NCBI GenBank assembly: GCA_023957835.1
Contig: JAMLGP010000001.1
Location: 1,047,575 to 1,111,574, forward strand
DNA length: 64,000 bases
DNA from: Homoserinimonas sp.
Lineage (GTDB): Bacteria > Actinomycetota > Actinomycetes > Actinomycetales > Microbacteriaceae
Reading direction: 5' to 3'
Within the stretch, counting starts at the first letter, position 1; every line of letters starts with the position of its first letter. The notes beneath the pieces were generated by a model that did not search any database, was not told the DNA's origin, and saw nothing but the letters and a program-made list of their open reading frames with translations. A program made the translations under genes and the position numbers. Shown here piece by piece: positions 1-64,000 of this stretch.

Positions 1-257
1 AGCGTGTCGCGAGCACGTTCCTCAAAGCGTGTTACCGCTCGCGCAGCCACTGCCTGCAAGACAGAGATCCGGTCGGGAAAGTACCGATAAACGGTACCAA
101 TGGAAGCACCCGCGCGCTCGGCGACCATCGCCGTCGTCAGTCGCTCGAAGCCGTGACTGTCAATCGAAGCAGCGGCCGCATCGAGCAGACTTGTCAGCCG
201 CTGCGTACTGCGAGCCTGCACTGGTTCATTTCGAAGTAAAGCAACTGAAGCCGGCAC
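1..257 (-). CDS. TetR-family regulator, N-terminal part (cut by window edge)
   Basis: About 85 residues are visible before the window ends, so the gene is partial at its 3' end. The reading is a TetR N-terminal DNA-binding domain: a first helix (RLTSLLDAAAASIDSHG), then TTAMVAERAGASIGTVYRYFPDR, which matches the helix-turn-helix with its conserved GTVYRYF recognition helix. I chose the GTG at 255-257 because AAGGAG lies 6 nt upstream. The ligand-binding domain lies outside the window, so the signal sensed cannot be guessed. The next gene is divergent, and a perfect 13-bp palindrome at 371-383 between them is a candidate operator. Confidence 0.85.
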   Translation of the reverse strand, partial: MPASVALLRNEPVQARSTQRLTSLLDAAAASIDSHGFERLTTAMVAERAGASIGTVYRYFPDRISVLQAVAARAVTRFEERARDT

Positions 258-370
258 CGAAATCTCCTTGCTGTCGGGAGGTCGTCCTGCCGAGTTACGG
301 CGTTAAACCTGAACGGATTCTACATTTTTCACTGCCAATAAACATGGGAAGTTCTGGAAAATTCCTGTCT

Positions 371-383
371 TGAGTTCAACTCA
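371..383. promoter_or_regulatory. Palindrome TGAGTTCAACTCA between tetR and app1
   Basis: A perfect 6-1-6 inverted repeat in the divergent intergenic region, 113 bp from the TetR start and 63 bp from the App1 start. Size and symmetry suit a TetR dimer. The binding partner is inferred from position only. Confidence 0.4.
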
Positions 384-446
384 TTTTCTATCGCAATCAG
401 GTGGAATTCGAACGGTAGTGGCAATCAGTCATGAAAGACTTAGCCG

Positions 447-1493
447 ATGACCAAAAGCCGACAGGGCCCGGAGGGCGTGGCAGACGATGAACCCGATCGC
501 CACTTCCCTGCTCGACTCGAAGACAGATACCACCGCTTTCGAGAAAAGCGGGCTCGAAAGCGCGGGCTCACGCCGATAGCGATGCCCTTCACCGCATACG
601 GGTCCACGGAGTGGATTCGAGTGCTCTCCCGAGTGCTGCTGGCAAAACCAGCCGAGACCGATGAATTGCGCACTAAGAAAATCCGCGGATGGCGCAGCTT
701 TGCAAGCGTGCCGGTCGGGCACGTGGAAGTAAAAGTGACCGTCAATGGAAAAGTCCACACGGTACTCGCTGATCGAGGCGGAGTGGTCGACGAGGTCGTT
801 CCGGTTTCTCTGGAACCCGGCTGGCATTCAATCAAGCTAAGTGCGAAGGGCGGCGGCGAAACGAGCGCCCCGGTCTTCATAGTGGATCCGAAGGCGAAGA
901 TCGGGCTGATTTCAGACATCGACGACACGGTCATGGTGACAGCTCTGCCGAGACCGCTGCTTGCCGCATGGAACTCTTTCGTACTCGACGAACACGCGAG
1001 GGCCCCAGTGGCCGGAATGGCAGTTCTCTTCGAAAAACTGGTGCGAGATCATCCGGGCGCCCCAGTGGTATACCTGTCGACCGGAGCCTGGAATGTCGCA
1101 CCCACCCTGACCAGATTCCTGTCACGGCACCTGTATCCGCCGGGACCGCTATTGCTCACCGACTGGGGGCCGACTCACGATCGCTGGTTCCGTAGTGGAA
1201 AGGACCACAAAGAGCAGAGCCTGCTTCGTCTTACCGAAGAGTTTCCCCACCTGAAGTGGATTCTGGTGGGTGACGACGGACAGCAGGACGAAGACCTTTA
1301 CGCCCACTTCCTCGAAGCTCACCCGGATCGAATCGCCGCCATCGCAATCCGCCAGCTCTCCGGGGGCGAAGCGATGCTCGCAGGGGGAAGAAGCAAGTCG
1401 ATTCGACGGCTACCTGCTGGGCCGGTGCACTGGGTTTACGGCCAGGACGGCGCCGCAATTGCAGAGCAATTGGAGACCCTCGGACTGCTCTGA
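447..1493 (+). CDS. App1-family (DUF2183) phosphatidate phosphatase-like protein
   Basis: The 348-residue protein has a HAD-type phosphatase signature, SDIDDTVMVT, near residue 155. This is the DxDxT motif of the App1/DUF2183 family, whose yeast member dephosphorylates phosphatidate. Later motifs fit the fold: YLSTGAWN (motif II-like Ser/Thr), the conserved basic segment around SGKDHKEQSLLRL, and LVGDDGQQDEDLY (acidic motif III). The N-terminal half carries a small beta domain typical of bacterial members. An in-frame stop lies 6 nt before the ATG, which fixes the earliest start. There is no clear Shine-Dalgarno site, and AAGACT 6 nt upstream could be a -10 of a leaderless message. The substrate in bacteria is unknown. 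The stop converges with zwf 4 nt away. Confidence 0.8.
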   Translation: MTKSRQGPEGVADDEPDRHFPARLEDRYHRFREKRARKRGLTPIAMPFTAYGSTEWIRVLSRVLLAKPAETDELRTKKIRGWRSFASVPVGHVEVKVTVNGKVHTVLADRGGVVDEVVPVSLEPGWHSIKLSAKGGGETSAPVFIVDPKAKIGLISDIDDTVMVTALPRPLLAAWNSFVLDEHARAPVAGMAVLFEKLVRDHPGAPVVYLSTGAWNVAPTLTRFLSRHLYPPGPLLLTDWGPTHDRWFRSGKDHKEQSLLRLTEEFPHLKWILVGDDGQQDEDLYAHFLEAHPDRIAAIAIRQLSGGEAMLAGGRSKSIRRLPAGPVHWVYGQDGAAIAEQLETLGLL

Positions 1494-1497
1494 GAAC

Positions 1498-2880
1498 TCA
1501 GCGGGCGACCAGAGACAGCCTTTTCCACTTTGCCGGACCCTGGCTTCCCGCAGGGTAGCTTTCAAGCGGAACCTGATTCTCTTTCCAGGCGGCGAGCACC
1601 GGAGCAACGATTCTCCAGCATTCTTCTATTTCATCTGCTCGAACCGAAAGCGTCGGGTCGCTGTTAAGCAGTCCGTCGAGTACTTCACCGTATGGCGCTA
1701 GGTCGCCAGGAGCGAACTGGGTGCTCAGCACGACTCTGTCGATCGTGAACGGATTCCCCTGGCCGTTTATGTTGAGATCGAGACTGATCTCATCCGGGCT
1801 GAGGGCAATCCGCAGCGTAGCCGGACCGGGACTCCCTTTGAATCCTTTCGGCAGGTGAGGTACATCTTTGAAGGTCACGACAATTTCCTTGTTCGCAGCT
1901 CCCAGAGCCTTTCCGGAGCGAATAACAAACGGAACTCCCGCCCAGCGCCAGTTCTCGATACCCAGCACCACTTCGGCGAGAGTCTCTGTTCGATTCCTGG
2001 GATCGACACCAGGCTCCTTGAGATAGTCGGGCAGTTGCCTTCTGCCGACTCTTCCCGCGGTATATCTGGCTCTGCGGCTGAACTTCTTCGGATCGGAACC
2101 GAAAACCCGAGTCGCTCTGAGTACTTGCGCCATTGAGCCGCGGAGATCATCCGCATCGAGACTTGACGGCGGTTCCATTGCGACAAGCGCCATGACCAGC
2201 AGCAAGTGGCTCTGAATCATGTCGACAAGGGCCCCCGCGCGATCGTAGTAGCCAGCTCGGCCCTCGAGACCGAGCATTTCATCGAAGATGATCTCGACCT
2301 TTTCAATGTTTTCCGCATTCCACACCGGCTCAAGAAACCGGTTCGCAAATCTGACCCCGAGTATGTTCAGTACGGTCGACTTGCCCAGAAAATGGTCGAC
2401 TCTGTGCAATTGCGATTCGGGAATTATCTTCACGAGTCTTCGATTCAGCCGCTGGGCACTCTTCAAATCGGTGCCGAAAGGCTTTTCAAGTCCGAAAACT
2501 ATTCCGCGCGGCAAGTCGATCTTCGACAAAGCATCGCAGGATGCCATGGTCACCTGCGGAGGCAAGGCGAAGTAGATAGCGGGCGTGCCTTCAGACATCT
2601 TCAGGATCCGCTGCAGTTCGGCCGGATCGGTGACATCTGCCTGAACATACGTGGTTTCGGCTGCGAGCTTTCGGGTTCTCGAACCGGTCGAGCCTCCCGC
2701 TTTGAATGAGTCCGCCACCCTGGATCTCCAGGCCGGGTCGGAGAGCTTGTCCTGACCGACTCCGATTAGTTTGAATCTTGCTCCTCGGTCCGAGTCGACC
2801 AGCTGGCCGAGTCCCGGAAGCAGGAGCCTCCTCGACAAATCGCCGCTTGCACCGAAGATGATCAACGTTCCAATTGCCAC
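1498..2880 (-). CDS. zwf: Glucose-6-phosphate dehydrogenase homologue, divergent
   Basis: A 460-residue homologue of glucose-6-phosphate dehydrogenase, the NADP-linked entry step of the oxidative pentose phosphate pathway. Visible family motifs are the Rossmann loop GASGDLSRR (10-18), EKPFG (132-136), the substrate motif RVDHFLGK (160-167, usually RIDHYLGK), and DMIQSHLLLVMALVAMEPP containing the catalytic-base histidine. Oddities: the lysine that normally follows GDLAxR (K21 in the Leuconostoc enzyme) is Leu19 here, and the residue after LGK is Ser rather than Glu. Both changes touch substrate or cofactor contacts. No gnd, tal, tkt or opcA is adjacent, unlike the usual actinobacterial pentose-phosphate operon. 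It may be a paralogue with altered substrate use. Confidence 0.8.
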   Translation of the reverse strand: MAIGTLIIFGASGDLSRRLLLPGLGQLVDSDRGARFKLIGVGQDKLSDPAWRSRVADSFKAGGSTGSRTRKLAAETTYVQADVTDPAELQRILKMSEGTPAIYFALPPQVTMASCDALSKIDLPRGIVFGLEKPFGTDLKSAQRLNRRLVKIIPESQLHRVDHFLGKSTVLNILGVRFANRFLEPVWNAENIEKVEIIFDEMLGLEGRAGYYDRAGALVDMIQSHLLLVMALVAMEPPSSLDADDLRGSMAQVLRATRVFGSDPKKFSRRARYTAGRVGRRQLPDYLKEPGVDPRNRTETLAEVVLGIENWRWAGVPFVIRSGKALGAANKEIVVTFKDVPHLPKGFKGSPGPATLRIALSPDEISLDLNINGQGNPFTIDRVVLSTQFAPGDLAPYGEVLDGLLNSDPTLSVRADEIEECWRIVAPVLAAWKENQVPLESYPAGSQGPAKWKRLSLVAR

Positions 2881-2921
2881 TGGCCAAGGTTAACCCCAAG
2901 TTCTGATGCAAAGATGAATTG

Positions 2922-4721
2922 GTGACCCTCGCGATCGAAGACTACGCAGTGATCGGCGATTGCCACACCGCGGCTCTCGTCGGGCGAAACGGAAGCATCG
3001 ACTGGCTTTGCCTGCCCAGGTTCGACTCGGACTCCACATTTGGCTCCCTCCTCGGGAATGAAAGGCACGGTCGCTGGTTGCTTGCTCCTGCCGATCCCTC
3101 CGCCAGTTCAGACAGATCGTACTTCGGGGCGACCATGACTCTTGTCACCAGGTGGAAAACCGCCGAAGGCGAAGTCGAAGTGATGGAGCTCATGCCGCAC
3201 GGGAATCGGCGCGCCGACGTAATCCGAAGACTGCGCGGAATCAGCGGCAGCGTGAAAATGCGCCAGGAGCTCAAAATTCGCTTCGGCTATGCCGATGCAA
3301 TGCCATGGATTCGCCAAATCAAGTCCTCTGAGAGTCCTGGAATCGTGGCGGTAGCGGGCCCGGATGCCGTGGTGATTCGCGGCCCGAAACTCAGAGCCAG
3401 CGGCAAGACCCACTATTCGGAATTCACGGTTTCAAAAGGAGAGACAGTCGACCTGACTCTCACCTGGTTCCCGTCCCACCGGCACGTCCCCGGCCACATT
3501 GATGTCGATTCCGCGATCGAAAGCACCCACGACTGGTGGAACCAGTGGGCCTCCAACTGGAACCTTCCCGGAGGCAAATGGGACGGCCTGGTCGAGAGAT
3601 CGCTCCTGGTCCTGCGCGCCCTGACTCATGAAGACACCGGAGGAATCGTCGCGGCTGCTACAACGAGCCTCCCTGAACAGTGGGGAGGAGTCCGCAACTG
3701 GGATTACCGCTTCGTCTGGCTGCGGGATGCAAGCGCGACCCTCAAAGTGCTGTTGGGCCGCGGCCTGCGGTCCGAGGCTCTCTCCTGGCGGAACTGGCTA
3801 CTCAGGGCGATAGCCGGAGACCCTGCGGACATCCAGATCATGTACGGACTCGGTGGAGAGCGAGAACTGCCGGAACAGACCATCCGCAGCCTGCCCGGTT
3901 ATGGCGGGGCGTCCCCGGTCCGAAAGGGAAACGGCGCCTACACCCAATATCAGGGTGACATTTTTGGTGAAACCATGATCGCCCTTCGAGCCGCGCGAGA
4001 AGCCGGTGTTCACGAAGACCGCTTCTCCTGGCCGCTGCAGAGAGCAATCCTGCGCTTTGTCGAAAAGAACTGGCAGCGGCCAGACCACGGCATGTGGGAA
4101 ATGCGCGGTCAGCCGAGGGCATTCACCCACTCAAGAGCAATGCTTTGGGCAGCGCTCGATTGCGGAGTTCGCGCGGTGCACGAATTCGGGCTCGACGGAC
4201 CGGAGGAGCGCTGGCGGAGTCTTCGAGACCGGATTCGCGAGGAAATTGAGACTTTAGGCTTCGATACGGCTCGCGGAAGCTTCACCCAGTACTACGGATC
4301 CTCTGGAGTGGACGCAACCCTGCTGCAGCTGCCGCAAATCGGCTTCATCGACTACAAGGACGAGCGGATGCTCGGGACGGTAGCGGCAATCGAAGAGGAG
4401 TTGCTGCACGACGGCCTGCTATTGCGTTACCGGACCGAACTGTCGGACGACGGCTTGCCCGCTGGCGAGCATCCGTTTCTGGCCTGCTCGTTCTGGCTCG
4501 TCGAGCAATACGCGAGAAGCGGCCGACTCTCGGATGCCGAGAACCTCATGGAGCGCCTCACCGGCTTCTGCAACGATGTCGGCCTGCTTTCGGAGGAATA
4601 CGATACGGTGCGAAAGCTTCAGGCCGGCAATACTCCTCAGGCGCTCTCGCACCTCGGTCTGGTTCGCGCGGCGGTGGCAATTGCCGAAGCATCCGCCCAG
4701 ACCGGAGACAGCTGCGCCTGA
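2922..4721 (+). CDS. Glycoside hydrolase family 15 protein (glucoamylase/trehalase type)
   Basis: About 599 residues. The start MTLAIEDYAVIGDCHTAALV followed by GSIDWLCLPRFDS is the signature of bacterial GH15 enzymes. The (alpha/alpha)6 catalytic domain shows WDYRFVWLRDASATL, WEMRGQPRAFTHSRAMLWAALD (general-acid Glu region) and GEHPFLACSFWLVEQYARSG (second catalytic Glu). Actinobacterial members include glucoamylases and alpha,alpha-trehalases, and the sequence alone does not choose between them. No signal peptide is seen, so a cytoplasmic role on trehalose, maltose or glycogen-derived sugar is likely. The start is GTG 2922 or the preceding TTG 2919. Neither has a clear ribosome site. Divergent from zwf by about 40 bp, so both may share control. 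Confidence 0.88.
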   Translation: MTLAIEDYAVIGDCHTAALVGRNGSIDWLCLPRFDSDSTFGSLLGNERHGRWLLAPADPSASSDRSYFGATMTLVTRWKTAEGEVEVMELMPHGNRRADVIRRLRGISGSVKMRQELKIRFGYADAMPWIRQIKSSESPGIVAVAGPDAVVIRGPKLRASGKTHYSEFTVSKGETVDLTLTWFPSHRHVPGHIDVDSAIESTHDWWNQWASNWNLPGGKWDGLVERSLLVLRALTHEDTGGIVAAATTSLPEQWGGVRNWDYRFVWLRDASATLKVLLGRGLRSEALSWRNWLLRAIAGDPADIQIMYGLGGERELPEQTIRSLPGYGGASPVRKGNGAYTQYQGDIFGETMIALRAAREAGVHEDRFSWPLQRAILRFVEKNWQRPDHGMWEMRGQPRAFTHSRAMLWAALDCGVRAVHEFGLDGPEERWRSLRDRIREEIETLGFDTARGSFTQYYGSSGVDATLLQLPQIGFIDYKDERMLGTVAAIEEELLHDGLLLRYRTELSDDGLPAGEHPFLACSFWLVEQYARSGRLSDAENLMERLTGFCNDVGLLSEEYDTVRKLQAGNTPQALSHLGLVRAAVAIAEASAQTGDSCA

Positions 4722-4751
4722 CTCCTTGTGTTCGGCAGCGGCGCTTCAAGG

Positions 4752-4763
4752 TAACTTTGAGTC
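4752..4763 (+). promoter_or_regulatory. Leaderless-type promoter element of the quinone oxidoreductase gene
   Basis: TAACTT (4752-4757) lies 6 nt before the GTG start at 4764. This spacing puts transcription initiation on or next to the start codon. There is no Shine-Dalgarno sequence. Confidence 0.45.
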
Positions 4764-5741
4764 GTGCTCGCGGTAACTGTTTCAAGGCCCGGTGGTCCGG
4801 AACGGCTTAGCCTGCAGGAAGTGCCCGAACCCGTACCAGGAGACGGCGAGGTGCTCATCAGAGTCTGCGCAGCGGGAGTGAACCGCGCCGATCTTCTCCA
4901 GCGCGAGGGAAACTACCCGGCACCGGCCGGTGTACCAGACTGGCCAGGACTCGAGTGCTCTGGCACGATCGAAGCAATCGGCGGAGGCGTCGAAGATCTT
5001 TCTGCGGGAGATCGGGTTTGCGCCCTGCTCGCCGGAGGCGGCTACGGCGAGCTTGCCGTCGCGCGATCCGGGCAGGTGCTGTCGGTCTCCCCCAATCTCG
5101 ACCTGGAGTCGGCCGCGGGACTGCCCGAAGCACTTGCAACCGTCTGGTCGAATTTGTTCATGATCGCCGGGCTCCGATCGGGAGAGACGGTGCTCATTCA
5201 CGGCGGCGCAAGCGGGATCGGAACGATTGCGATTCAAATGGCGAAAGCCTTCGGAGCGAAAGTCGCGGTTACCGCCGGAGATCGGCAGAAACTTGATCTT
5301 TGCGCCCGCCTCGGAGCTGAAGTACTTATCAACTATCGGCAAGCGGACTTCGTAGAAGAACTGAGAGCGGCCACCAAAGACCTCGGCGCAGACGTGATTC
5401 TCGACCCGGTGGGCGGCGCATACCTCGACCGGAATATACGCTCGCTGGCGAGAGGTGGACGAATCGTGCTGATCGCAAATCAAAGCGGCGAGGTCGGGGA
5501 ACTGCGCGTTGGAAGGCTCATGTCCAAATGGGGCAGCATCCATGCGAGCGCGCTTCGCTCCAGACCGGAGTCTGAAAAGGATCAGATTATGAGCGAGGTC
5601 CTCGAAAACGTCTGGCCGCTAGTGTTGTCCGGTCAGATCAAGCCCGTCATCGACTCAAAGTTTTCCTTTGCGGATGCGCAACTTGCCCACGAGCGAATGG
5701 AATCCGGTGCCCACGCGGGCAAGATCCTGCTCATCCCCTAG
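4764..5741 (+). CDS. NAD(P)H:quinone oxidoreductase, PIG3-like zinc-less MDR
   Basis: 325 residues of the medium-chain dehydrogenase/reductase superfamily, quinone oxidoreductase branch. The N-terminal GroES-like domain shows NRADLLQREGNYPAPAGVPDWPGLECSG, typical of the PIG3 (TP53I3) subfamily. The Rossmann domain carries HGGASGIGTIAIQMAKAFGAKVAVTAG. Structural and catalytic zinc cysteines are absent, as in this branch. The family reduces quinones one electron at a time with NADPH, and the physiological substrate here is unknown. It follows the GH15 gene by 42 nt on the same strand but has its own -10-like element. Confidence 0.88.
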   Translation: MLAVTVSRPGGPERLSLQEVPEPVPGDGEVLIRVCAAGVNRADLLQREGNYPAPAGVPDWPGLECSGTIEAIGGGVEDLSAGDRVCALLAGGGYGELAVARSGQVLSVSPNLDLESAAGLPEALATVWSNLFMIAGLRSGETVLIHGGASGIGTIAIQMAKAFGAKVAVTAGDRQKLDLCARLGAEVLINYRQADFVEELRAATKDLGADVILDPVGGAYLDRNIRSLARGGRIVLIANQSGEVGELRVGRLMSKWGSIHASALRSRPESEKDQIMSEVLENVWPLVLSGQIKPVIDSKFSFADAQLAHERMESGAHAGKILLIP

Positions 5742-5780
5742 CGGTCACCCGCGTTCCTTGAAAACGGCCGGTTGATCGAA

Positions 5781-7034
5781 TCAGGGGTATAGTCCTCGAA
5801 TCTCGTGCGCCTCGACGACCCGCTGGACCGCAAGCACAGTTGCCGCACCACGCAGCGAAAGCTTCTTGCTCTTCGCGAAGTCGTGAACTTTCGCCCAGGC
5901 TCCGAGCATCCGCTCCTCGAGCTTTGATTCAACTTCGTCCTTACCCCACCAGTAGGCCTGATTTCCCTGAACCCACTCGAAGTAGCTGACGATGACTCCG
6001 CCAGCGTTGGCGAGGATGTCCGGGACGATTACGCAGCCTCGCGCCTCAAGAATCTTGTCAGCGGCAGGAGTGGTCGGACCATTCGCGCCTTCGACAATGA
6101 GCTTCGCCTTGATTCGCGGAGCGTTCTGCTCATGGATTACACCTTCGACCGCGGCCGGGATCAGCAGGTCGACATCCATCTCCAGCAGGTCGTGGCCATC
6201 GATCGGCTCTGCGCCCTTGAAGCCGACGACGCTGCCGGTCTTATCTACGTGCTCTCCAAGCTTGGCAATATCGATCCCGTTCGGATTGAAAAGTCCGCCG
6301 AATTCGTCGCTGATTCCCACAACCTTCAGCCCCGCTTCAAATGCGAACTGGGCAGCTCCCCTGCCGACCTTGCCGAAGCCCTGAACGGCTGCGGTTGATT
6401 TGGCAGGGTCTAGGCCGTTGTCGCGCAGCGCCGCAAGGGCGACGTGCACCACTCCCTCTGAAGTGGAGGTAGCGCGACCGAGAGAGCCTCCGATGCTTAT
6501 CGGCTTTCCGGTTACCACCGCGGGAATCGAGTAGCCCTTGTTCATGGAGTAGGTGTCCATCATCCAGGCCATGGTCTGCTCGTTTGTTCCGACATCCGGA
6601 GCGGGGATGTCGGTCTCAGGCCCGATTATCGGCATGATCGCACTTGTGTAGCGCCTGGTCACCCGCTCGAGTTCACGCTCGGAGTGAGCCCTTGGATCGA
6701 TCGTCACTCCTCCCTTCGCGCCGCCGTATGGCACGTCGAGGAGCGCACACTTCCAGGTCATCCACATCGCGAGCGCCCGCACCTCGTCGAGGTTGACGTG
6801 CGGGCTGTAGCGCAGGCCGCCCTTTGCCGGACCGCGGGCAACAGAGTGCTGAACTCGGTAGCCGGTTAGCACTTCGACGCTGTCATCATCTCGGCGCAGC
6901 GGAATGCTTACCGTGAGTTCTCTCGCGGCGTTGGAGAGCACCGCATACATGCCCGGATCGCAGCCGAGCAGCTCGGTAGCCTCCTTGAGCCTTGCCCGCG
7001 CATCCTTGAGCGGAGTGGAAATCGGATCGGCCAC
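5781..7034 (-). CDS. gdhA: Glutamate dehydrogenase (Glu/Leu/Phe/Val dehydrogenase family)
   Basis: 417 residues. It interconverts glutamate with 2-oxoglutarate and ammonium. Conserved catalytic lysines are visible in GPAKGGLRY (K71), MTWKCAL (K95) and VPYGGAKGG (K107), followed by the family's GPETDIPAPDVGT segment. The dinucleotide domain includes VQGFGKVGRGAAQFAFEAG. Length and motifs fit the hexameric RocG/GudB-like class that usually prefers NAD. The start GTG at 7032-7034 is chosen because AAAGGAG lies 5 nt upstream. An in-frame ATG 69 nt earlier lacks a site. It stands alone between convergent and divergent neighbours. Confidence 0.92.
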   Translation of the reverse strand: MADPISTPLKDARARLKEATELLGCDPGMYAVLSNAARELTVSIPLRRDDDSVEVLTGYRVQHSVARGPAKGGLRYSPHVNLDEVRALAMWMTWKCALLDVPYGGAKGGVTIDPRAHSERELERVTRRYTSAIMPIIGPETDIPAPDVGTNEQTMAWMMDTYSMNKGYSIPAVVTGKPISIGGSLGRATSTSEGVVHVALAALRDNGLDPAKSTAAVQGFGKVGRGAAQFAFEAGLKVVGISDEFGGLFNPNGIDIAKLGEHVDKTGSVVGFKGAEPIDGHDLLEMDVDLLIPAAVEGVIHEQNAPRIKAKLIVEGANGPTTPAADKILEARGCVIVPDILANAGGVIVSYFEWVQGNQAYWWGKDEVESKLEERMLGAWAKVHDFAKSKKLSLRGAATVLAVQRVVEAHEIRGLYP

Positions 7035-7156
7035 TGTGACTCCTTTGTCATTTGTTGAGCGTTGATTGCTCGACTTGTCAAGATTGCCACGAATCTCGTG
7101 CAAGTTCCTTGTGACGAATCGAGTTTTCTGGCGCAGTTGCCTGGTTTTCGCGAAAT

Positions 7157-7192
7157 TCGCACGGCCGGGAAACAGGCAAACCCCCGGTGCGA
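7157..7192 (-). terminator. Hairpin terminator after the DHA2 exporter gene
   Basis: The two arms (CGCACCGGG and CCCGGCCGTGCG on the minus strand, with a small bulge) form a GC-rich stem just after the MFS stop, followed by AATTT. It also sits between this gene and gdhA. Confidence 0.55.
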
Positions 7193-7198
7193 GTTTTG

Positions 7199-8560
7199 TC
7201 AGTTCGCTACAGTCTCGTGAACCGGATTCTTGATTCCGAGCGCGGAAATCAAACCCCCTGCGATCAGGAGCGCTGCGCAGACCATGAGCCCCTGATGCAT
7301 TCCGGCAAGATCCAGTTTCGAGGCAACAATGATTCCGAGCGCTGCGACTGCGACCAGGCCCGCCACCCTAGCTACAGCATTGTTGACCGCAGAGCCGATT
7401 CCAGCCTGCTTTTCGCTGATCGAGCCGAGAATTGCCGAAGTCAGCGGAGCGACGGTGATTGAGAGTCCGAGTCCGAAAAGCAAAATACCGGGCAATAGCT
7501 GCCACCAGTACTGGACATCCTTTGTGACCGAGAGCATGAGCAAGTGTCCGATCCCCGCGAGCACAGGGCCCAGCGCCATAAACAGCCGCGGGCCGAACCG
7601 CCCGGCCAGGCCGCCGAAAGTACTCGAAAGCAAAGTGAGGATTATGGTCACCGGCAGCGCGGCCATTCCGGCGAGAGTCGCCGGCCAGCCGCCAGTTTGC
7701 TGAAGAAAGACTACGAGAATGAAACCGCTCATGCCGAGTGCTCCGTAGACAAGGAAGGTGGCCAGGTTTCCGACTGCGAAGTTTCTCACTCTGAAGAGCG
7801 AAAGCGGCATCATTGGCTCCTTCGCTCTGGACTGCCACCAGAGGAATAGCCCGAAGGCGACAAGACCTGCAACCAGAGGAATCAGAATCACGGGACTCGA
7901 CCAGCCGTAATTCCCCTGTTCAATCAAGGCGAAGACGGGGCCGCCAATCCCCGCAATCGCCAGAAGGGCGCCCAGAAAGTCGATTCTCGCGTTTGGATCC
8001 GGCTTTACCGGATCTTCGATTCTTGAAAGCAGAAGTAGGGTGATTGCAAGCGGAAGCACATTGATGACGAAGATCAGCCGCCAGGAGAGCAGGTCAACGA
8101 AGGCCCCGCCCACTATTGGACCGGCAATGAATGCGACACTCGTCCAGGCTGTCCAGGCGCCAATGGCCTTCGACTGTTCCCTGCCCCGGATGGCGGACAT
8201 GATGAGCGCGAGCGAGCTTGGAACGAGGAGTGCGCCGGCTATTCCCTGAAATCCTCTGGCAAGAATGAGCACTTCCGCGGTCGGAGCCAGTGCGCAGATC
8301 AGAGAAGTCAGACCGAACCCCCAGAGTCCGATCCTCATCACCAGAACCCGGCCGAGCACATCGGAGAGAGAGCCCGCCACGAGAATTAGCGCGCCCAGGG
8401 TGATGAGATAGGCATCCACCACCCACTGTTGAGTGGCAAGGCCGCCATGGAGCTCGCTGCTGATCGCCGGAAGCGCGACGTTGACCACAGATCCGTCGAG
8501 AAAGGCCGCGAACGAAGCCAGAATCGCGACGATCAGAACCTGTCTCTGTTGCCGAGTCAT
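7199..8560 (-). CDS. MFS drug-type exporter, DHA2 (EmrB/QacA) family
   Basis: About 453 residues with roughly 14 hydrophobic segments. The first helix has FLDGSVVNVALPAIS, the DHA2 motif D1 that includes the membrane Asp. Motif A is represented by GSLSDVLGRVLVM, and motif C-like WTSVAFIAGPIVGGAFVDLLSWRLIF is typical of drug:proton antiporters. It probably exports toxic amphiphiles, but no substrate can be inferred. The ATG at 8558-8560 is preferred: AAGGAG stands 12 nt upstream, while a TTG 27 nt earlier contains that site inside its own coding sequence. Downstream of the lipoprotein gene 8600-9358 by 39 nt, so possibly co-transcribed. Confidence 0.88.
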   Translation of the reverse strand: MTRQQRQVLIVAILASFAAFLDGSVVNVALPAISSELHGGLATQQWVVDAYLITLGALILVAGSLSDVLGRVLVMRIGLWGFGLTSLICALAPTAEVLILARGFQGIAGALLVPSSLALIMSAIRGREQSKAIGAWTAWTSVAFIAGPIVGGAFVDLLSWRLIFVINVLPLAITLLLLSRIEDPVKPDPNARIDFLGALLAIAGIGGPVFALIEQGNYGWSSPVILIPLVAGLVAFGLFLWWQSRAKEPMMPLSLFRVRNFAVGNLATFLVYGALGMSGFILVVFLQQTGGWPATLAGMAALPVTIILTLLSSTFGGLAGRFGPRLFMALGPVLAGIGHLLMLSVTKDVQYWWQLLPGILLFGLGLSITVAPLTSAILGSISEKQAGIGSAVNNAVARVAGLVAVAALGIIVASKLDLAGMHQGLMVCAALLIAGGLISALGIKNPVHETVAN

Positions 8561-8599
8561 GTCGCCAGTCAACTCCTTATCGGGCAAGCCTGCTCGCCG

Positions 8600-9358
8600 T
8601 CAGGGCGTTATGGCTTCTCCAAATGAGCAAACGTAGAGTGGATAGGTTTGCGTCGCACCGGCCCAGCTTGCAGCAACCGCAGAATTGTCAATAGCGAACT
8701 GGCTCAGCTCGATCTGGCAATCGGTGAAGGTCACATAGGGCCCAACTGTGGTCAAATCGAATTGCGGATCGGTAGCCACCCCGAAGCCGTATAGAACCTG
8801 AGCCCAGCCTCGAATTGCATCAGGATTGCCGGAAGCCACTGGAGTTATCCCGTGAGTGTTTCCGAGCATTACCCCTACCGAGGCGCAGTAGGCCTGGAAG
8901 GTAGTGAAGTTTCCGGAGAAAACCGGAGCACCATCCATCGAGACGATGGCCACCGGCCCCGACCCCCAGCTTGCACCTGCAGGGGACTGGTCAGTTACGT
9001 CAATTTCGGTCTCCACGTATTGCGGATTCGGGTAGGCGGACTGCCAGCCGGTGCACTGGTTGTCCAGTTCTGCAAGGTCGGCGGCCATATTGGAGGTCGT
9101 TGATTGGGGCTTGTATACCGTCTGGACCAGATCTGCGACTGCACCGTTTGGATCGTGGGCGGTTACCGAGATCCTGAACAGGATGTCCGGGTCGAGTGCG
9201 TTCTGCGTCGGCGGGGCGGAAGTGGCACTCGGCGACGGGGTTTGCTGACTCGGACTCGGACTTGCTGACGGGCCGGATCCCGGTGGAACACAGGCCGTGA
9301 GCGGAACCATGCAGAGCACCAGAAGCAGCGAAATTGGGGTACGGCGGTGAGAATTCAT
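8600..9358 (-). CDS. Predicted secreted lipoprotein, family not recognised
   Basis: 252 residues. A signal peptide (RRTPISLLLVLCMVPLTAC) ends in lipobox LTAC with Cys23 as the lipidation site. A Ser/Pro/Thr-rich linker follows, then a globular domain of about 190 residues containing three further cysteines (NQCTGWQSAYP, FQAYCASVGVML, FTDCQIELSQF). I do not recognise the domain. The Shine-Dalgarno site is strong (GGAGG, 6 nt from ATG). It is last in a minus-strand series after the PQQ-type propeller gene and the polytopic membrane protein, which suggests the three act together at the cell surface. That link is inference from order only. Confidence 0.75.
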   Translation of the reverse strand: MNSHRRTPISLLLVLCMVPLTACVPPGSGPSASPSPSQQTPSPSATSAPPTQNALDPDILFRISVTAHDPNGAVADLVQTVYKPQSTTSNMAADLAELDNQCTGWQSAYPNPQYVETEIDVTDQSPAGASWGSGPVAIVSMDGAPVFSGNFTTFQAYCASVGVMLGNTHGITPVASGNPDAIRGWAQVLYGFGVATDPQFDLTTVGPYVTFTDCQIELSQFAIDNSAVAASWAGATQTYPLYVCSFGEAITP

Positions 9359-9411
9359 CGTTTCCTCCAGTTAGGTCAGATTCTATGGTGGTCTCGACTC
9401 CGTGTCTGCCT

Positions 9412-11190
9412 CTAATCTGCTTCAGTTACCGGTTGCCGGTTGCCAAGCAGGTCGGAGAACATTGCCAAAATCACGGCGACCATGAGGGCAGTTCCGAAGA
9501 GCTGGTCTCCGATGCCGGCGAAGTCGCCAAGGTTGATCGACGCATCCGGGTTTCTGGACAGCGAAGTGAAGGCCAGAACCGTTACCCCAAAAACGCTGCT
9601 TGCAAGATATAGCAGCACTCTCGCGGATCTCGGATACTTTCTGGAAGTCTCATTTGCGTAGTCTCCGTCGGTCAGGAACGACCATACGAAACCGAAGAGG
9701 ACGAGCGCGGCTCCAGTAAAGCCGAGCAGGGCGCTAAGCGGATCAGAGATGAAGTCGTGGCTATTGAACAGGGATGCAACAAGAAGAATCACCGCGAGAG
9801 CACTCGCCCTTTGGACGGTCAATTTCCGCACGATTGCCGCCCAGACGAGAGCAATCAGCCCAGCGGATGTCACGACGAGAGTCAGTGCGCTTCCCGTCCA
9901 GAACCAGTCATTGAGCCCTGCGAGTCCCCCGATTGCCATCGTGGATGCAACGACGCCGACGGCAGCAAAGATTTCCGGAATAAGCTTCTTCCCCCGCTTT
10001 GCGAGCACGAATCCTGCGGCTATCAACCCGATTCCGACAATGAGCCTTAGCAGCCCGAATGAGGTCGTGGAGGAGAGAATTGCAACCAGATTCCTAACCC
10101 AGGCCGTTGAGTCATAGCCGACTCCATAGGTCATCACGATCTGAATCCCGAGCATAAGGATCACGAGCGGAACCAGGGTCACTGAGAACATTGCCGCAAT
10201 CGGAATCGAAAGCGAACCCAGCCGATCGACAAGACCCAGAGCCTTCGATTCTTCCGCTCCCGAGCGCAGTCTTGCGAAGGCAAGCCAAAGCAGCACTATT
10301 AGTCCGATTAGAACCAGCGAACTTAGGATTTCGGGCAACTTTGGCGCCGTGCCATACAGAAATTCCTGAATCGTGCTCCAAATCCGCCAAAGGACAATCA
10401 AACCGAGCCCGATCCAGAGCGCGATCGCCGGAAGCCTCCTCCTTACAAGTCCAATCGCCCAAAGTGCGGTAGAGGTCGAAATTTCTGCGACTGCGAGCCC
10501 GGCGGCTATGGCGGCCGGTACCGCCAATTGACCGATCTCGAACATGATGAGAGAAAGCATTCCCGGTGCGAAATCTATGCCGGTTGGAGCGCTCAGCTCT
10601 GCAGATCTCCACACCCCGATTGCAAAGACGCCCGAAATCAGCAGCAGCACTACAACGAATTCCCACCAGGCGAACCGATGCCGCCTGCGCAACAAGAGCA
10701 GAGCCACTAACCCGGCTATCGAGACGAAAGAGGCGATGTGCCCAATCGAGAAGAACCCCGACGTGTCGAATGCTCCGACGAATACCAGGATGAGGGCAGT
10801 CAGTCCGGTTGAAAGCCAGGCAAGCCAGGCTGACACGTGCAGCACGGCCGTTTGCAGCAGCGAAATCGCAAGCGCTACGAGAAACAGGATCACCCAAAGA
10901 ACCGCTCTGGGAAATGAGTGGACTACCGCGCCGTTGTTGACGGTCAATTCAACCGACTGCCTGATCCAGCCGGAGAACAAAATCGCGGAAACCGCAACTG
11001 CGTAGCCGATGATCGCGATTGCAACTATGGTTTTCAGCCCGAGCGGCCAGGCTTTGGAACGGATACGGCCGTCTCGAATCGGTTCTGCGAGCACGTGATC
11101 AAAGAGATCCCGAACTATAAGCCAGGTCGCCTTTAGCCCTCTGGCTATTAATTCGCGTCTTGTTGTGCGAGTTCCGGATTCTGTCGTCAT
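9412..11190 (-). CDS. Polytopic membrane protein of unknown function
   Basis: 592 residues, with a short charged N-terminus (about 45 residues, DRLFDH/EPIRDGR-type cytoplasmic segment) and then about 15 hydrophobic segments separated by short loops. I see no transporter, kinase or glycosyltransferase signature. Its ATG overlaps the TGA of the PQQ-propeller gene by 4 bp, so the two are translationally coupled and very likely function together. A 53-nt gap separates it from the following lipoprotein gene. The long hydrophobic array with few polar residues resembles an assembly or scaffold protein more than a classical carrier, but that is only an impression. Confidence 0.75.
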   Translation of the reverse strand: MTTESGTRTTRRELIARGLKATWLIVRDLFDHVLAEPIRDGRIRSKAWPLGLKTIVAIAIIGYAVAVSAILFSGWIRQSVELTVNNGAVVHSFPRAVLWVILFLVALAISLLQTAVLHVSAWLAWLSTGLTALILVFVGAFDTSGFFSIGHIASFVSIAGLVALLLLRRRHRFAWWEFVVVLLLISGVFAIGVWRSAELSAPTGIDFAPGMLSLIMFEIGQLAVPAAIAAGLAVAEISTSTALWAIGLVRRRLPAIALWIGLGLIVLWRIWSTIQEFLYGTAPKLPEILSSLVLIGLIVLLWLAFARLRSGAEESKALGLVDRLGSLSIPIAAMFSVTLVPLVILMLGIQIVMTYGVGYDSTAWVRNLVAILSSTTSFGLLRLIVGIGLIAAGFVLAKRGKKLIPEIFAAVGVVASTMAIGGLAGLNDWFWTGSALTLVVTSAGLIALVWAAIVRKLTVQRASALAVILLVASLFNSHDFISDPLSALLGFTGAALVLFGFVWSFLTDGDYANETSRKYPRSARVLLYLASSVFGVTVLAFTSLSRNPDASINLGDFAGIGDQLFGTALMVAVILAMFSDLLGNRQPVTEAD

Positions 11191-13034
11191 GGCGTACCCA
11201 CGATCGTGACACCCTGATAGCTCACAAACGCGAGCAGTCCATCTACAGCAGCCAGGTCGAATCTATTGATCTCGTTATCCAGTGAAGGGAGCTTCCAGGT
11301 CTTGGCTACCCTGCCTTCGGCATCGAGCAGCCTCGCCTCATCCGAGGTGAACAACACGAGCGATTCCCCGTCGGTAACTGCAGAGGCTCCGCCCTCGCCC
11401 GACCAGATAAGTGTTCCGTCATCCGGAGACAGCTCAAAGGACTGCTCCTGCGTTACGACTACGAGCTTTCCGGCCGTCTCCAGCACGCTCCGAACCGATC
11501 CCCGGTAGCTCTTGTTCCAGACAATTTCTCCGGAGGAAACATCCATGGCGGTGATCCCACCGTTCTGATCAACCACGATGAGCGCGGTTCCTATTAGCAG
11601 CGAGGTTGCCGGTTCCCCGGCCTGCGAAGTCCAGGCCGACTTGCCATCCGAAATCCTGAAGGCCCAGACGGTTCCGCCGCGATCGGCGACAATGACTTGC
11701 CCTGAACCGACGACGATATTGGCGCTCACATCTGCCGGAATCTGCCTTTGCCATCGAACTTTGCCGGTGTCGGCATCCAGCAGCTGGACTCGGCCATCCA
11801 GACTAACCACCGCTACTGCAGCATCGCCGCCTGCCTCAGAGGCCGGAACTTCGGCAGGAGTGGAGAGCGTGAGTTCTGCCGTGCGCAGAGTCCAGAGCCG
11901 CACTCCGGTCTCGGAGTACCCGACCACGTCCCGGGTACTCGTAGTTGCAACAATCAGATTGTCGAAGGCGGCCATGGAAAGGACTTCCCCGCCCGGATGC
12001 GCAAACCACTTTCGCTCAAACTTTCCGTTGGAGTAATCCAGGGCGACGAGGTCATTTCCGGTCTGATTGAGCGCGACTATGGTTCCGGACGGAGTGCGAA
12101 TGGGCGAAATCGACAGGGCCAGAATCAGCTTTTGCTCGAGAAAGAAGGGGTCCAGATAGCCGAGCTCCGCGGTGCTTACCGCCCAGCTGTCGATGTCTTG
12201 CCAGCGGACGGGAACTGCAGGCAGTATCGGGATTTGGCCAAGAGCCGACTCGATGGAGGCCGACCCCTGGCTCACTTTGGTTCCATTTATCGTGCCGATT
12301 GCGGCGACTTTGCCCTTGCCTTTGCACCACAAATTGCTTTCGGACCAATCGATGAATGGATCCGACTGCTTGTCCAGATAAGTGCTCGTTCCCTCAGTCT
12401 GGATGCAGTCCTTTAATTCGGCGGTGCTCAGTCCGGAAAGTGAAATCAACTCCTGGCTGGAGGGAGCCACCGCCTTGAAGTTTGAGGAATAGGTGAGGAT
12501 GCCGCCGGGCAGAGCGTCCCCTTTGCTTTGCCATTCGAACCCGACGCCCACGCTCTCGGGTAGTTCCAGGAGCGGCGGGTTGTAGACGAGTCCGAACGAG
12601 CCGCCGTAGCTCGCCAGCAGGCTCACTCCCTCTGAGGAGAGGCGATGCAGGTCTGTGGTCTGGTCCCCTCCCGCAACCGGAGTAGAGGTCTGCCGCCAAA
12701 GCTGAATGGTTCGCATATCCGATTCACTCAGGTAGCTGAAGAGTACAGAGGCGACCTTGTCCGGCAGGAGCAGAATGTCGGAATAGCCGACTGATCGTGC
12801 CGACTCGGAGACGAAGACCGCACCGGCGTCATCGGAATAGGCGTTGCTTTCCCCGTCCTGCGGAACGAAGCCGGCGGCGACCCCGCCCAGTATTTCTGTG
12901 TCCACACTGCCCGCGATGGAGACGAGGCTCCCCGCACCTATCGTGGCGAGCACGATGGTGGCAGAAGTTGCAATGGAGATCGATCTCGAAACCTTTGGCG
13001 CGGGGCGCCTGGCTTCCTGCTGAATAGTCTCCAT
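11187..13034 (-). CDS. Membrane-anchored PQQ-type beta-propeller protein
   Basis: 615 residues. One hydrophobic segment (about residues 20-45) anchors or exports the protein. The C-terminal half (about 320-600) contains repeated propeller blades: LLDADTGKVRWQRQI, AFRISDGKSAWTSQAG, AMDVSSGEIVWNKSYRG, ELSPDDGTLIWSGEGG. This DxxxGxxxW pattern is that of PQQ-like/WD40-like repeats (as in BamB), here without evidence of PQQ binding. The N-terminal half is unassigned. There is no Shine-Dalgarno site. TAATAT lies exactly 6 nt before the ATG, so the message is probably leaderless. It is first gene of the module with the polytopic protein (4-bp overlap) and the lipoprotein, and divergent from the molybdopterin oxidoreductase. 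Confidence 0.8.
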   Translation of the reverse strand: METIQQEARRPAPKVSRSISIATSATIVLATIGAGSLVSIAGSVDTEILGGVAAGFVPQDGESNAYSDDAGAVFVSESARSVGYSDILLLPDKVASVLFSYLSESDMRTIQLWRQTSTPVAGGDQTTDLHRLSSEGVSLLASYGGSFGLVYNPPLLELPESVGVGFEWQSKGDALPGGILTYSSNFKAVAPSSQELISLSGLSTAELKDCIQTEGTSTYLDKQSDPFIDWSESNLWCKGKGKVAAIGTINGTKVSQGSASIESALGQIPILPAVPVRWQDIDSWAVSTAELGYLDPFFLEQKLILALSISPIRTPSGTIVALNQTGNDLVALDYSNGKFERKWFAHPGGEVLSMAAFDNLIVATTSTRDVVGYSETGVRLWTLRTAELTLSTPAEVPASEAGGDAAVAVVSLDGRVQLLDADTGKVRWQRQIPADVSANIVVGSGQVIVADRGGTVWAFRISDGKSAWTSQAGEPATSLLIGTALIVVDQNGGITAMDVSSGEIVWNKSYRGSVRSVLETAGKLVVVTQEQSFELSPDDGTLIWSGEGGASAVTDGESLVLFTSDEARLLDAEGRVAKTWKLPSLDNEINRFDLAAVDGLLAFVSYQGVTIVGTP

Positions 13035-13072
13035 GGGGCAATATTAGGGAACAGGCAACCTATAGTTGACCC
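13035..13072. promoter_or_regulatory. Compact divergent pair of leaderless promoters
   Basis: A 38-bp gap holds two -10-like hexamers: TATAGT (13061-13066) for the rightward gene and TAATAT (complement of 13041-13046) for the leftward one. Each stands exactly 6 nt from its ATG. With normal spacers each -35 would overlap the other's -10, so the two promoters should interfere with one another. Confidence 0.5.
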
Positions 13073-14680
13073 ATGTCTGAATCTCAGACTCAAATCCCCC
13101 GAAGCGCCGGACCTCCTCGAAGAGGTCGATTGCTTGCCGCCCTCGCGGGGGTGGCTTCGGTTGCCGCCGGAATCGGGGCCGCGGAGCTCGTCGCTTTGCT
13201 TACTGCCCCCGGGGCCAGCCCGATCTTCGCTTCGGGCTCGCTCGCGATTGATCTTGCCCCACAGTGGTTGAAGGAGACCGTAATCGGCCTGTTCGGTACT
13301 GCGGACAAGATTGTAATCATCGGCTCGGTAGTTTTGGGCGCGGCACTGATTGCGGCCCTCGCCGGCGTTCTTGAGAACGCGCGTCCGCCCTGGGGCAGAG
13401 TACTCATCGGTGCGCTTGGCGTGCTGACTCTGGTTGCGGCTCTCACCAGACCGGGCGCGGATTACCTCGCCGTTCTTCCGCCGGCAGCGGCCGTGACCGT
13501 CGCCCTGCCGGTGCTCAGAGCCCTGTTGAATCGGCTCCATGCTTTGCCCCACCATGTGCTCCCCTCCGGGCCCCGCACCGTGCGCCGCTCGAGTTCGGAG
13601 GAATTGGAGGGGATCGACAGGAGGCGTTTTCTGGTTGCCAGCGGCCTTGCGGCGGGGCTCGGGATTCTTGCCGCGGTCGGCGGGCAATTGGCCAGCGCCA
13701 GCATCCGAACGGTCGAGGCGGCAAGACGGGCGTTCAGCCTGCCGAAGCCGGCCATCGCTGCGGCGAGTCCCGAATCTGGGAACACTTTCGACATCCCGGG
13801 CCTTAGTCCTCTGGTTACCCCGAACGCCGACTTCTACCGGATCGACACCGCCCTGCTCGTCCCCTCGGTCGACCCGGAAAGCTGGAAGCTCCGAATCTAC
13901 GGACTGGTCGAAACCGAGGTGGAGCTCAGCTTCAAGGAGCTGCTCGCTTTGTCTCTCGAGGAGAGTTACACGACTCTAGCCTGCGTTTCGAACTATGTCG
14001 GCGGTGACCTGATCGGCAACGCGCTTTGGCTCGGCTACCCGATCAGGAAGCTCCTGGCTCAGGCCGGACCGCTTGCCGGAGCTGACATGGTGCTCTCGAG
14101 GAGCGTGGATGGCTTCACCGCGAGCACCCCTTTGGAAGTCCTCACTGACGATCGGAACGCGATCCTCGCGGTCGGAATGAACGGGGAGCCGCTCCCGCCA
14201 GAGCACGGTTTTCCGGTGCGGATGGTGGTGCCTGGCCTCTTCGGATACGTCTCGGCAACCAAGTGGGTCACAGAACTAAAGGTCACGAGGTTTGCCGACG
14301 AGACCGCGTACTGGACCGAGCGCGGCTGGGCGCAGCGCGGCCCGGTCAAACTTTCTTCGAGAATCGACACCCCCGCCACCTCCAGTCGGCTCAGGGCCGG
14401 TCAGGTGGTGATTGCCGGAGTGGCCTGGGCACAGCACACCGGAATTTCCAGAGTTCAGTTGCGAGTCGATGACGGAGCCTGGCAGGAGGCCGATCTCGCG
14501 CAGGCAATCTCTGCAGATACCTGGCGGCAGTGGATGACTACCTGGAATGCGACCGCCGGCCACCACAAGCTCACGGTCCGCGCCTTCGATGCAAACGGAA
14601 TTGCCCAGATCGAAAAGCCCGGCGATGTAGTTCCGGATGGCGCTACCGGACTCCACTCGGTGTTCGTGGACGTGAACTGA
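13073..14680 (+). CDS. Membrane-anchored molybdopterin-dependent oxidoreductase (sulfite oxidase/MsrP superfamily)
   Basis: 535 residues. The first part (about 20-155) has four hydrophobic segments. A Tat-like segment DRRRFLVASGLAAGLGILAA (182-201) follows, then the catalytic domain. The segment TTLACVSNYVGGDLIGNALW carries the conserved molybdenum-ligand cysteine (Cys304), and GFPVRMVVPGLFGYVSATKWVTEL is the diagnostic sulfite-oxidase-fold motif. The C-terminal 110 residues form the immunoglobulin-like dimer domain (VAGVAWAQHTGISRVQLRVDDGAW). This domain order is found in actinobacterial membrane-bound relatives of YedY/MsrP, and the catalytic part should face outward. The substrate (methionine sulfoxide, sulfite or other) is unknown. 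No haem partner is adjacent. Confidence 0.88.
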   Translation: MSESQTQIPRSAGPPRRGRLLAALAGVASVAAGIGAAELVALLTAPGASPIFASGSLAIDLAPQWLKETVIGLFGTADKIVIIGSVVLGAALIAALAGVLENARPPWGRVLIGALGVLTLVAALTRPGADYLAVLPPAAAVTVALPVLRALLNRLHALPHHVLPSGPRTVRRSSSEELEGIDRRRFLVASGLAAGLGILAAVGGQLASASIRTVEAARRAFSLPKPAIAAASPESGNTFDIPGLSPLVTPNADFYRIDTALLVPSVDPESWKLRIYGLVETEVELSFKELLALSLEESYTTLACVSNYVGGDLIGNALWLGYPIRKLLAQAGPLAGADMVLSRSVDGFTASTPLEVLTDDRNAILAVGMNGEPLPPEHGFPVRMVVPGLFGYVSATKWVTELKVTRFADETAYWTERGWAQRGPVKLSSRIDTPATSSRLRAGQVVIAGVAWAQHTGISRVQLRVDDGAWQEADLAQAISADTWRQWMTTWNATAGHHKLTVRAFDANGIAQIEKPGDVVPDGATGLHSVFVDVN

Positions 14681-14686
14681 CCCGGC

Positions 14687-15076
14687 TTAGCTGAGGAGCG
14701 AACCGAGCCAGAGCCCGAACGCGGCCGCGCAGCAGCTCCCGACCAGCGAGCCGAAACCATTGACGAGCGCCGCGGCGAACTTTCGCTCCTGGATCAGCCA
14801 CACGGTCTCGAAGCTCGCTGTCGAGAAAGTCGTGTAGCCGCCGAGGAAACCGGAGCCGATGATCGCTCCCAGTTCCACCGGCAGCAGCCGGGCCGCCGCG
14901 AGGCCCACTATGAAGCCGAGGAGCAGAGAGCCGGAGATGTTTATCAGGATTGTTCCCCAGGGCAGAGCCCTGCCGCCGAAGGACCTGGTCGTTCGAATCA
15001 CTCCGTCGAGAGTGAACCTTGCGGCAGCGCCTATTCCGCCTGCGAGCGCGAGCAGTGCGAACAGCCAGGCGCTCAA
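14687..15076 (-). CDS. crcB: Fluoride channel CrcB/Fluc, first copy
   Basis: 129 residues with four hydrophobic helices, the full length of a Fluc subunit. Diagnostic segments are GGIGAAARF near the start, PWGTILINISGSLLLGF (the Asn of the pore-lining GTxxVNxxG motif) and GFLGGYTTFSTASFE, containing the central-sodium and phenylalanine-box region. Fluc dimers export fluoride passively. This gene overlaps the other crcB copy by 4 bp (ATGA at 15073-15076) and is translated second. Paired copies in Gram-positive bacteria often form one heterodimeric channel. Confidence 0.93.
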   Translation of the reverse strand: MSAWLFALLALAGGIGAAARFTLDGVIRTTRSFGGRALPWGTILINISGSLLLGFIVGLAAARLLPVELGAIIGSGFLGGYTTFSTASFETVWLIQERKFAAALVNGFGSLVGSCCAAAFGLWLGSLLS

Positions 15077-15681
15077 CTTGAACTCCCGGATCGCAGTCTG
15101 TTACCCCGCGGCCGATTGAACAGCGCCCCAATCCAGATCCCAATCGCCGTAGCCACCGCGCCCACCAGTACCGTACCGAGGCCATAGGCGATTCCGGCCC
15201 CAGCCCAACCATCGCCGATAAGTAGCACCGAGTCGACAACGAGCGCACTGTAGGTCGTGAAGCCGCCCATCATGCCGGTGCCGAAAAACAGGCGAAGCGA
15301 CCGTCGCAGGCCGCGGTCTTCACCCCGCCTCGCGAGCGATTCGAGCAGAATCCCGAGCAGCATGGCGCCAGCCAGGTTTACGGTGAAAATGGCCCACGGC
15401 ACCCCGCCGTTTGCCGGCCAGGCGAGGTTGATCGCCTCTCGGGCCGCAGTCCCGACCGTTCCCCCGGTGAACACGGCGAGCAGGTACACCGGCCGGAAGT
15501 GGACTGGCAGCGGACGGCCCTGAGTGCTCTCGTCGACCTCGATGTCGGAATCAAGGGGAAGTTCGGGCCGGTCCTGAGCAAGCTCCCCGCCATCCGGACG
15601 TTCGCCGTCTTCCGGAGCCTCGCCGTCATCCGGAGCCTCGCCGTCATCCGAACGCTTGTCATCATCCGGAAGTTCGCTCAC
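15073..15681 (-). CDS. crcB: Fluoride channel CrcB/Fluc, second copy with acidic repeat N-terminus
   Basis: About 202 residues, roughly 70 longer than a standard Fluc subunit. The C-terminal 130 residues are canonical: GGTVGTAAREAINLAW, PWAIFTVNLAGAMLLGI, GMMGGFTTYSALVVDS. The extra N-terminus is hydrophilic and acidic, built from five 18-bp units coding PDDGEA-like hexapeptides. It probably lies in the cytoplasm, and its role is unknown. The GTG at 15679-15681 is the start I prefer, because upstream in-frame codons read into the divergent gene's promoter. No fluoride (crcB-motif) riboswitch is recognisable in the short upstream gap. Confidence is high for the channel, lower for the start. 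Confidence 0.85.
   Translation of the reverse strand: MSELPDDDKRSDDGEAPDDGEAPEDGERPDGGELAQDRPELPLDSDIEVDESTQGRPLPVHFRPVYLLAVFTGGTVGTAAREAINLAWPANGGVPWAIFTVNLAGAMLLGILLESLARRGEDRGLRRSLRLFFGTGMMGGFTTYSALVVDSVLLIGDGWAGAGIAYGLGTVLVGAVATAIGIWIGALFNRPRGNRLRSGSSS
15580..15669. repeat. Five 18-bp tandem units inside crcB N-terminus
   Basis: Units begin at 15580, 15598, 15616, 15634 and 15652. The third and fourth differ at one base, the others at several. In frame they encode acidic hexapeptides (PDDGEA, PEDGER, PDGGEL). A repeat of this kind can gain or lose units without breaking the frame. Confidence 0.85.
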
Positions 15682-15774
15682 ATCGATAGACCCTATTCCC
15701 TGCGACTGGCAAGCCGAAACCGGCGGTCGCAGGCAATGCAGCGATATACCGCGGGCAATCCACCTCCCAGTCGG

Positions 15775-15786
15775 TATCGTTAGGCC
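15775..15786 (+). promoter_or_regulatory. Leaderless-type promoter of the radical SAM operon
   Basis: TATCGT (15775-15780) stands 6 nt before the ATG at 15787. No Shine-Dalgarno site is present. Confidence 0.45.
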
Positions 15787-17421
15787 ATGACGCCAGCCGC
15801 GAACATCGGGATGCCGCTTCGGGACTACCGAATCCACCGATATGTCAATGCCTTCTGTCCCCGCTGCAATGAAGATGACCCGCTGCGCCCGCTTGAAGAC
15901 GTGCGCAGACTATCCGGCTGGCTCGCCGACCGGGACGGAACTATCTGGCTCGAGCGCGGCTGCCCGGAGCACGGGCTCATCAGCACCATGTATGACGAAT
16001 CGGCTGAGATTCTTCGCTACCTGGAGCAGTGGACTGCTCCGACCAAGGTTCACGGCCCGGACAACGCCTCGAACTTCAAGCCTGTACCTTCCGCTTACGC
16101 AGACGGGCTGCCGCAAATGCAGACCCAGCACACCTGCATTCTGCTCGAGGATCTGACCGACCACTGCAATCTGCGCTGCCCGACCTGCTTTGCAGAATCG
16201 AGCCCGGCAGCTTCTGCCATCGCCCCGCTTGCGGATGTCCTGGCCTCGGTCGACGATCGCCTCGCCAAAGAAAACAACCGCATTGACGTGCTGATGCTCT
16301 CCGGCGGGGAACCCACCCTCTACCCCTGGCTCGAGCAGCTCATCGAGCACCTGGTCGCGCGGCCGGTGGTGCGAATTCTGCTCAACTCGAACGGGCTTCG
16401 AATCTCCCAGGACGACGAGTTCGTCGAATTCCTCAAGAAACACCGCGAGCGGGTAGAGGTCTATCTGCAGTACGACGGCGAATCAGCCGAGGCTTCCACC
16501 TACCACCGCGGTGCGGATATTCGCCGATTCAAGGAGCGGGCGATCGAGCGGCTTTCTGCTGCCGGAGTTTTCATGAGCCTCACCATGACCGCGGCGCTTG
16601 GAGTCAATGACGGAGAAATCGGGGCGGTGATTGAGCGGGCCAAGCGCACTCCGTATGTCGGCGGAGTCACCATCCAGCCCGTGTTCGGCTCGGGGCGCTC
16701 TGCGGGAATCGACCCCAACAATCGACTCACCCACACCGGCGTGCTGGCCCGGCTCGGACCGCAGACCGATGGCGCGATCACCTGGCAGGACCTGACCGCG
16801 CTGCCTTGCAGTCATCCGCACTGCTGCTCGGTCGGCTATTTTCTGAAGGACGATTCAGACGAGTGGAAGTCGCTCGTTGCACTCATCGGCCACGAGCGGC
16901 TCAAGGAGTTCCTCGAACTCAACCCGGATTTGATTGCGAACCGGATCGCGGACTCGAACATCAACAAGGCGATTCGCGGGGTTGTAAAGTCGGCGCTACT
17001 GGACCTGCTTAGCGAGCAGTCATCCCTTTCTCACCCGTCGATGAGCGATATTTGGCGGGATATTTGCGTGAATTGCGACCTCGGGATCGGCACCCTCGCC
17101 ACCCTTGCCGCCTCGAAGCTGCCCGGCCAGCACGATCGGCTGCGCTCGATGCTCGCAGAGCGAGTGCTGCGGATCACGGTCAAACCGTTCATGGACATGA
17201 ACACCATGATCGAAGAGCGGCTTACCCAGTGCTGCGTCCACGTGGCCTCGGTCAATGGCGAGACTTCCGCTCACCAGTGCGTGCCGTTTTGCGCACTTCA
17301 GGCCTGGGCACCCCTCGCCCAGACCCGGATTTCGACCGCCCTCGGAAAGAAGCAAGTACCCCCTGGCGATTCCGCACATGCGGTCCGCGGTGCGAGAAAG
17401 ATCACGGTGAAGGCGAAATGA
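15787..17421 (+). CDS. Radical SAM protein of the Tes/MJ0619-like group (COG1964-type)
   Basis: 544 residues. The N-terminus has a rubredoxin-like metal site, CPRC (24-27) and CPEHG (59-63). The radical SAM core follows: CNLRCPTC with the 4Fe-4S ligands Cys127, Cys131 and Cys134, and SGGEP (172-176). The C-terminal third is rich in cysteines (CSHPHCC, ICVNC, TQCCVH, HQCVPFCALQ), implying auxiliary clusters. This architecture, including CPEHG and the final PFC segment, is that of the MJ0619/Tes group, whose archaeal member joins two lipid tails to make tetraether lipids. Other members are uncharacterised, so lipid chemistry here is inference. It is first gene of an operon: the ATG of the next gene overlaps its TGA, and an Lgt-fold membrane protein follows. 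Confidence 0.8.
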   Translation: MTPAANIGMPLRDYRIHRYVNAFCPRCNEDDPLRPLEDVRRLSGWLADRDGTIWLERGCPEHGLISTMYDESAEILRYLEQWTAPTKVHGPDNASNFKPVPSAYADGLPQMQTQHTCILLEDLTDHCNLRCPTCFAESSPAASAIAPLADVLASVDDRLAKENNRIDVLMLSGGEPTLYPWLEQLIEHLVARPVVRILLNSNGLRISQDDEFVEFLKKHRERVEVYLQYDGESAEASTYHRGADIRRFKERAIERLSAAGVFMSLTMTAALGVNDGEIGAVIERAKRTPYVGGVTIQPVFGSGRSAGIDPNNRLTHTGVLARLGPQTDGAITWQDLTALPCSHPHCCSVGYFLKDDSDEWKSLVALIGHERLKEFLELNPDLIANRIADSNINKAIRGVVKSALLDLLSEQSSLSHPSMSDIWRDICVNCDLGIGTLATLAASKLPGQHDRLRSMLAERVLRITVKPFMDMNTMIEERLTQCCVHVASVNGETSAHQCVPFCALQAWAPLAQTRISTALGKKQVPPGDSAHAVRGARKITVKAK

Positions 17422-17750
17422 ACGATTCTGCGGTCGGACCGCTCAATTTCAACGGACTGAATCAGAGGGATGCCTCGGTCGGCGAGCCTGCTCCCCCGTT
17501 TGATCCTCTTCGGCTTTGCGTCTTCACTACCGTCGCCCTAATCGCCTGCCTCACCGGGCCGTTCGCGGTGCTCGCGTTCTCTCTGGTTGCGATCGCCGGC
17601 TATTCAAAGGCGCGGCGAGCTGGGTTGCTTCGCTCGCGCTGCAAACTCGGCGATACTCGACTGGTTCTCGCATACCTGGCTGTGATCGCTGTTCTTTCAG
17701 CGGTTGCAATTCCGTTCTGGGTGATGTTGATCATTCGGGTCTGGACCTGA
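17418..17750 (+). CDS. Small membrane protein in the radical SAM/Lgt-like operon
   Basis: 110 residues. A polar N-terminus of about 30 residues is followed by PFDPLRLCVFTTVALIACLTGPFAVLAFSLVAIAGYSKA (two hydrophobic segments) and a third near the end (LAYLAVIAVLSAVAIPFWVMLIIRVW). I recognise no family. The ATG overlaps the radical SAM stop by 4 bp (ATGA), and the Lgt-like start is 3 nt after its stop, so all three are made together. A helper or membrane adaptor for the soluble radical SAM enzyme would fit. Confidence 0.7.
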   Translation: MNDSAVGPLNFNGLNQRDASVGEPAPPFDPLRLCVFTTVALIACLTGPFAVLAFSLVAIAGYSKARRAGLLRSRCKLGDTRLVLAYLAVIAVLSAVAIPFWVMLIIRVWT

Positions 17751-17753
17751 ATC

Positions 17754-18620
17754 GTGTTCCCCACCCTCCAGGATCTTCTGCCCTGGTCGCCACCGATAGA
17801 CACCCATTCGGTGTTTGCGACCCTCGGGCTGGCCGTTGCCGGAGGGGTATTCCTGCTCGAGTGGAATCGGCGCACCTCCCGAGGATTGATTGCCCGGGAT
17901 CACAGGATCGCCTATGTACTGCTCGGCGCCATGCTCGGGGCGGCGCTATTCGCGCGGCTGGGCACCTGGCTGCAGAACTTCGATTTCTCCAGGAACCTGA
18001 GTCTCATTGACCAGTTGCTCTACGGAAACGCGTCGATACTCGCGGGGCTCGTCGGAGCCTGGATCGGAGCCTGGATCGCCAAGCTCGCCTGCGGCTATCG
18101 CGAGCGAACCGGAGACATGTTCGCACCCGCGGTTGCCATTGGAATGGTGATCGGGCGAATCGGCTGCCTGCTCACCGAGAGGCCTGGAACTCCTACCGAC
18201 GCAGACTGGGGCATAGTGCTGGATGCTCAGGCGGCTGCGAGGCTCGACGCGCCCGCGGGAGTGCCCCTGCATCCGAGTTTCGCGTATGAGATCGCATTCC
18301 ACCTCGTCGCGTTTGCGATCCTCTGGTTCTGGCTGCGCAAGGCGCCGATCGCTGCCGGTGAGACACTCACGCTCTATGTTGCGGCCTACGGAATCTTTCG
18401 GTTCTTCGTCGAGTTCGTTCGCGGAAACGAGCTCGTCTGGCTCGGACTCTCCAGGCCGCAATGGTTTCTGCTCCTGACTGTGCCCCTGCTGCTCGGCCGA
18501 ATCTTCTGGAAGGCGCGGAGCGGCAAATTGCTCGCACCCCGCGGTCTGGCGGCGGAGAGAGCGGCCGAGGCCATCAATCCCGAATTCGCAACCATGGAAG
18601 GAATGACCCGTCATGACTGA
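17754..18620 (+). CDS. Lgt-fold (prolipoprotein diacylglyceryl transferase-like) membrane protein, catalytic His missing
   Basis: 288 residues with about seven hydrophobic segments in the Lgt pattern. The family block GMVIGRIGC (130-138) keeps the phospholipid-binding Arg (Arg135, equivalent to E. coli Arg143), but the usual Asn after GRIG is Cys138. HPSFAYE and GIFRFFVEFVRGNE are also conserved. The HGGL motif that carries the essential His103 in E. coli aligns with Leu96-Ala97-Gly98-Leu99 here, so the histidine is absent. It is therefore unlikely to be the housekeeping lipoprotein transferase. It may bind or transfer a diacylglycerol moiety in another reaction, plausibly linked to the upstream radical SAM enzyme. 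The GTG start follows the preceding stop by 3 nt. Confidence 0.8.
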   Translation: MFPTLQDLLPWSPPIDTHSVFATLGLAVAGGVFLLEWNRRTSRGLIARDHRIAYVLLGAMLGAALFARLGTWLQNFDFSRNLSLIDQLLYGNASILAGLVGAWIGAWIAKLACGYRERTGDMFAPAVAIGMVIGRIGCLLTERPGTPTDADWGIVLDAQAAARLDAPAGVPLHPSFAYEIAFHLVAFAILWFWLRKAPIAAGETLTLYVAAYGIFRFFVEFVRGNELVWLGLSRPQWFLLLTVPLLLGRIFWKARSGKLLAPRGLAAERAAEAINPEFATMEGMTRHD

Positions 18621-19242
18621 CGAATCCGAACCGAAGGAGCCAGCCAACGAGCCAGGCGAACAGCCCGGTTCCACCCCGGAATCTGATTCCGGTGCGCAGC
18701 ACGACTGGGTAGCGCCGGAGGCTAAGTCCACTTCTGCTAGCGCTGCGGATGCAGGGAAGCCCGCGGCAGACACACACCCACCGGCGTCATCACCGGCTCC
18801 CTCACCGACCCCACCCGACCCGCAATCTTTTCCGCCACCAACGGGCCAGCCACCCCTTTATCAGCCACCAGGGAACCAGATCCCGGTTGCACCGCAAGTT
18901 GCACCCGATCAGGCACAGGGCTATCCGTATCAGGCGCAGGGCAATCCCTATCAGGTCCAGCCGACGACAGCTCGTCCCCTCGGGTTTGGCGCGGGGTTGG
19001 GCATTGGTGCGGGAATCGGCTGTGTTGCCCAGTTCATCGGGCTCTTCATTTTTTTCGCTTTGGCCGCTTCACCGTTCTTCCTGGGTTCCTGGTTGTTTTC
19101 GGCGCTCGTACCGATCGCAGCATTTGTCATGATCTTCTTTGCGAAGACCCGCCCCTATGCGGTCGGAATCCTTATCGTTTCGGCCGCTGTTTGGATCGGG
19201 TTCCTCGGTCCGTGCCTTGCCATACTTCAGGGATTTGGTTGA
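18613..19242 (+). CDS. Pro/Gln-rich membrane protein, unknown
   Basis: 209 residues. The first 120 are disordered: acidic at first, then Pro/Ser-rich, then a tyrosine-containing YPYQAQGNPYQVQ repeat. The rest is a glycine-rich segment (GFGAGLGIGAGIG) leading into two or three hydrophobic helices. The layout resembles actinobacterial DUF4190-like proteins with a cytoplasmic PYQ-rich tail, but I cannot name the family. The start overlaps the Lgt-like gene by 8 bp, so it belongs to that operon, though function need not be shared. Confidence 0.7.
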   Translation: MTDESEPKEPANEPGEQPGSTPESDSGAQHDWVAPEAKSTSASAADAGKPAADTHPPASSPAPSPTPPDPQSFPPPTGQPPLYQPPGNQIPVAPQVAPDQAQGYPYQAQGNPYQVQPTTARPLGFGAGLGIGAGIGCVAQFIGLFIFFALAASPFFLGSWLFSALVPIAAFVMIFFAKTRPYAVGILIVSAAVWIGFLGPCLAILQGFG

Positions 19243-19500
19243 GGTTTGCAGGGTTTTCAAACTCGCCAGAAACTAGGAGGTTAGCCCCAACTGGACCTGT
19301 CGCACCGTTGCCCAAGCACCAACACCCTACGCCGCGGAGTTTTGTCAACGGCGCGGTGTCTCTAGCGTCCGCGACGTTCACAAAAATCCGCGGCGTTGGA
19401 GAAGTAGCGGGCAAATACGCCGTCTAAACCCGGCCGCTGGCCCAAAACTTCGTGAACAATGACCTGGCTGATACGAGAACGATGTCCCGACTCATCACAA
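19243..19500. other. Non-coding stretch between the operon end and tRNA-Ala
   Basis: 258 bp. I see no convincing gene or strong terminator on either strand. A weak inverted repeat (CGCCG with CGGCG near 19331-19355) is the only structure noticed. Confidence 0.5.
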
Positions 19501-19576
19501 TGGTGGACCTGAGGGGACTCGAACCCCTGACCCCCTGCATGCCATGCAGGTGCGCTACCAGCTGCGCCACAGGCCC
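19501..19576 (-). tRNA. tRNA-Ala(GGC)
   Basis: 76 nt including an encoded CCA end. The 7-bp acceptor stem contains the G3:U70 pair that marks tRNA-Ala. The anticodon stem CCTGC/GCAGG holds loop ATGGCAT, giving anticodon GGC. The T arm has AGGGG TTCGAGT CCCCT. Confidence 0.97.
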
Positions 19577-19656
19577 GCGGCCGGATGGGTTCCGGCAACT
19601 GTCCTAGATTACTACAGGCCGCTCGCGACGGAGAACACGGACGACCCGCAGCCAAG

Positions 19657-19691
19657 CCGGATGCCGACTGCCCTGAGGAGTCGACATCCGG
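19657..19691 (-). terminator. Hairpin terminator after lipoprotein gene
   Basis: A 13-bp stem with one G-U pair (arms 19657-19669 and 19679-19691) begins 9 bp past the stop of the 19701-20282 gene. There is no T tract, as is common in high-GC actinobacteria. Confidence 0.65.
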
Positions 19692-19700
19692 ATTGAAAAA

Positions 19701-20282
19701 TCAGACGTAGCCGAGGCTGGTTGCGGCGGCCCGCGCGATGACCATTAGCGGGTCGATTGAGCCGGCGCTGCCGGAGATTCGCATCTCGAAGCCTTCGACG
19801 AGGGTTCGGACCGTGTAGTAGCCGCCAGTTTCGCCGCTGTCATCCTGCCAGTAGCAGGCGTCCAGGAATGGCGGGCATTCGGACATGCCGAGGTCGGTCC
19901 ACTGATTGGTCAGGTACTCGTCGCTCGGGGCGGCGCGCTCAGCCACGAAGACCATGACCCCGCCTCCCGAATTCGGGATGACCCAGAGGCAGGTCAATCC
20001 GCCCCGCTCGGCGAAATCTGTTGCTTCCGGATCGGCGGTCGACAGGTCGAGTGCTCGCGCTTCGAACGCGTCACCAAGCTGTACCCGGATGGTCGCCAGG
20101 GGCACGAGCGCATCGCAGCTTGCAGGCAACTGGAGAGCAGCAGGGCTCGGCGATGGATCAGCTGATGCGCTCGGGCTTGAATCTCCCGGACCCGCCGGCG
20201 GCTCTGACGGGGGTGCTGCCGGGGTACAACCCACGAGCACCAAGACCAGGCCAAGCGGAATCAGGGTTGAACGCAAACGCAT
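19701..20282 (-). CDS. Predicted lipoprotein, tandem paralogue 1
   Basis: 193 residues from the chosen start. The signal peptide ends in lipobox LVGC (Cys19). A Ser/Pro linker is followed by a domain with SCDALVPLATIRVQL, GGLTCLWVIP, ECPPFLDACYW and a C-terminal ARAAATSLGYV. The upstream gene encodes the same domain with the same four cysteines, so two disulfides are likely. The layout recalls actinobacterial DUF3558-like surface lipoproteins, but I cannot confirm the family. I place the start at ATG 20282 because AAGGAG lies 6 nt upstream. An ATG 18 nt earlier overlaps the previous stop by 4 bp and reads through that site. Confidence 0.78.
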   Translation of the reverse strand: MRLRSTLIPLGLVLVLVGCTPAAPPSEPPAGPGDSSPSASADPSPSPAALQLPASCDALVPLATIRVQLGDAFEARALDLSTADPEATDFAERGGLTCLWVIPNSGGGVMVFVAERAAPSDEYLTNQWTDLGMSECPPFLDACYWQDDSGETGGYYTVRTLVEGFEMRISGSAGSIDPLMVIARAAATSLGYV

Positions 20283-20296
20283 TACTTTCTCCTTAC

Positions 20297-20890
20297 TCAT
20301 ACATATCCCATGCCGGTTGCTGCAGCGCGAGCAGTCTCCATTAGCGGGTTGATCGAATCGCCCACTGCCTCAATGCGCATCTCGAACCCACCTACGAGTA
20401 CGTGAATAGTCGTGTAGGTTGCCCCTACTTCTTCGAAGAAGATCTGCTCCCAGTAACAGCCGTCAAGGAATGGCGGGCATTCGCTATATCCTGCAGACTG
20501 CCAGCCTGCGAGCTTCGTCGCGTCAGGGACATCAAGTGGAGCGACATACACGGAGACGGAGCCGGCATCGGACTGTGGAATCCCCCAAAGGCAAATTAAG
20601 CCGCCTCTGTTACGGAATTCAATGGTCTCCGGACCGCCCCAACCGGCATCAATCGGGATGTACTCGAACGAGGGCCAGAACTGCTCGCGAATGGTGGCTA
20701 GCGGAACCAAGTCGGTGCAACTCGATGGAATAGCCAGGGCCACCGGTGTGCTGGACGGCTCGGGGGTGGATGATGCCACCGAGCTCGGTGAGGGAGTCCC
20801 GCTGGAGCCCGGCTCCGGGAGGTTCACAGTAATGCACCCTGTAAGCGGAAGTGCAATTATGGCGGGCAGTGCGAGATAGCGAAGCTTCAC
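20297..20890 (-). CDS. Predicted lipoprotein, tandem paralogue 2
   Basis: 197 residues. The signal peptide ends in lipobox LTGC (Cys19), then a Ser/Pro/Thr linker and a domain aligned throughout with its downstream neighbour: SCTDLVPLATIREQF, GGLICLWGIP, ECPPFLDGCYW, and the end ARAAATGMGYV. The four domain cysteines match. The pair arose by tandem duplication and has diverged widely in the middle. Function is unknown, with surface exposure inferred from the lipobox. It is first gene of the two-gene unit, the second start being within about 15 bp of its stop. Confidence 0.78.
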   Translation of the reverse strand: MKLRYLALPAIIALPLTGCITVNLPEPGSSGTPSPSSVASSTPEPSSTPVALAIPSSCTDLVPLATIREQFWPSFEYIPIDAGWGGPETIEFRNRGGLICLWGIPQSDAGSVSVYVAPLDVPDATKLAGWQSAGYSECPPFLDGCYWEQIFFEEVGATYTTIHVLVGGFEMRIEAVGDSINPLMETARAAATGMGYV

Positions 20891-20955
20891 TGATCCTGAT
20901 CCTTACGTCGGTCGGGCGTAGTTACGGCCATTCTCTCAACAGCCTGCGCAATTTA

Positions 20956-21924
20956 CTAGCGATTCGAGCGTGTAAATTGCAACGTTTTGTAGAGGCCGCT
21001 GAACCCGTGAATTGCGGAGCGAAGCTCCTGAAGTACATGCTGCGCAAGGAAGACCTGAGTCAGCGGTCCGAGGTCATTTGCGGTGCCGCTAACGGCCACG
21101 GTCTCCACCGACATTCCCGATTCGATCCCGAAGACTTCGACCGCAACCGCGCCCTGATACGGGACATAAACCGGGGTGGTGATGACGAGTACCGACTCAG
21201 TCGCGGCACCCTCTCCCCCGGCCCAGAACCGAAACGTGTCGGCGGTATTTGCTCGCCTTAATTCGGGCTCGGATGACGGGGCAGCTACCACGCTGAATTC
21301 GCGTTCACCGGCATCCCAGCTTCGCACCAGCCACGACCCGAACCCCGCGCCGCCCGCACTCTCCCGATCCGGCTCGTCTAGGTCGAAGGCGCGCTGCATC
21401 CCAACCGTCATGGCGTCAATCTCGTTCGAGCCTTCTATTTGCAATTCGCGGGCCAGCTCCACTTCATCGCCTTTGAACTGCCTGCTGGCCCCGAGGAAGA
21501 CCGCTTTACCCCAGTCCAGTCCGACTGCCTCAAGCTCGCGAAGAAATCGCGGTTTGACGATTCCAGCCCTGACCATCCCGCCGGTCATGACCACCGCGTC
21601 GTAGTAGTTTCTTTCCGGCGGCGCAGTCCCGAGAAGTCCGAGCTCGCGGCCAGCCGATTCGACCAACCGGCGCTGTGTAGCCGTAATCGTGGCATCGGCA
21701 GCGAGGTTTCGCTCCCTTCCGCCCCTGAAGTCCCAGTGATCCGAAGCGAAGCGTTCAACCTCCGCCAAACACTCCTGAGTGCCAAGCCTCCGCCACCGCG
21801 ATTCATCGCCGCCGAAGCTCGAGATGATTCCGGAGTCAAAGAGTGCGCCCAGCCAGGTGTCGATTCGATCCAGATTGAGTGCTGCGTCATCCGGTCGCCG
21901 ATCCCATCTGGGAAGTTCAACCAT
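20956..21924 (-). CDS. Conserved hypothetical protein, possibly DUF218/YdcF-like
   Basis: About 322 residues, soluble, no signal peptide. The central part contains YDAVVMTGGMVRAGIVKPRF and GKAVFLGASRQFKGDEVELARELQI, followed by EIDAMTVGMQRAFD and later VLVITTPVYVPYQGAVAVEVFGIE. This order (hydrophobic strand with Gly-Gly, second strand, then strand plus aromatic segment) is reminiscent of the DUF218/YdcF fold, but similarity is too weak for a firm call. The ATG at 21922-21924 comes directly after the rsfS stop, so it is probably co-expressed with the nadD-rsfS group. Confidence 0.6.
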   Translation of the reverse strand: MVELPRWDRRPDDAALNLDRIDTWLGALFDSGIISSFGGDESRWRRLGTQECLAEVERFASDHWDFRGGRERNLAADATITATQRRLVESAGRELGLLGTAPPERNYYDAVVMTGGMVRAGIVKPRFLRELEAVGLDWGKAVFLGASRQFKGDEVELARELQIEGSNEIDAMTVGMQRAFDLDEPDRESAGGAGFGSWLVRSWDAGEREFSVVAAPSSEPELRRANTADTFRFWAGGEGAATESVLVITTPVYVPYQGAVAVEVFGIESGMSVETVAVSGTANDLGPLTQVFLAQHVLQELRSAIHGFSGLYKTLQFTRSNR

Positions 21925-21926
21925 GC

Positions 21927-22283
21927 CTACAACCCCAGAGGTACGACCGGGCAATCCTTCCAGATTCGCTCCAGCGAATAGTAGAGCCGCTCTTCCTCGT
22001 GAAAAACATGCACGACGAGGTCTCCGAAGTCCAGCAATACCCAGCGCCCTTCGGTCCTGCCCTCGCGGCGCAAAGGCTTGAGGTCGAGTTCGCGCAGTTT
22101 TGCTTCGATTTCTTCACCGATCGCAAGTACCTGGCGCTCATTGCGTCCGCTCGCGAGGAAGAATACTTCCGCAAAAGGCAACGGAAGCGAAACGTCGAGG
22201 GCTACGAGGTCCTCCGCCTGCTTCGAGTCTGCCGCGGAGGCGGCCTGCTTCACGGCAGCGAGCGTCCCTGTGGATACCGTCAC
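21927..22283 (-). CDS. rsfS: Ribosome silencing factor RsfS
   Basis: 118 residues. The C-terminal block GRWVLLDFGDLVVHVFHEEERLYYSLERIW is the RsfS (Iojap/YbeB) signature. The protein binds L14 on the large subunit and blocks subunit joining when nutrients are scarce. The start is GTG at 22283 with GGGGA upstream. It follows the 468-residue membrane-protein gene and nadD in the order usual for actinobacteria. Confidence 0.95.
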   Translation of the reverse strand: MTVSTGTLAAVKQAASAADSKQAEDLVALDVSLPLPFAEVFFLASGRNERQVLAIGEEIEAKLRELDLKPLRREGRTEGRWVLLDFGDLVVHVFHEEERLYYSLERIWKDCPVVPLGL

Positions 22284-22321
22284 GATTCCCCGGTCGAAAT
22301 TCTAAGAGTCATCGGCACCTG

Positions 22322-23728
22322 TCAGAAGATCTTGAAGATCATTCCGGCGGCGAAGAGCAGGATGACCCCGATCCCCATGGCGGCACCGGTAATTGACAGC
22401 CCCATAATGAGCTTGCTTCCCTTGGGCCGACGGGCGATTAGAACGCTTTGAGTTGAAGTGTGCGTGCTCACTGCATCGGATGCCCGCACCGGCGCAGAGT
22501 CCATCGATGCGATCTCCCGATCCCTCGGGTCTGCCGCGTTGTCCAGGTCTGAGGAATCAAACCGCGAACGGTTGTAGCCAGAGGTCGCGAGACTGCGAGG
22601 CAGATTCACGGTTCCCGTCAGCAGAATCTCACCGGTTTCACCGAGCGGCGCGGTAATCGTGCTGGTTGACGGGAAGTTCGGCATGACAAGCGCACTGGTG
22701 GTAATTGCGCCGCTTGCAGCAATGTCCCTGCTGTGGTGACCGATCAGAGAGGCGAACTGATCGTCGATTTCGGGTTGTCGAGACCAGTGAGTCGGAGCTG
22801 TCTCATATACTTCGGGAGCCGTCACTACCTCGCGAACCGGTACGTTCGGATCTGGAGTACTGCTCCCCTGAACCACTCGATCGGGAGTGCCGGACCCGGG
22901 AGTGCCGGACATCGGAGCACTGGACCACTGAGCGCTGAACTCCGTAAACCTCGGCGCCTCGGGAGCGGCGATCCGCTCTTCCGACGCGGGTTGCCGCATA
23001 GCCTCAGGCTGAACCTGCTGTACCGGCTCAGGCTGAACCCGCTGCGCCTGCCAGTCAATTGGAGGCTGAATCAAGTCCGGAACCGATTGAGGTGCGGAAT
23101 AAGAGTCGGGACTTGCAGCCTCAGCCGAAGGGACATACGACGCCTCAGAGGCTGACGGCGCCACCGAGGGCCCTGACGCCACCTGAGTGTTGCCAAGCGC
23201 TGCCTCTCGGATTGCCCTCAACTCTCGGCGGCTAAGTGTTTGCTCGGTCGGCGGTTGCGTGCTCTTGGGGGACTCGGTCCCTGTCACCACCTTTGGGGGG
23301 TCGACGACCGCCGGCTCAACCTGCTCCGGAATGGTGCTCTCGGCGCGAACTCGGGGTCGGAGCCCACTGCCCGCGGAGCCCGTAGAAGGCGAAACCGGAG
23401 GTACTTCTGCTGTGGTAGAGAAAGCCTCGCCTCTGGCCTCCGGGCTATAGTCTCGGACTCTGAATCTCGGTACTTCGCCGGATTCCTGACGATTGTCCGA
23501 AGCGCGGGGTCTGCGCATTGGCTGCCCTGCCTCGGGGGCTGAATGCCTTGATCTGACTCTGAACTCCGGCTGAGGATGGGCCGGCCCTTCTTGTGAAAAT
23601 CCCTGATCAGAGGCGTAATTCGCGCTCTGGGTAGGAGCCGCTGGAGCCGCAACAGCCTCCGCCGCGGCGCGCTCGCTCTCCCGAAGAGCCTTGCGGCTCA
23701 AGGGGCGCTCCCCCTGGGAGGTTGTCAA
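22322..23728 (-). CDS. Long disordered protein with C-terminal membrane anchor
   Basis: 468 residues. The first 430 are polar and low in complexity (Ser, Pro, Ala, Glu, Arg), with a start [15 protein letters not shown] and a related [15 protein letters not shown] segment. A single transmembrane helix at the end ([29 protein letters not shown]) makes it tail-anchored, with nearly all of it in the cytoplasm. The gene occupies the nadD-rsfS interval, where Microbacteriaceae often have a poorly conserved protein of this type. The start is TTG, supported by GGAG 6 nt upstream and a 4-bp overlap with the nadD stop. Function unknown. Confidence 0.75.
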
Positions 23729-24327
23729 CTGGAACTCCGATACAGGTGATATTTCGAGATGTACTGCACAACCCCATCTGGAACCAGGTACCAGACCGGG
23801 GATCCCCGGTTCACTCGGCTCCTGCAGTCGGTAGAGGAGATCGCCAGAGCAGGCACTTCTAGCAAGCTTACGTGCTCCTTTGGCAAACCGGTAACCTTCA
23901 GGGAATGTCCCGGCCGGCTCACAGCTACGAAGTGGGCGAGATCAAAGAGCTGGTCAGCATCCTTCCAGTCTGGAAGTCCGGATAGCGCGTCAACTCCGGA
24001 GATGAAGAAGATTTCGGCATCCGGATTGAGTTCGTGCATCTCGCGAAGGGTGTCGATCGTATAGGTAGGACCACCCCGATCGATATCGACCCTGCTGACC
24101 GTGAAATCCGGATTGGATGCCGTGGCAATGACAGTCATGAGATATCGGTGTTCAGCGGCGGTGACATCCCGCTTCTGATAGGACTGGCCGGTCGGAACGA
24201 AGATCACTTCGTCAAGATCGAACTGCTGTCGAACCTCGCTGGCAGCGACCAGGTGACCGTGATGAATCGGATCGAAGGTGCCGCCCATGACGCCGATTCT
24301 GGAGCGTCGAGTCTGCTGAGCGGACAT
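23725..24327 (-). CDS. nadD: Nicotinate-nucleotide adenylyltransferase
   Basis: About 200 residues. The nucleotidyltransferase motif [15 protein letters not shown] (GTFDPxHxGH) starts near residue 12, and [13 protein letters not shown] at the C-terminus is the ISSTxIR motif. It makes nicotinate adenine dinucleotide from NaMN and ATP on the way to NAD. I place the start at ATG 24327, 7 nt after the stop of the small membrane protein gene. An ATG 51 nt earlier would overlap that gene and adds a non-conserved tail. It is translationally coupled to the next gene. Confidence 0.93.
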
Positions 24328-24334
24328 CTGTCGC

Positions 24335-24520
24335 TTAGTGGCCGGAGTGCTCGTTCTCACCCGTGCGGGCACGGCCACCGTGGCGGTTGGCTACATCACG
24401 AAAACTCCAGGTGATGAAGGCGAGCACAGTGAAGAGGATGAACGCGGTCAGCGCAAAGGCCCAGTTGGGCATGATGAGCGGAGCTCGCTCTTCAACTGCC
24501 GCGAGCATCAATTGCAACAT
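24335..24520 (-). CDS. Small single-pass membrane protein upstream of nadD
   Basis: 61 residues: a short N-terminus, one transmembrane helix ([22 protein letters not shown]), then a basic tail [21 protein letters not shown]. The start ATG 24520 has GGAG 6 nt upstream. Small proteins of this form precede nadD in many Microbacteriaceae. Function unknown. Confidence 0.7.
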
Positions 24521-24595
24521 GTCCCACTCCATTCCACGCCCCGTAACCTGTCGGGGCGACCAGTCCAATCTATCGTGAAATCGGCCGTCAATGGC

Positions 24596-26119
24596 TCAAT
24601 TCGAGGGTTCGCCGCTCTCTTCGTCTGAATCCTGATCGGCCCAGATGCCAGCCTGCCTTTCCGCTTCGAGCTCGGCTCTTGCTTCGGCCTTGGCATCCAT
24701 TCGGGCAAAATAGTCCTCTCGCCTGCTGGCTCTAGAGGGACGCTGAGTTCCGTCGAGCCGGGCATCTGTGCCTCGCGGACTCGTAATGAGCTCGGCGGTT
24801 GAGGTCAGAGTCGGTTCCCAGTCAAAGTCGACGCCCTCGCCGGAGCCGATTACGACTCTGGATCCCGCAACTGCGCCGGCGCTTACCAGCGCATCTTCAA
24901 CCCCGAGCTTTGCCAGCCTGTCGGCAAGGTAGCCGATGGCTTCATCATTGCTGAAGTCGGTCTGGGCAACCCAGCGCTCCGGCTTCCTGCCGATGACCCG
25001 GTAAGTGTTGCCCGCCGAACCGCCCTCGACTCGGATGGTGAAATCGGCTGCGTCAACTGGCTTTGGCCGGATTATGATTTGCGGCACTTCGACTTGCCGG
25101 GTGCGATCCTTTTCGACAAGTTCGGCGAGGGCAAAGGACAGTTCCCGCAGCCCTTCATGAGTAACAGCGGAGATTTCAAAGACTCTAAAGCCCCGGGATT
25201 CGAGTTCCGGCCGCACTAGCTCTGCCAGTTCTCTTGCTTCAGGCACGTCCGTCTTATTCAGCGCAACCAGCTGAGTTCTCTCAAGCAGAGGAATCTGATT
25301 CTCGCCTACTGAATAGGCCCCGAGTTCCTTGAGAATGACTTCGAGATCGCTGATCGGATCGCGTCCGGGCTCGAGGGTCGCGCAATCCAGAACATGCAGG
25401 ATGACCGAGCATCTTTCAACATGGCGCAGGAATTCCAGCCCCAGCCCCTTGCCTTCACTGGCACCTTCGATCAGGCCGGGGACGTCGGCCACGGTGTACC
25501 TGACGCCACCCGCATCGACCACCCCGAGATTGGGCTGCAGAGTGGTGAACGGGTAATCGGCGATTTTGGGCCTTGCCGCGGACATTGCGGCCACGAGGCT
25601 GGACTTTCCCGCGGAAGGGAAGCCTACGAGTGCCACGTCGGCGAGCATTTTCAGCTCAAGAGTTAAATCCCCCGTCCAGCCAGGAGTTCCGAGCAGAGCG
25701 AAGCCGGGAGCCTTTCTGCGGGTGTTCGCCAGCGATGCGTTGCCGAGGCCGCCCTGGCCCCCTTCGGCTGCCAGAAAACTCATCCCGGGCCGGTCGAGGT
25801 CGGCGAGAACTTCACCCTCGATGCTCTTCACCACGGTTCCAACCGGCACTCCCAGCACCACATCCGGGCTGCTGTAGCCGGTGCGGTTATCACCCATTCC
25901 GGGTCCGCCGTTTTCTGATTTGCGGTGTGGAGCGCGCTGCAGCCCAAGCAAGGTTGTGACCTGGGGATCGCTTTGCAGGATTATGTTGCCGGCATTGCCG
26001 CCATCGCCGCCATCCGGCCCCGCGAGAGGCTTGAACTTCTCTCTCCTGATAGAGACGCAGCCGTCGCCGCCATCGCCTGCGCGAAGGTGAAGCGTAACCT
26101 GATCAACGAAACTGGCCAC
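24596..26119 (-). CDS. obg: Obg/CgtA GTPase
   Basis: 507 residues. The glycine-rich Obg fold begins [41 protein letters not shown]. The GTPase domain has GFPSAGKSS (P loop), the switch region [24 protein letters not shown] (DxPG) and NKTD. A C-terminal OCT domain follows ([25 protein letters not shown]-like region), then a basic/acidic tail. Obg acts in 50S maturation and stress response. GTG 26119 is the start because AGGAGG lies 5 nt away, while an earlier GTG abuts that site. It is downstream of rplU and rpmA. proB and proA, often found between obg and nadD, are absent here. Confidence 0.95.
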
Positions 26120-26227
26120 GGTCACCTCCTAGGGCGGGTTCCAAGTTCATTAAATGCTGAAGGCGAGCCAGCGCCCGCCTCAAGCCGAATCGCAAAACCG
26201 CGACTCGAGTTTTGTAACCCCGAGAGC

Positions 26228-26488
26228 TCAGGCTCCAGGGGCCGAGACTACGTTGACAACCTTGCGACCTCCCTTGGAGCCGAATTCGACGGCGCCGGCG
26301 GCAAGAGCAAAAAGGGTGTCATCTCCGCCACGGCCAACATTCTCTCCGGGGTGGAAGTGGGTTCCACGCTGGCGAACGATGATTTCACCTGCGTTGACTA
26401 CTTGGCCGCCGAAGCGCTTGACCCCGAGCCGCTGAGAATTCGAATCGCGACCGTTCCTTGAGGAACTCGCACCTTTCTTGTGTGCCAT
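26228..26488 (-). CDS. rpmA: Ribosomal protein bL27
   Basis: 86 residues, beginning [20 protein letters not shown] with [23 protein letters not shown], the bL27 signature. It sits near the peptidyl-transferase centre. A strong ribosome site (GAGGAG) precedes the ATG, 14 nt after rplU. Confidence 0.98.
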
Positions 26489-26502
26489 TTGATTCGGCTC
26501 CT

Positions 26503-26811
26503 CTACTTGATGCTCGTAATGCGGATCTTGGTCAGCTCGGAGCGGTGCCCCATGCGTCGCTTGTAACCCGACTTGTTGCGGTAGTTCTGGATGTTGATCT
26601 TCGGTCCGCGAAGATCGGCGATGACCTCTGCCTTGACTGTGATCTTGGCCAGAGACTTGGCATCGTGGGTGATCTTGTCACCATCGACGAACAGCACCGG
26701 GGTGAGACTCACCGAGCCGTCCTTATCGGCATTCACGTGGTCTACAACCACTACTGTGCCGACCTCGACCTTCTCCTGGCGACCACCGGCGCGCACAACT
26801 GCGTAAACCAC
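26503..26811 (-). CDS. rplU: Ribosomal protein bL21
   Basis: 102 residues, [21 protein letters not shown] at the start and [20 protein letters not shown] at the end, both typical of bL21. First gene of the rplU-rpmA-obg operon. A leader of about 80 nt separates it from the predicted promoter. Confidence 0.98.
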
Positions 26812-26894
26812 TTAGAACCCCTAGTGTTTTGGGACTGTCCAAACTCAAGACTTCGGCGTAGAAACGGGCTCAGCCCAAAGCACACCGAGGATCG

Positions 26895-26924
26895 ATCTTA
26901 CCTGATCCGGCCGCACTCGGTCAA
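26895..26924 (-). promoter_or_regulatory. Promoter of rplU-rpmA-obg
   Basis: On the minus strand, TTGACC (26919-26924) and TAAGAT (26895-26900) are separated by 18 nt. This is the best sigma-70-type promoter seen in the window. Confidence 0.6.
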
Positions 26925-26951
26925 ACCTGGCTCGGCCCTAGACTCGCTAGC

Positions 26952-27230
26952 GTGACCGTGCTGATTGACAAGCCTATGTGGCCGGCGCACGGTACGCTCT
27001 GGGCGCATCTGGTCAGTGATTCCTCTCTCGATGAATTGCATGAGTTCGCCGCGAGTTGCGGACTGCCGGAGCGCGGCTTCGATCTTGATCATTACGACGT
27101 ACCGGCAAGTCGGCACGCGGAACTCATTGAGGCGGGCGCGGTTCCGGTGAGCAACAGGGAGCTGGTCAAACGGCTTAGCAGTAGCGGACTTAGAGTCAGG
27201 CAGCGCGATCGCCGCCAACCGAACCTCTGA
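26952..27230 (+). CDS. DUF4031 domain protein
   Basis: 92 residues. MTVLIDKPMWPAHGTLWAHLVSDSSLDELHEFA and FDLDHYDVPASRHAELIEAGA match DUF4031, a small actinobacterial family of unknown function. The start is GTG with TAGACT 7 nt upstream and no ribosome site, so probably leaderless. Divergent from rplU and convergent with rne. Confidence 0.85.
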   Translation: MTVLIDKPMWPAHGTLWAHLVSDSSLDELHEFAASCGLPERGFDLDHYDVPASRHAELIEAGAVPVSNRELVKRLSSSGLRVRQRDRRQPNL

Positions 27231-27265
27231 GTCTGCCGTCCGGCTCCTTTAGCCGGGCAGATCAG
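27227..27265. terminator. Shared bidirectional hairpin between DUF4031 gene and rne
   Basis: CTGA, TCTGC and CCGGCT pair with AGCCGG, GCAGA and TCAG around a CCTTT loop, giving 15 bp with two bulges. The TGA stops of both convergent genes are inside the arms. Confidence 0.6.
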
Positions 27266-29601
27266 TTCGGATTACCAAGACCGATCTCAGCCGAGGTTGC
27301 TCTCCTCGGCCGTCTTGGGCTCTTCGCTTCCCCCGACGAGTAGTTCTGCGTGTTCTGCGCGGTAGGCGGATTCTCGGGCAGCGAGTCAAGGACAGAGTCC
27401 AGAAGCTGCTCCGCGGCTTCGGCACTAATCACGGGCGGTTCCCGTCGGCTTCGCTTTAGCGGAATGTCGAGGATCTGAACAACCTCGGCTTCGACCGGCT
27501 CAATCGCGGCGGCAGCGGACGACTCCGAACTTTCAGGGCTTTCAGTCTCTCCAGCTGAGTCTTCAGAACTGCTTGCAATTGTGCTTGCTGCAATTTTCGC
27601 CAAAGCATTTTTGACGTCTTCGGTAATTGCGTGGGTGCCGCTCGCCGAGCTTCTTCCATTCTGAGATGCAGCCTTCGACTGACCCCGCTTCGTTTCGGTC
27701 TGAGTCGTCTTGTGCCTCGAAACCGGCTCGTGGTGGACGATGATTCCGCGGCCCGCACAAACTTCGCAAGGTTCGCTGAAGGACTCGAGCAGACCCAGAC
27801 CGAGCTTCTTGCGGGTCATTTGAACCAGGCCGAGTGAAGTAACTTCTGCCACCTGATGCTTGGTCCGATCCCTCGCAAGGCATTCGACAAGCCGTCTCAG
27901 GACCAGGTCGCGATTCGACTCGAGAACCATGTCGATGAAGTCGACAACGATGATTCCCCCGATATCGCGCAGCCTCAACTGCCTCACGATTTCTTCGGCA
28001 GCCTCAAGGTTGTTCTTGGTTACCGTTTCCTCGAGGTTGCCGCCGGAACCGACGAACTTTCCGGTGTTCACATCGATTACTGTCATCGCCTCGGTGCGAT
28101 CGATGATGAGCGAACCGCCGGATGGCAGCCACACCTTACGATCCAGAGCCTTTTCGATCTGCTCCAAAATCCGATACTCGTCAAAGGCATCCCGCTCGCC
28201 TTCGTACTTTTCAACTCGCTCTGCAAGGTCGGGAGCTACCGAGCTGAGGTAGCTCTGGATCGTCTGCATGGCCTCATCTCCGGAAACCACGAGCTTCTGG
28301 AAATCCTCGTTGAAGACATCCCGGACTATTTTCACAAGCAGATCCGGCTCGCTGTGCAGAAGGGATGGAGCGGACACTGTTTCGGCTGACGCGCTGATCT
28401 CTTTCCACTGGGCAGCCAGTCGACTCACGTCGAGAGTCAATTGCTCTTCGGATGCCCCTTCCGCCGCAGTGCGAACGATCACCCCGACATTTTCGGGGAG
28501 GATTTCCTTGAGAATCTTCTTGAGCCGAGCGCGCTCAGTATCTGGAAGCTTTCTGGAAATCCCATTCATCGAGCCGTTCGGAACATAGACCAGATACCTG
28601 CCAGGCAGGGAAACCTGGCTGGTTAACCTCGCCCCCTTGTGGCCCACGGGATCCTTGGTTACCTGAACCAGCACTCGATCGCCGGGCTTCAGTGCGAGTT
28701 CTATCTTTCTGGCCTGCTGCTTTCCTTCTGCTGCACTTTCGGCTGCGGCGTCCCAGTCGACTTCGCCGGAGTAAAGCACCGCGTTGCGGCCGCGGCCGAT
28801 GTCGACGAATGCCGCCTCCATGCTCGGCAGTACGTTTTGAACTTTGCCGATGTAGACGTTGCCGATCAAAGAGGCGTCCTGTGATCGCGCCACGTAGTGT
28901 TCGACAAGCACGCCGTCTTCAAGTACTCCGATCTGGATTCTCTCAGCGGTGCCGCGAACAACCATCACTCGGTCGACGCTTTCTCTCCTCGCGAGAAATT
29001 CTGCTTCGGTGATTACGGTGCGCTTTCGCCCGGCGTCCCTGCCGTCGCGTCGGCGCTGCTTCTTGGCTTCGAGCCTCGTCGAGCCCTTAACCTTCTGCGG
29101 CTCGGTTGCAGGTGCCGTCTCCTTTCGAGGCTGGCGTACCTTGACTACCGTGTTCGGCTTGGAAGAATCGAGATCACCAACCTCGCCTGAACGGCGGCGG
29201 GTGCGATGCCGCAGAGAAGAGTTTGATTCTTCGCTCCCCGAACCGTCTCCAGCTGCGGGTGCCTTGCGCTTCGGCAGGTCGGGAGCCTGGAACAAAGGCG
29301 CCAGTCCAGCCGGCTTGTCTGCCCTGGAAGCTTCCTCGGGTTTCGAGTCGGTGTTCTTCTTCGCCTTCGCCGGTCCGGAACCTGCTTCGCTCCTGGCGTT
29401 CGATCTGCGGCGCTTCGGACGATCGGTCGTCGATTCACCGGTAGCGTCATCCGGTATCAGGCCCGTCTTGCCAGCTTCGGACTCACCGAGTGCAGATACT
29501 GCTGTCGCCGCCGATTTCGGTGAAGTCTTGCGGCCTGCAGCAGAACGGGAAGTTGACTTCCTATTTTCCGTGTTTTTCGAGTTCTCGTCTTTATCCACCA
29601 T
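27262..29601 (-). CDS. rne: Ribonuclease E/G
   Basis: 779 residues. The N-terminal ~215 are a charged, disordered extension rich in Lys/Arg/Ser/Glu. The S1 domain follows (GNVYIGKVQNVLPSMEAAFVDIG near 245), then the DNase I-like catalytic domain with DVNTGKFVG near 508 and IGGIIVVDFIDM, and the zinc-link CEVCAGRG near 610. A C-terminal ~150-residue acidic tail is probably an interaction region. The N- and C-terminal extensions around a core are characteristic of actinobacterial RNase E, which starts mRNA decay and rRNA processing at 5'-monophosphate ends. It is next to rplU-rpmA in the usual order. Confidence 0.95.
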   Translation of the reverse strand: MVDKDENSKNTENRKSTSRSAAGRKTSPKSAATAVSALGESEAGKTGLIPDDATGESTTDRPKRRRSNARSEAGSGPAKAKKNTDSKPEEASRADKPAGLAPLFQAPDLPKRKAPAAGDGSGSEESNSSLRHRTRRRSGEVGDLDSSKPNTVVKVRQPRKETAPATEPQKVKGSTRLEAKKQRRRDGRDAGRKRTVITEAEFLARRESVDRVMVVRGTAERIQIGVLEDGVLVEHYVARSQDASLIGNVYIGKVQNVLPSMEAAFVDIGRGRNAVLYSGEVDWDAAAESAAEGKQQARKIELALKPGDRVLVQVTKDPVGHKGARLTSQVSLPGRYLVYVPNGSMNGISRKLPDTERARLKKILKEILPENVGVIVRTAAEGASEEQLTLDVSRLAAQWKEISASAETVSAPSLLHSEPDLLVKIVRDVFNEDFQKLVVSGDEAMQTIQSYLSSVAPDLAERVEKYEGERDAFDEYRILEQIEKALDRKVWLPSGGSLIIDRTEAMTVIDVNTGKFVGSGGNLEETVTKNNLEAAEEIVRQLRLRDIGGIIVVDFIDMVLESNRDLVLRRLVECLARDRTKHQVAEVTSLGLVQMTRKKLGLGLLESFSEPCEVCAGRGIIVHHEPVSRHKTTQTETKRGQSKAASQNGRSSASGTHAITEDVKNALAKIAASTIASSSEDSAGETESPESSESSAAAAIEPVEAEVVQILDIPLKRSRREPPVISAEAAEQLLDSVLDSLPENPPTAQNTQNYSSGEAKSPRRPRRATSAEIGLGNPN

Positions 29602-29838
29602 CTCTGGTGCACTCCCTGTGCCACCGGAGGCCGCGCCATCCGCGTGGTACCAAATCTCAGGCGATCAACCGCTGGGCCAATCGCAAAATCCTCTGCGTAT
29701 TTACGCAATTACCGCGCCGTCAGTGGCGCATTCACGCCCGATTCAAGGACCGGGAAGCTTACCTAGCCGGAACGGGCGCGGCCCGAACCAGTCGAACCAT
29801 TATCACACGGACTCAGCAATATTCACGATTCAACCTGA

Positions 29839-29851
29839 GATAATCTCCAGC
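29839..29851 (+). promoter_or_regulatory. Leaderless-type promoter of the VKOR gene
   Basis: GATAAT (29839-29844) lies 7 nt before the ATG at 29852. Confidence 0.45.
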
Positions 29852-30454
29852 ATGCCGAATGCAATTCAAACCGAGCGCTACCGGATTTTCCCGTTCTTTC
29901 TAATACTCGCCGGTGCAATCGGGTTTTGGGCCTCGTGGGAGTTGACCGTCGCGAAGATTCAGACGCTACAGAATCCGGGCTCCAGCCTCGGCTGTGACTT
30001 CAGCATTCTCGTTCAGTGCGGAGCCAATCTGAGCTCCTGGCAGGGTTCGGTCTTTGGATTCCCGAACCCGCTGCTCGGGCTGGGCGGGTTTGTCGCGCCG
30101 ATAGCCGTCGGAGTGGCGATGCTAGCCGGAGCGAAGTTCGCTCGCTGGTTCTGGATAGCTTTCAACGTCGGAATCGCCGGCGCACTCGCGTTTGTTTGCT
30201 GGCTGATCTACCAGAGCATCTTCAATCTGGGAACACTTTGCCCCTGGTGCATGGTGGTGTGGAGCGTGACGATACCGCTGTTCTGGAGCGTGACCCTCAG
30301 AAACCTCGCTACCGGGACGATTCCACTTTCAAGAGGTGGAAAGAAGTTCTTTGCCAGCGCCTACGGCTGGGTTCCGCTCATTACGATCGTCAGCTATCTG
30401 ATTGTGGCGGTAATCGCTCAGTTGCGGCTTGACGTGCTCAGCTACCTGTTCTGA
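29852..30454 (+). CDS. Vitamin K epoxide reductase family protein (disulfide-bond formation)
   Basis: 200 residues with five hydrophobic segments. Two cysteine pairs are visible: Cys48 and Cys56 in the first loop (GCDFSILVQC) and the redox CPWC at 130-133 in a transmembrane helix. This is the bacterial VKOR layout. Such proteins reoxidise a DsbA-like partner and pass electrons to menaquinone, so they drive disulfide formation outside the membrane, which suits the many multi-cysteine lipoproteins here. No DsbA partner is adjacent. The open frame extends far upstream antisense to rne, but the VKOR domain and promoter element fix the start at 29852. Confidence 0.9.
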   Translation: MPNAIQTERYRIFPFFLILAGAIGFWASWELTVAKIQTLQNPGSSLGCDFSILVQCGANLSSWQGSVFGFPNPLLGLGGFVAPIAVGVAMLAGAKFARWFWIAFNVGIAGALAFVCWLIYQSIFNLGTLCPWCMVVWSVTIPLFWSVTLRNLATGTIPLSRGGKKFFASAYGWVPLITIVSYLIVAVIAQLRLDVLSYLF

Positions 30455-30460
30455 TCGTCT

Positions 30461-30883
30461 TCAGGCAAACCAAAGCGCCAGTTCGCGGGCCGCGGACTCC
30501 GGCGAGTCTGAACCGTGGACGAGATTCTGCTGCACCGGCAGACCCCAGTCGCGGGCAAGATCCCCGCGGATTGTCCCGGGTGCAGCCGAAGTTGGATCCG
30601 TAGTACCGGCGAGCACTCGAAAGCCCTCGATAACCCGATTTCCCGCAATTCGCATGGCTACGATCGGACCGCTTTCCATGAACTCGACGAGAGGCTCGAA
30701 AAAGGGCTTCCCCTGATGTTCTTCGTAGTGCAGGGTCAGCAAGTCACGATCTGCCTGAATCAACCGGATGTCGACCAGCAGGTATCCTTTGGCTTCGATT
30801 CGGCGCAGAATCTCCCCGGTCAGGTTCCGAGCCACGCCATCGGGCTTTACAAGTACCAGTGTTTCCTCAACGGTTGCGGTCAT
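30461..30883 (-). CDS. ndk: Nucleoside diphosphate kinase
   Basis: 140 residues. ETLVLVKPDGVARNLTGEILRRIE begins the NDK fold, and NLVHGSDSPESAARE carries the phosphohistidine (His123). It balances NTP pools by moving the gamma phosphate. Its ATG overlaps the stop of the DUF4233 gene by 4 bp, so it is last in the ileS-folC-DUF4233-ndk unit. It converges with the VKOR gene 6 nt away. Confidence 0.97.
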   Translation of the reverse strand: MTATVEETLVLVKPDGVARNLTGEILRRIEAKGYLLVDIRLIQADRDLLTLHYEEHQGKPFFEPLVEFMESGPIVAMRIAGNRVIEGFRVLAGTTDPTSAAPGTIRGDLARDWGLPVQQNLVHGSDSPESAARELALWFA

Positions 30884-31260
30884 TTTTCCTCCTCGGCTGG
30901 GAGCCTATTTGAATTTGCTGCATCAAGTCGCTTTCCGGTGAAGTAGCAATAGACGAAAAGCGCGGCAAACCCGGCGCCGATCAGATACATGAGCGGCATC
31001 GCGAGCCCGACAAGAATCAGCACCGCCTGCAGTCCCCAGGCAATCCAGATCGCCCAGTTGAACTTCATGAGGCGAGACATAACGGCGAAGGCGACTAGCA
31101 GCGCAGCCCCGCCGCCGAGTGCAACTGCCGCCGGGACCGCCTTGAGTCCGAAAGCGGTCATGGCCACAAAGAAAGTAAGGGCGGCTTCCATTGCGAGCGC
31201 GATTGAAAGCAGCGATTCGGTAGCCGACCGTTCGCGCCTGGCCCGCGCCTGCCCTGCCAT
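30880..31260 (-). CDS. DUF4233 membrane protein
   Basis: 126 residues with four hydrophobic segments (ALTFFVAMTAFGLKAVPAAVALGGGAALLVAFAVM and others) and a polar C-terminus. DUF4233 lies between folC and ndk in most Actinomycetota. Its function is unknown. The ATG shares one base with the folC stop (TAATG), and its own stop overlaps ndk by 4 bp, so translation is coupled along the whole unit. Confidence 0.88.
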   Translation of the reverse strand: MAGQARARRERSATESLLSIALAMEAALTFFVAMTAFGLKAVPAAVALGGGAALLVAFAVMSRLMKFNWAIWIAWGLQAVLILVGLAMPLMYLIGAGFAALFVYCYFTGKRLDAANSNRLPAEEEK

Positions 31261-32639
31261 TACAGTTTCCAGCCCTGCTCGGTGGCCAGTTCTATCGCTT
31301 CGCCGATCAGGGTGATCGAACCGGTGACGAGGACTGCCCTGCCTGGGGCATCCGCAGCCCACGCTCTCGCATCCGAAAGCGCATCGTCCAGGGTCGGGAA
31401 TTCGGACAACTCGGCTCCCTGAGCCCATTCCTCCACACGGTCGCCGAGTTCTTCCGATGGGATTGCGCGATCGGAGTGCGACTGGGTGATATTTACTCGA
31501 TCGGCGAGCGGGACCAGCGCATCCACGATCCCGTGCGCGTCCTTGTCCGAGAGAATGCCCATGACCAGGGCGAGCTCGCTGAAATCGAAGTATTTACGCA
31601 GCGAAGCGGCAAGCGCCGTTGCCCCGTGCGGGTTGTGGGCGGCATCAATAATCACCGTCGGCTGGGTGCCGAGAATCTGCAGGCGGCCCGGGCTTGCAGC
31701 TGAGGCGATTCCTTCTGCGAGTACCCTTGCGTCGATTGGCTGGGTACCCCCGCCGAGGAAGGATTCCACTGCGGCTATCGCGACGGTTGCATTGATGGCC
31801 TGATGATCGCCAAAAAGCGGCAGAAACAGATCGGAATATTCGGCTGCGAGTCCGCGCACCGAAATCACCTGTCCGCCAACCGCGACCGTGCTCGAGAGTA
31901 ATTCGAAATCGCTGCCCTCGACTGCCAGGGTCGCGTCATTCATTGCCGTTGCCTGGCCGATGGCCGCCATAGCTTCCTCGGTTTGCTTTGAGGAGACCAC
32001 CCTTGCGCCGGGCTTGATGATTCCGGCTTTCGTGGTCGCTATCTTTGCGATCGTGTTTCCAAGCCGATGCATGTGATCGAGGGCGATCGGGGTGAAGACC
32101 GCAACCTGGCCGTTGCCGACGTTGGTCGAGTCCCACTCGCCGCCCATTCCGACTTCAATCACCGCAGCATCCACCGGAGCATCTGCGAAGCTTGCAAAGG
32201 CCAGGGCGGTGAGCGCTTCAAAGTAGGTGATCGGCTCTTCACCCGCTGCAGCGAGTTCTGCGTCGACCATCCCGAGATAGGGGCGGATGTCCTCCCAGTT
32301 CCGAACGAGAGTCTCGTCAGAAATCGGCTCGCCATCTATCACGATCCGCTCGTTCATCCGAACCAGGTGAGGGCTGGTCAGCAGCCCGGTCCGCAGTCCG
32401 TGTGCGCGCAGGATGCTCTCTGCGATCCTGCTCGTGCTCGTCTTTCCGTTGGTTCCGGTGACGTGAATGAACGGGAATGAATCCTGCGGATCGCCAAGCA
32501 GATTCAGCAGTCTTCTGGTCGGTTCGAGTCTGGGTCTCGGAGCGGCCTCGCCGACCCGATCGAGCAACTCCTGATAGACGCGCTCCGCCCCGGATCCGGC
32601 TTCTGAATTGCTTCGCCGATCCGCCCTGGATTCAGTCAT
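31260..32639 (-). CDS. folC: Bifunctional folylpolyglutamate/dihydrofolate synthase
   Basis: 459 residues. The Mur-ligase fold shows [25 protein letters not shown] (P loop), [15 protein letters not shown] (folate-binding SPHL), [14 protein letters not shown] and [10 protein letters not shown]. It adds glutamate to folates and, in many bacteria, first joins glutamate to dihydropteroate. The start overlaps ileS by 8 bp. Confidence 0.95.
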
Positions 32640-35600
32640 CGGTTCCTTTGCGAGTCAGTTCAATCAGCACCGGCTGGGTGTTCGCGTAGCTGTCCTTTGC
32701 AACGACCGCCCGGAAAGAGCCTTCGGCCGCCGCTGCCCAGGCTTCAAGGCTAGCCGAGTCGCCCGAGATTTCCCCGGTGCTTTCGATCTCAAGCTCGGTC
32801 GCAAGCGTCTCGGCGGAGATCATGTCCTCGTGGGCGGCGACGGCTGCTGACTCTTCAGGGCTCAGGAAGAGCAGTTTCAGGTTGATCCTGTCGCTAACAT
32901 CGAGCCCCGCACTCCTCCGGGATTCCTGAACCGCGCGGATCATGTCTCTGGCGAGTCCTTCTGCTTCAAGTTCCGGGTTGGTTGCCGTGTCAAGTACGAC
33001 AAAGCCGCCGTCTTCAAGGAAGGAGACCGCCTGATTCGCTTCGGAGGCTTCCAGTACGAGTTCGAATTCGCCTTCGAACAATTCGACTCCCCCGGCGACT
33101 ACCTTGCCGTCAGTGGCCTCCCAGTCGCCCGACTTGGCCGCTTTGATCACTCGCTGAACATCGCCGCCGATTCTCGGGCCGAGCGTTCTGGCGTTAACCG
33201 AAAGGCGCCTGGTAATGCCGAACTGTCCGAGGCTGCTCTCCCGGAGAGGAGCGAGTTCAACCTCGCGCACGTTGAGCTCGTCCTTGAGAATCTCAACGAA
33301 CTCCTCGAGTCCGTTTGAAGGCCCAACCACAGTGAGCTTCGGCAGTGGCAGCCGAACCCTTTTGGAGGTCGACTTTCGGAGTGCGAGTCCTGCCGAGGCC
33401 ACTACCCGAGCTCGATCCATTGCAACCGCAAGAGCTTTATCCGCCGGGAAGAGCGCGGGGTCCGGCCAGTCTTGCAGGTGGACGCTGCGGCCGCCGGTGA
33501 GCCCCTTCCAGACCTCCTCTGTAACGAGCGGGGCGAGCGGGGCCGCGACCCTGCACACCGTCTCGAGCACCGTGAACAGGGTGTCGAAGGCGTCCGTGTC
33601 GTCACCGGTCCAGAAACGGTCGCGACTGCGCCTGACGTACCAGTTGGTGAGGATCTCCGCGAAGTCTCGAAGCTTCGCGGCTGCCATCGGGGCGTCGAGC
33701 GCTTCAAGATCTGCGGTTACTTCGACGATCAGGCGTCTGGTTCGAGTAAGCAGGTACCGGTCGAGATCGTTGGCAGAGTCGGTGCGCCAACTGGCTTCAT
33801 AGCCGTCCTCGCCGAATTGCCTCGCCGCATTGGCGTAGAGGCCGAAGAAGTAATAGGTGCTCCAGAGCGGCAGCATGAAGTCGCGTACTGCCGAGCGGAT
33901 CCCCTCCTCGGTGACAATGAGGTTGCCGCCGCGGATTACCGAAGACGACATGAGGAACCAGCGCATGGCATCCGCGCCATCGCGATCAAAAACCTCGTTC
34001 ACGTCCGGGTAGTTGTGCAGACTCTTGGACATCTTCTGGCCGTCGTTGCCGAGGACGATTCCGTGGCTGAGCACATTGCGAAACGCCGGCCGATCGAAGA
34101 TTGACGTTGCCAGGACGTGCATCGTGTAGAACCAGCCGCGAGTCTGTCCGATGTATTCGACGATGAAGTCGCACGGGTTGTGGGTGTCGAACCACTCGCG
34201 GTTTTCGAACGGATAGTGAACCTGGGCGAATGGCATCGATCCGGAATCGAACCAGACGTCGAGGACATCCGTAATTCTCCGCATGGTCGATTTGCCGCTC
34301 GGATCGTCCGGGTTCGGGCGGGTCAGATCGTCGATGAACGGCCGATGCAGATCGGTTTCGCCGTTCTCATTTACCGGCAGGCGGCCAAAGTCACGCTCGA
34401 GCTCTTCGAGTGAGCCGTAGACGTCGACTCTGGGATGTTGCGGATCGTCGCTCTTCCAGATCGGAATGGGCGAACCCCAATACCGGTTCCGCGAAATCGA
34501 CCAGTCGCGCGCATTGCTCAGCCACTTGCCGAACTGGCCGTCCTTGACATTTTCCGGAACCCAGTTGATCTGCTGGTTGAGCTCGCCCATCCGGTCCCGA
34601 AACTCCGGAACCCTGACGAACCAGCTCGAAACAGCCTTGTAGATGAGCGGGTTGCGACACCGCCAGCAGTGCGGATAGCTGTGCTCGTAGCTGGCAACCT
34701 TCAGCAGTCGACCCATTGCTCGAAGCTGCTTGATCAGCAGCGGATTCGCCTCGAAAACCTGCATGCCCTCAACGCCTTCGACTTCGGGCAGGAACCTGCC
34801 GCCTTCGTCGACGGAGAGCACGACGGGAATATCAGCCTGGGCGCAGACGATCTGGTCGTCTTCGCCGTAGGCGGGCGATTGGTGGACGATTCCGGTGCCT
34901 TCTGAGGTTGCAACGTAGTCGGCCACAAGAATCTGCCAGGCGTTTTGCGTGCCGTATTTCTCGGCATCCGCGTAGTAATCCCAAAGCCGCTCGTAGCGCA
35001 CTCCGGCAAGTTCTGATCCCCTGATCTTGCGCTCGATCGCCGCGGTCGCGGTCGCAAGGTCCTCGTAACCGAACTCCTTGAGATAGGAGGAGATAGTTTC
35101 GGTTGCCAGCAGATATCTTGCCGAGCCGTCGGCAGTTGGCAGGAGCGAGTATTCGATTTCCGGTCCGACGGCGAGCGCCTCATTGGTCGGCAGGGTCCAG
35201 GGCGTGGTCGTCCAGGCGATCGCGAGCACCCCCTCAAGGCGGAGCTGCGTTGCCTTTTCGCCGATGAGAGGGAAGGTGACGGTTACCGTCTGGTCCTGGC
35301 GGGACTTGTAGACATCGTCGTCCATTCGCAACTCGTGGTTCGAAAGCGGAGTCTGATCGCGCCAGCAATACGGGAGCACTCGATAGCCCTCGTAGGCGAG
35401 CCCCTTCTCATAAAGCTGCTTGAAGCCCCAGATGACTGACTCCATGAAGGTCACGTCGAGGGTCTTGTAGTCGTTTTCGAAGTCGACCCAGCGTGCCATT
35501 CGGGTTACGTACTCCTGCCACTCTTTGGTGTACTTGAGTACCGATTCCCTCGCCGCGCGGTTGAAGGCGGCGATTCCCATTTCCTCGATCTGGCTCTTAT

Positions 35601-35940
35601 CGGTCAGTCCAAGCTGGCGCTCGGCTTCCAGCTCGGCTGGCAGTCCGTGGGTATCCCAGCCGAAGCGGCGGTGCACCTGCTTGCCTCGCATGGTTTGAAA
35701 ACGCGGGAACAGGTCCTTCGCGTAGCCGGTGAGCAGGTGGCCGTAGTGCGGAAGTCCATTTGCGAACGGAGGTCCGTCGTAGAACACCCACTCCGGCGAG
35801 CCCTCTCGCTGGGAAACTGAGGATCTGAAGGTGTCGTCCTTCTCCCAGAAGTCGAGAATCCGCTCCTCGACTGCCGGGAATTTGGGGCTCGGAGTTAGCG
35901 GCTCAGGCGGCTGGTTCCCGCTCGGCTTCGGATAGGTCAT
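32632..35940 (-). CDS. ileS: Isoleucyl-tRNA synthetase, type 2
   Basis: 1102 residues. The class I signatures are [11 protein letters not shown] (HxGH) and [10 protein letters not shown] (KMSKS). The HYGHLL form and the long C-terminal domain mark the eukaryote-like IleRS2 class, members of which tend to be insensitive to mupirocin (family knowledge, not shown here). The CP1 editing domain is present ([18 protein letters not shown]). ATG 35940 follows GAGGAG, which lies within a T-box sequestor hairpin. First gene of the ileS-folC-DUF4233-ndk operon, so the T-box may set levels of all four. Confidence 0.96.
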
Positions 35941-36120
35941 TTTGCTCCTCGTGCAGTTCTTCACACGAGGACGACTTGCGCCGCGGTACCACCTCGTTTG
36001 CCGACCAGACTCCGGGGTTTTCCCCGACCTTCTGAACGGCCACTTCATTGAGCGATTACGGGCCCAACCGTTCGGTTCTACTTGGTTTCTTCCGAAAGCT
36101 CCCCGGTGATTGCCGGATCA
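35941..36120 (-). promoter_or_regulatory. Translational T-box riboswitch of ileS, ultrashort stem I
   Basis: The T-box sequence GAGGTGGTACCGCGG occupies 35981-35995 (read on the minus strand). Upstream, a short stem (CCGG at 36113-36116 with CCGG at 36103-36106) presents a 6-nt loop CAATCA containing the Ile specifier ATC (36108-36110). Downstream, an 8-bp hairpin (arms 35964-35971 and 35946-35953) buries the ileS Shine-Dalgarno GAGGAG. The 5' arm CCTCG can instead pair with CGAGG at the T-box start, which is the antisequestor formed on uncharged tRNA-Ile. This is the actinobacterial ultrashort-stem class that controls translation rather than termination. Confidence 0.9.
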
Positions 36121-36145
36121 AAGCCTGTGTCTGAAATTGTATAGC

Positions 36146-37168
36146 TCAGGAAGGCTTGCCGCTTGACTGCGCGGGCTTTCTGGACAGCAGTGCAGCGATT
36201 ACTCCGGCACCGGTTTCCGCATCGTCGACGGTGACCGCGAATCGCTTTCCGCCGCTGCGGGTGACCTCGATCGCCTTTCCTGAGGTGAGAATCACGCCGG
36301 TGCGCCCGTGTCCTCCCCAGCGCCAGCCCCAGCCGCCGAAGTCTCTCGAAGCGTTGACTTCGATTACCTGCACTGAGCGGATGTCACTTAGCGGGATGAC
36401 CGTCCCCGGCCAGCCGAGAATCCCCCTGACCACAAGCCCGCGTTCGTCTACCGCTATCCACCACCAGGTGTTCGTGACCACCAGAACGATCACAAACGCG
36501 AGGACAACGATCGGAAGCCAGGTCAGCTTGCCGGCAACCCACACGAGTACCGTCGCCCCGATGCAAACCACGAGAACTAAGCCGATCAGAATCAACCCTG
36601 CTGTTCCGAGCCGGGCCCGCTGCATCCAGGAGAGCCGCTCGCTCGGTGCGATTTCGACGCGCTCCGGAGTTTGACCGACGTCCGGCACCAGTTCGTATTT
36701 CGGAAGCAGAAACCAGGCGGCTACCGCGAGGGCACTGGCAAGTACAAGACCAAGCAGCAGGCTCGGGAGGACGTCGCCGGCCTTGTGCGCGTCATCCAGG
36801 CCGCGCTGGACTTCCAGTGATCCGAGAAATGCCACGGAAAGCATCGTGCTGAGCCAGACGCCGGTGACTGCAATCGCCTTTTGGGTCCAGTTGAGCCGAC
36901 CAGACGGGGTCAGCTTTGCGGTCGCGAACGCGGTGAAAATAGCAAAGAGAATCGTGATGATCAGCGGAGTGAAGATGAACAGCAGTGCCGGCCCGAACCC
37001 GTCAGGCCCGCTCGCGCTCGACCAGTGGACCGCGATCGGATCCGGGAGAGTCGGCAGCCAGACAAGCATGACGACAAAGGAAATCGCGGCAATCGCCAAC
37101 GGAACTGCGATACCGATAATTGCCGTTCTGATTCTGGTCGATCTGGAACTGTTCCACCCCCGATTCAC
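36146..37168 (-). CDS. DUF1648 membrane protein
   Basis: 340 residues with about six hydrophobic segments. The first block LVWLPTLPDPIAVHWSSASGPDGFGP is the DUF1648 signature (SdpI/YhdC-like family). The C-terminal third is a hydrophilic PH-like domain (LSDIRSVQVIEVNASRDFGGWGWRWGGHGRTGVIL). The ATG overlaps the GntR stop by 4 bp, a common pairing in Actinomycetota and Bacillota in which the small GntR represses its own two-gene unit. Function unknown, possibly envelope stress. Confidence 0.85.
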   Translation of the reverse strand: MNRGWNSSRSTRIRTAIIGIAVPLAIAAISFVVMLVWLPTLPDPIAVHWSSASGPDGFGPALLFIFTPLIITILFAIFTAFATAKLTPSGRLNWTQKAIAVTGVWLSTMLSVAFLGSLEVQRGLDDAHKAGDVLPSLLLGLVLASALAVAAWFLLPKYELVPDVGQTPERVEIAPSERLSWMQRARLGTAGLILIGLVLVVCIGATVLVWVAGKLTWLPIVVLAFVIVLVVTNTWWWIAVDERGLVVRGILGWPGTVIPLSDIRSVQVIEVNASRDFGGWGWRWGGHGRTGVILTSGKAIEVTRSGGKRFAVTVDDAETGAGVIAALLSRKPAQSSGKPS

Positions 37169-37518
37169 TGGTAGGCCTCTCTGACTTGGGCCGCCAGGGC
37201 GGCCGGTGGAATGCCGAGGCGTCTTGCCTCTTCGACGAGAGCGGACATGGCCGCGTTGAAATTCTGATATCCATCTGCGGGCGTCTGCGCGACTATCGCT
37301 CCTCTGCCCGGTCGCAGATCAATTAATCCTTCATCCCGAAGAACCTGATAGGCGCGAAGGACGGTATGAACATTGATGTCGAGAGACTTCGCAAGCTCTC
37401 TGGCCGGAGGCAGTCGATCACCGTGCTTTATCTTGCCTGCGATCGCAGCGGCCCGGATGCTCCCCGACAGCTGGTCGAAGATGGACACCCCCGAGCTCGG
37501 GTCGATCCTGAATAACAT
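37165..37518 (-). CDS. GntR-family regulator, YtrA subfamily
   Basis: 117 residues. A single winged helix-turn-helix (LPPARELAKSLDINVHTVLRAYQVLRDEGLIDLRPGRGAIV) and only a short C-terminal tail put it in the YtrA subfamily, which lacks a large ligand domain. It is co-transcribed with the DUF1648 gene. Members usually repress their own operon in response to envelope-active compounds. Confidence 0.9.
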   Translation of the reverse strand: MLFRIDPSSGVSIFDQLSGSIRAAAIAGKIKHGDRLPPARELAKSLDINVHTVLRAYQVLRDEGLIDLRPGRGAIVAQTPADGYQNFNAAMSALVEEARRLGIPPAALAAQVREAYQ

Positions 37519-37530
37519 AGTTCGATTGTA

Positions 37531-38085
37531 TTATTCTATTTCAACTAGCGCAAGTGCCTTTTCGACATAGTTGCGCAATGGCTCTCTCGAAGTCCCGCCG
37601 AGCGCCCACGCTCCCCAGGCCGCCGTCAAAGCCCCCGTGATCGAGTTCGCCCTGACCTGAAGCTCCAGTGAGCTTGCCGCACCGGGGGTTTCCCGTCTCG
37701 CAGCCCGGGTCAGCGCGGCCGAGAGCCTCGCAACTCTCGCTAGTCCGGAAGCAGTAATCTCCTCACTCGTTCCCATGGCCTCGGCCTGGGTCAGCGAAAG
37801 CGGAACGCGCTCGACCCCCACGGACTCGGCGATCTTGAGTATCGCCTCCCGTGTCCCAGCTTCCCCGTTCAGTTCCCGCTCAAGAGCCTCAATTGCGTTA
37901 TCAGCATCTATCCAAAGCAGATCGCTCTTCGATTCGAAGTAATTGAAGAAGGTTGCCCGGCTTACCCCGGCCCTCGCCGCGATCTCTTCGATCGTCGTGC
38001 CGGCATAGCTTTGCTCAAGAAACAACTCGGCGGCAGCCTCTTCGATCATTTGTCTCGAAGAGGACTTTGGTCTGCCCGGCGTCAT
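37531..38085 (-). CDS. TetR-family regulator divergent from MHS transporter
   Basis: 184 residues. The DNA-binding domain is GTTIEEIAARAGVSRATFFNYFESKSDLLW. The C-terminal domain has no assigned ligand. Divergent from the MFS gene 38168, with the perfect palindrome at 38125-38139 in the 82-bp gap. It most likely represses both itself and the transporter. Confidence 0.9.
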   Translation of the reverse strand: MTPGRPKSSSRQMIEEAAAELFLEQSYAGTTIEEIAARAGVSRATFFNYFESKSDLLWIDADNAIEALERELNGEAGTREAILKIAESVGVERVPLSLTQAEAMGTSEEITASGLARVARLSAALTRAARRETPGAASSLELQVRANSITGALTAAWGAWALGGTSREPLRNYVEKALALVEIE

Positions 38086-38124
38086 CTATTCCCTTTCCCC
38101 TTCAATTACCCCTATTATCATTTC

Positions 38125-38139
38125 TTGGACTCAGTCCAA
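38125..38139. promoter_or_regulatory. Operator TTGGACTCAGTCCAA
   Basis: A perfect 15-bp palindrome (TTGGAC-3-GTCCAA) 39 bp from the TetR start and 28 bp from the transporter start. A leftward promoter TTATTG-17-GATAAT overlaps it, so binding would block that promoter. Confidence 0.7.
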
Positions 38140-38167
38140 TAATCCAACTCAAGCTGAAAGGTGCCTT

Positions 38168-39490
38168 GTGGCGACCGTAGAACTCGAAACTGCGAAAGTA
38201 CAACCCTCCAAACCAAAAGTAGCCAGAAAGGTCGTCTGGGCATCCTTCGTCGGAACCTCCCTCGAATCGTATGACTTCTACGTCTTCGCATACTTCAGCG
38301 CGATCTTCAGCGCGCCGTTGTTCTTCCCCGAACAGGATCGAGCCACCGGAACGATTGCGTCGTTCCTGGTTCTCGCCCTGTCTTACTTTGTCAGGCCCCT
38401 CGGCGCGATCATCTTCGGCCACCTCGGCGATCGGATCGGTCGAAAGCGGACTCTCCTCTGGACGATCGGAATCATGGGAGTAGCAACCGGAGCTATCGGA
38501 ATCCTCCCCGATTACGGAAGCATTGGCATCTTTGCTCCGTTGCTGCTTGCTGTACTTCGAATTCTCCAGGGCTTATCGCTCGGTGGCGAGTGGGGCGGTG
38601 CGATCCTGCTTGCCACCGAGCACTCCAGCTACCGCAGGAGGGGCTTCTACGCCGCAATGCCGCAATTGGGCTCCCCCGTAGGCACGATTCTCACCGGCGC
38701 GATCTTCCTGTTGCTTACCTTTGTGCTGAGCCCCGAAGACATGCTCGCCTGGGGATGGCGAATCCCGTTCCTTCTCGCGTTCCCGCTTCTCGCGGTTTCC
38801 CTCTATTTGCGGCTTGCGATCGATGAGACCCCGGTGTTCACCGAGCTGCTCGATCACCAGCGCAGGTCGCGAATCCCGGCCCTGGATGTCATCCGCCGCC
38901 ACCCGGTTGCGGTCGTGGTCGCAATCGGCGCGGCCTTGCTAGGCATCGGCTCGTACTCACTCATGAACACCTACACGATGGCCTACGGAGTGACCGTCCT
39001 CGGATTCTCAGCTCAGGACCTGTTCGAGGCGACTCTGATCGGAAGTATGCTCCAGTTGATTACGATTCCGGCCTTCGGACTGCTCGCTACTCGCATCGGC
39101 TCCGCGAGACTCGTCGCTCTGGGTGCACTTGGAACCTTGCTTATCACCTTCCCCATGTACTGGATGCTGCAGTTCGCGACCTTCCCGATTCTCGTCGGCA
39201 CCATGATCGTGGGCGGCATTCTGCCGACCATGGCGTGGGCGGGACTCGGCGGACTCATGTCGGACCTGTTCAGCGGACCGGTTCGATACAGCGCTCTGTC
39301 GATTGCCTACAGCATTGCCGCGGTAATTTCTGGAGTGATCCCGCTGCTTACCGCCCAGCTTTCCGAGGTAACAAATGCCGCCTGGTGGCATCCCGGCCTG
39401 ATACTTGCAGTGTTGTCTGTGGTCACTTTGGCCTCTGCCTGGTACGCGCAAAAGCTTCGGGTACCTGAGGAGATTTCAGATACTCCCTGA
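38168..39490 (+). CDS. MFS transporter, metabolite:proton symporter (MHS) family
   Basis: 440 residues, 12 hydrophobic segments. The N-terminus SFVGTSLESYDFYVFAYFSAIF and the loop GHLGDRIGRKRTLL are hallmarks of the MHS family (ProP, KgtP, ShiA). GLSLGGEWGGAILLATEH is also typical. It imports an organic acid or betaine with protons. The substrate is not evident. The GTG start has AAAGG 6 nt upstream. Control by the divergent TetR is probable. The neighbouring terminator isolates it from the next gene. Confidence 0.9.
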   Translation: MATVELETAKVQPSKPKVARKVVWASFVGTSLESYDFYVFAYFSAIFSAPLFFPEQDRATGTIASFLVLALSYFVRPLGAIIFGHLGDRIGRKRTLLWTIGIMGVATGAIGILPDYGSIGIFAPLLLAVLRILQGLSLGGEWGGAILLATEHSSYRRRGFYAAMPQLGSPVGTILTGAIFLLLTFVLSPEDMLAWGWRIPFLLAFPLLAVSLYLRLAIDETPVFTELLDHQRRSRIPALDVIRRHPVAVVVAIGAALLGIGSYSLMNTYTMAYGVTVLGFSAQDLFEATLIGSMLQLITIPAFGLLATRIGSARLVALGALGTLLITFPMYWMLQFATFPILVGTMIVGGILPTMAWAGLGGLMSDLFSGPVRYSALSIAYSIAAVISGVIPLLTAQLSEVTNAAWWHPGLILAVLSVVTLASAWYAQKLRVPEEISDTP

Positions 39491-39513
39491 TCGGGTTCGC
39501 CCCGCTTAGGGCA

Positions 39514-39555
39514 GGGCGCGGAAGGTCGGTACTGGTGCTCCGATCTTCCGCGCCC
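39514..39555 (+). terminator. Strong hairpin terminator after MHS transporter
   Basis: A 16-bp stem with one G-U pair (arms 39514-39529 and 39540-39555) and a 10-nt loop, 24 bp after the stop. Confidence 0.8.
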
Positions 39556-39619
39556 GACTTGTAGCAATTTGCACCTCAATTCCGGTACAGTTTCCCCCAT
39601 TCCAAATTGAGGGGACCCA

Positions 39620-40237
39620 ATGGGCGAAGACACTCCAACCGTTCGACTGGACGCCGCGGGATCGGATTCCGGAAAGAAGACCGACCGGTCAAAGACGCTG
39701 GTCATTGTGCTTGCAATCATCGGTGTGATCCTGCTGGTAGCGGTCGCCGCACTCCTAACCCTGATTTTCTCAGGCGCCCTGAATCAACCGGCCCAGCAGC
39801 CGGGGGCCGTCGAAACACCGCAGTCTCAATCGCCGAGTCCTAGTGATGAACCAAGCGAGACCCCAAGCGAGACGCCAAGTTCGAGCCCCAGTGAGTCCCC
39901 GAGCTCAACTCCAAGTCCAAGCGCGACCCAGTCGAATCCCCCGGTTGCAACTGGACCGGTTTTCAACAGCTTTTCTCCGGCGAACAACAAGTCGGTCGGT
40001 TGTACGAATGATTCCGACTCGATCCCGGTGACCTTCACCTGGACGAGCACGGGAGCGAACGAGGCTGCTATCGGCGTCGGTACGTATGACGCCTTTGCGG
40101 GTGCCTACGAGACCGGGCTTCCGGCATCCGGTTCCTACGTTCTCAACTATCAATGCAGCAACGCCACGCAGATCTACACGGTGAGTATCCGCGGAAACAG
40201 CGGTCAAGCCAACAAGTCAATAACGCTCAAGCGCTGA
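39620..40237 (+). CDS. Membrane-anchored extracellular protein with Ser/Pro stalk
   Basis: 205 residues. A cytoplasmic N-terminus (about 25) leads to one transmembrane helix (TLVIVLAIIGVILLVAVAALLTLIF), then a stalk of PSET/PSSS tetrapeptides and a 90-residue domain with two cysteines (VGCTNDSD, LNYQCSNAT) that looks like a small beta-sandwich (VTFTWTSTGANEAAIGVGTYD). Topology is type II with the domain outside. Family unknown. AGGGGA precedes the ATG by 5 nt. Confidence 0.75.
   Translation: MGEDTPTVRLDAAGSDSGKKTDRSKTLVIVLAIIGVILLVAVAALLTLIFSGALNQPAQQPGAVETPQSQSPSPSDEPSETPSETPSSSPSESPSSTPSPSATQSNPPVATGPVFNSFSPANNKSVGCTNDSDSIPVTFTWTSTGANEAAIGVGTYDAFAGAYETGLPASGSYVLNYQCSNATQIYTVSIRGNSGQANKSITLKR
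39851..39922. repeat. Six 12-bp units coding the Ser/Pro stalk
   Basis: Consecutive 12-bp units start with CCAAGC or a close variant. The first two differ in one base, and later ones decay. They code PSET-like tetrapeptides. Confidence 0.7.
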
Positions 40238-40339
40238 ATTTCGAGACCTAATTCCGCACAGATTAGGATGTGAGCACAACCTCACATTCAGGCACCTTTC
40301 CATTGACACGGTGTCGCCTATATCGAATCGGAGTCTGCC

Positions 40340-42901
40340 ATGACGAGCGCCATCCCGGAAAAGCCCGCCCTAGAGGGTCTTGAAAGCAAGTGGGAAGAAC
40401 ACTGGGAGGCGAACGGGGTATACCGATTCGATCGGACAAAAGCCACTCGTGAAAACGTCTATTCGATCGACAGTCCGCCGCCCACCGCCTCCGGCTCGCT
40501 GCACATCGGCCACGTCTTCAGCTACACCCACATGGACCTCTCCGCGAGATTCCAGCGCATGCGAGGAAAGCAGCTTTTCTACCCAATGGGCTGGGACGAC
40601 AACGGCTTGCCAACCGAGCGTCGGGTGCAGAACTACTACGGAGTCCGCTGCGATCCGAGTCTGGCTTACGACCCCGACTTCACTCCCCCGTTCGAAGGCG
40701 GAGACAACAAGAGCGCTAAGGCGGCCGATCAGGTGCCGATTTCCAGGCGCAACTTCATCGAGCTCTGCGAGAAACTAACCGTCGAGGACGAAAAGCAGTT
40801 CGAGGCCCTGTGGCGCACCCTCGGGCTCTCGGTCGACTGGACCCAGACCTACCGCACGATCGGCGACGAAGCCCAGACAGCCGCTCAACGCGCCTTTCTT
40901 CGCAACCTCGCACGAGGGGAGGCACACCGCTCAGAAGCTCCGACTCTTTGGGACGTTACCTTCCGCACTGCGGTTGCCCAGGCGGAGCTCGAGGACAAGG
41001 AAGTGCCGGGAGCCTTCCATCGAGTTGCCTTCAGAAAGGCGGACGGCAGCCCGCTCTACATTGAAACGACCCGGCCGGAGCTCATTCCCGCCTGCGTTGC
41101 GCTGGTCGCGCATCCGGATGACAAGCGCTACCAGCCGCTGTTCGGTACGACCGTTTTCACGCCGATTTTCGGTGTCGAAGTGCCGGTAGTCGCACACCAC
41201 CTGGCCCAGCCGGACAAGGGAAGCGGAATCGCCATGATCTGCACCTTCGGAGACGTAACCGACGTCGTTTGGTGGCGAGAACTCGACCTGCCGAACCGCA
41301 CGATCATCGGCCGCGACGGACGCATCATCGACGAGCCGCCATCGGCCATCGAGAGCGAGTCGGGAAAGGTCGCCTACGCGGAACTGGCCGGCAAGACGGT
41401 GTTCAGCGCGAAAGCCAGAGTGGTTGAGCTGCTTCGCGAGAGCGGGGATCTCGACGGGGAGCCTCGTCCGATCAGCCACGCGGTCAAGTTCTACGAAAAG
41501 GGCGACAAGCCGCTCGAGATCGTAAGCACGATGCAGTGGTACATCAAGAACGGCGCTCGCGATGAGGCGCTTAGGGATGCCCTGATTGAGCGGGGTCGCG
41601 AGGTCGACTTCATCCCCGAGTTCATGAGGGTGCGTTACGAGAACTGGGTCGGCGGTCTAACCGGCGACTGGCTCATTTCGAGGCAGCGCTTCTTCGGAGT
41701 ACCGATTCCGGTCTGGTATCGGTTAGACAAAAACGGAGAACCCGGCGAGGTCCTGGTTCCGTCGGAGGAAGCTCTGCCGGTAGACCCGTCTTCGGATGTT
41801 CCTCCCGGCTTCGCGGAATCCCAGCGCGGCGAACCGGGCGGCTTCGTAGGCGAGCTCGACATTATGGACACCTGGGCGACCTCATCGCTAACCCCCCAAA
41901 TCGCCGGCGGCTGGGAGCGGGATCCGGAGCTTTTCAAGCTCGTGTTCCCCTACTCGCTGCGCAGCCAGGGGCAGGACATTATTCGCACCTGGCTGTTTTC
42001 GACGGTGCTTCGCGCTCACCTTGAGCAGGGCTCGATCCCGTGGAAGCATGCGGGGCTCAGCGGGTTCATTGTCGACCCGGATCGAAAGAAGATGTCGAAG
42101 TCGAAGGGCAATGTCGTCACTCCTTCCGCAATGCTCGAAGAGCACGGTTCGGATGCCGTGCGCTACTGGGCTTCGACCGCAAGACTCGGCACCGACGCGG
42201 CCTTCGACCCGCAAAATCCGAAGCAAATGAAGATCGGCCGCAGGCTCGCAATCAAGGTGCTCAATGCCTCAAAGTTCGTGTACTCGCTCGAGCCTGAAAC
42301 AGCGCGACTGCCGCTTGAAATCGGCAACGTTTCCGAGCCTCTCGACCTCGACATGCTCGCAGAGCTCGACGAGGTGGTGCGAATCGCAACCTCGGCACTC
42401 GAGGCTTATGATCATGCTCGAGCACTCGAGGCAAGCGAGCAGTTCTTCTGGACTTTCTGCGACGACTACCTCGAACTCGTAAAAGACAGGGCGTACGGAG
42501 CCGCGGGCGAGAAAGGGCAGCAGTCGGCAATCACCGCTCTGAAGCTCGCTCTCGAGACTTTGCTCAGGCTCTTCGCTCCCGTACTCTCCTTTGCGACCGA
42601 AGAAGTGTGGTCCTGGACGCATGACGGTTCAATCCACGTTGCACCCTGGCCGGTTCCGTTCGGAGAACTCGAGCGCACCGGACTGCTCGGGCTGGTTGGC
42701 GCTGCACTGATCGACATCCGGCGGGCGAAGACCGATGCGAAGGCCTCGCAGAAGACGCAGGTGATCAGGGCGAAAATTGCCGGGCCCGCGCTGATTGAGC
42801 GGGCATCCGGGGATCTGAAGGCTGTCGGTCGAATCGACGAACTCGAATTCGAAGAGGCCGAAGAAGTCTCGGTGGTTTCGATCGAACTCGCGGAAGCCTG
42901 A
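40340..42901 (+). CDS. valS: Valyl-tRNA synthetase
   Basis: 853 residues. Class I motifs are GSLHIGHVFSYTHMD and KKMSKSKGNVVTP. PMGWDDNGLPTERRVQNYYG is the valine-specific segment in the short-type ValRS found in many Actinomycetota. The CP1 editing domain is present, and the usual C-terminal coiled coil is short or missing, consistent with the 853-residue length. GGAG lies 6 nt before the ATG. I find no T-box upstream. A TTGACA (40303-40308) is a possible -35. Confidence 0.96.
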   Translation: MTSAIPEKPALEGLESKWEEHWEANGVYRFDRTKATRENVYSIDSPPPTASGSLHIGHVFSYTHMDLSARFQRMRGKQLFYPMGWDDNGLPTERRVQNYYGVRCDPSLAYDPDFTPPFEGGDNKSAKAADQVPISRRNFIELCEKLTVEDEKQFEALWRTLGLSVDWTQTYRTIGDEAQTAAQRAFLRNLARGEAHRSEAPTLWDVTFRTAVAQAELEDKEVPGAFHRVAFRKADGSPLYIETTRPELIPACVALVAHPDDKRYQPLFGTTVFTPIFGVEVPVVAHHLAQPDKGSGIAMICTFGDVTDVVWWRELDLPNRTIIGRDGRIIDEPPSAIESESGKVAYAELAGKTVFSAKARVVELLRESGDLDGEPRPISHAVKFYEKGDKPLEIVSTMQWYIKNGARDEALRDALIERGREVDFIPEFMRVRYENWVGGLTGDWLISRQRFFGVPIPVWYRLDKNGEPGEVLVPSEEALPVDPSSDVPPGFAESQRGEPGGFVGELDIMDTWATSSLTPQIAGGWERDPELFKLVFPYSLRSQGQDIIRTWLFSTVLRAHLEQGSIPWKHAGLSGFIVDPDRKKMSKSKGNVVTPSAMLEEHGSDAVRYWASTARLGTDAAFDPQNPKQMKIGRRLAIKVLNASKFVYSLEPETARLPLEIGNVSEPLDLDMLAELDEVVRIATSALEAYDHARALEASEQFFWTFCDDYLELVKDRAYGAAGEKGQQSAITALKLALETLLRLFAPVLSFATEEVWSWTHDGSIHVAPWPVPFGELERTGLLGLVGAALIDIRRAKTDAKASQKTQVIRAKIAGPALIERASGDLKAVGRIDELEFEEAEEVSVVSIELAEA

Positions 42902-42902
42902 A

Positions 42903-43169
42903 GTGCTGCTCGGGACGAGGTGGGCAGCAGGAGCGCAGCCTCCTGGCCGGTTGAGCCCGGAGTTCATCGAGGCAATTCGGGGCGTCGAGCAAACCCTGCC
43001 AGAACCGGCGGCGCTCCACTGGACCCTCACCTGGCTGGAGGGCAGGCCGGTGGCAGAACTTGACCCGGCCGGTCCGGAGGATGAGCCCATCGCAGTGAGA
43101 GTCAATCCGGCAACAGGGGCTCCGGAAGTTAAAAGGGGCGACCCCGGCGAGGAGTGGGCGGAGGAGTAG
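42903..43169 (+). CDS. Small conserved actinobacterial protein downstream of valS
   Basis: 88 residues, soluble. The pattern GTRW, then a segment of LSPEFIEAIRGVEQTLPEP, then WTLTWLEGRPVAELD recurs in hypothetical proteins of Microbacteriaceae as I recall them, but the family has no function. The GTG start is one base past the valS stop. Confidence 0.65.
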   Translation: MLLGTRWAAGAQPPGRLSPEFIEAIRGVEQTLPEPAALHWTLTWLEGRPVAELDPAGPEDEPIAVRVNPATGAPEVKRGDPGEEWAEE

Positions 43170-43234
43170 TCTCTTGGACTTGCACTCCACCCCTCGCCGG
43201 GGTCGACATCCAGGGTCTGGCGCGAGTTGTTCGG

Positions 43235-43459
43235 TCAGACTCCGAAGCGCTGCATGCGGCGCCTGGCTTCGACCTCGCGCCGAACGAGAGCCTCTTCAGA
43301 CTCGCGCAGTCTGAGGTTTTCCGAGTGTGCGAAGGTACCTTCCGCGTTGAACGCGGGGTCCTGCTTCCGCGACCAGTTGACCAGTGCGATTCCGAGGTTT
43401 TCGGCAATCCGGATCGGGCCGTGGCTGCGGGGGCTCAGTTCGGCTGCTGTGCTTGACAT
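43235..43459 (-). CDS. Small charged protein downstream of the ArsR-like regulator
   Basis: 74 residues from the chosen ATG, which has GAGG 8 nt upstream. An alternative ATG at 43534 overlaps the regulator stop by 4 bp and would add 25 polar residues. The sequence contains ALVNWSRKQDP and an Arg/Glu-rich C-terminal helix (RLRESEEALVRREVEARRR). Not recognised. It is in the same transcription unit as the regulator. Confidence 0.55.
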   Translation of the reverse strand: MSSTAAELSPRSHGPIRIAENLGIALVNWSRKQDPAFNAEGTFAHSENLRLRESEEALVRREVEARRRMQRFGV

Positions 43460-43530
43460 GTATCTCACCTCGTTTCTGTTCTGGTCGGTGCGGTTGGTGC
43501 TCTTATGGATTGAAATTGGTGCTGTAAGTG

Positions 43531-44169
43531 TCATTTCTCTTCCTCACGTTTCTGGGTTGTAATTTCTTCCCCGTCTACAACGGGGAAAGCATTGATTTGG
43601 ATCTGGACCGGGCGAGAACCTTCGGTTCTCTGGTTGCGGTGCTTCTCGGCAAATTTCGCAGCAAGCTTCGCGATCTTCTCCGCGAACTCGGCGAGTTCCC
43701 GGTTGGTGACGAACACGTTAGTCACGCTGATCATGCTCGCTTCAATCCAATCCTTCGATAGCGAGCCCTCTCCCTTGTCAAGAAAATCTGCGAGCGTCCG
43801 TTCGCGGTTGTTGGACCACTCCTTCATTACAAGCTGGGTGGCTTCCTTGCCGGCCGCGGACTCGGCGGCAACATCGAGGCCCAGGTTGACTGCACCGGGC
43901 ACCCGCTCCCACCAGCGCTCGCGACCAACTCCCTTGCCTTCGACCTCCCGAACGAATCCGTGCTTTTCAAGCTGCCGCAAGTGGTAGCTGGTTGCACCGC
44001 TGGATTCGCCCAGGCGCTCGGCGAGGCCGCTCGCTGTGAATTCCCCGTAGGTCGAAAGGACATCGAAGATCTTCACCCGCAGCGGATGTGCGAGCGCCTT
44101 AAGAGACTCCAGGTCGATAGTGCGGACCGGCCGCGTTTCCATCGACTCGAGGTCTTCGTTATTGCTCAT
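43531..44169 (-). CDS. ArsR-like winged-helix regulator
   Basis: 212 residues. The N-terminal HTH_20/ArsR domain reads LESLKALAHPLRVKIFDVLSTYGEFTASGLAERLGESSGATSYHLRQLEKHGFV. The C-terminal 120 residues form an alpha-helical domain without metal-ligand cysteines. It is divergent from the M3 peptidase gene, with phased TTTGCAA repeats between them that are its likely operator. ATG 44169 is preferred, an upstream in-frame start would lie inside those repeats. Confidence 0.88.
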   Translation of the reverse strand: MSNNEDLESMETRPVRTIDLESLKALAHPLRVKIFDVLSTYGEFTASGLAERLGESSGATSYHLRQLEKHGFVREVEGKGVGRERWWERVPGAVNLGLDVAAESAAGKEATQLVMKEWSNNRERTLADFLDKGEGSLSKDWIEASMISVTNVFVTNRELAEFAEKIAKLAAKFAEKHRNQRTEGSRPVQIQINAFPVVDGEEITTQKREEEK

Positions 44170-44185
44170 GTATCCAAAGATACCA

Positions 44186-44235
44186 TTGCAAAGACTTCTT
44201 TGCAACTATTTCTTTGCAAGGCTCTCTTTGCAAAG
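44186..44235. promoter_or_regulatory. Phased CTTTGCAA operator array
   Basis: TTGCAAAG (44186-44193) is followed by CTTTGCAA at 44198, 44212 and 44226. The last three are exactly 14 bp apart, and the first pair forms an 8-4-8 inverted repeat. The array lies between the ArsR-like gene and dcp. Confidence 0.75.
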
Positions 44236-44278
44236 GTTTGTGGCGATTCCAATCGCTCTAAACGCCTAGGGTTTAACC

Positions 44279-46300
44279 ATGACGAACCCGTTTCTTATTC
44301 CAAGCACTCTGCCCTACGAGTTGCCGCCATTCGCCGAAATCAAGGACGAACACTACCTGCCGGCATTCGAAGCGGGCTTTGCAGAGCAACTCGCAGAAGT
44401 GAACAACATCACGAGGCGCCGGGACATGCCCACTTTCGAGAACACCCTCGTACCGCTCGAGCAAAGCGGACAGACCCTCATGCGGGTAGCGAGGGTCTTC
44501 TACAACAAGTCGTCGAGCGATTCCAACGACTTCACCAACGAACTCGAAGAGAAAATCGCCCCGATGATGGCCGCCCACGAAGACGCGATCAGGCTCAATT
44601 CAGAGCTCTACTGGCGAATCAAGACCATCCACGACCAGCTCGATTCGCTCGAACTCAACGTCGAGCAGCGCTACCTCGTTGAGCGCTATTACACCGAGAT
44701 GACCCTCGCCGGTGCCGGACTCGACGAGGCTGAGAAGGAGAAGCTCAAGGACTACAACCAGAAGCTCTCCGTGCTCACCACGAAGTTCGAGAAGAACCTG
44801 CTTTCGGACACCAACGACCTGGCGGTCGTGATCGAGGATGTCTCAGAGCTCGATGGGCTTGGCGCGGGAGAGATCTCCGCAGCCGCGGAGGCTGCAAGGG
44901 AGCGCGGCATGGAGGGCAAGTACCTCGTGACCCTAGTTCTGCCGACCGGACATCCCTGGCTTGGCAGCCTCAGCCGCCGCGAAGTGCGCGAGCGGATCAT
45001 GACTGCTTCGAGGGCTCGCGGCAGTCGCGGCGGAGAATTCGACAATCGGGACCTCGTGCTTGAGATTGCGAAGCTTCGAGCGGAGCGCGCAAGGTTGCTC
45101 GGCTTCGACACCCACGCCGGCTACGTCACCGCAGATGAAACCGCGAAGACTCCCGAGGCGGTGGCGGACATGCTCGGCAGGCTCGCTCCCCCGGCCGCGC
45201 GCAATGCCCGCGCTGAGCAGAAGGATCTCGAAGAACTCGCCGGGCACCCGATCGAGTCCTGGGACTGGGACTACTACACCGAGAAGGTGCGCACCGCCAA
45301 GTACGATGTCGACACTGCGGCCATGCGACCGTATTTTGAAGCCGAGCGCGTGCTTCAGGACGGCGTGTTCTTCGCAGCGACTGCGCTGTACGGGATCACG
45401 TTCAAGGAGCGCAAGGACCTCGTCGGCTATCACCCGGACGTTCGCGTTTTCGAGGTGAGCAATGAGGATGGCAGCCCGGTCGGGCTGTTCCTCTACGACC
45501 TCTACACCCGCGACTCCAAGCGCGGCGGAGCCTGGATGAATGAACTGGTCGCACAGAGTGACCTGCTCGGACATCCGGTGGTCGTCGTCAACAACCACAA
45601 CGTGCCGAAGCCCGCCGCCGGCGAGCCGACGCTGCTCACCTACGACGAGGTGAACACGCTCTTCCACGAGTTCGGCCACGCCCTGCACGGCCTTTTCGCC
45701 AGGGTTACCTACCCCAAGTTCACCGGGACTAGCGTGTTCCGCGACTTCGTCGAGTTCCCGAGTCAGGTCAACGAAATGTGGATGCTCTGGCCGGAGGTGC
45801 TCGCCAACTACGCGGTGCACCACGAGACCGGTGAGCCGATGCCGCAGGAGCTCGTCGACAAGCTCGAAGCGTCAAGGGCCTTCAATGAGGGCTTCAAGAC
45901 GAGCGAATACCTCGCCGCCGCCCTGCTTGATCAGGCCTGGCACTCGATCACCGCCGACGACAAGGTGACGGATGTCGCACTCTTCGAGGCCGCGGCCCTC
46001 GCCAAGGTCGGGCTCGACAACCCCGCGGTTCCGACCCGCTATTCGAGCACCTACTTCGCCCACACCTTCTCCGGCGGCTACGACGCCGGCTACTACTCCT
46101 ACATCTGGAGCGAAGTGCTCGATGCAGACACCGTCGAATGGTTCAAGGAGAACGGCGGCCTCACCCGCGCCAACGGCGATCGCTTCCGCGAGCGCCTGCT
46201 CGGCGTCGGCGGCAAGAAGGACCCGCTTGAGGCCTACCGCGACTTCCGCGGCCGCGACGCCGTGATCGAGCCGCTACTCAAGCGGCGCGGGCTGGAGTAG
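44279..46300 (+). CDS. dcp: M3-family oligopeptidase (Dcp/OpdA type)
   Basis: 673 residues. The zinc motif is HEFGHALHG (His463, Glu464, His467). NPFLIPSTLPYELPPFAEIKDEHYLPAFEAG at the start and the long alpha-helical N-terminal half are typical of peptidyl-dipeptidase Dcp and oligopeptidase A. Cytoplasmic, degrades short peptides. No ribosome site: TAGGGT lies 6 nt before the ATG, so the message is probably leaderless. The operator array suggests control by the divergent regulator. Confidence 0.93.
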   Translation: MTNPFLIPSTLPYELPPFAEIKDEHYLPAFEAGFAEQLAEVNNITRRRDMPTFENTLVPLEQSGQTLMRVARVFYNKSSSDSNDFTNELEEKIAPMMAAHEDAIRLNSELYWRIKTIHDQLDSLELNVEQRYLVERYYTEMTLAGAGLDEAEKEKLKDYNQKLSVLTTKFEKNLLSDTNDLAVVIEDVSELDGLGAGEISAAAEAARERGMEGKYLVTLVLPTGHPWLGSLSRREVRERIMTASRARGSRGGEFDNRDLVLEIAKLRAERARLLGFDTHAGYVTADETAKTPEAVADMLGRLAPPAARNARAEQKDLEELAGHPIESWDWDYYTEKVRTAKYDVDTAAMRPYFEAERVLQDGVFFAATALYGITFKERKDLVGYHPDVRVFEVSNEDGSPVGLFLYDLYTRDSKRGGAWMNELVAQSDLLGHPVVVVNNHNVPKPAAGEPTLLTYDEVNTLFHEFGHALHGLFARVTYPKFTGTSVFRDFVEFPSQVNEMWMLWPEVLANYAVHHETGEPMPQELVDKLEASRAFNEGFKTSEYLAAALLDQAWHSITADDKVTDVALFEAAALAKVGLDNPAVPTRYSSTYFAHTFSGGYDAGYYSYIWSEVLDADTVEWFKENGGLTRANGDRFRERLLGVGGKKDPLEAYRDFRGRDAVIEPLLKRRGLE

Positions 46301-46311
46301 CGCGACTACTC
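46295..46311. terminator. Short shared hairpin between dcp and vapC
   Basis: GAGTAG and CTACTC pair around a 5-nt loop. The TAG stops of both convergent genes lie in the arms. A 6-bp stem is weak for a terminator. Confidence 0.35.
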
Positions 46312-46713
46312 GGCGCCAAGTCGCTCGACGGCACAATAACGCTCGGCTGCGCTCGCAAGTCGCAGGTCGGAGGTAAGCAGGGGTGCACGCAACGCCTCCG
46401 CCAGGGCGACGTAACTTGCGTCATAGGAAGAAAAGTTCTCACGCAACCTCCAAACTCGTGCGAGCAATCCAGAGTGCGGGTACCTGCGGATCGCCATTCT
46501 GGAAATCAACTGCAAGTACTGCTCGGCGCGGCTTGCTTCGGCAATGCCCAGACTCACATGGCGCCGCAGCGAGTTTGCAACCTCCAGATCCAGAAGGTGC
46601 GGAGCGTGCAGCGTTCTGCCCGTCATGACTTCCCGCGCCTGGGAGGCAACCGCGCCGACGCGAGCAAGGGAGTTCAATATGGCGGAGGCGTCGATAACTA
46701 GATCCCTGGCCAT
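46306..46713 (-). CDS. vapC: VapC-type PIN-domain toxin
   Basis: 135 residues. Acidic PIN residues are visible: VIDASAILN (first Asp), LEVANSL (Glu), and YDASYVALAEAL with SDLRLASAA (the two further Asp positions). These bind the metal of a single-strand ribonuclease. It overlaps the antitoxin gene by 16 bp, the usual order with antitoxin first. Targets in the family are tRNA or rRNA, unknown here. Confidence 0.9.
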   Translation of the reverse strand: MARDLVIDASAILNSLARVGAVASQAREVMTGRTLHAPHLLDLEVANSLRRHVSLGIAEASRAEQYLQLISRMAIRRYPHSGLLARVWRLRENFSSYDASYVALAEALRAPLLTSDLRLASAAERYCAVERLGAE

Positions 46714-46949
46714 TGAGCTACTTCCGCGTCGCGTTCCGCTCGTGCCTCATGGATCGAGCTCAGAATCTGCTCGCCGGTGGCCCAACCGCCGAGTCTCTCA
46801 GCTTCGGCAAAGACTTCTTCATTCGTCAACTGGTCGGTCATCTCCCGAAGTTGTTGACCAAGGTAGTCTGACAACGACATTCCCGCCGCCTTTGCCCGAG
46901 CCTTGAGCTTTTCGTGAATTTCAACCGGTACGTTTCTAACTTGAATCAT
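46698..46949 (-). CDS. vapB: Ribbon-helix-helix antitoxin (FitA/VapB type)
   Basis: 83 residues. MIQVRNVPVEIHEKLKARAKAAGMSLSDYLGQQL is a ribbon-helix-helix DNA-binding domain of the FitA/VapB type. The C-terminal half should wrap the toxin. ATG 46949 is the chosen start (GGAGG about 10 nt upstream). The repeats at 46972-47009 are likely the autorepression site. Confidence 0.88.
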   Translation of the reverse strand: MIQVRNVPVEIHEKLKARAKAAGMSLSDYLGQQLREMTDQLTNEEVFAEAERLGGWATGEQILSSIHEARAERDAEVAQWPGI

Positions 46950-46971
46950 TACTCCCACGCCTCCAGACTAC

Positions 46972-47009
46972 ATGTTTTGCACATGTAATCACATGCTCTG
47001 CACATTAAT
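46972..47009. promoter_or_regulatory. Direct repeats upstream of vapBC
   Basis: ATGTTTTGCACATGTAAT (46972-46989) and ATGCTCTGCACATTAAT (46993-47009) are near-identical copies. ACATG/CATGT inverted half-sites lie within. The position suits the TA operator. Confidence 0.55.
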
Positions 47010-47082
47010 CTCCACTTCTAAGAAACAGTGGAAAACTCTCTCGAGGGTGTTAGTGGAGTAGCGGGCGACTCTTGGCAGTCGG

Positions 47083-48090
47083 TCAGCGGAACAGGGCGCT
47101 GTAGGCGCTTAGCGAGAGCTGGCCGCCGAGGTGGGCGAAGAGCACATTGCTGGTTGCCGGGATTTCCCTTTCGCGAACGAGATCGATCAGGCCCGCCATC
47201 GACTTGCCCTCGTAGACCGTGTCGGTGATCATGCCTTCAAGCGAGCCGACGAGGTGGATGGCATCCAGGGTCGAGGCGACCGGGATTCCGTAGTAGTCCC
47301 CCGCCCATCCTTCAAGCACTGTAATCTCGTCGTCGCGCAGGTCTCGGCCGAGGCCGATGAGTTCTGCGGTATTACGAGCAATTCGCGCTACCTGATCGCG
47401 AGTCTTTTCAATCGTGGCCGAGGCGTCAATTCCTATTACCCTGCGCGGCTTGTCCTGACCCGCGAATCCGGCGATCATTCCGGCGTGGGTCGAACCAGTC
47501 ACGGTGCAAACGATGATCGTGTCGAAGAAGACGCCGAGCTCCCTCTCCTGCTCCTGAACTTCGTAAGCCCAGTTCGCAAAGCCGAGCCCGCCGAGTTTGT
47601 GTTCCGAGGCGCCCGCCGGGATTGGGTAGGGCTTTCCGCCTGCCGCTTCTACGTCTGCAATCGCCTTTTTCCAGGAGTCGCGAATCCCAATGTCGAAGCC
47701 AGCGGAGTCGAGTCGAACATCCGCACCCATGATGCGAGACAACTGGATGTTTCCCACCCGGTCGTTCAGGGCATCTGGCCAGTCGACCCAGTTCTCCTGA
47801 ACCAGCACGGCTTTCATTCCGAGCTTGGCTGCTACCGCGGCGACCTGGCGGGTGTGATTGGACTGGTAGCCGCCGATCGAGACGAGAGTGTCGGCTCCCT
47901 GAGCCAGGGCATCCGGAATGAGGTACTCGAGCTTGCGGGTTTTGTTGCCGCCGAAGGCAAGGCCGCTGTTGACGTCCTCGCGCTTGGCCCAGATTTGCGC
48001 TCCGCCGAGGTGTTTGGTGAGCCGAGGCAAGTGCTCGATCGGGCTTGGTCCGTAGGTGAGTTTGTAGCGTTCGAAGTCTGAAATTGGCAT
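47083..48090 (-). CDS. acdS: 1-aminocyclopropane-1-carboxylate (ACC) deaminase
   Basis: 335 residues, a PLP enzyme that opens ACC, the ethylene precursor, to 2-oxobutyrate and ammonia. The residues separating true ACC deaminase from D-cysteine desulfhydrase are kept, one position below Pseudomonas numbering: Lys50 ([11 protein letters not shown]), Tyr293-Glu294 (VYEGKS) and Leu321 (AHLGG). [18 protein letters not shown] is also standard. The divergent GntR gene 42 bp away is the expected regulator in Actinomycetota. Presence suggests contact with plants, algae or their exudates as a nitrogen or carbon source. Confidence 0.92.
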
Positions 48091-48117
48091 GTCGCCCGAC
48101 CTTTCCTGAATCAGTGA

Positions 48118-48130
48118 TATACAATATGTA
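48118..48130. promoter_or_regulatory. Extended -10 and palindrome between acdS and its regulator
   Basis: TGATATACA (TG-N-TATACA, hexamer 48118-48123) could start a near-leaderless message at the GntR ATG 48133. TACA-ATA-TGTA (48120-48130) overlaps it and is a candidate GntR site. Confidence 0.45.
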
Positions 48131-48132
48131 AC

Positions 48133-48780
48133 ATGCCAGTTCCGAAAGCACAAGCCCCAACCCGCCGCTCGAGGCTGCGTGATGACGTCTACTCCCGACT
48201 GCGTTCGGCCATAGTTGACGGCACCCTCTCCCCCGGCGAGAAGCTCAAAGACACCGAGCTCGAGGACTGGCTTGGCGTGAGCCGCACTCCGATCCGCGAG
48301 GCAATCCAGCGGCTCGAGCGGGATGGGCTGGTTGAGACTCGGCCGAATAAATCGACCCTGGTTTCTCCTTTTGACCCTGCCGCTACCGAGAACGCGCGCA
48401 ATGTAGTTTCTTCCCTGCACGAGCTGGCGACCCGGCTCGCATTGCCCAGGCTCGTACCCTCGGACTTCAAGTCCCTTGAGGATGCCCACTCGGCTTTCGA
48501 GGCCGCGCTCGACCGCGACGATGCCGAGGCCGCCCTGCGGGCCGACGATCGTTTCCACGCGGTGTTCGTCCGGGCAAGCGGCAACGACCTGATCGCCGAC
48601 CTGCTCGATCAGGTGACCCCGACCCTCCGCCGGGTTGAACGGCTTCGATTCAGTTCGACCGCTGCCCGCGAATCAGTGAAGCACCACGCCCGCATTCTGC
48701 AGGCTGCGCGAAAAGGCGACACCCGGGCCGCGATCGAGGCCACTCGGGAGAACTGGCAGTCCCTCGCTGCCGAGGGTTAG
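48133..48780 (+). CDS. GntR/FCD-family regulator of ACC deaminase
   Basis: 215 residues. The winged-helix domain reads [39 protein letters not shown], and the C-terminal FCD-like helical domain carries metal-type histidines ([20 protein letters not shown]). Regulators of this class are the usual acdS controllers in Actinomycetota. Its stop overlaps that of the GH31 gene by 4 bp (TTAG). Confidence 0.85.
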
Positions 48781-51038
48781 CCGACGAAGACCTCGGCTAG
48801 GTCGTCCCAGGCCTCAGCACGGACATAGACCGGAATCTCGTCGATCGGCACTGCCCTGGAAACTGTCTGGCCGCCGGTGTGCGACTGCCCGGTGAAGGCA
48901 TCCACCCACTGCCCCTCTGGCAGGTAGGTCGACCAGTGCTCTGCCCCCGCCTCGGTTACCGGCGAGACCAGGATCTGGTCGCCGAGCATCCACTCAAGCG
49001 GATGATTCCAAACGTTCTCGTCCTTCGGCTGGTCGAAATAGAGCGGCCGCATTAGCGGCGCGCCGGTTTGGATCGTGCGCTTCGCCTGCTGGGCGAGGTA
49101 GGGGATCAGCCGCTGGCGCAGCCTGGCGAACTTTCTGAAGACCGGGATCACCCTCGAATCGCCATTTCTTTCCGCAATGTTCCAGGGGGTGCGATCGTTG
49201 GAGGGAAGTTGGTGATGGTTGAACTCGGCGTGGTACTGCATTATCGGAACAAATGCAGCAGTTGCAGCGGACCTAAGGTAGAGCTCTCCGTCAGGCACCG
49301 GGCCGGAGAACCCGCCGATGTCCCAGCCCCAATAGACGATTCCGCAGGAGGCTGCCGAAAGCCCGGCAAAAAGCGACCAGCGAAAAGCCTCCCAGGTTGA
49401 ATTCTCATCCCCCGCCCAGAACGTGCCGTGCGCCTGCGAGCCGGTGAAGCCGGCGCGGCTAAAAGTTACAGGAGCCTTTCCCGCCGATTCGAGTAGGTCT
49501 CCGTAGGCGCGAGCGTAGTGAACCGGAAACAGATTATTTCCTTCATCACCGCGAGTGCCGTCGAGGTACCTGAGCTCGCGCCCCCAGGCGTGCTCCCCGC
49601 CGTCGGTCTTGAATCCGTCGATCCCGATCTCCTCGACGAGATACCTGCGCTTTTCTGTCCACCAGCGAGCAGCCCGCTCATCGCCGAGGTCCGGCATGAG
49701 TCCAAGCGGAAACCACCAGCCCCGGTTTCGATACGGCCGAAGCGAGCCATCAGGCGCCTCTTCCTCAACGAGGTAGCCTCCGCGGATCGCGGCCTCGGCA
49801 TCGGCCTTGACCTGTCCGGTTGGGTGCGGCCGCATCTTGATAAGCGGGATCTGCCAGAGGATCAAGCGGATGTCCCGGCCGTGTAGCTCGTCCACCATCC
49901 CTTTGGGATCGGGCCAGGCTCCCTCAGCGGGGAACGTGAAGTCCGCAAGCCTGAGCGGGCCGCCATCTTCTGCGATCTTGAATTGCGCATCCCTCCACAC
50001 CGTGAAGGTGCTCTCGTCGCTCCAGGCCTCAATCACGACGATTCCGACGGGAATATCGTGCTCGCGGTGGAGTTCGAACTGGCGCATGACTTCGGCCTGG
50101 GTGTTCCATTCGTTCGCGCTTGCCCAGAGCCCGAAGACCCATGCTGGAAGTTCCTTCGGTTCGCCGACTTCACTCAGGAATTTCGCAAGCACCTCGGCAG
50201 GAGCGCCTTCATAGAACGCGACTTCAAGCAAAGCCGCAGCACCCGCCACGGCACCAACCATCCCGGCAATCGGAGCATCAACCTCGGCCTCCACCCAGAT
50301 GCGATCCTTCGAACTTTCGCCAATGTCGAACCACACCCGACGGGAAGTTCGAATGTGGAAACCCCAGCCGCCACCGCCCACGACGTGCGCAAAGGGCATG
50401 GGCAGATAGGTCTTTCGCTCCGCGCCCTGGCTCTTGTATTGCTCGAATACCACAGAGTCGAGGCTCGAACCGCGATGATCCAGCGCATCGAATCGCTCGC
50501 CGAATCCGGTCACCCTCTCGGCCTCGCCGAGTTGAAGAGCGAACCGGACCCGCAGGTACCTTTCACCGTTTTCCAGCACAGTGGTCGTTCCAGGTATTAG
50601 CCGCGACTGTCCGACTGCCGCGACGAACCCCTCGCCTTCAGTCCAGTCGGCGACCGTGAACTCGAACCAACGTGTCGATTGCCCTCGCGCGGCTGGATCG
50701 CTGCCTCTGCCGGTGAATCGGTAGCGAATCTTCTCGCGAGCTTTCAGGCCGTCGACCGAGACCGCCCACCCTCCGCTCGCTCTCGCAAGTCGCGCCTGGG
50801 CGGAAGCAAGGTGTCCGCCATCCGTCGTCTGTCCGCGAGAAGTGGACGCAGTTCGCTCAAGCGCTACCCGTTCGCGCCTTCCGCTGCGGTCGAGTTCGCA
50901 ATCGACCGATGTGATCTCGGCGGAAGTGCGCACTCCAAGCCGAAGCACCGATCCGGCCACCGGATCCACCGGAAAGCGCTGCTCGGTATCAACCGAATAG
51001 GGGTGCCCGGAGCCGAACGGACGGTGCCGAATCGTCAT
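48777..51038 (-). CDS. Glycoside hydrolase family 31 alpha-glycosidase
   Basis: 753 residues. The TIM barrel has GIDGFKTDGGEH with the nucleophile Asp479, and FWAGDENSTWEAFRW with the acid/base Asp544. Preceding beta domains and the C-terminal region fit GH31. Members act on alpha-glucosides, alpha-xylosides or isomaltose-like bonds. The exact bond is not shown. No signal peptide, so it works on imported sugar. The ATG overlaps the stop of the GH15-like gene by 4 bp. Last gene of the ROK/ABC/glycosidase operon. Confidence 0.92.
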   Translation of the reverse strand: MTIRHRPFGSGHPYSVDTEQRFPVDPVAGSVLRLGVRTSAEITSVDCELDRSGRRERVALERTASTSRGQTTDGGHLASAQARLARASGGWAVSVDGLKAREKIRYRFTGRGSDPAARGQSTRWFEFTVADWTEGEGFVAAVGQSRLIPGTTTVLENGERYLRVRFALQLGEAERVTGFGERFDALDHRGSSLDSVVFEQYKSQGAERKTYLPMPFAHVVGGGGWGFHIRTSRRVWFDIGESSKDRIWVEAEVDAPIAGMVGAVAGAAALLEVAFYEGAPAEVLAKFLSEVGEPKELPAWVFGLWASANEWNTQAEVMRQFELHREHDIPVGIVVIEAWSDESTFTVWRDAQFKIAEDGGPLRLADFTFPAEGAWPDPKGMVDELHGRDIRLILWQIPLIKMRPHPTGQVKADAEAAIRGGYLVEEEAPDGSLRPYRNRGWWFPLGLMPDLGDERAARWWTEKRRYLVEEIGIDGFKTDGGEHAWGRELRYLDGTRGDEGNNLFPVHYARAYGDLLESAGKAPVTFSRAGFTGSQAHGTFWAGDENSTWEAFRWSLFAGLSAASCGIVYWGWDIGGFSGPVPDGELYLRSAATAAFVPIMQYHAEFNHHQLPSNDRTPWNIAERNGDSRVIPVFRKFARLRQRLIPYLAQQAKRTIQTGAPLMRPLYFDQPKDENVWNHPLEWMLGDQILVSPVTEAGAEHWSTYLPEGQWVDAFTGQSHTGGQTVSRAVPIDEIPVYVRAEAWDDLAEVFVG

Positions 51039-52174
51039 TGCTTCCCTTCGATGATCCCTAGTTCTACAGCCAGCCGAACATACATGGCGTGAGACCACAA
51101 CAGCGGGTTTGCAGCCGTACCCCAACGCTCGACCCATTCCTGCTTTCTCGAGGGGTCGAGGAGATGTGAAGGAACCTGTTCCGGCATGGTTCCGTTCGAG
51201 TCTGCAGTTCCGGTAGCCCAATTGAGTTGGTCCAGTGCCTTGTTCGTTTCATGCGCATCTGCAAAGGCAAGTCCGAGAAAACAACTAAGCAGCGGCCACT
51301 GACCACCACCGAAATAGGTGTCAGCCAGATAGCGGTGTACTCCGCCTTCTACGTTCAATTGCGAGTTGACCTCGCTGATGGTTGAATGGCCGATTTCGCT
51401 GCTTGGGCTCACCACCCCCATAGGGCTCATTATCGAAATGAGGCTCGCATCCACTTGGTCCGAGCCGAGCCATTTTGCCAAGTGGCCGTTTACGATTCCT
51501 TCGCTCAGAATCCTCGAAGTGGCCCGTTGCGAGGTACTCGAAGCCAATTCAGACAATTCCACAGAGAGGATGCCGGAATCAGCCGCCGCTGACATCCCAG
51601 CCGCAATACAACCGAGGGTCGAGACATGCACTTGATCGGGATTTTCTTCCCACCAGTCGAAGCAGGGTCTGTCCCAGGAGCTTGCAAGATATTGAACCGT
51701 AAGTTCGATTCCCGATCTCCAGCGCTCGAGACTGAGACCGTGCCTTTTGGAATGCTCGGCTACCGCCCAGAGCCAGGTGCCGTAGCCGTCGAGTTGAAAG
51801 TCCCACCAGTCGTCGTCACCATCGGCCCCGGAGAGAGTGAATCGAGTTGGAAGCATCTGCTTGTCAGGTACTGGATCCCCCGCTTCGGCGCGGTCCACGA
51901 TTTGCCGCACCGAATCTGAGCGCTCTTTCAGAATTGCAGAGCACCAGTCGAAGAAGCGGCTGGCCGAATCGACTTCGCCGGCGGAGGACATCCCATCGGC
52001 AATGAACGAGCCGTCGCGAAACCAGCAATAGCCACGATAAGCGGAAAATGTGGGGCTCGCCGGGTATGCGCCCGATTCGTCCTGCAGTGCGCTAATGAGT
52101 CTGACGCTCGATCGTGCTAGTCGAGCGAAATCAGACTTTCTGGCTTCTGCAGTCTGATCCGATGTTCCGGACAT
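51035..52174 (-). CDS. Six-hairpin glycosidase, GH15-like
   Basis: 379 residues. GAYPASPTFSAYRGYCWFRDGSFIADGM and DDDWWDFQLDGYGTWLWAVAEH resemble the GH15 (alpha/alpha)6 catalytic domain without the N-terminal beta-sandwich of longer members. Acidic residues in FDWWEENPDQVHVST and MPEQVPS are the best candidates for catalysis. Cytoplasmic. It is coupled to the GH31 gene, so the two probably cleave the same imported oligosaccharide in turn, giving glucose. Confidence 0.85.
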   Translation of the reverse strand: MSGTSDQTAEARKSDFARLARSSVRLISALQDESGAYPASPTFSAYRGYCWFRDGSFIADGMSSAGEVDSASRFFDWCSAILKERSDSVRQIVDRAEAGDPVPDKQMLPTRFTLSGADGDDDWWDFQLDGYGTWLWAVAEHSKRHGLSLERWRSGIELTVQYLASSWDRPCFDWWEENPDQVHVSTLGCIAAGMSAAADSGILSVELSELASSTSQRATSRILSEGIVNGHLAKWLGSDQVDASLISIMSPMGVVSPSSEIGHSTISEVNSQLNVEGGVHRYLADTYFGGGQWPLLSCFLGLAFADAHETNKALDQLNWATGTADSNGTMPEQVPSHLLDPSRKQEWVERWGTAANPLLWSHAMYVRLAVELGIIEGKQ

Positions 52175-52223
52175 TTCTTGAATTGCTCCTATTTTCTGCC
52201 GTCAAAGGCGCATGGCTGATGGT

Positions 52224-52254
52224 GGGTCCCGAGGCCGAGCTGACCTCGGGACCC
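52224..52254 (-). terminator. Intra-operon hairpin between the binding protein and GH15 genes
   Basis: A perfect 11-bp stem (arms 52224-52234 and 52244-52254) with a 9-nt loop. It probably lowers read-through to the glycosidases or protects the binding-protein mRNA. Confidence 0.75.
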
Positions 52255-52286
52255 ATTGCCCCACTTGTCAGGGCTGTTGAATTCTG

Positions 52287-53534
52287 CTACTGACCGGCCA
52301 GAACCGCGTTTATCCGCTTCTCGGCTGAGGCCAGCGCCTCCTCGACGGTCTTTCGCCCGGCCTGGGCCTCGACCAGTTCTTCGGTCATGATGTCCTGCAT
52401 CTCGCTCTGGCCGTTTGCAACAACCGGAGGCAATGCGATTCCATCAAGAGCGTCGAAGACCGCCTGGCGGTTAGCCGGCGCACCCTTGTCGAGGTAGGTA
52501 GCAAGCTTGGCATCGTCAGAGATCGGCGGCAGCTCCCAACCGGAGTCGAGGCGCACCTGCACCATGGTGTCAGACGAAGTCATGAACTCTGCCCACTTGG
52601 TGGCAGCTTCAATGTGCTTCGAGTTGGCCGAAACTCCAATTGCGTTGGAGAACACGGCGCTTGCCTTGGTTCCGTTGCTCGGCTCAACCGCGATGTCCCA
52701 ATTTGCCGGAGAATCGGTGAAGGCGCCGAATACCCAGATTCCGGTGTGCAGCATTGCGAGCTTGCCGTCCTTGAACAAGTTGGTGTCAAAGTCCGGGGTA
52801 CCCTGGCCCTGTTCGATTGTCGGCATTGTTGTGCCGCTCTTTTCGACGAGCCACTTGGCCGCTTCGATTCCGGCGGGGGTGTTGAATGCCACGGTCTTGC
52901 CGTCATCATTCAGGAACTTCCCGCCGTTCTGTGCGAGCACCTTGTAGTACTCATAGAAGCTCACCGGCTGGTGGTCTCCCCAGATTCCGGCTGCCTGATC
53001 GGTGATCTTGAGGGCAGCAGCTTTCTCGTCAGCCCAGGTCCAGTCGTTCGTCGGGTAGGACACTCCCGCAGCATCGAACAGATCCTTGTTGTAATAGAGA
53101 ACTACGTCGGAGAACGAGCTCGGCAGGGCGTAAGAAGTGCCGTCGGTCGAATAGGCCTCAAGCAGGCTCTGCCGGTAGGCGCTCGGGTTGGAAACCTTCA
53201 GCGGTGCAAGCACTCCGTTCGCCTGGTAGGAGGCGTAGTTCGCGTACTCGATGTCGAACACGTCCGAAACAGTTCCCGCGGCGAGATCGGTCTGCAGGGC
53301 AGTGCCGTAGTCGCTATAAGGAAGCGTCGTAACATCCACCGTGATGTTGGGGTTCGCCTTCTCGAAAGCGTCTACGATCTTGGCGAGGTTGGCTTCATTC
53401 CCGTCGTTCGAAATGAAGTTCGTATAGGTGATGGTGACCGGAGCATCCGGTTCAGCCGGCGTGGCCGAGCAGCCGGTCATAACGAGCGCAGCTACGCCCG
53501 TCAAACCAACGACGGCCATGATCTTGCGATTCAT
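52287..53534 (-). CDS. ABC sugar-binding lipoprotein
   Basis: 415 residues. Signal peptide with lipobox MTGC (Cys22), then a family-1 solute-binding protein: VTITYTNFISNDGNEANLAKIVDAFEKANPNITVDVTTLPYSDY and LYYNKDLFDAAG. It delivers an oligosaccharide to the two permeases encoded just upstream. Binding substrate is presumably an alpha-glucoside, given the linked hydrolases. Confidence 0.93.
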   Translation of the reverse strand: MNRKIMAVVGLTGVAALVMTGCSATPAEPDAPVTITYTNFISNDGNEANLAKIVDAFEKANPNITVDVTTLPYSDYGTALQTDLAAGTVSDVFDIEYANYASYQANGVLAPLKVSNPSAYRQSLLEAYSTDGTSYALPSSFSDVVLYYNKDLFDAAGVSYPTNDWTWADEKAAALKITDQAAGIWGDHQPVSFYEYYKVLAQNGGKFLNDDGKTVAFNTPAGIEAAKWLVEKSGTTMPTIEQGQGTPDFDTNLFKDGKLAMLHTGIWVFGAFTDSPANWDIAVEPSNGTKASAVFSNAIGVSANSKHIEAATKWAEFMTSSDTMVQVRLDSGWELPPISDDAKLATYLDKGAPANRQAVFDALDGIALPPVVANGQSEMQDIMTEELVEAQAGRKTVEEALASAEKRINAVLAGQ

Positions 53535-53573
53535 GTGAGTGTTTTCTCCTTATTCATTGGTGCCACCCGGGGA

Positions 53574-54431
53574 TCACTTGATCCCTGAGCTTGCAACGCC
53601 CTGAATGATGTATTTCTGGGCGAAGATGTAAATCGCCAGCATCGGGATGACGCTGACTACCGAGCCGGCCATGATTACGTCCCAATCCGAGATGTATTGG
53701 CCCTGCAGGCCGGCGAGGGCAATCGGCAGGGTCTGTAGCTCCGGGGAGCGAAGGACGATCAGGGGCCACAGGAAGCTGTTCCAGCTGCCCATGAAAGCGA
53801 AGACGACGAGAGTCGCGAGGGCGGGCTTGATATTCGGCAGGATGATGAACGCGAAGATTCGAAAGTGACCCGCGCCGTCGATAGTGGCGGCTTCGTCAAG
53901 CTCGTGCGGAACCTGGTTGATCGCCTGCCGCAACAGGAAGATTCCGAACGCCGAAGCGAAGGTTGGAAGGAGCGCCCCGAGGTAGGTATTGAGCAAGCCG
54001 AAGGACTTCATTTCAACAAAGAGAGGAACTATTAGCACCTGAAGCGGAATCATCATGGTTGCCAAATAGACCGCAAACACGATTCCGCGACCGCGAAATG
54101 GAAGTCGGCTGAAGGCGTAGCCGGCGGTCGAGCTGGTAAACAACTGCACCGCGGTAGTAATCGCAGCCAGAACGAAGCTATTGACAATAACCAGCCCGAA
54201 AGGGCGCTCGGTGAACAGCTGCTCGTATGCGCCGAGACTCGGGTTCTGCGGGATAATCGCGGGAGCTACGGTCAGGCTCGCATCGGGGGTTATCGAAGTG
54301 ATGATCGTCCACAGGAACGGGAAGAACATGATCGCCGCCCCGGCAATCACGATTGCGTGGAGAATGATCGCTCCGGCCAATTGCCGAGGAGTCAGGCGGG
54401 GCCGGTCATGAATTACAGCGCGCTCAGCCAT
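53574..54431 (-). CDS. ABC sugar permease, MalG type
   Basis: 285 residues with six helices. The EAA loop is EAATIDGAGHFRIFAFIILPNIKP, where the ATPase would dock. Its start overlaps the MalF-type gene by 8 bp. It forms the pore with that partner. Confidence 0.93.
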   Translation of the reverse strand: MAERAVIHDRPRLTPRQLAGAIILHAIVIAGAAIMFFPFLWTIITSITPDASLTVAPAIIPQNPSLGAYEQLFTERPFGLVIVNSFVLAAITTAVQLFTSSTAGYAFSRLPFRGRGIVFAVYLATMMIPLQVLIVPLFVEMKSFGLLNTYLGALLPTFASAFGIFLLRQAINQVPHELDEAATIDGAGHFRIFAFIILPNIKPALATLVVFAFMGSWNSFLWPLIVLRSPELQTLPIALAGLQGQYISDWDVIMAGSVVSVIPMLAIYIFAQKYIIQGVASSGIK

Positions 54432-55398
54432 AGTTCACCCACCGCTTTTGACCGCGAATCTGAATGACCGTGACCGCGAGCACAACAATGAAGAGCAGCC
54501 ACGACAATGCACTGGCCTCCCCCGCCTTGCCGTAGCGGAAAGTGAGGTCGTAGATCTGCTGCACTACCACCTGGCTCGCTCCGGCCGGCCCGCCGCTAGT
54601 CATTGCATAAACCTGGTCGAAGACCTGGAATCCGTTGATCAGCGAGATGATGAGGACGAAGAAGGTGGATGGCGATAGCAGCGGAATGGTCACGCTGAAG
54701 GTGCGCCGCCACCAGCCGGCACCGTCGACCTTTGCGGCATCGTAGAGATCGGGCGAGATCGACTGCAGCCCGGCGAGCAGAATGACCATTACAAATCCGA
54801 GGTCTTTCCAGGCGGAGGCGAGAATTATCGAGGGCATTGCCCAGTTCGGGTCCGTCCACCAGCCGGGACCTTCGATCCCAAACCAGCCGAGCACTGAGTT
54901 CACGGCCCCGCTGCTCGGGTTGAGCAGCCAGCGCCAGACCAGCGCAACAACAATCCAGCTCGTAATCACCGGCAGAAAATAGACGCCTCTAAGGAAGGAC
55001 CTTCCCTTTAGCGCTGTATTGAGTGCGAGGGCCAGCGCGAGACCGCCGACATAAACCAGCGGAAGGTAACCGGCAATGTAATAGACCGTGTGCAGAAAGA
55101 TTTCGCCGGTCCGCGGGTCTGTGAGCAGCTTGGAGTAGTTATCTAAGCCGATGAACTGCTGAGGGGCGAGAAGGTTCCACTTGGTGAGACTGATCCAGGC
55201 TGCGCCGATCATCGGCCCGAGAGTGAAAAGTGCCAGAGGAATTGCACTTGGCAACAGGAATGCGAGCACCGTGAGCGCATACTTAGTTTTCTGCGATCTG
55301 GTTCTTAGCGGCGCGGTCGCACGCGAATGCCCCGGCCGGGAGTTTCTTTCGGCCGGATCCTGGTCGGATCGGATGGGCTGGATCGCGGATAAGGTCAC
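54424..55398 (-). CDS. ABC sugar permease, MalF type
   Basis: 324 residues with six helices after a long cytoplasmic N-terminus. The EAA loop is DAAKVDGAGWWRRTFSVTIPLLSP. The start overlaps the ROK regulator stop by 4 bp. No ABC ATPase is encoded in the operon, so the importer must use a shared MsiK-like ATPase from elsewhere, as in Streptomyces. Confidence 0.93.
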   Translation of the reverse strand: MTLSAIQPIRSDQDPAERNSRPGHSRATAPLRTRSQKTKYALTVLAFLLPSAIPLALFTLGPMIGAAWISLTKWNLLAPQQFIGLDNYSKLLTDPRTGEIFLHTVYYIAGYLPLVYVGGLALALALNTALKGRSFLRGVYFLPVITSWIVVALVWRWLLNPSSGAVNSVLGWFGIEGPGWWTDPNWAMPSIILASAWKDLGFVMVILLAGLQSISPDLYDAAKVDGAGWWRRTFSVTIPLLSPSTFFVLIISLINGFQVFDQVYAMTSGGPAGASQVVVQQIYDLTFRYGKAGEASALSWLLFIVVLAVTVIQIRGQKRWVNYG

Positions 55399-56630
55399 GG
55401 CAAGTCCGTTGAATGGTCGGCCTGGCGAGGCGCAACCTGCCCGACGAGTCGCTCGCGAACCAGCCGCCCCTGATCGCCCGCCACCTGTCCTGAGTCGAAT
55501 GGCGTTGCAAGCACTAGGGCTGCGGCGCCCTGTGCCCAGCTTTCGTCCTGCCAGGTTTCAACCTCCACTCCGACTCCTCGCTTGCTGGGGATGAGCGCGG
55601 AGCGCAGTGCGGGTTCGAAGCCGTAGGACCAGTGCTGCCAGCTTGCGGTTCCTTCACCGAGCACTATGACGACTTCCGGATCTACAACGTGGATGATTCC
55701 GGCCAGCGCACGGCCGAGCAGGTGCCCGGCCTGACTAAAGATGGCAGCGGCCTTCTCATTGCCGGCATCCGCTGCCGCCCTCAGTGCAGAAATTCCGCTG
55801 CCGGTGCTGATCACACCGTTCTCGTGGGCAGAGCGAACGAGAGCCTGCTGCCCGATTATTGCCTCGAGGCAGCCGTGGTTTCCGCAGCTGCACAGCGGTC
55901 CGTCTTCAACTATCGGGAGATGTCCGATTTCTCCGGCTCCACCGGCGTGCCCTCGAAGCACAGTGCCGTCGATAAAGATTCCGGCGCCGACTCCGGTTCC
56001 GATCGTTACCAGCAGAAAGCTGTCGTGGTTGCGGCCGCGGCCGTAGAGTCGCTCGGCAACCGCGAGGGCATTCACGTTGTTTTCGACCAGTACCGGTAGC
56101 TTGAGTTCTCTGCGAAGGGTCGCGCCCAGCGGTACCTGGTGCCAGCCGAGCTGGGTTGAGTCGACCGTTCCGCTCCCCTGAGCATCTACCGAGCCTGGAA
56201 CTCCGACTCCGATTCCAAGCAGGGGGATGTCGCTGCCGCGGCGCATGAACTCTCTGAGTGCGTCAACCAGATCCATTAGCACGGTGCTTGCTGAGGCGTC
56301 GAAGGGTTCGATTGCCGATCTCTGGACAGTGCCGTCAAGCCCGACTTCGACGAAAGCAACGTGATCGGCGACGACCTTGACTCCGATCGCCCTCCCCGCG
56401 GAGGAAACGAGGCCGAGCATTCTCGCCGGTCGGCCGCCCTGAGACGGAGAGTGCTCCAGTTCCTGAAGAAGACCATCCGCAAGAAGGTCTCTCGTGAGCT
56501 GGGTCATTAGCGCGGGTGAGACATTGAGCGCACGAGCCAGATCTGCTCTAGAGGTTGGCCCCTGGGCTCCAAGATGGGCGAGCACCGCGGAGCGGTTTAC
56601 GTCTGTGCGAGAGGCGAATCTGCCTGCCAT
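55395..56630 (-). CDS. ROK-family regulator
   Basis: 411 residues. An N-terminal helix-turn-helix (TSRADLARALNVSPALMTQLTRDLLADGLL) precedes a ROK sugar-kinase-like domain with GVGVPGSVDAQG, LLVTIGTGVGAGIFIDG and the zinc motif CSCGNHGCLEA. It likely senses a sugar or sugar phosphate and represses the operon it heads. ATG 56630 has AAGG 7 nt upstream. A TTG 42 nt earlier is possible. Confidence 0.92.
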   Translation of the reverse strand: MAGRFASRTDVNRSAVLAHLGAQGPTSRADLARALNVSPALMTQLTRDLLADGLLQELEHSPSQGGRPARMLGLVSSAGRAIGVKVVADHVAFVEVGLDGTVQRSAIEPFDASASTVLMDLVDALREFMRRGSDIPLLGIGVGVPGSVDAQGSGTVDSTQLGWHQVPLGATLRRELKLPVLVENNVNALAVAERLYGRGRNHDSFLLVTIGTGVGAGIFIDGTVLRGHAGGAGEIGHLPIVEDGPLCSCGNHGCLEAIIGQQALVRSAHENGVISTGSGISALRAAADAGNEKAAAIFSQAGHLLGRALAGIIHVVDPEVVIVLGEGTASWQHWSYGFEPALRSALIPSKRGVGVEVETWQDESWAQGAAALVLATPFDSGQVAGDQGRLVRERLVGQVAPRQADHSTDLP

Positions 56631-56679
56631 TGGAACACCTTCGTTCGGGAGCGTGGGCTTGACTACATTCAAGGCTTAC

Positions 56680-56702
56680 TTTAGGGGTAAATAAACTCTA
56701 AA
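56680..56702. promoter_or_regulatory. Candidate ROK operator
   Basis: TTTAG and CTAAA flank an AT-rich core (TAAATAAA) in the gap between the ROK and nucleotidyltransferase genes. The right half overlaps TAAAAT (56699-56704), the -10 of the rightward gene, so binding could affect both. Confidence 0.5.
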
Positions 56703-56709
56703 ATGAAGT

Positions 56710-57570
56710 ATGACGGATTGTCAACAGGGATATTTGCCAGTACCGCTTTGGCGGCAAGAGTTCGAGAGGTTCCTCAGGGATCTGGCCGAGACTGCGCAAG
56801 GAGATCAAGGAGTGGTGGGGCTCGTCGCATTCGGCTCCACTGCAGATCAGTCCCGACTCGACGATTGGTCCGATCACGACTTCGCCTGGATCACGAAGCC
56901 GGGTGCCGAAGCGGCGTTCAGGCAGCGACTTGACTGGCTGCCGAACGCAAATCAAATCGCACTATCGGTCGTTGAGCACCACGGCGGAGTCAAGGTCATT
57001 TATGCCGACGGGCACCTCGTGGAGTTCGGGATCGCAAGCCTGACTGACTTTTCGGGCTGGTCCGGAAACCAGATGAGGGTTCTAGTTGATAAGGGCGGGG
57101 TGGCGGAAGTTGTGGACGCCATAGCAAGAAAGGAGCCGCCTTCGGGGCTGCCGAACGCGAAGAGGGCCGCGGATCTCTTTCTCTGCCAAATCCTTCTCGG
57201 TGTCGGCAGGTTCCGCCGAGGTGAAGTGCTCAGTGCCGCGAGTGCCATTCGAGAGTCCGCGGTAGCTCACTTGCTCTCTGCTCTCACCGCAAGTGAGAAG
57301 AGTCAAGAGCTGGATCGGCCCGACATGCCGGGTCGGCCAGATACGCTCGATCGGCCCGACATGCTCGATCGGCTCGACCCTAGACGCAGGTTCGACTTCG
57401 TGCACCCTGCAATTGCGGCCGAGATCGAGACGGCATGCCGGTTGGATCCGGAATCGGCGGCGCTCCGGCTGCTCGAAATCGCGATCGAGCGTATTCCGCA
57501 AATAGATTCACCGGCTCTCTCCGCCGTTCGGCGAAAGCACGGCTGGGAGGGCCGGCGTCCCGGCGTCTAG
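56710..57570 (+). CDS. Nucleotidyltransferase-fold protein with hexapeptide repeats
   Basis: 286 residues. [24 protein letters not shown] (residues 37-60) is the polymerase-beta nucleotidyltransferase motif GS-x-DxD, with Asp55 and Asp57 as metal ligands. The C-terminal helical part ([35 protein letters not shown]) resembles substrate-binding domains of aminoglycoside-type enzymes, but no resistance family is clear. Residues 201-224 are four hexapeptides ([24 protein letters not shown]). Start ATG with -10-like TAAAAT 5 nt before it. The stop overlaps clpX by 4 bp. Confidence 0.75.
57310..57381. repeat. Four 18-bp tandem units inside the nucleotidyltransferase gene
   Basis: Units begin at 57310, 57328, 57346 and 57364. 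The first and third differ in one base. In frame, inserted before a helix. Confidence 0.85.
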
Positions 57571-58844
57571 GCGGACTTTTCGCGGCGCTCCGGCTTGCGG
57601 GGAACAATGGTCGGTGCCGCGTTTTCGAGGACCGTCTGCCTGGTGACTATGACGCGGTCGACATCCGGATTCGAGGGGACCTCGAACATTACCGGGCCGA
57701 GGACTTCCTCCATGATGGCGCGGAGTCCGCGAGCGCCGCTTTGGCGAAGTACGGCGAGGTCTGCGATCGCTTCGAGGGCCTCGGGCTCGAACTCGAGCTG
57801 AACGCCGTCGATTTCGAACATCCGCTGGTACTGGCGAACGAGCGCGTTCTTCGGGACGGTGAGGATCTCCATGAGCGCCTCGCGGTCCAGCGGAGCGACG
57901 GAGGCGACGACCGGCAGGCGGCCGATGAACTCGGGGATGAGTCCGAACTTGTGCAGGTCCTCCGGCAGCACCTCGCTGAACAGGTTTACGTCATTGCCCT
58001 TGATGTGCAGCGGGGCGCCAAAGCCGATGCCGCCCTTGCCTACGCGGTGCGAAATGATCTCTTCCAGCCCCGCAAAGGCACCGGCCACTATGAAGAGCAC
58101 GTTAGTGGTGTCGATCTGGATGAACTCCTGGTGCGGGTGCTTGCGGCCGCCCTGCGGCGGTACCGAAGCTACCGTTCCTTCGAGAATCTTGAGCAGAGCC
58201 TGCTGCACTCCCTCTCCGGAGACGTCACGGGTGATCGAAGGATTCTCTGCCTTGCGGGCGATCTTGTCGATCTCGTCGATGTAGATGATGCCGGTCTCTG
58301 CGCGCTTGACGTCGTAGTCCGCGGCCTGAATGAGCTTGAGCAGAATGTTTTCGACATCCTCGCCGACGTATCCGGCTTCGGTGAGCGCAGTCGCGTCGGC
58401 TACCGCGAACGGCACATTGAGCCTGCGCGCGAGGGTCTGCGCGAGATAGGTCTTTCCGCAACCGGTCGGCCCGATGAGCAGGATGTTGGACTTCGCGATT
58501 TCGATCTCGTCTGCGGCAGCCTCGGCGGGCATGATCGCTTTTTCTGAGCGAACCCGCTTGTAGTGGTTGTAGACGGCAACTGAAAGCGCGCGCTTGGCCT
58601 GCTCCTGGCCAATCACGTATTCCTCGAGGAAGGCGAAGATCTCCTTTGGCTTTGGCAGTTCGAAGGATGCGGTGGCTTCCGCTCCGGACTCTGTGAGTCG
58701 CTCCTCGATGATCTCGTTGCAAAGCTCAACGCACTCGTCGCAAATGTAAACGCCGGGGCCTGCAATGAGCTGCTGAACCTGCTTCTGGCTCTTGCCGCAG
58801 AACGAACATTTCAACAGGTCCGCACTCTCGCCAATACGTGCCAT
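57567..58844 (-). CDS. clpX: ClpX, ATPase subunit of the Clp protease
   Basis: 425 residues. The zinc-binding domain is [14 protein letters not shown] and CDECVELC. Walker A is [15 protein letters not shown]. Walker B is [13 protein letters not shown], and sensor motifs follow ([29 protein letters not shown]). Unfolds substrates and feeds ClpP1P2. GGGAGG precedes the ATG. It is separated from clpP2 by an opposite-strand copper gene set. Confidence 0.97.
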
Positions 58845-58997
58845 GTTCGCCTCCCTTTGAGCACAACCGATTCAAGTCATCGGCGACTTCCTATGAGCCT
58901 AACCCGCCGCGGGGACAGCCGCTGAATGTTGAGCTAATTCGCCGATTCGGCGTGCCGCCTATGATGGGAATATCGGTCCGAACTACCTGGAAAGTCG

Positions 58998-59597
58998 ATG
59001 ACCCGATTCGAACGTGTTGTGCGAGGCGGAATCGCCGCGCTGGTTTCCGTTTTCGTCGCGGCCTTTTCGCACGCTGCAGCCGGAGGCCAGTTCCCCGGCA
59101 TCGGCGGCCTTGTGCTTAGCCTTGTCCTCTCGACACTGGTTTGCATTGCGCTCGCCGGTCGCAAGTTGCGGCTTGCAAGCTTGTCGGCTTCCGTCCTGCT
59201 GAGCCAGGGAATGTATCACTGGCTTTTTGGTGGGATGCCCGACTCGGCAATCTCGACTTCCGTCGCGCCCCAGCTCGGCCACTCGCACCTGGCAGGCTCA
59301 AGCCTGCCGGTAGGTGCAGCACACGCGCATACTTCGACCGAAATGCTGCTCGCGCACGTCTTCGCAGCGGCGGTAACTGTTGTGGCGCTTGCATTCGGCG
59401 AACGCGCAATGCTCGCAATTGCTCGGGTGGCAGGCAGGTTCCTGATTCCGCACCTCGCCAGAGCAATTGATCCGGAATTGCCGGCCGCACCCGCGCACCC
59501 TGCGGTCTCGCGAACGCAGACTGTTCGGACCAGACAGGAAATTCTTGATCATTCAGGTCTGCGGCACAGGGGCCCGCCGATTCTTCTCGGCGTCTGA
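58998..59597 (+). CDS. His-rich membrane protein of the copper-related set
   Basis: 199 residues with three or four hydrophobic segments. A loop near residue 95-115 is rich in histidine (LGHSHLAGSSLPVGAAHAHTSTEMLLAH), and Met occurs nearby (QGMYHWLFGGMPD), which would suit a soft-metal ligand. It is followed at 69 bp by ycnI and copC. Proteins of this type accompany those genes in Actinomycetota and have no assigned function. Metal binding is inferred. Confidence 0.7.
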   Translation: MTRFERVVRGGIAALVSVFVAAFSHAAAGGQFPGIGGLVLSLVLSTLVCIALAGRKLRLASLSASVLLSQGMYHWLFGGMPDSAISTSVAPQLGHSHLAGSSLPVGAAHAHTSTEMLLAHVFAAAVTVVALAFGERAMLAIARVAGRFLIPHLARAIDPELPAAPAHPAVSRTQTVRTRQEILDHSGLRHRGPPILLGV

Positions 59598-59665
59598 ACG
59601 AAACCCCGCGCAAATCGCGCAACCGCAAGATTGGCCCGCTTGAGCGTGGCCGAAAGGACCTCAAA

Positions 59666-60352
59666 TTGAAGAATAAATTAGTCATTGCAACGGCTATGGG
59701 CGCGGCACTCGCACTTAGCCTTGCCGCCCCTCTGTCGGCTTCGGCCCACGTGACCGTGAGTCCGAATACGGCCTCTGCGGGCTCCTACGCGCTGCTGAAC
59801 GTGAAAGTGCCGAACGAATCCGCAACGGCGGTAACCACCAAACTGGAACTCTCGCTGCCGACCGATACTCCGCTTTCGAGTGTGAGTTACGTGCCGGTGG
59901 CGGGCTGGACCGCCGAGCTGGTTCGAACAACTTTGCCGACCCCGGTCAAGGTAGGCGAGAACACGATCACCGAAGCGGTGACCAAGGTCATCTGGACCGC
60001 AGAGACTGGATTCGAAGTCTCGGCGGGGCAACTGCAGGTATTCCCGCTCTCCATCGGGCCGGTGCCCAGTGTCGGGTCGCTGACCTTTCCGGCGGACCAG
60101 TTTTACAGTGACGGGACGATCGTTTCCTGGAACGAGTCGGGGTCGGGAGCCGAGCATCCCGCTCCGGTCCTTTATGTGAACGACGCCCCTGCCGCCGACC
60201 ATCACGGCAATGATTCTGCCGATGACGGGGTGTCGGCCGCGGGTCAAACCGGCGTGGACGTCCTCGCCCGCGGATTCGGCATCGCCGGGCTCGTGATTGG
60301 CGCGATCGGAGTCACGATCGCCGCAGTCGCACTCAGAAGGAAGGCAAGCTAA
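59666..60352 (+). CDS. ycnI: YcnI (DUF1775) copper-binding protein
   Basis: 228 residues. Signal peptide ends at SASA, so mature protein begins at His28 (HVTVSPNTASAGSYALLNVKVPNES), the conserved N-terminal histidine that binds Cu(II) in YcnI. The beta-sandwich continues to about 150, followed by a His/Asp-rich linker (ADHHGNDSADDG) and a C-terminal transmembrane helix. TTG start with AAAGGA 7 nt upstream. It ends 4 nt before copC. Confidence 0.9.
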   Translation: MKNKLVIATAMGAALALSLAAPLSASAHVTVSPNTASAGSYALLNVKVPNESATAVTTKLELSLPTDTPLSSVSYVPVAGWTAELVRTTLPTPVKVGENTITEAVTKVIWTAETGFEVSAGQLQVFPLSIGPVPSVGSLTFPADQFYSDGTIVSWNESGSGAEHPAPVLYVNDAPAADHHGNDSADDGVSAAGQTGVDVLARGFGIAGLVIGAIGVTIAAVALRRKAS

Positions 60353-60356
60353 GCAA

Positions 60357-60950
60357 ATGCAAAGCATCCTGCGTTCACTCTCGATCGCCGGGATTCTCGG
60401 GGTTGCGGCGGCACTCGCCGTCGCAACCCCGGCCTCGGCGCACAACTATTACGTCTCCTCGACCCCTGGAATGAACGAGACCGTAACGACCCTGCCAGAC
60501 CAGTTCATCGTCACGACCAACGACAATCTGCTCGAACTCGGCGACTCGAGCGCCGGATTCATCATGGAGGTCAAGGGTCCTGACGGTCTCTATTACAGTG
60601 ACGGCTGCGTTACGGTAAGCGGACCTTCAGTCTCGATGGCCGCCGCTCTCGGTCCGGCCGGCGCCTACACAATGAACTGGCAGGTCATTTCAGCAGACGG
60701 GCACACGGTCTCGGGCTCCGTTCCGTTCACCTGGCAGCCGACTGCCGACCAGCCGCTTTCAACCGGAGTAAGCACTCCCCCAATGTGCGGCAAGCAGGCC
60801 GTGCCGCCCGGCGACAGTCAGTCGAGCACGATCCCGGTGGAGGACCTGCTTTGGATCGGCGGCGGAGTGGCCGCCGTCGTGGTCGCCTCACTCGCGGTGC
60901 TGTTCCTGCTTCGAAAGAAGCCCGAAGACTCGCGCCCTGACAAGCCCTGA
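60357..60950 (+). CDS. copC: CopC-domain copper-binding protein
   Basis: 197 residues. Signal peptide ends at ASA, leaving His29 first (HNYYVSSTPGMNETV). The Cu(II) site partner is SADGHTVSG (Asp and His). A C-terminal transmembrane helix and basic tail anchor it. No CopD membrane domain is fused. Together with YcnI and the His-rich protein it forms an extracytoplasmic copper handling set. Confidence 0.88.
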   Translation: MQSILRSLSIAGILGVAAALAVATPASAHNYYVSSTPGMNETVTTLPDQFIVTTNDNLLELGDSSAGFIMEVKGPDGLYYSDGCVTVSGPSVSMAAALGPAGAYTMNWQVISADGHTVSGSVPFTWQPTADQPLSTGVSTPPMCGKQAVPPGDSQSSTIPVEDLLWIGGGVAAVVVASLAVLFLLRKKPEDSRPDKP

Positions 60951-60971
60951 GACGCCCGAAGACTCGCGCCC
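60921..60971. repeat. Duplicated 17 bp at the end of copC
   Basis: CCCGAAGACTCGCGCCC occurs at 60921-60937 and 60955-60971, 34 bp apart. A third, partial copy follows near 60999. The first is coding, the second lies past the stop. Confidence 0.8.
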
Positions 60972-61022
60972 CGAGAAACTCTGACAAACCCTCAGGCGCC
61001 CGAAGGCTCCGCGAAGTAGCCG

Positions 61023-61727
61023 CTACTCCTTGGTAGCGGTTACCGGGTGCGCTGTCTTGCGACTCGTGAGCACCTGATCGATCAGGCCGTACTCGAGAGC
61101 TTCTTCGGCGCTCAAGATGTTGTCCCGATCGATGTCCTTGTTGACCTGCTCGGGAGTGCGCTTGGAGTGAGCCGAAATCGTCTGCTCAAGCCAGGTGCGC
61201 ATCCGCTGAATCTCCTTAGCCTGAATCTCAATGTCGGATGCCTGACCGTGTCCGGCATCACCGGTCGCAGGCTGGTGGATCAGAATCCTCGCATTCGGCA
61301 GAGCCAGCCGCTTTCCGGGCGCTCCGGCTGCAAGCAGCACCGCAGCAGCCGAAGCGGCCTGGCCGAGGCAGACGGTCTGGATCTGCGGGCGGATGTACTG
61401 CATGGTGTCGTAGATCGCTGTCATGGCGGTGAAGGAACCGCCGGGAGAGTTGATGTACATGACTATGTCGCGGTCGGGGTCCTGGCTCTCGAGCACGAGA
61501 AGCTGGGCCATGACATCATCCGCCGAGGCGTCGTCGATCTGCACCCCGAGAAATACGATGCGATCCTCAAACAACTTTGCGTACGGGTCCTGACGCTTGT
61601 AGCCGTAGGCCGTGCGCTCTTCGAAGCTCGGCAGAATGTAGCGCGACTCGGGAAGGGCACGTCCGAGCGAAGTCGCTCCTCGGGCCGCCGAGGGCAATCC
61701 AGTTGGGTTCATCCTGGTGAATTCCAT
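61023..61727 (-). CDS. clpP2: ClpP2 protease subunit
   Basis: 234 residues. Catalytic Ser126 (GQAASAAAVLLAAG), His151 (LIHQPATG) and a later Asp. The N-terminus is about 30 residues longer than ClpP1, as in other actinobacterial ClpP2. GQAASA replaces the usual GMAASM. Works as a mixed ring with ClpP1. It follows clpP1 by 5 nt. Confidence 0.96.
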   Translation of the reverse strand: MEFTRMNPTGLPSAARGATSLGRALPESRYILPSFEERTAYGYKRQDPYAKLFEDRIVFLGVQIDDASADDVMAQLLVLESQDPDRDIVMYINSPGGSFTAMTAIYDTMQYIRPQIQTVCLGQAASAAAVLLAAGAPGKRLALPNARILIHQPATGDAGHGQASDIEIQAKEIQRMRTWLEQTISAHSKRTPEQVNKDIDRDNILSAEEALEYGLIDQVLTSRKTAHPVTATKE

Positions 61728-61732
61728 TTCTC

Positions 61733-62329
61733 TTACTTGTTGCCCTTCTCGCCGGTTCCGCCGCCGCCGACCACGTCGCTTGCGAACTCTCTCAAGTGGT
61801 CGACGAAGCCGTATTCAAGGGCCTCCTGCGCGGTGAACCAGTTATCGCGGTCTCCGTCGGCAATGATTTGCGCTACCGTCTTGCCGGTCTGCTCTGCGGT
61901 GAGCTGCGCCATCCGCTCCTTCATGTCATTGATGAGCTTGGCCTGAGTCTGGATGTCCGCGGCGGTTCCGCCGAACCCGCCCGAAGGCTGGTGCAGCAGC
62001 ACCCTCGCATTCGGAGTGATGTAGCGCTTGCCCTTGGTTCCGGAAGAAAGCAGGAACTGGCCCATTGAGGCTGCCATTCCGATTCCGACTGTAACGATGT
62101 CGTTCGGCACGAACTTCATAGTGTCGTAAATCGCCATTCCGGCGGTGATCGATCCGCCTGGCGAGTTTATATAGAGGTAAATGTCGCGCTTGGAATCTTC
62201 CGCGGCGAGAAGCAGGATCTTCGCGCAGATCTCATTCGCATTCTCGTCGCGCACCTCCGAGCCGAGCCAGATGATGCGGTCTTTCAATAGTTGATCAAAA
62301 ATGCTGCTGACCAGTGCAGGTTGACTCAT
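61733..62329 (-). CDS. clpP1: ClpP1 protease subunit
   Basis: 198 residues. Catalytic Ser88 (GMAASMGQF), His113 (LLHQPSGG) and the Asp of NDMKER region downstream. [11 protein letters not shown] is present. Forms the second ring of ClpP1P2. Separated from tig by a strong terminator. Confidence 0.97.
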
Positions 62330-62414
62330 GTCTTTTGGGCTCCGTCTCTATTTGCGCCGTGTATCGAATCTATCGGAGCGCAAAGTTTCGGATTGGTGTG
62401 TTCGCCCTAGGCAG

Positions 62415-62453
62415 AGTCGCCGGTTCGCCAATCTCGGGAGCCGGCCGGCGACT
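62415..62453 (-). terminator. Hairpin terminator after tig
   Basis: AGTCGCCGG (62415-62423) and CCGGCGACT (62445-62453) pair over 9 bp with a further partial pairing inside. It begins 3 bp after the tig stop. Confidence 0.7.
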
Positions 62454-62456
62454 GAG

Positions 62457-63803
62457 TCAGTTGTGGTCGTGACCTTCGTGGTCGTCTTCCATCGACTGGT
62501 CGAGCGCCTCTACGAAGTCGGTGCTTGCTGACGGGGCGGTGTAGCCGCTCAGGTCGACATCCTTGCCCTTTGAATCCTTGACTTTCGCTTTGGAGAGTAC
62601 GAGAGCGAGGGCCTTGCCGCGGGCGACCTCACCGATCATTGAAGGGATCTGGCCATTCTGGTCGAGGATCTTGATGAACTCGCCCGGCTCCATCTGATAC
62701 TGGGCCGCGCCCTGAACCAGGTACTGGGTGAGCTCGTCCTGGCTGACCTTGACTTCTTCCTTCTCAACTACCGCGTCGAGCAGCAACTGGCGGCGGAAGG
62801 TCTTTTCGCTCGATTCGGCAACCTCGGCGCGGTGCACGTCGTCTTCAAGCCTGCCCTCGTTCTCGAGGTGGCGGTGAACCTCGTCCTGAACGAGCTGCTC
62901 AGGAACCGGAACCTCAACCATTTCGAGGAGCTTCTCAACAAGCTTGTCGCGAGCCTGGGCGCCCTGACCATAGGTCTTGGACTTTTCGATCTGCTCGCGG
63001 ATGTCGGTGCGCAGCTCCCCGATGGTGTCAAACGGGCTCGCCATCTGTGCGAACTCGTCGTCGGCTTCGGGAGTCTCACGCTCCTTGACCGCCACCATCT
63101 TGATGCTGATCTCGGCAATCTCACCCTCGTGGTCACCGCCCATGAGTGGCGCCTCGAAAGTGGTGGACTCGCCTGCGCTCAGGCCGTCGAGAGCCTCGTC
63201 GATTCCTTCGATGAGCTCTCCGCTACCGACCTCGTAAGAGATGCCGCTCGCGGTATCGACCTCTTTGCCCTCAATCGTGGCCCGAAGATCGATCTGCACG
63301 AAGTCGCCCGCCTTTGCCGGCCGGTCAACGGTGCTCAAAGTTCCAAAGCGCTTTAGCAATTCCTCGAGCTCGTCCTGAACTTCGTCGGGGCTCACTGTGA
63401 TCGCGTCGACTTCGAGCTTGAGGCCCTCGTAGTCGGGGAGCGTTATCTTCGGGCGGACATCCACTTCTATTGTGACCTCGAGGTCGCCGCTGAAGTCCTT
63501 GATCTCCGGGGTCTTCACGAGGTCGGCGGAGGGGCGGCCGAGCGGGCGCACTCCGACCTCCTCTGCAGCCTGACGGAAGAAACCGTCGAGGCCCTCGCTG
63601 ATCGCGTGGTTGAGAACCTCGTCGCGGCCGACCCGCTGGTCGATGATCGGGGCGGGCACCTTGCCCTTTCTGAAACCGGGGATGTTTACCTGCTCGGCAA
63701 TGTGCTTGTAGGCGTGATCGACGCTGGGCTTGAGGTCTTCCGGCGGGACGATAATCGTCAGCTTGACTCTGGTCGGGCTCAGGCGGTCGAGGGTGGTCTT
63801 CAC
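62457..63803 (-). CDS. tig: Trigger factor
   Basis: 448 residues. The ribosome-binding segment [17 protein letters not shown] is the trigger factor signature. A FKBP-type domain follows ([25 protein letters not shown]), then the C-terminal chaperone arms, ending in an acidic His tail ([11 protein letters not shown]). GTG 63803 is chosen (AGGAG 12 nt upstream). The reading frame upstream crosses tRNA-Pro. First in the quality-control cluster. Confidence 0.96.
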
Positions 63804-63838
63804 GATTCTGCTTTTCTCCTGGTTGAACTGGGGTTTTG

Positions 63839-63913
63839 TCGGGGCGACAGGATTTGAACCTGCGACCTCCCGCTCCCAAAGCGGGCGCTCTAGCCAAGCT
63901 GAGCTACGCCCCG
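63839..63913 (-). tRNA. tRNA-Pro(TGG)
   Basis: 75 nt without an encoded CCA. Acceptor stem CGGGGCG/CGCCCCG begins with the C1-G72 pair seen in bacterial tRNA-Pro, discriminator A. Anticodon loop TTTGGGA gives TGG. It lies 36 bp upstream of tig on the same strand. Confidence 0.95.
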
Positions 63914-64000
63914 TGGAATTCGGCCGAGCCATCGGATGGCGCTGCGCGCTCTCAAATCGGCCCCGGCAAGTCTATCCGAACTCTGCACCCCGCATTGCCC

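Follow-up and report, generated by a model that had tools for sequence, protein, structure and literature searches.

A mobile actinobacterial gene cassette links a Tes-related radical SAM enzyme to an altered Lgt-fold protein and probably acts on membrane lipids

Here, we describe a compact gene cassette from Homoserinimonas sp. that joins a relative of Tes, the archaeal tetraether lipid synthase (GDGT-MAS, MJ0619), to a small membrane protein and a protein with the fold of Lgt, the prolipoprotein diacylglyceryl transferase. As a Tes relative is paired with an altered phospholipid-handling membrane enzyme, the cassette probably makes a membrane lipid, and the tie to an Lgt-fold lipid protein thus offers a physical clue to the substrate class. 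Our main reading, to which we give a probability of roughly 0.6, is that the cassette modifies a membrane glycerolipid: the radical SAM enzyme would activate an unreactive carbon of an acyl chain, with the Lgt-like protein holding or transferring the diacylglyceryl part. The genes lie in a window of 64,000 nucleotides, the whole stretch of DNA that was analysed, with the following layout.

15787..17421, + strand: radical SAM enzyme, 544 aa, without TM segments, from the cassette clade of the Tes/TrsS superfamily; open reading frame with PF04055 and PF23545
15856..15972, + strand: C24xxC27...C59xxH62 of the radical SAM enzyme, counterpart of the rubredoxin-like iron site in Tes; from alignment, ligands as in PMC9433317
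16165..16188, + strand: CNLRCPTC, the CxxxCxxC motif whose cysteines (C127/C131/C134) would carry the SAM-binding [4Fe-4S] cluster; invariant
17230..17292, + strand: C-terminal Cys-rich PFC segment of the radical SAM enzyme (C482, C483, C498, C502); from alignment
17418..17750, + strand: small protein with two TM segments, 110 aa; open reading frame conserved in related loci
17754..18620, + strand: Lgt-fold membrane protein with an altered active site, 288 aa; PF01790, fold match to 5azb and residue tally
18153..18179, + strand: GRIGCLLTE, the altered Lgt signature motif (GRLGNFINGE in E. coli); R143 equivalent retained, N146 equivalent Cys
18613..19242, + strand: Pro-rich protein with C-terminal hydrophobic segments, an optional fourth gene; overlaps the stop of the Lgt-like gene

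The reading frames and motifs on which the original prediction was built (a CPRC...CPEHG-type site, CNLRCPTC and the PFC segment) are all found where it had placed them. The ATG of the small gene overlaps the stop codon of the radical SAM gene and the Lgt-like gene begins with a GTG 3 nt past the end of the small reading frame, an overlap or gap of a few nucleotides between each pair that bears out the proposed translational tie.

This linkage extends far beyond chance. In 78 of 80 named related loci the Lgt-like gene lies beside the radical SAM gene, and the small gene likewise does so in 78 of 80, the exceptions being mostly contig ends; across these loci the three genes stay together in two different orders, with overlaps or gaps of a few nucleotides. 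Among 396 Actinomycetota genomes, the radical SAM gene and the Lgt-like gene have identical distributions, both being present in the same nine besides the source genome; the chance probability for this is 1.7e-18, a naive figure that ignores relatedness. A separate, overlapping radical SAM and Lgt-like pair with the same His/Cys signature sits on a replicon of Persicobacter (Bacteroidota), with no small gene recognised beside it; because the tree flagged its enzyme as a long-branch join, we do not place it next to the cassette clade. The cassette is frequent among Microbacterium and Nocardioides, and mycobacterial plasmids carry it as well. It is a mobile, transferable element, widespread though sporadic in Actinomycetota and present in many soil-dwelling and animal-associated members, and in genomic terms the earlier suggestion of something new for this lineage does not stand; the tail-joined, ether or methylated lipid envisaged in that suggestion is a hypothetical product. 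The Pro-rich fourth gene was considered as a core part and set aside for its loose conservation: its C-terminal part matches reading frames 3' of the Lgt-like gene in about 35 loci, mainly of the Microbacteriaceae type, outside which it is no conserved neighbour.

The original prediction had named two findings that together would speak against it, clustering of the enzyme with non-lipid families and an operon that is not conserved. On the second, our synteny search across Actinomycetota found the gene set conserved while its order varies, and a variable order with a constant gene set strengthens the functional link. On the first, the best-scoring named family for the enzyme is TrsS, whose chemistry is not established, and it is for this reason that the substrate class is one we infer.

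The radical SAM enzyme matches PF04055 (62.6 bits) and PF23545 (37.5 bits), and its nearest solved relative is Tes. Its top PDB match by sequence is 7tol/7tom (E 8e-35), a profile search of the PDB returned the same entries (E 5e-37), and the best match of its predicted fold is again 7tol (Z 23.3 over 390 residues, rmsd 3.6), with the next unrelated family at Z 14.4. The Tes-group layout that had been proposed thus holds, with Tes as the nearest solved fold. The predicted structure has a mean pLDDT of 66, a middling confidence at which the cavity cannot be judged. Membership in Tes itself is another matter, as the Tes profile NF045702 scores 163.5 bits against a cut-off of 450, and the TrsS profile NF045646 slightly more, 205.1 bits across residues 40-504, against a cut-off of 490. 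The cassette enzymes form a separate clade in the tree (support 100/100).

The metal sites can be read along the alignment. The rubredoxin-like ligands C24xxC27...C59xxH62 are invariant in cassette enzymes and occupy the same columns in MJ0619 and in 16/16 other relatives, and the radical SAM CxxxCxxC motif is invariant across the aligned members. The [Fe4S4]N ligands of Tes (C73, C77, C80 and a His) are present in MJ0619 and in 13 of the 16 other relatives and absent from all 17 aligned cassette proteins. At the C-terminus, C482, C483 and C502 align with the cluster cysteines of MJ0619 and are putative ligands of an equivalent cluster, and C498 is specific to cassette enzymes. Two further residues of MJ0619 are changed, Met439 to Lys466 and Tyr459 to Val486; as the M439A and Y459F variants of MJ0619 remain active, as does Y459L (PMC9433317), these changes are compatible with Tes-type activity. 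With its sub-threshold score, its lost [Fe4S4]N site and its own clade, the enzyme is, as judged by sequence, not a true Tes. Observations that bear on a lipid substrate in opposite senses meet here: the closest solved relative, matched along most of its length, joins lipid tails, and against this stand the lost [Fe4S4]N site and the slightly higher score of TrsS.

A more specific form of our main reading is tail-joining proper, in which the cassette would be the actinobacterial counterpart of Tes or of the bacterial membrane-spanning lipid synthase Mss and make membrane-spanning lipids of the diabolic-acid type or macrocyclic ones. It would fit the nearest solved fold, the retained cysteines of the C-terminal radical-storage domain and the existence of Tes-like bacterial Mss enzymes that join fatty acyl tails (PMC13274423); it sits less well with a score far under the Tes cut-off, the missing N-terminal cluster and a literature in which our search found no report of membrane-spanning lipids for these genera. 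The joining of two tails is the single likeliest chemistry, with methylation, C-S bond formation and desaturation ranked behind it, and is nevertheless only a tentative assignment.

The Lgt-like partner exceeds the PF01790 cut-off comfortably (105 bits against 24.9), and its predicted fold matches 5azb with Z 15.1, the next match reaching 7.7; the TIGR00544 equivalog profile scores 69.2 bits, below its cut-off of 118.9. Lgt binds phosphatidylglycerol and diacylglycerol in a site lined by R143, E202, Y235 and R239 (PMC4728403), and E. coli Lgt requires R143 and R239 as well as Y26 and N146, the latter two according to PMC13251419. All 53 Lgt-like members retain R143, E202, Y235, R239, E243 and R246 (E. 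coli numbering), and all 53 carry His for Y26 (H18), Cys for N146 (C138), Leu for H103 (L96) and Thr for N149. The protein should thus be able to hold a diacylglycerol-type lipid, as originally proposed, given its fold and retained phospholipid-site residues. With those residues kept and Y26 and N146 replaced, it does not appear from its sequence to be a true Lgt. Loss of H103, considered as proof of non-Lgt identity, was dropped: true Lgts of other phyla have W, Y or F there, so the position does not discriminate. The altered residues could instead signal a degenerate or scaffold protein. That the partner is simply a second, weakly active Lgt beside a functionally unrelated neighbour, as its PF01790 score and the two-copy case of Mycobacterium smegmatis (PMC13251419) might suggest, is very improbable in view of its co-occurrence and conserved coupling with the radical SAM gene, the invariance of its His and Cys, hence not drift, and the canonical Lgt encoded elsewhere in the same genome.

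The small protein carries an invariant DPLRLC (C34) ahead of TM1 and an invariant C75 in a positively charged loop ahead of TM2, and a Pfam search assigned it to no convincing family. These two cysteines near the membrane interfaces, the presence of the protein in both Actinomycetota gene arrangements and the Lgt fold of the partner would suit a scheme in which the Lgt-like protein lipidates C34 or C75 with diacylglyceryl, the small protein or its lipid being the target of the radical SAM enzyme. We consider this quite unlikely, as the small protein has neither an apparent lipobox nor a signal peptide, no small gene was recognised beside the Persicobacter pair, and Y26 and N146, which E. coli Lgt needs in order to lipidate cysteine, are replaced.

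Gene neighbourhoods bear on whether the substrate is a lipid at all. Some relatives of the enzyme adjoin methyltransferase, redoxin or DUF547 genes and, with TrsS outscoring Tes, this means that the whole superfamily is not proven to act on lipids. The cassette enzyme could accordingly make a small molecule or cofactor that the Lgt-like protein anchors or exports, a reading we hold to be unlikely: the relatives beside methyltransferases and redoxins lie outside the cassette clade, genes of these kinds do not recur next to the cassette, and the phospholipid-site residues of the partner are invariant. With crude ORF picking in high-GC DNA, neither protein-modification nor cofactor genes, nor any other further neighbour, was found to recur across genera. 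A viral or phage origin was set aside, with no relatives in viral contigs and a PHROG match to generic radical SAM only, as was a defence system, for which the sole match was the radical SAM core shared with viperins.

A lipid is the likely substrate of the radical SAM enzyme. The partner's phospholipid-handling fold, the conserved linkage and the Persicobacter pair are further observations on the side of a lipid. In the glycerolipid reading, the Lgt-like protein would bind a phosphatidylglycerol-type lipid through the conserved R143/R239 site and either present it or transfer its diacylglyceryl part, via His18 and Cys138, to an acceptor lacking a lipobox; the radical SAM enzyme would dock at the membrane, perhaps via the small protein, and abstract hydrogen from an unactivated acyl carbon, and the new bond would be made through its C-terminal Fe-S cluster. 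A bolder and doubtful extension is a route to an undescribed bacterial lipid class, in which a Tes-fold enzyme with reorganised metal sites joins or rebuilds acyl tails and an Lgt-derived enzyme with a new His/Cys active site moves the modified diacylglyceryl to a non-lipoprotein acceptor. The cassette marks an altered Lgt subfamily that is currently annotated as lipoprotein transferase, and its hosts are culturable, so a direct test is feasible. Should a new lipid indeed be made, the bacterial sources of membrane-spanning and other unusual lipids in the environment may need to be reassigned. Our search, which covered few subscription journals, found no paper joining Lgt, radical SAM enzymes and membrane-spanning lipids.

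Among named systems, Tes shares with the cassette enzyme its overall fold, the rubredoxin-like site, CxxxCxxC and CC...PFC. The cassette enzyme differs from it in an identity of only about 22%, an Lgt-like partner, replacement of all four [Fe4S4]N ligands, changes at Met439 and Tyr459, which are conserved in about 1000 archaeal homologues, and additional invariant cysteines (C341, C427, C430 and C498). The GMGT synthase Gms was rejected as a closer relative, being itself set apart from Tes (PMC11186832). The TrsS family of radical SAM (seleno)proteins, for which the literature found does not establish a chemistry, occupies a separate clade, and L025, the single TrsS-like sequence in the comparison, is likewise devoid of the N-terminal cluster motif. 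Tes relatives also occur in bacteria, with functions assigned only in the Mss cases (PMC8941075, PMC11868695, PMC9433317). Mss, compared by description only, has a Tes-like fold and catalytic layout, and the accessible part of that description (PMC13274423) mentions no Lgt-like partner. Lgt itself shares its fold and the six retained residues with the cassette protein, which departs from it at Y26, N146, H103 and N149 and in being coupled to a radical SAM enzyme, and which coexists with a canonical Lgt. A further case is MSMEG_5408, the second Lgt homologue of M. smegmatis, which is reported to carry Y26H and N146C and is presumed to have low Lgt activity (PMC13251419); these two changes are the signature of the cassette Lgt-like subfamily, and we suspect from them that MSMEG_5408 is a cassette member.

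The original prediction was of an operon joining a Tes-like radical SAM enzyme to a protein of the Lgt (prolipoprotein diacylglyceryl transferase) fold; its open reading frames (ORFs) are all present in the window, with the ATG of the second overlapping the stop of the first.

Genes of the predicted operon in the window
15787-17421, plus strand, radical SAM protein (Pfam Radical_SAM and Zn_ribbon_HMPTM)
17418-17750, plus strand, small protein of 110 aa
17754-18620, plus strand, Lgt-like protein (Pfam LGT)
18613-19242, plus strand, Pro-rich TM protein

Neither the small nor the Pro-rich protein found a convincing family match in a Pfam search; the small protein has two hydrophobic stretches, and its DPLRLC (C34) and C75 are invariant. 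Genomes from 84,980 species yielded 514 enzyme relatives, of which the best 80 loci were retained for linkage counts. Within these, the Lgt-like gene adjoins the enzyme gene in 78 and the small gene likewise in 78, the loci lacking an adjacent partner being contig ends plus one without a recognised small gene; 47 loci run rSAM-small-Lgt and 30 run Lgt-rSAM-small, median intergenic gaps are a few bases, and no further family of neighbours turns up repeatedly in different genera. Plasmids of Mycobacterium avium and M. branderi show a third layout, in which the Lgt-like gene and small ORFs lie upstream of the enzyme gene. For a single draw of 396 Actinomycetota genomes, the set with full-strength enzyme matches and the set with full-strength Lgt-like matches coincide: nine genomes in addition to that of the window. 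In a tenth the enzyme match is partial. Taken naively, the probability of this coincidence is 1.7e-18, a figure that overstates the case because the genomes are related. The predicted operon is confirmed, and more strongly than sequence alone could show.

The best NCBIfam matches of the radical SAM protein are TrsS (205 bits, cut-off 490) and Tes (163.5 bits, cut-off 450), both below cut-off. The sole solved structure matching it at length is Tes (MJ0619, the archaeal tetraether lipid synthase; 7tol/7tom), by sequence (phmmer E 8e-35; profile E 5e-37), by Foldseek (E 6e-20) and by predicted fold (Z 23.3 over 390 residues; MoaA 14.4), with a model of middling confidence (mean pLDDT 66). The cassette radical SAM proteins form a single, fully supported clade. 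MJ0619 was aligned with 17 cassette proteins and 16 other relatives. Every sequence has the rubredoxin-type C24xxC27...C59xxH62 and the CxxxCxxC motif, and C341, C346, C430, C482, C483 and C502 are common to the cassette enzymes and most relatives, while C427 and C498 are found in cassette enzymes only. The N-terminal auxiliary cluster ligands of MJ0619, C73, C77 and C80 (PMC9433317), are present in 13/16 non-cassette relatives and 0/17 cassette proteins. Met439 and Tyr459 of MJ0619, in turn, are Lys466 and Val486 in the cassette enzyme; MJ0619 activity stays robust without Met439 or without the Tyr459 hydroxyl (PMC9433317). One relative (L012, genome G218) has a radical SAM frame with an apparent extra ~70 aa near query residue 356. 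Other relatives (L034, L117, L119), carried on a plasmid of Mycolicibacterium and on plasmids of haloarchaea, have as neighbours a methyltransferase gene together with redoxin, DUF547 or CcdA genes; they are a different, uncharacterised system within the same superfamily.

The predicted structure of the Lgt-like protein (mean pLDDT 86) has one good match, E. coli Lgt, at Z 15.1, the next scoring 7.7. Residues were numbered on an E. coli Lgt sequence that matches the PDB chain over the stretch compared. R143, E202, Y235, R239, E243 and R246 are unchanged in 53/53 cassette members, and in all 53 Y26 is replaced by His, N146 by Cys, H103 by Leu and N149 by Thr; the H103 change is not counted as evidence, since true Lgts vary there. 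R143, E202, Y235 and R239 line the PG/DAG site (PMC4728403), and E. coli Lgt requires Y26, N146, R143 and R239; M. smegmatis MSMEG_5408 is reported to have Y26H and N146C and is presumed to have low Lgt activity (PMC13251419). In the cassette members, the constancy of this His and Cys suggests another activity rather than decay. A second Lgt gene, a stronger match with the canonical residues, lies ~325 kb away in the same assembly (one contig, 2.07 Mb). The pairing extends beyond Actinomycetota in a single case, plasmid pPP1 of Persicobacter psychrovividus (Bacteroidota), where an ORF of the LGT family, also carrying this His and Cys, overlaps the gene of a Tes-like radical SAM protein that, unlike the cassette enzymes, retains the N-terminal cluster motif.

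The cassette is present in none of the seven other Homoserinimonas genomes and in 3/300 of a family sample, the window's own included. Upstream lie a 592-aa multi-TM protein without a clear Pfam family, whose gene overlaps the stop codon of that for a 615-aa beta-propeller protein of the PQQ type (9412-13034, minus strand); a sulfite-oxidase-like molybdopterin protein, hydrophobic at its N-terminus and carrying a bacterial Ig domain (13073-14680, plus strand), found in 5/7 sister genomes; and two adjoining crcB fluoride-channel genes (14687-15837, minus strand). The second crcB gene is extended by an acidic, repeat-rich stretch, and its true start is probably further in than that of its longest ORF, which overlaps the radical SAM start. 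Downstream, on the minus strand, tRNA-Ala(GGC) (19501-19576) stands beside two tandem paralogous lipoprotein genes (19701-20890), kept near the same place in three sister genomes. The five sister-genome regions examined all keep the sulfite-oxidase-like gene, three with the tRNA-Ala and lipoprotein gene nearby, and none has the cassette or crcB pair at the matching spot; the stretch between the sulfite-oxidase-like gene and this tRNA is a variable spot. Base composition of the region shows no contrast with the genes directly upstream. Patchy distribution, sister-region absence and plasmid copies point to horizontal transfer or repeated loss.

Because the enzyme's nearest solved relative joins lipid tails and its constant partner keeps phospholipid-site residues, the cassette probably acts on a lipid (about 0.65), presumably a glycerolipid. 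In Tes, the C-terminal cluster serves to store a substrate radical, and the enzyme couples two sp3 carbons (PMC9433317). Retention of cysteines in that domain would permit tail joining here, a possible activity though less likely than not; with its cysteines reorganised and the N-terminal cluster lost, the enzyme may instead carry out other C-H chemistry. The original interpretation is borne out in part: by its anatomy the enzyme would work like a Tes-type lipid enzyme, but the cassette proteins fall short on defining tests for both Tes and Lgt, to which the prediction had likened them.
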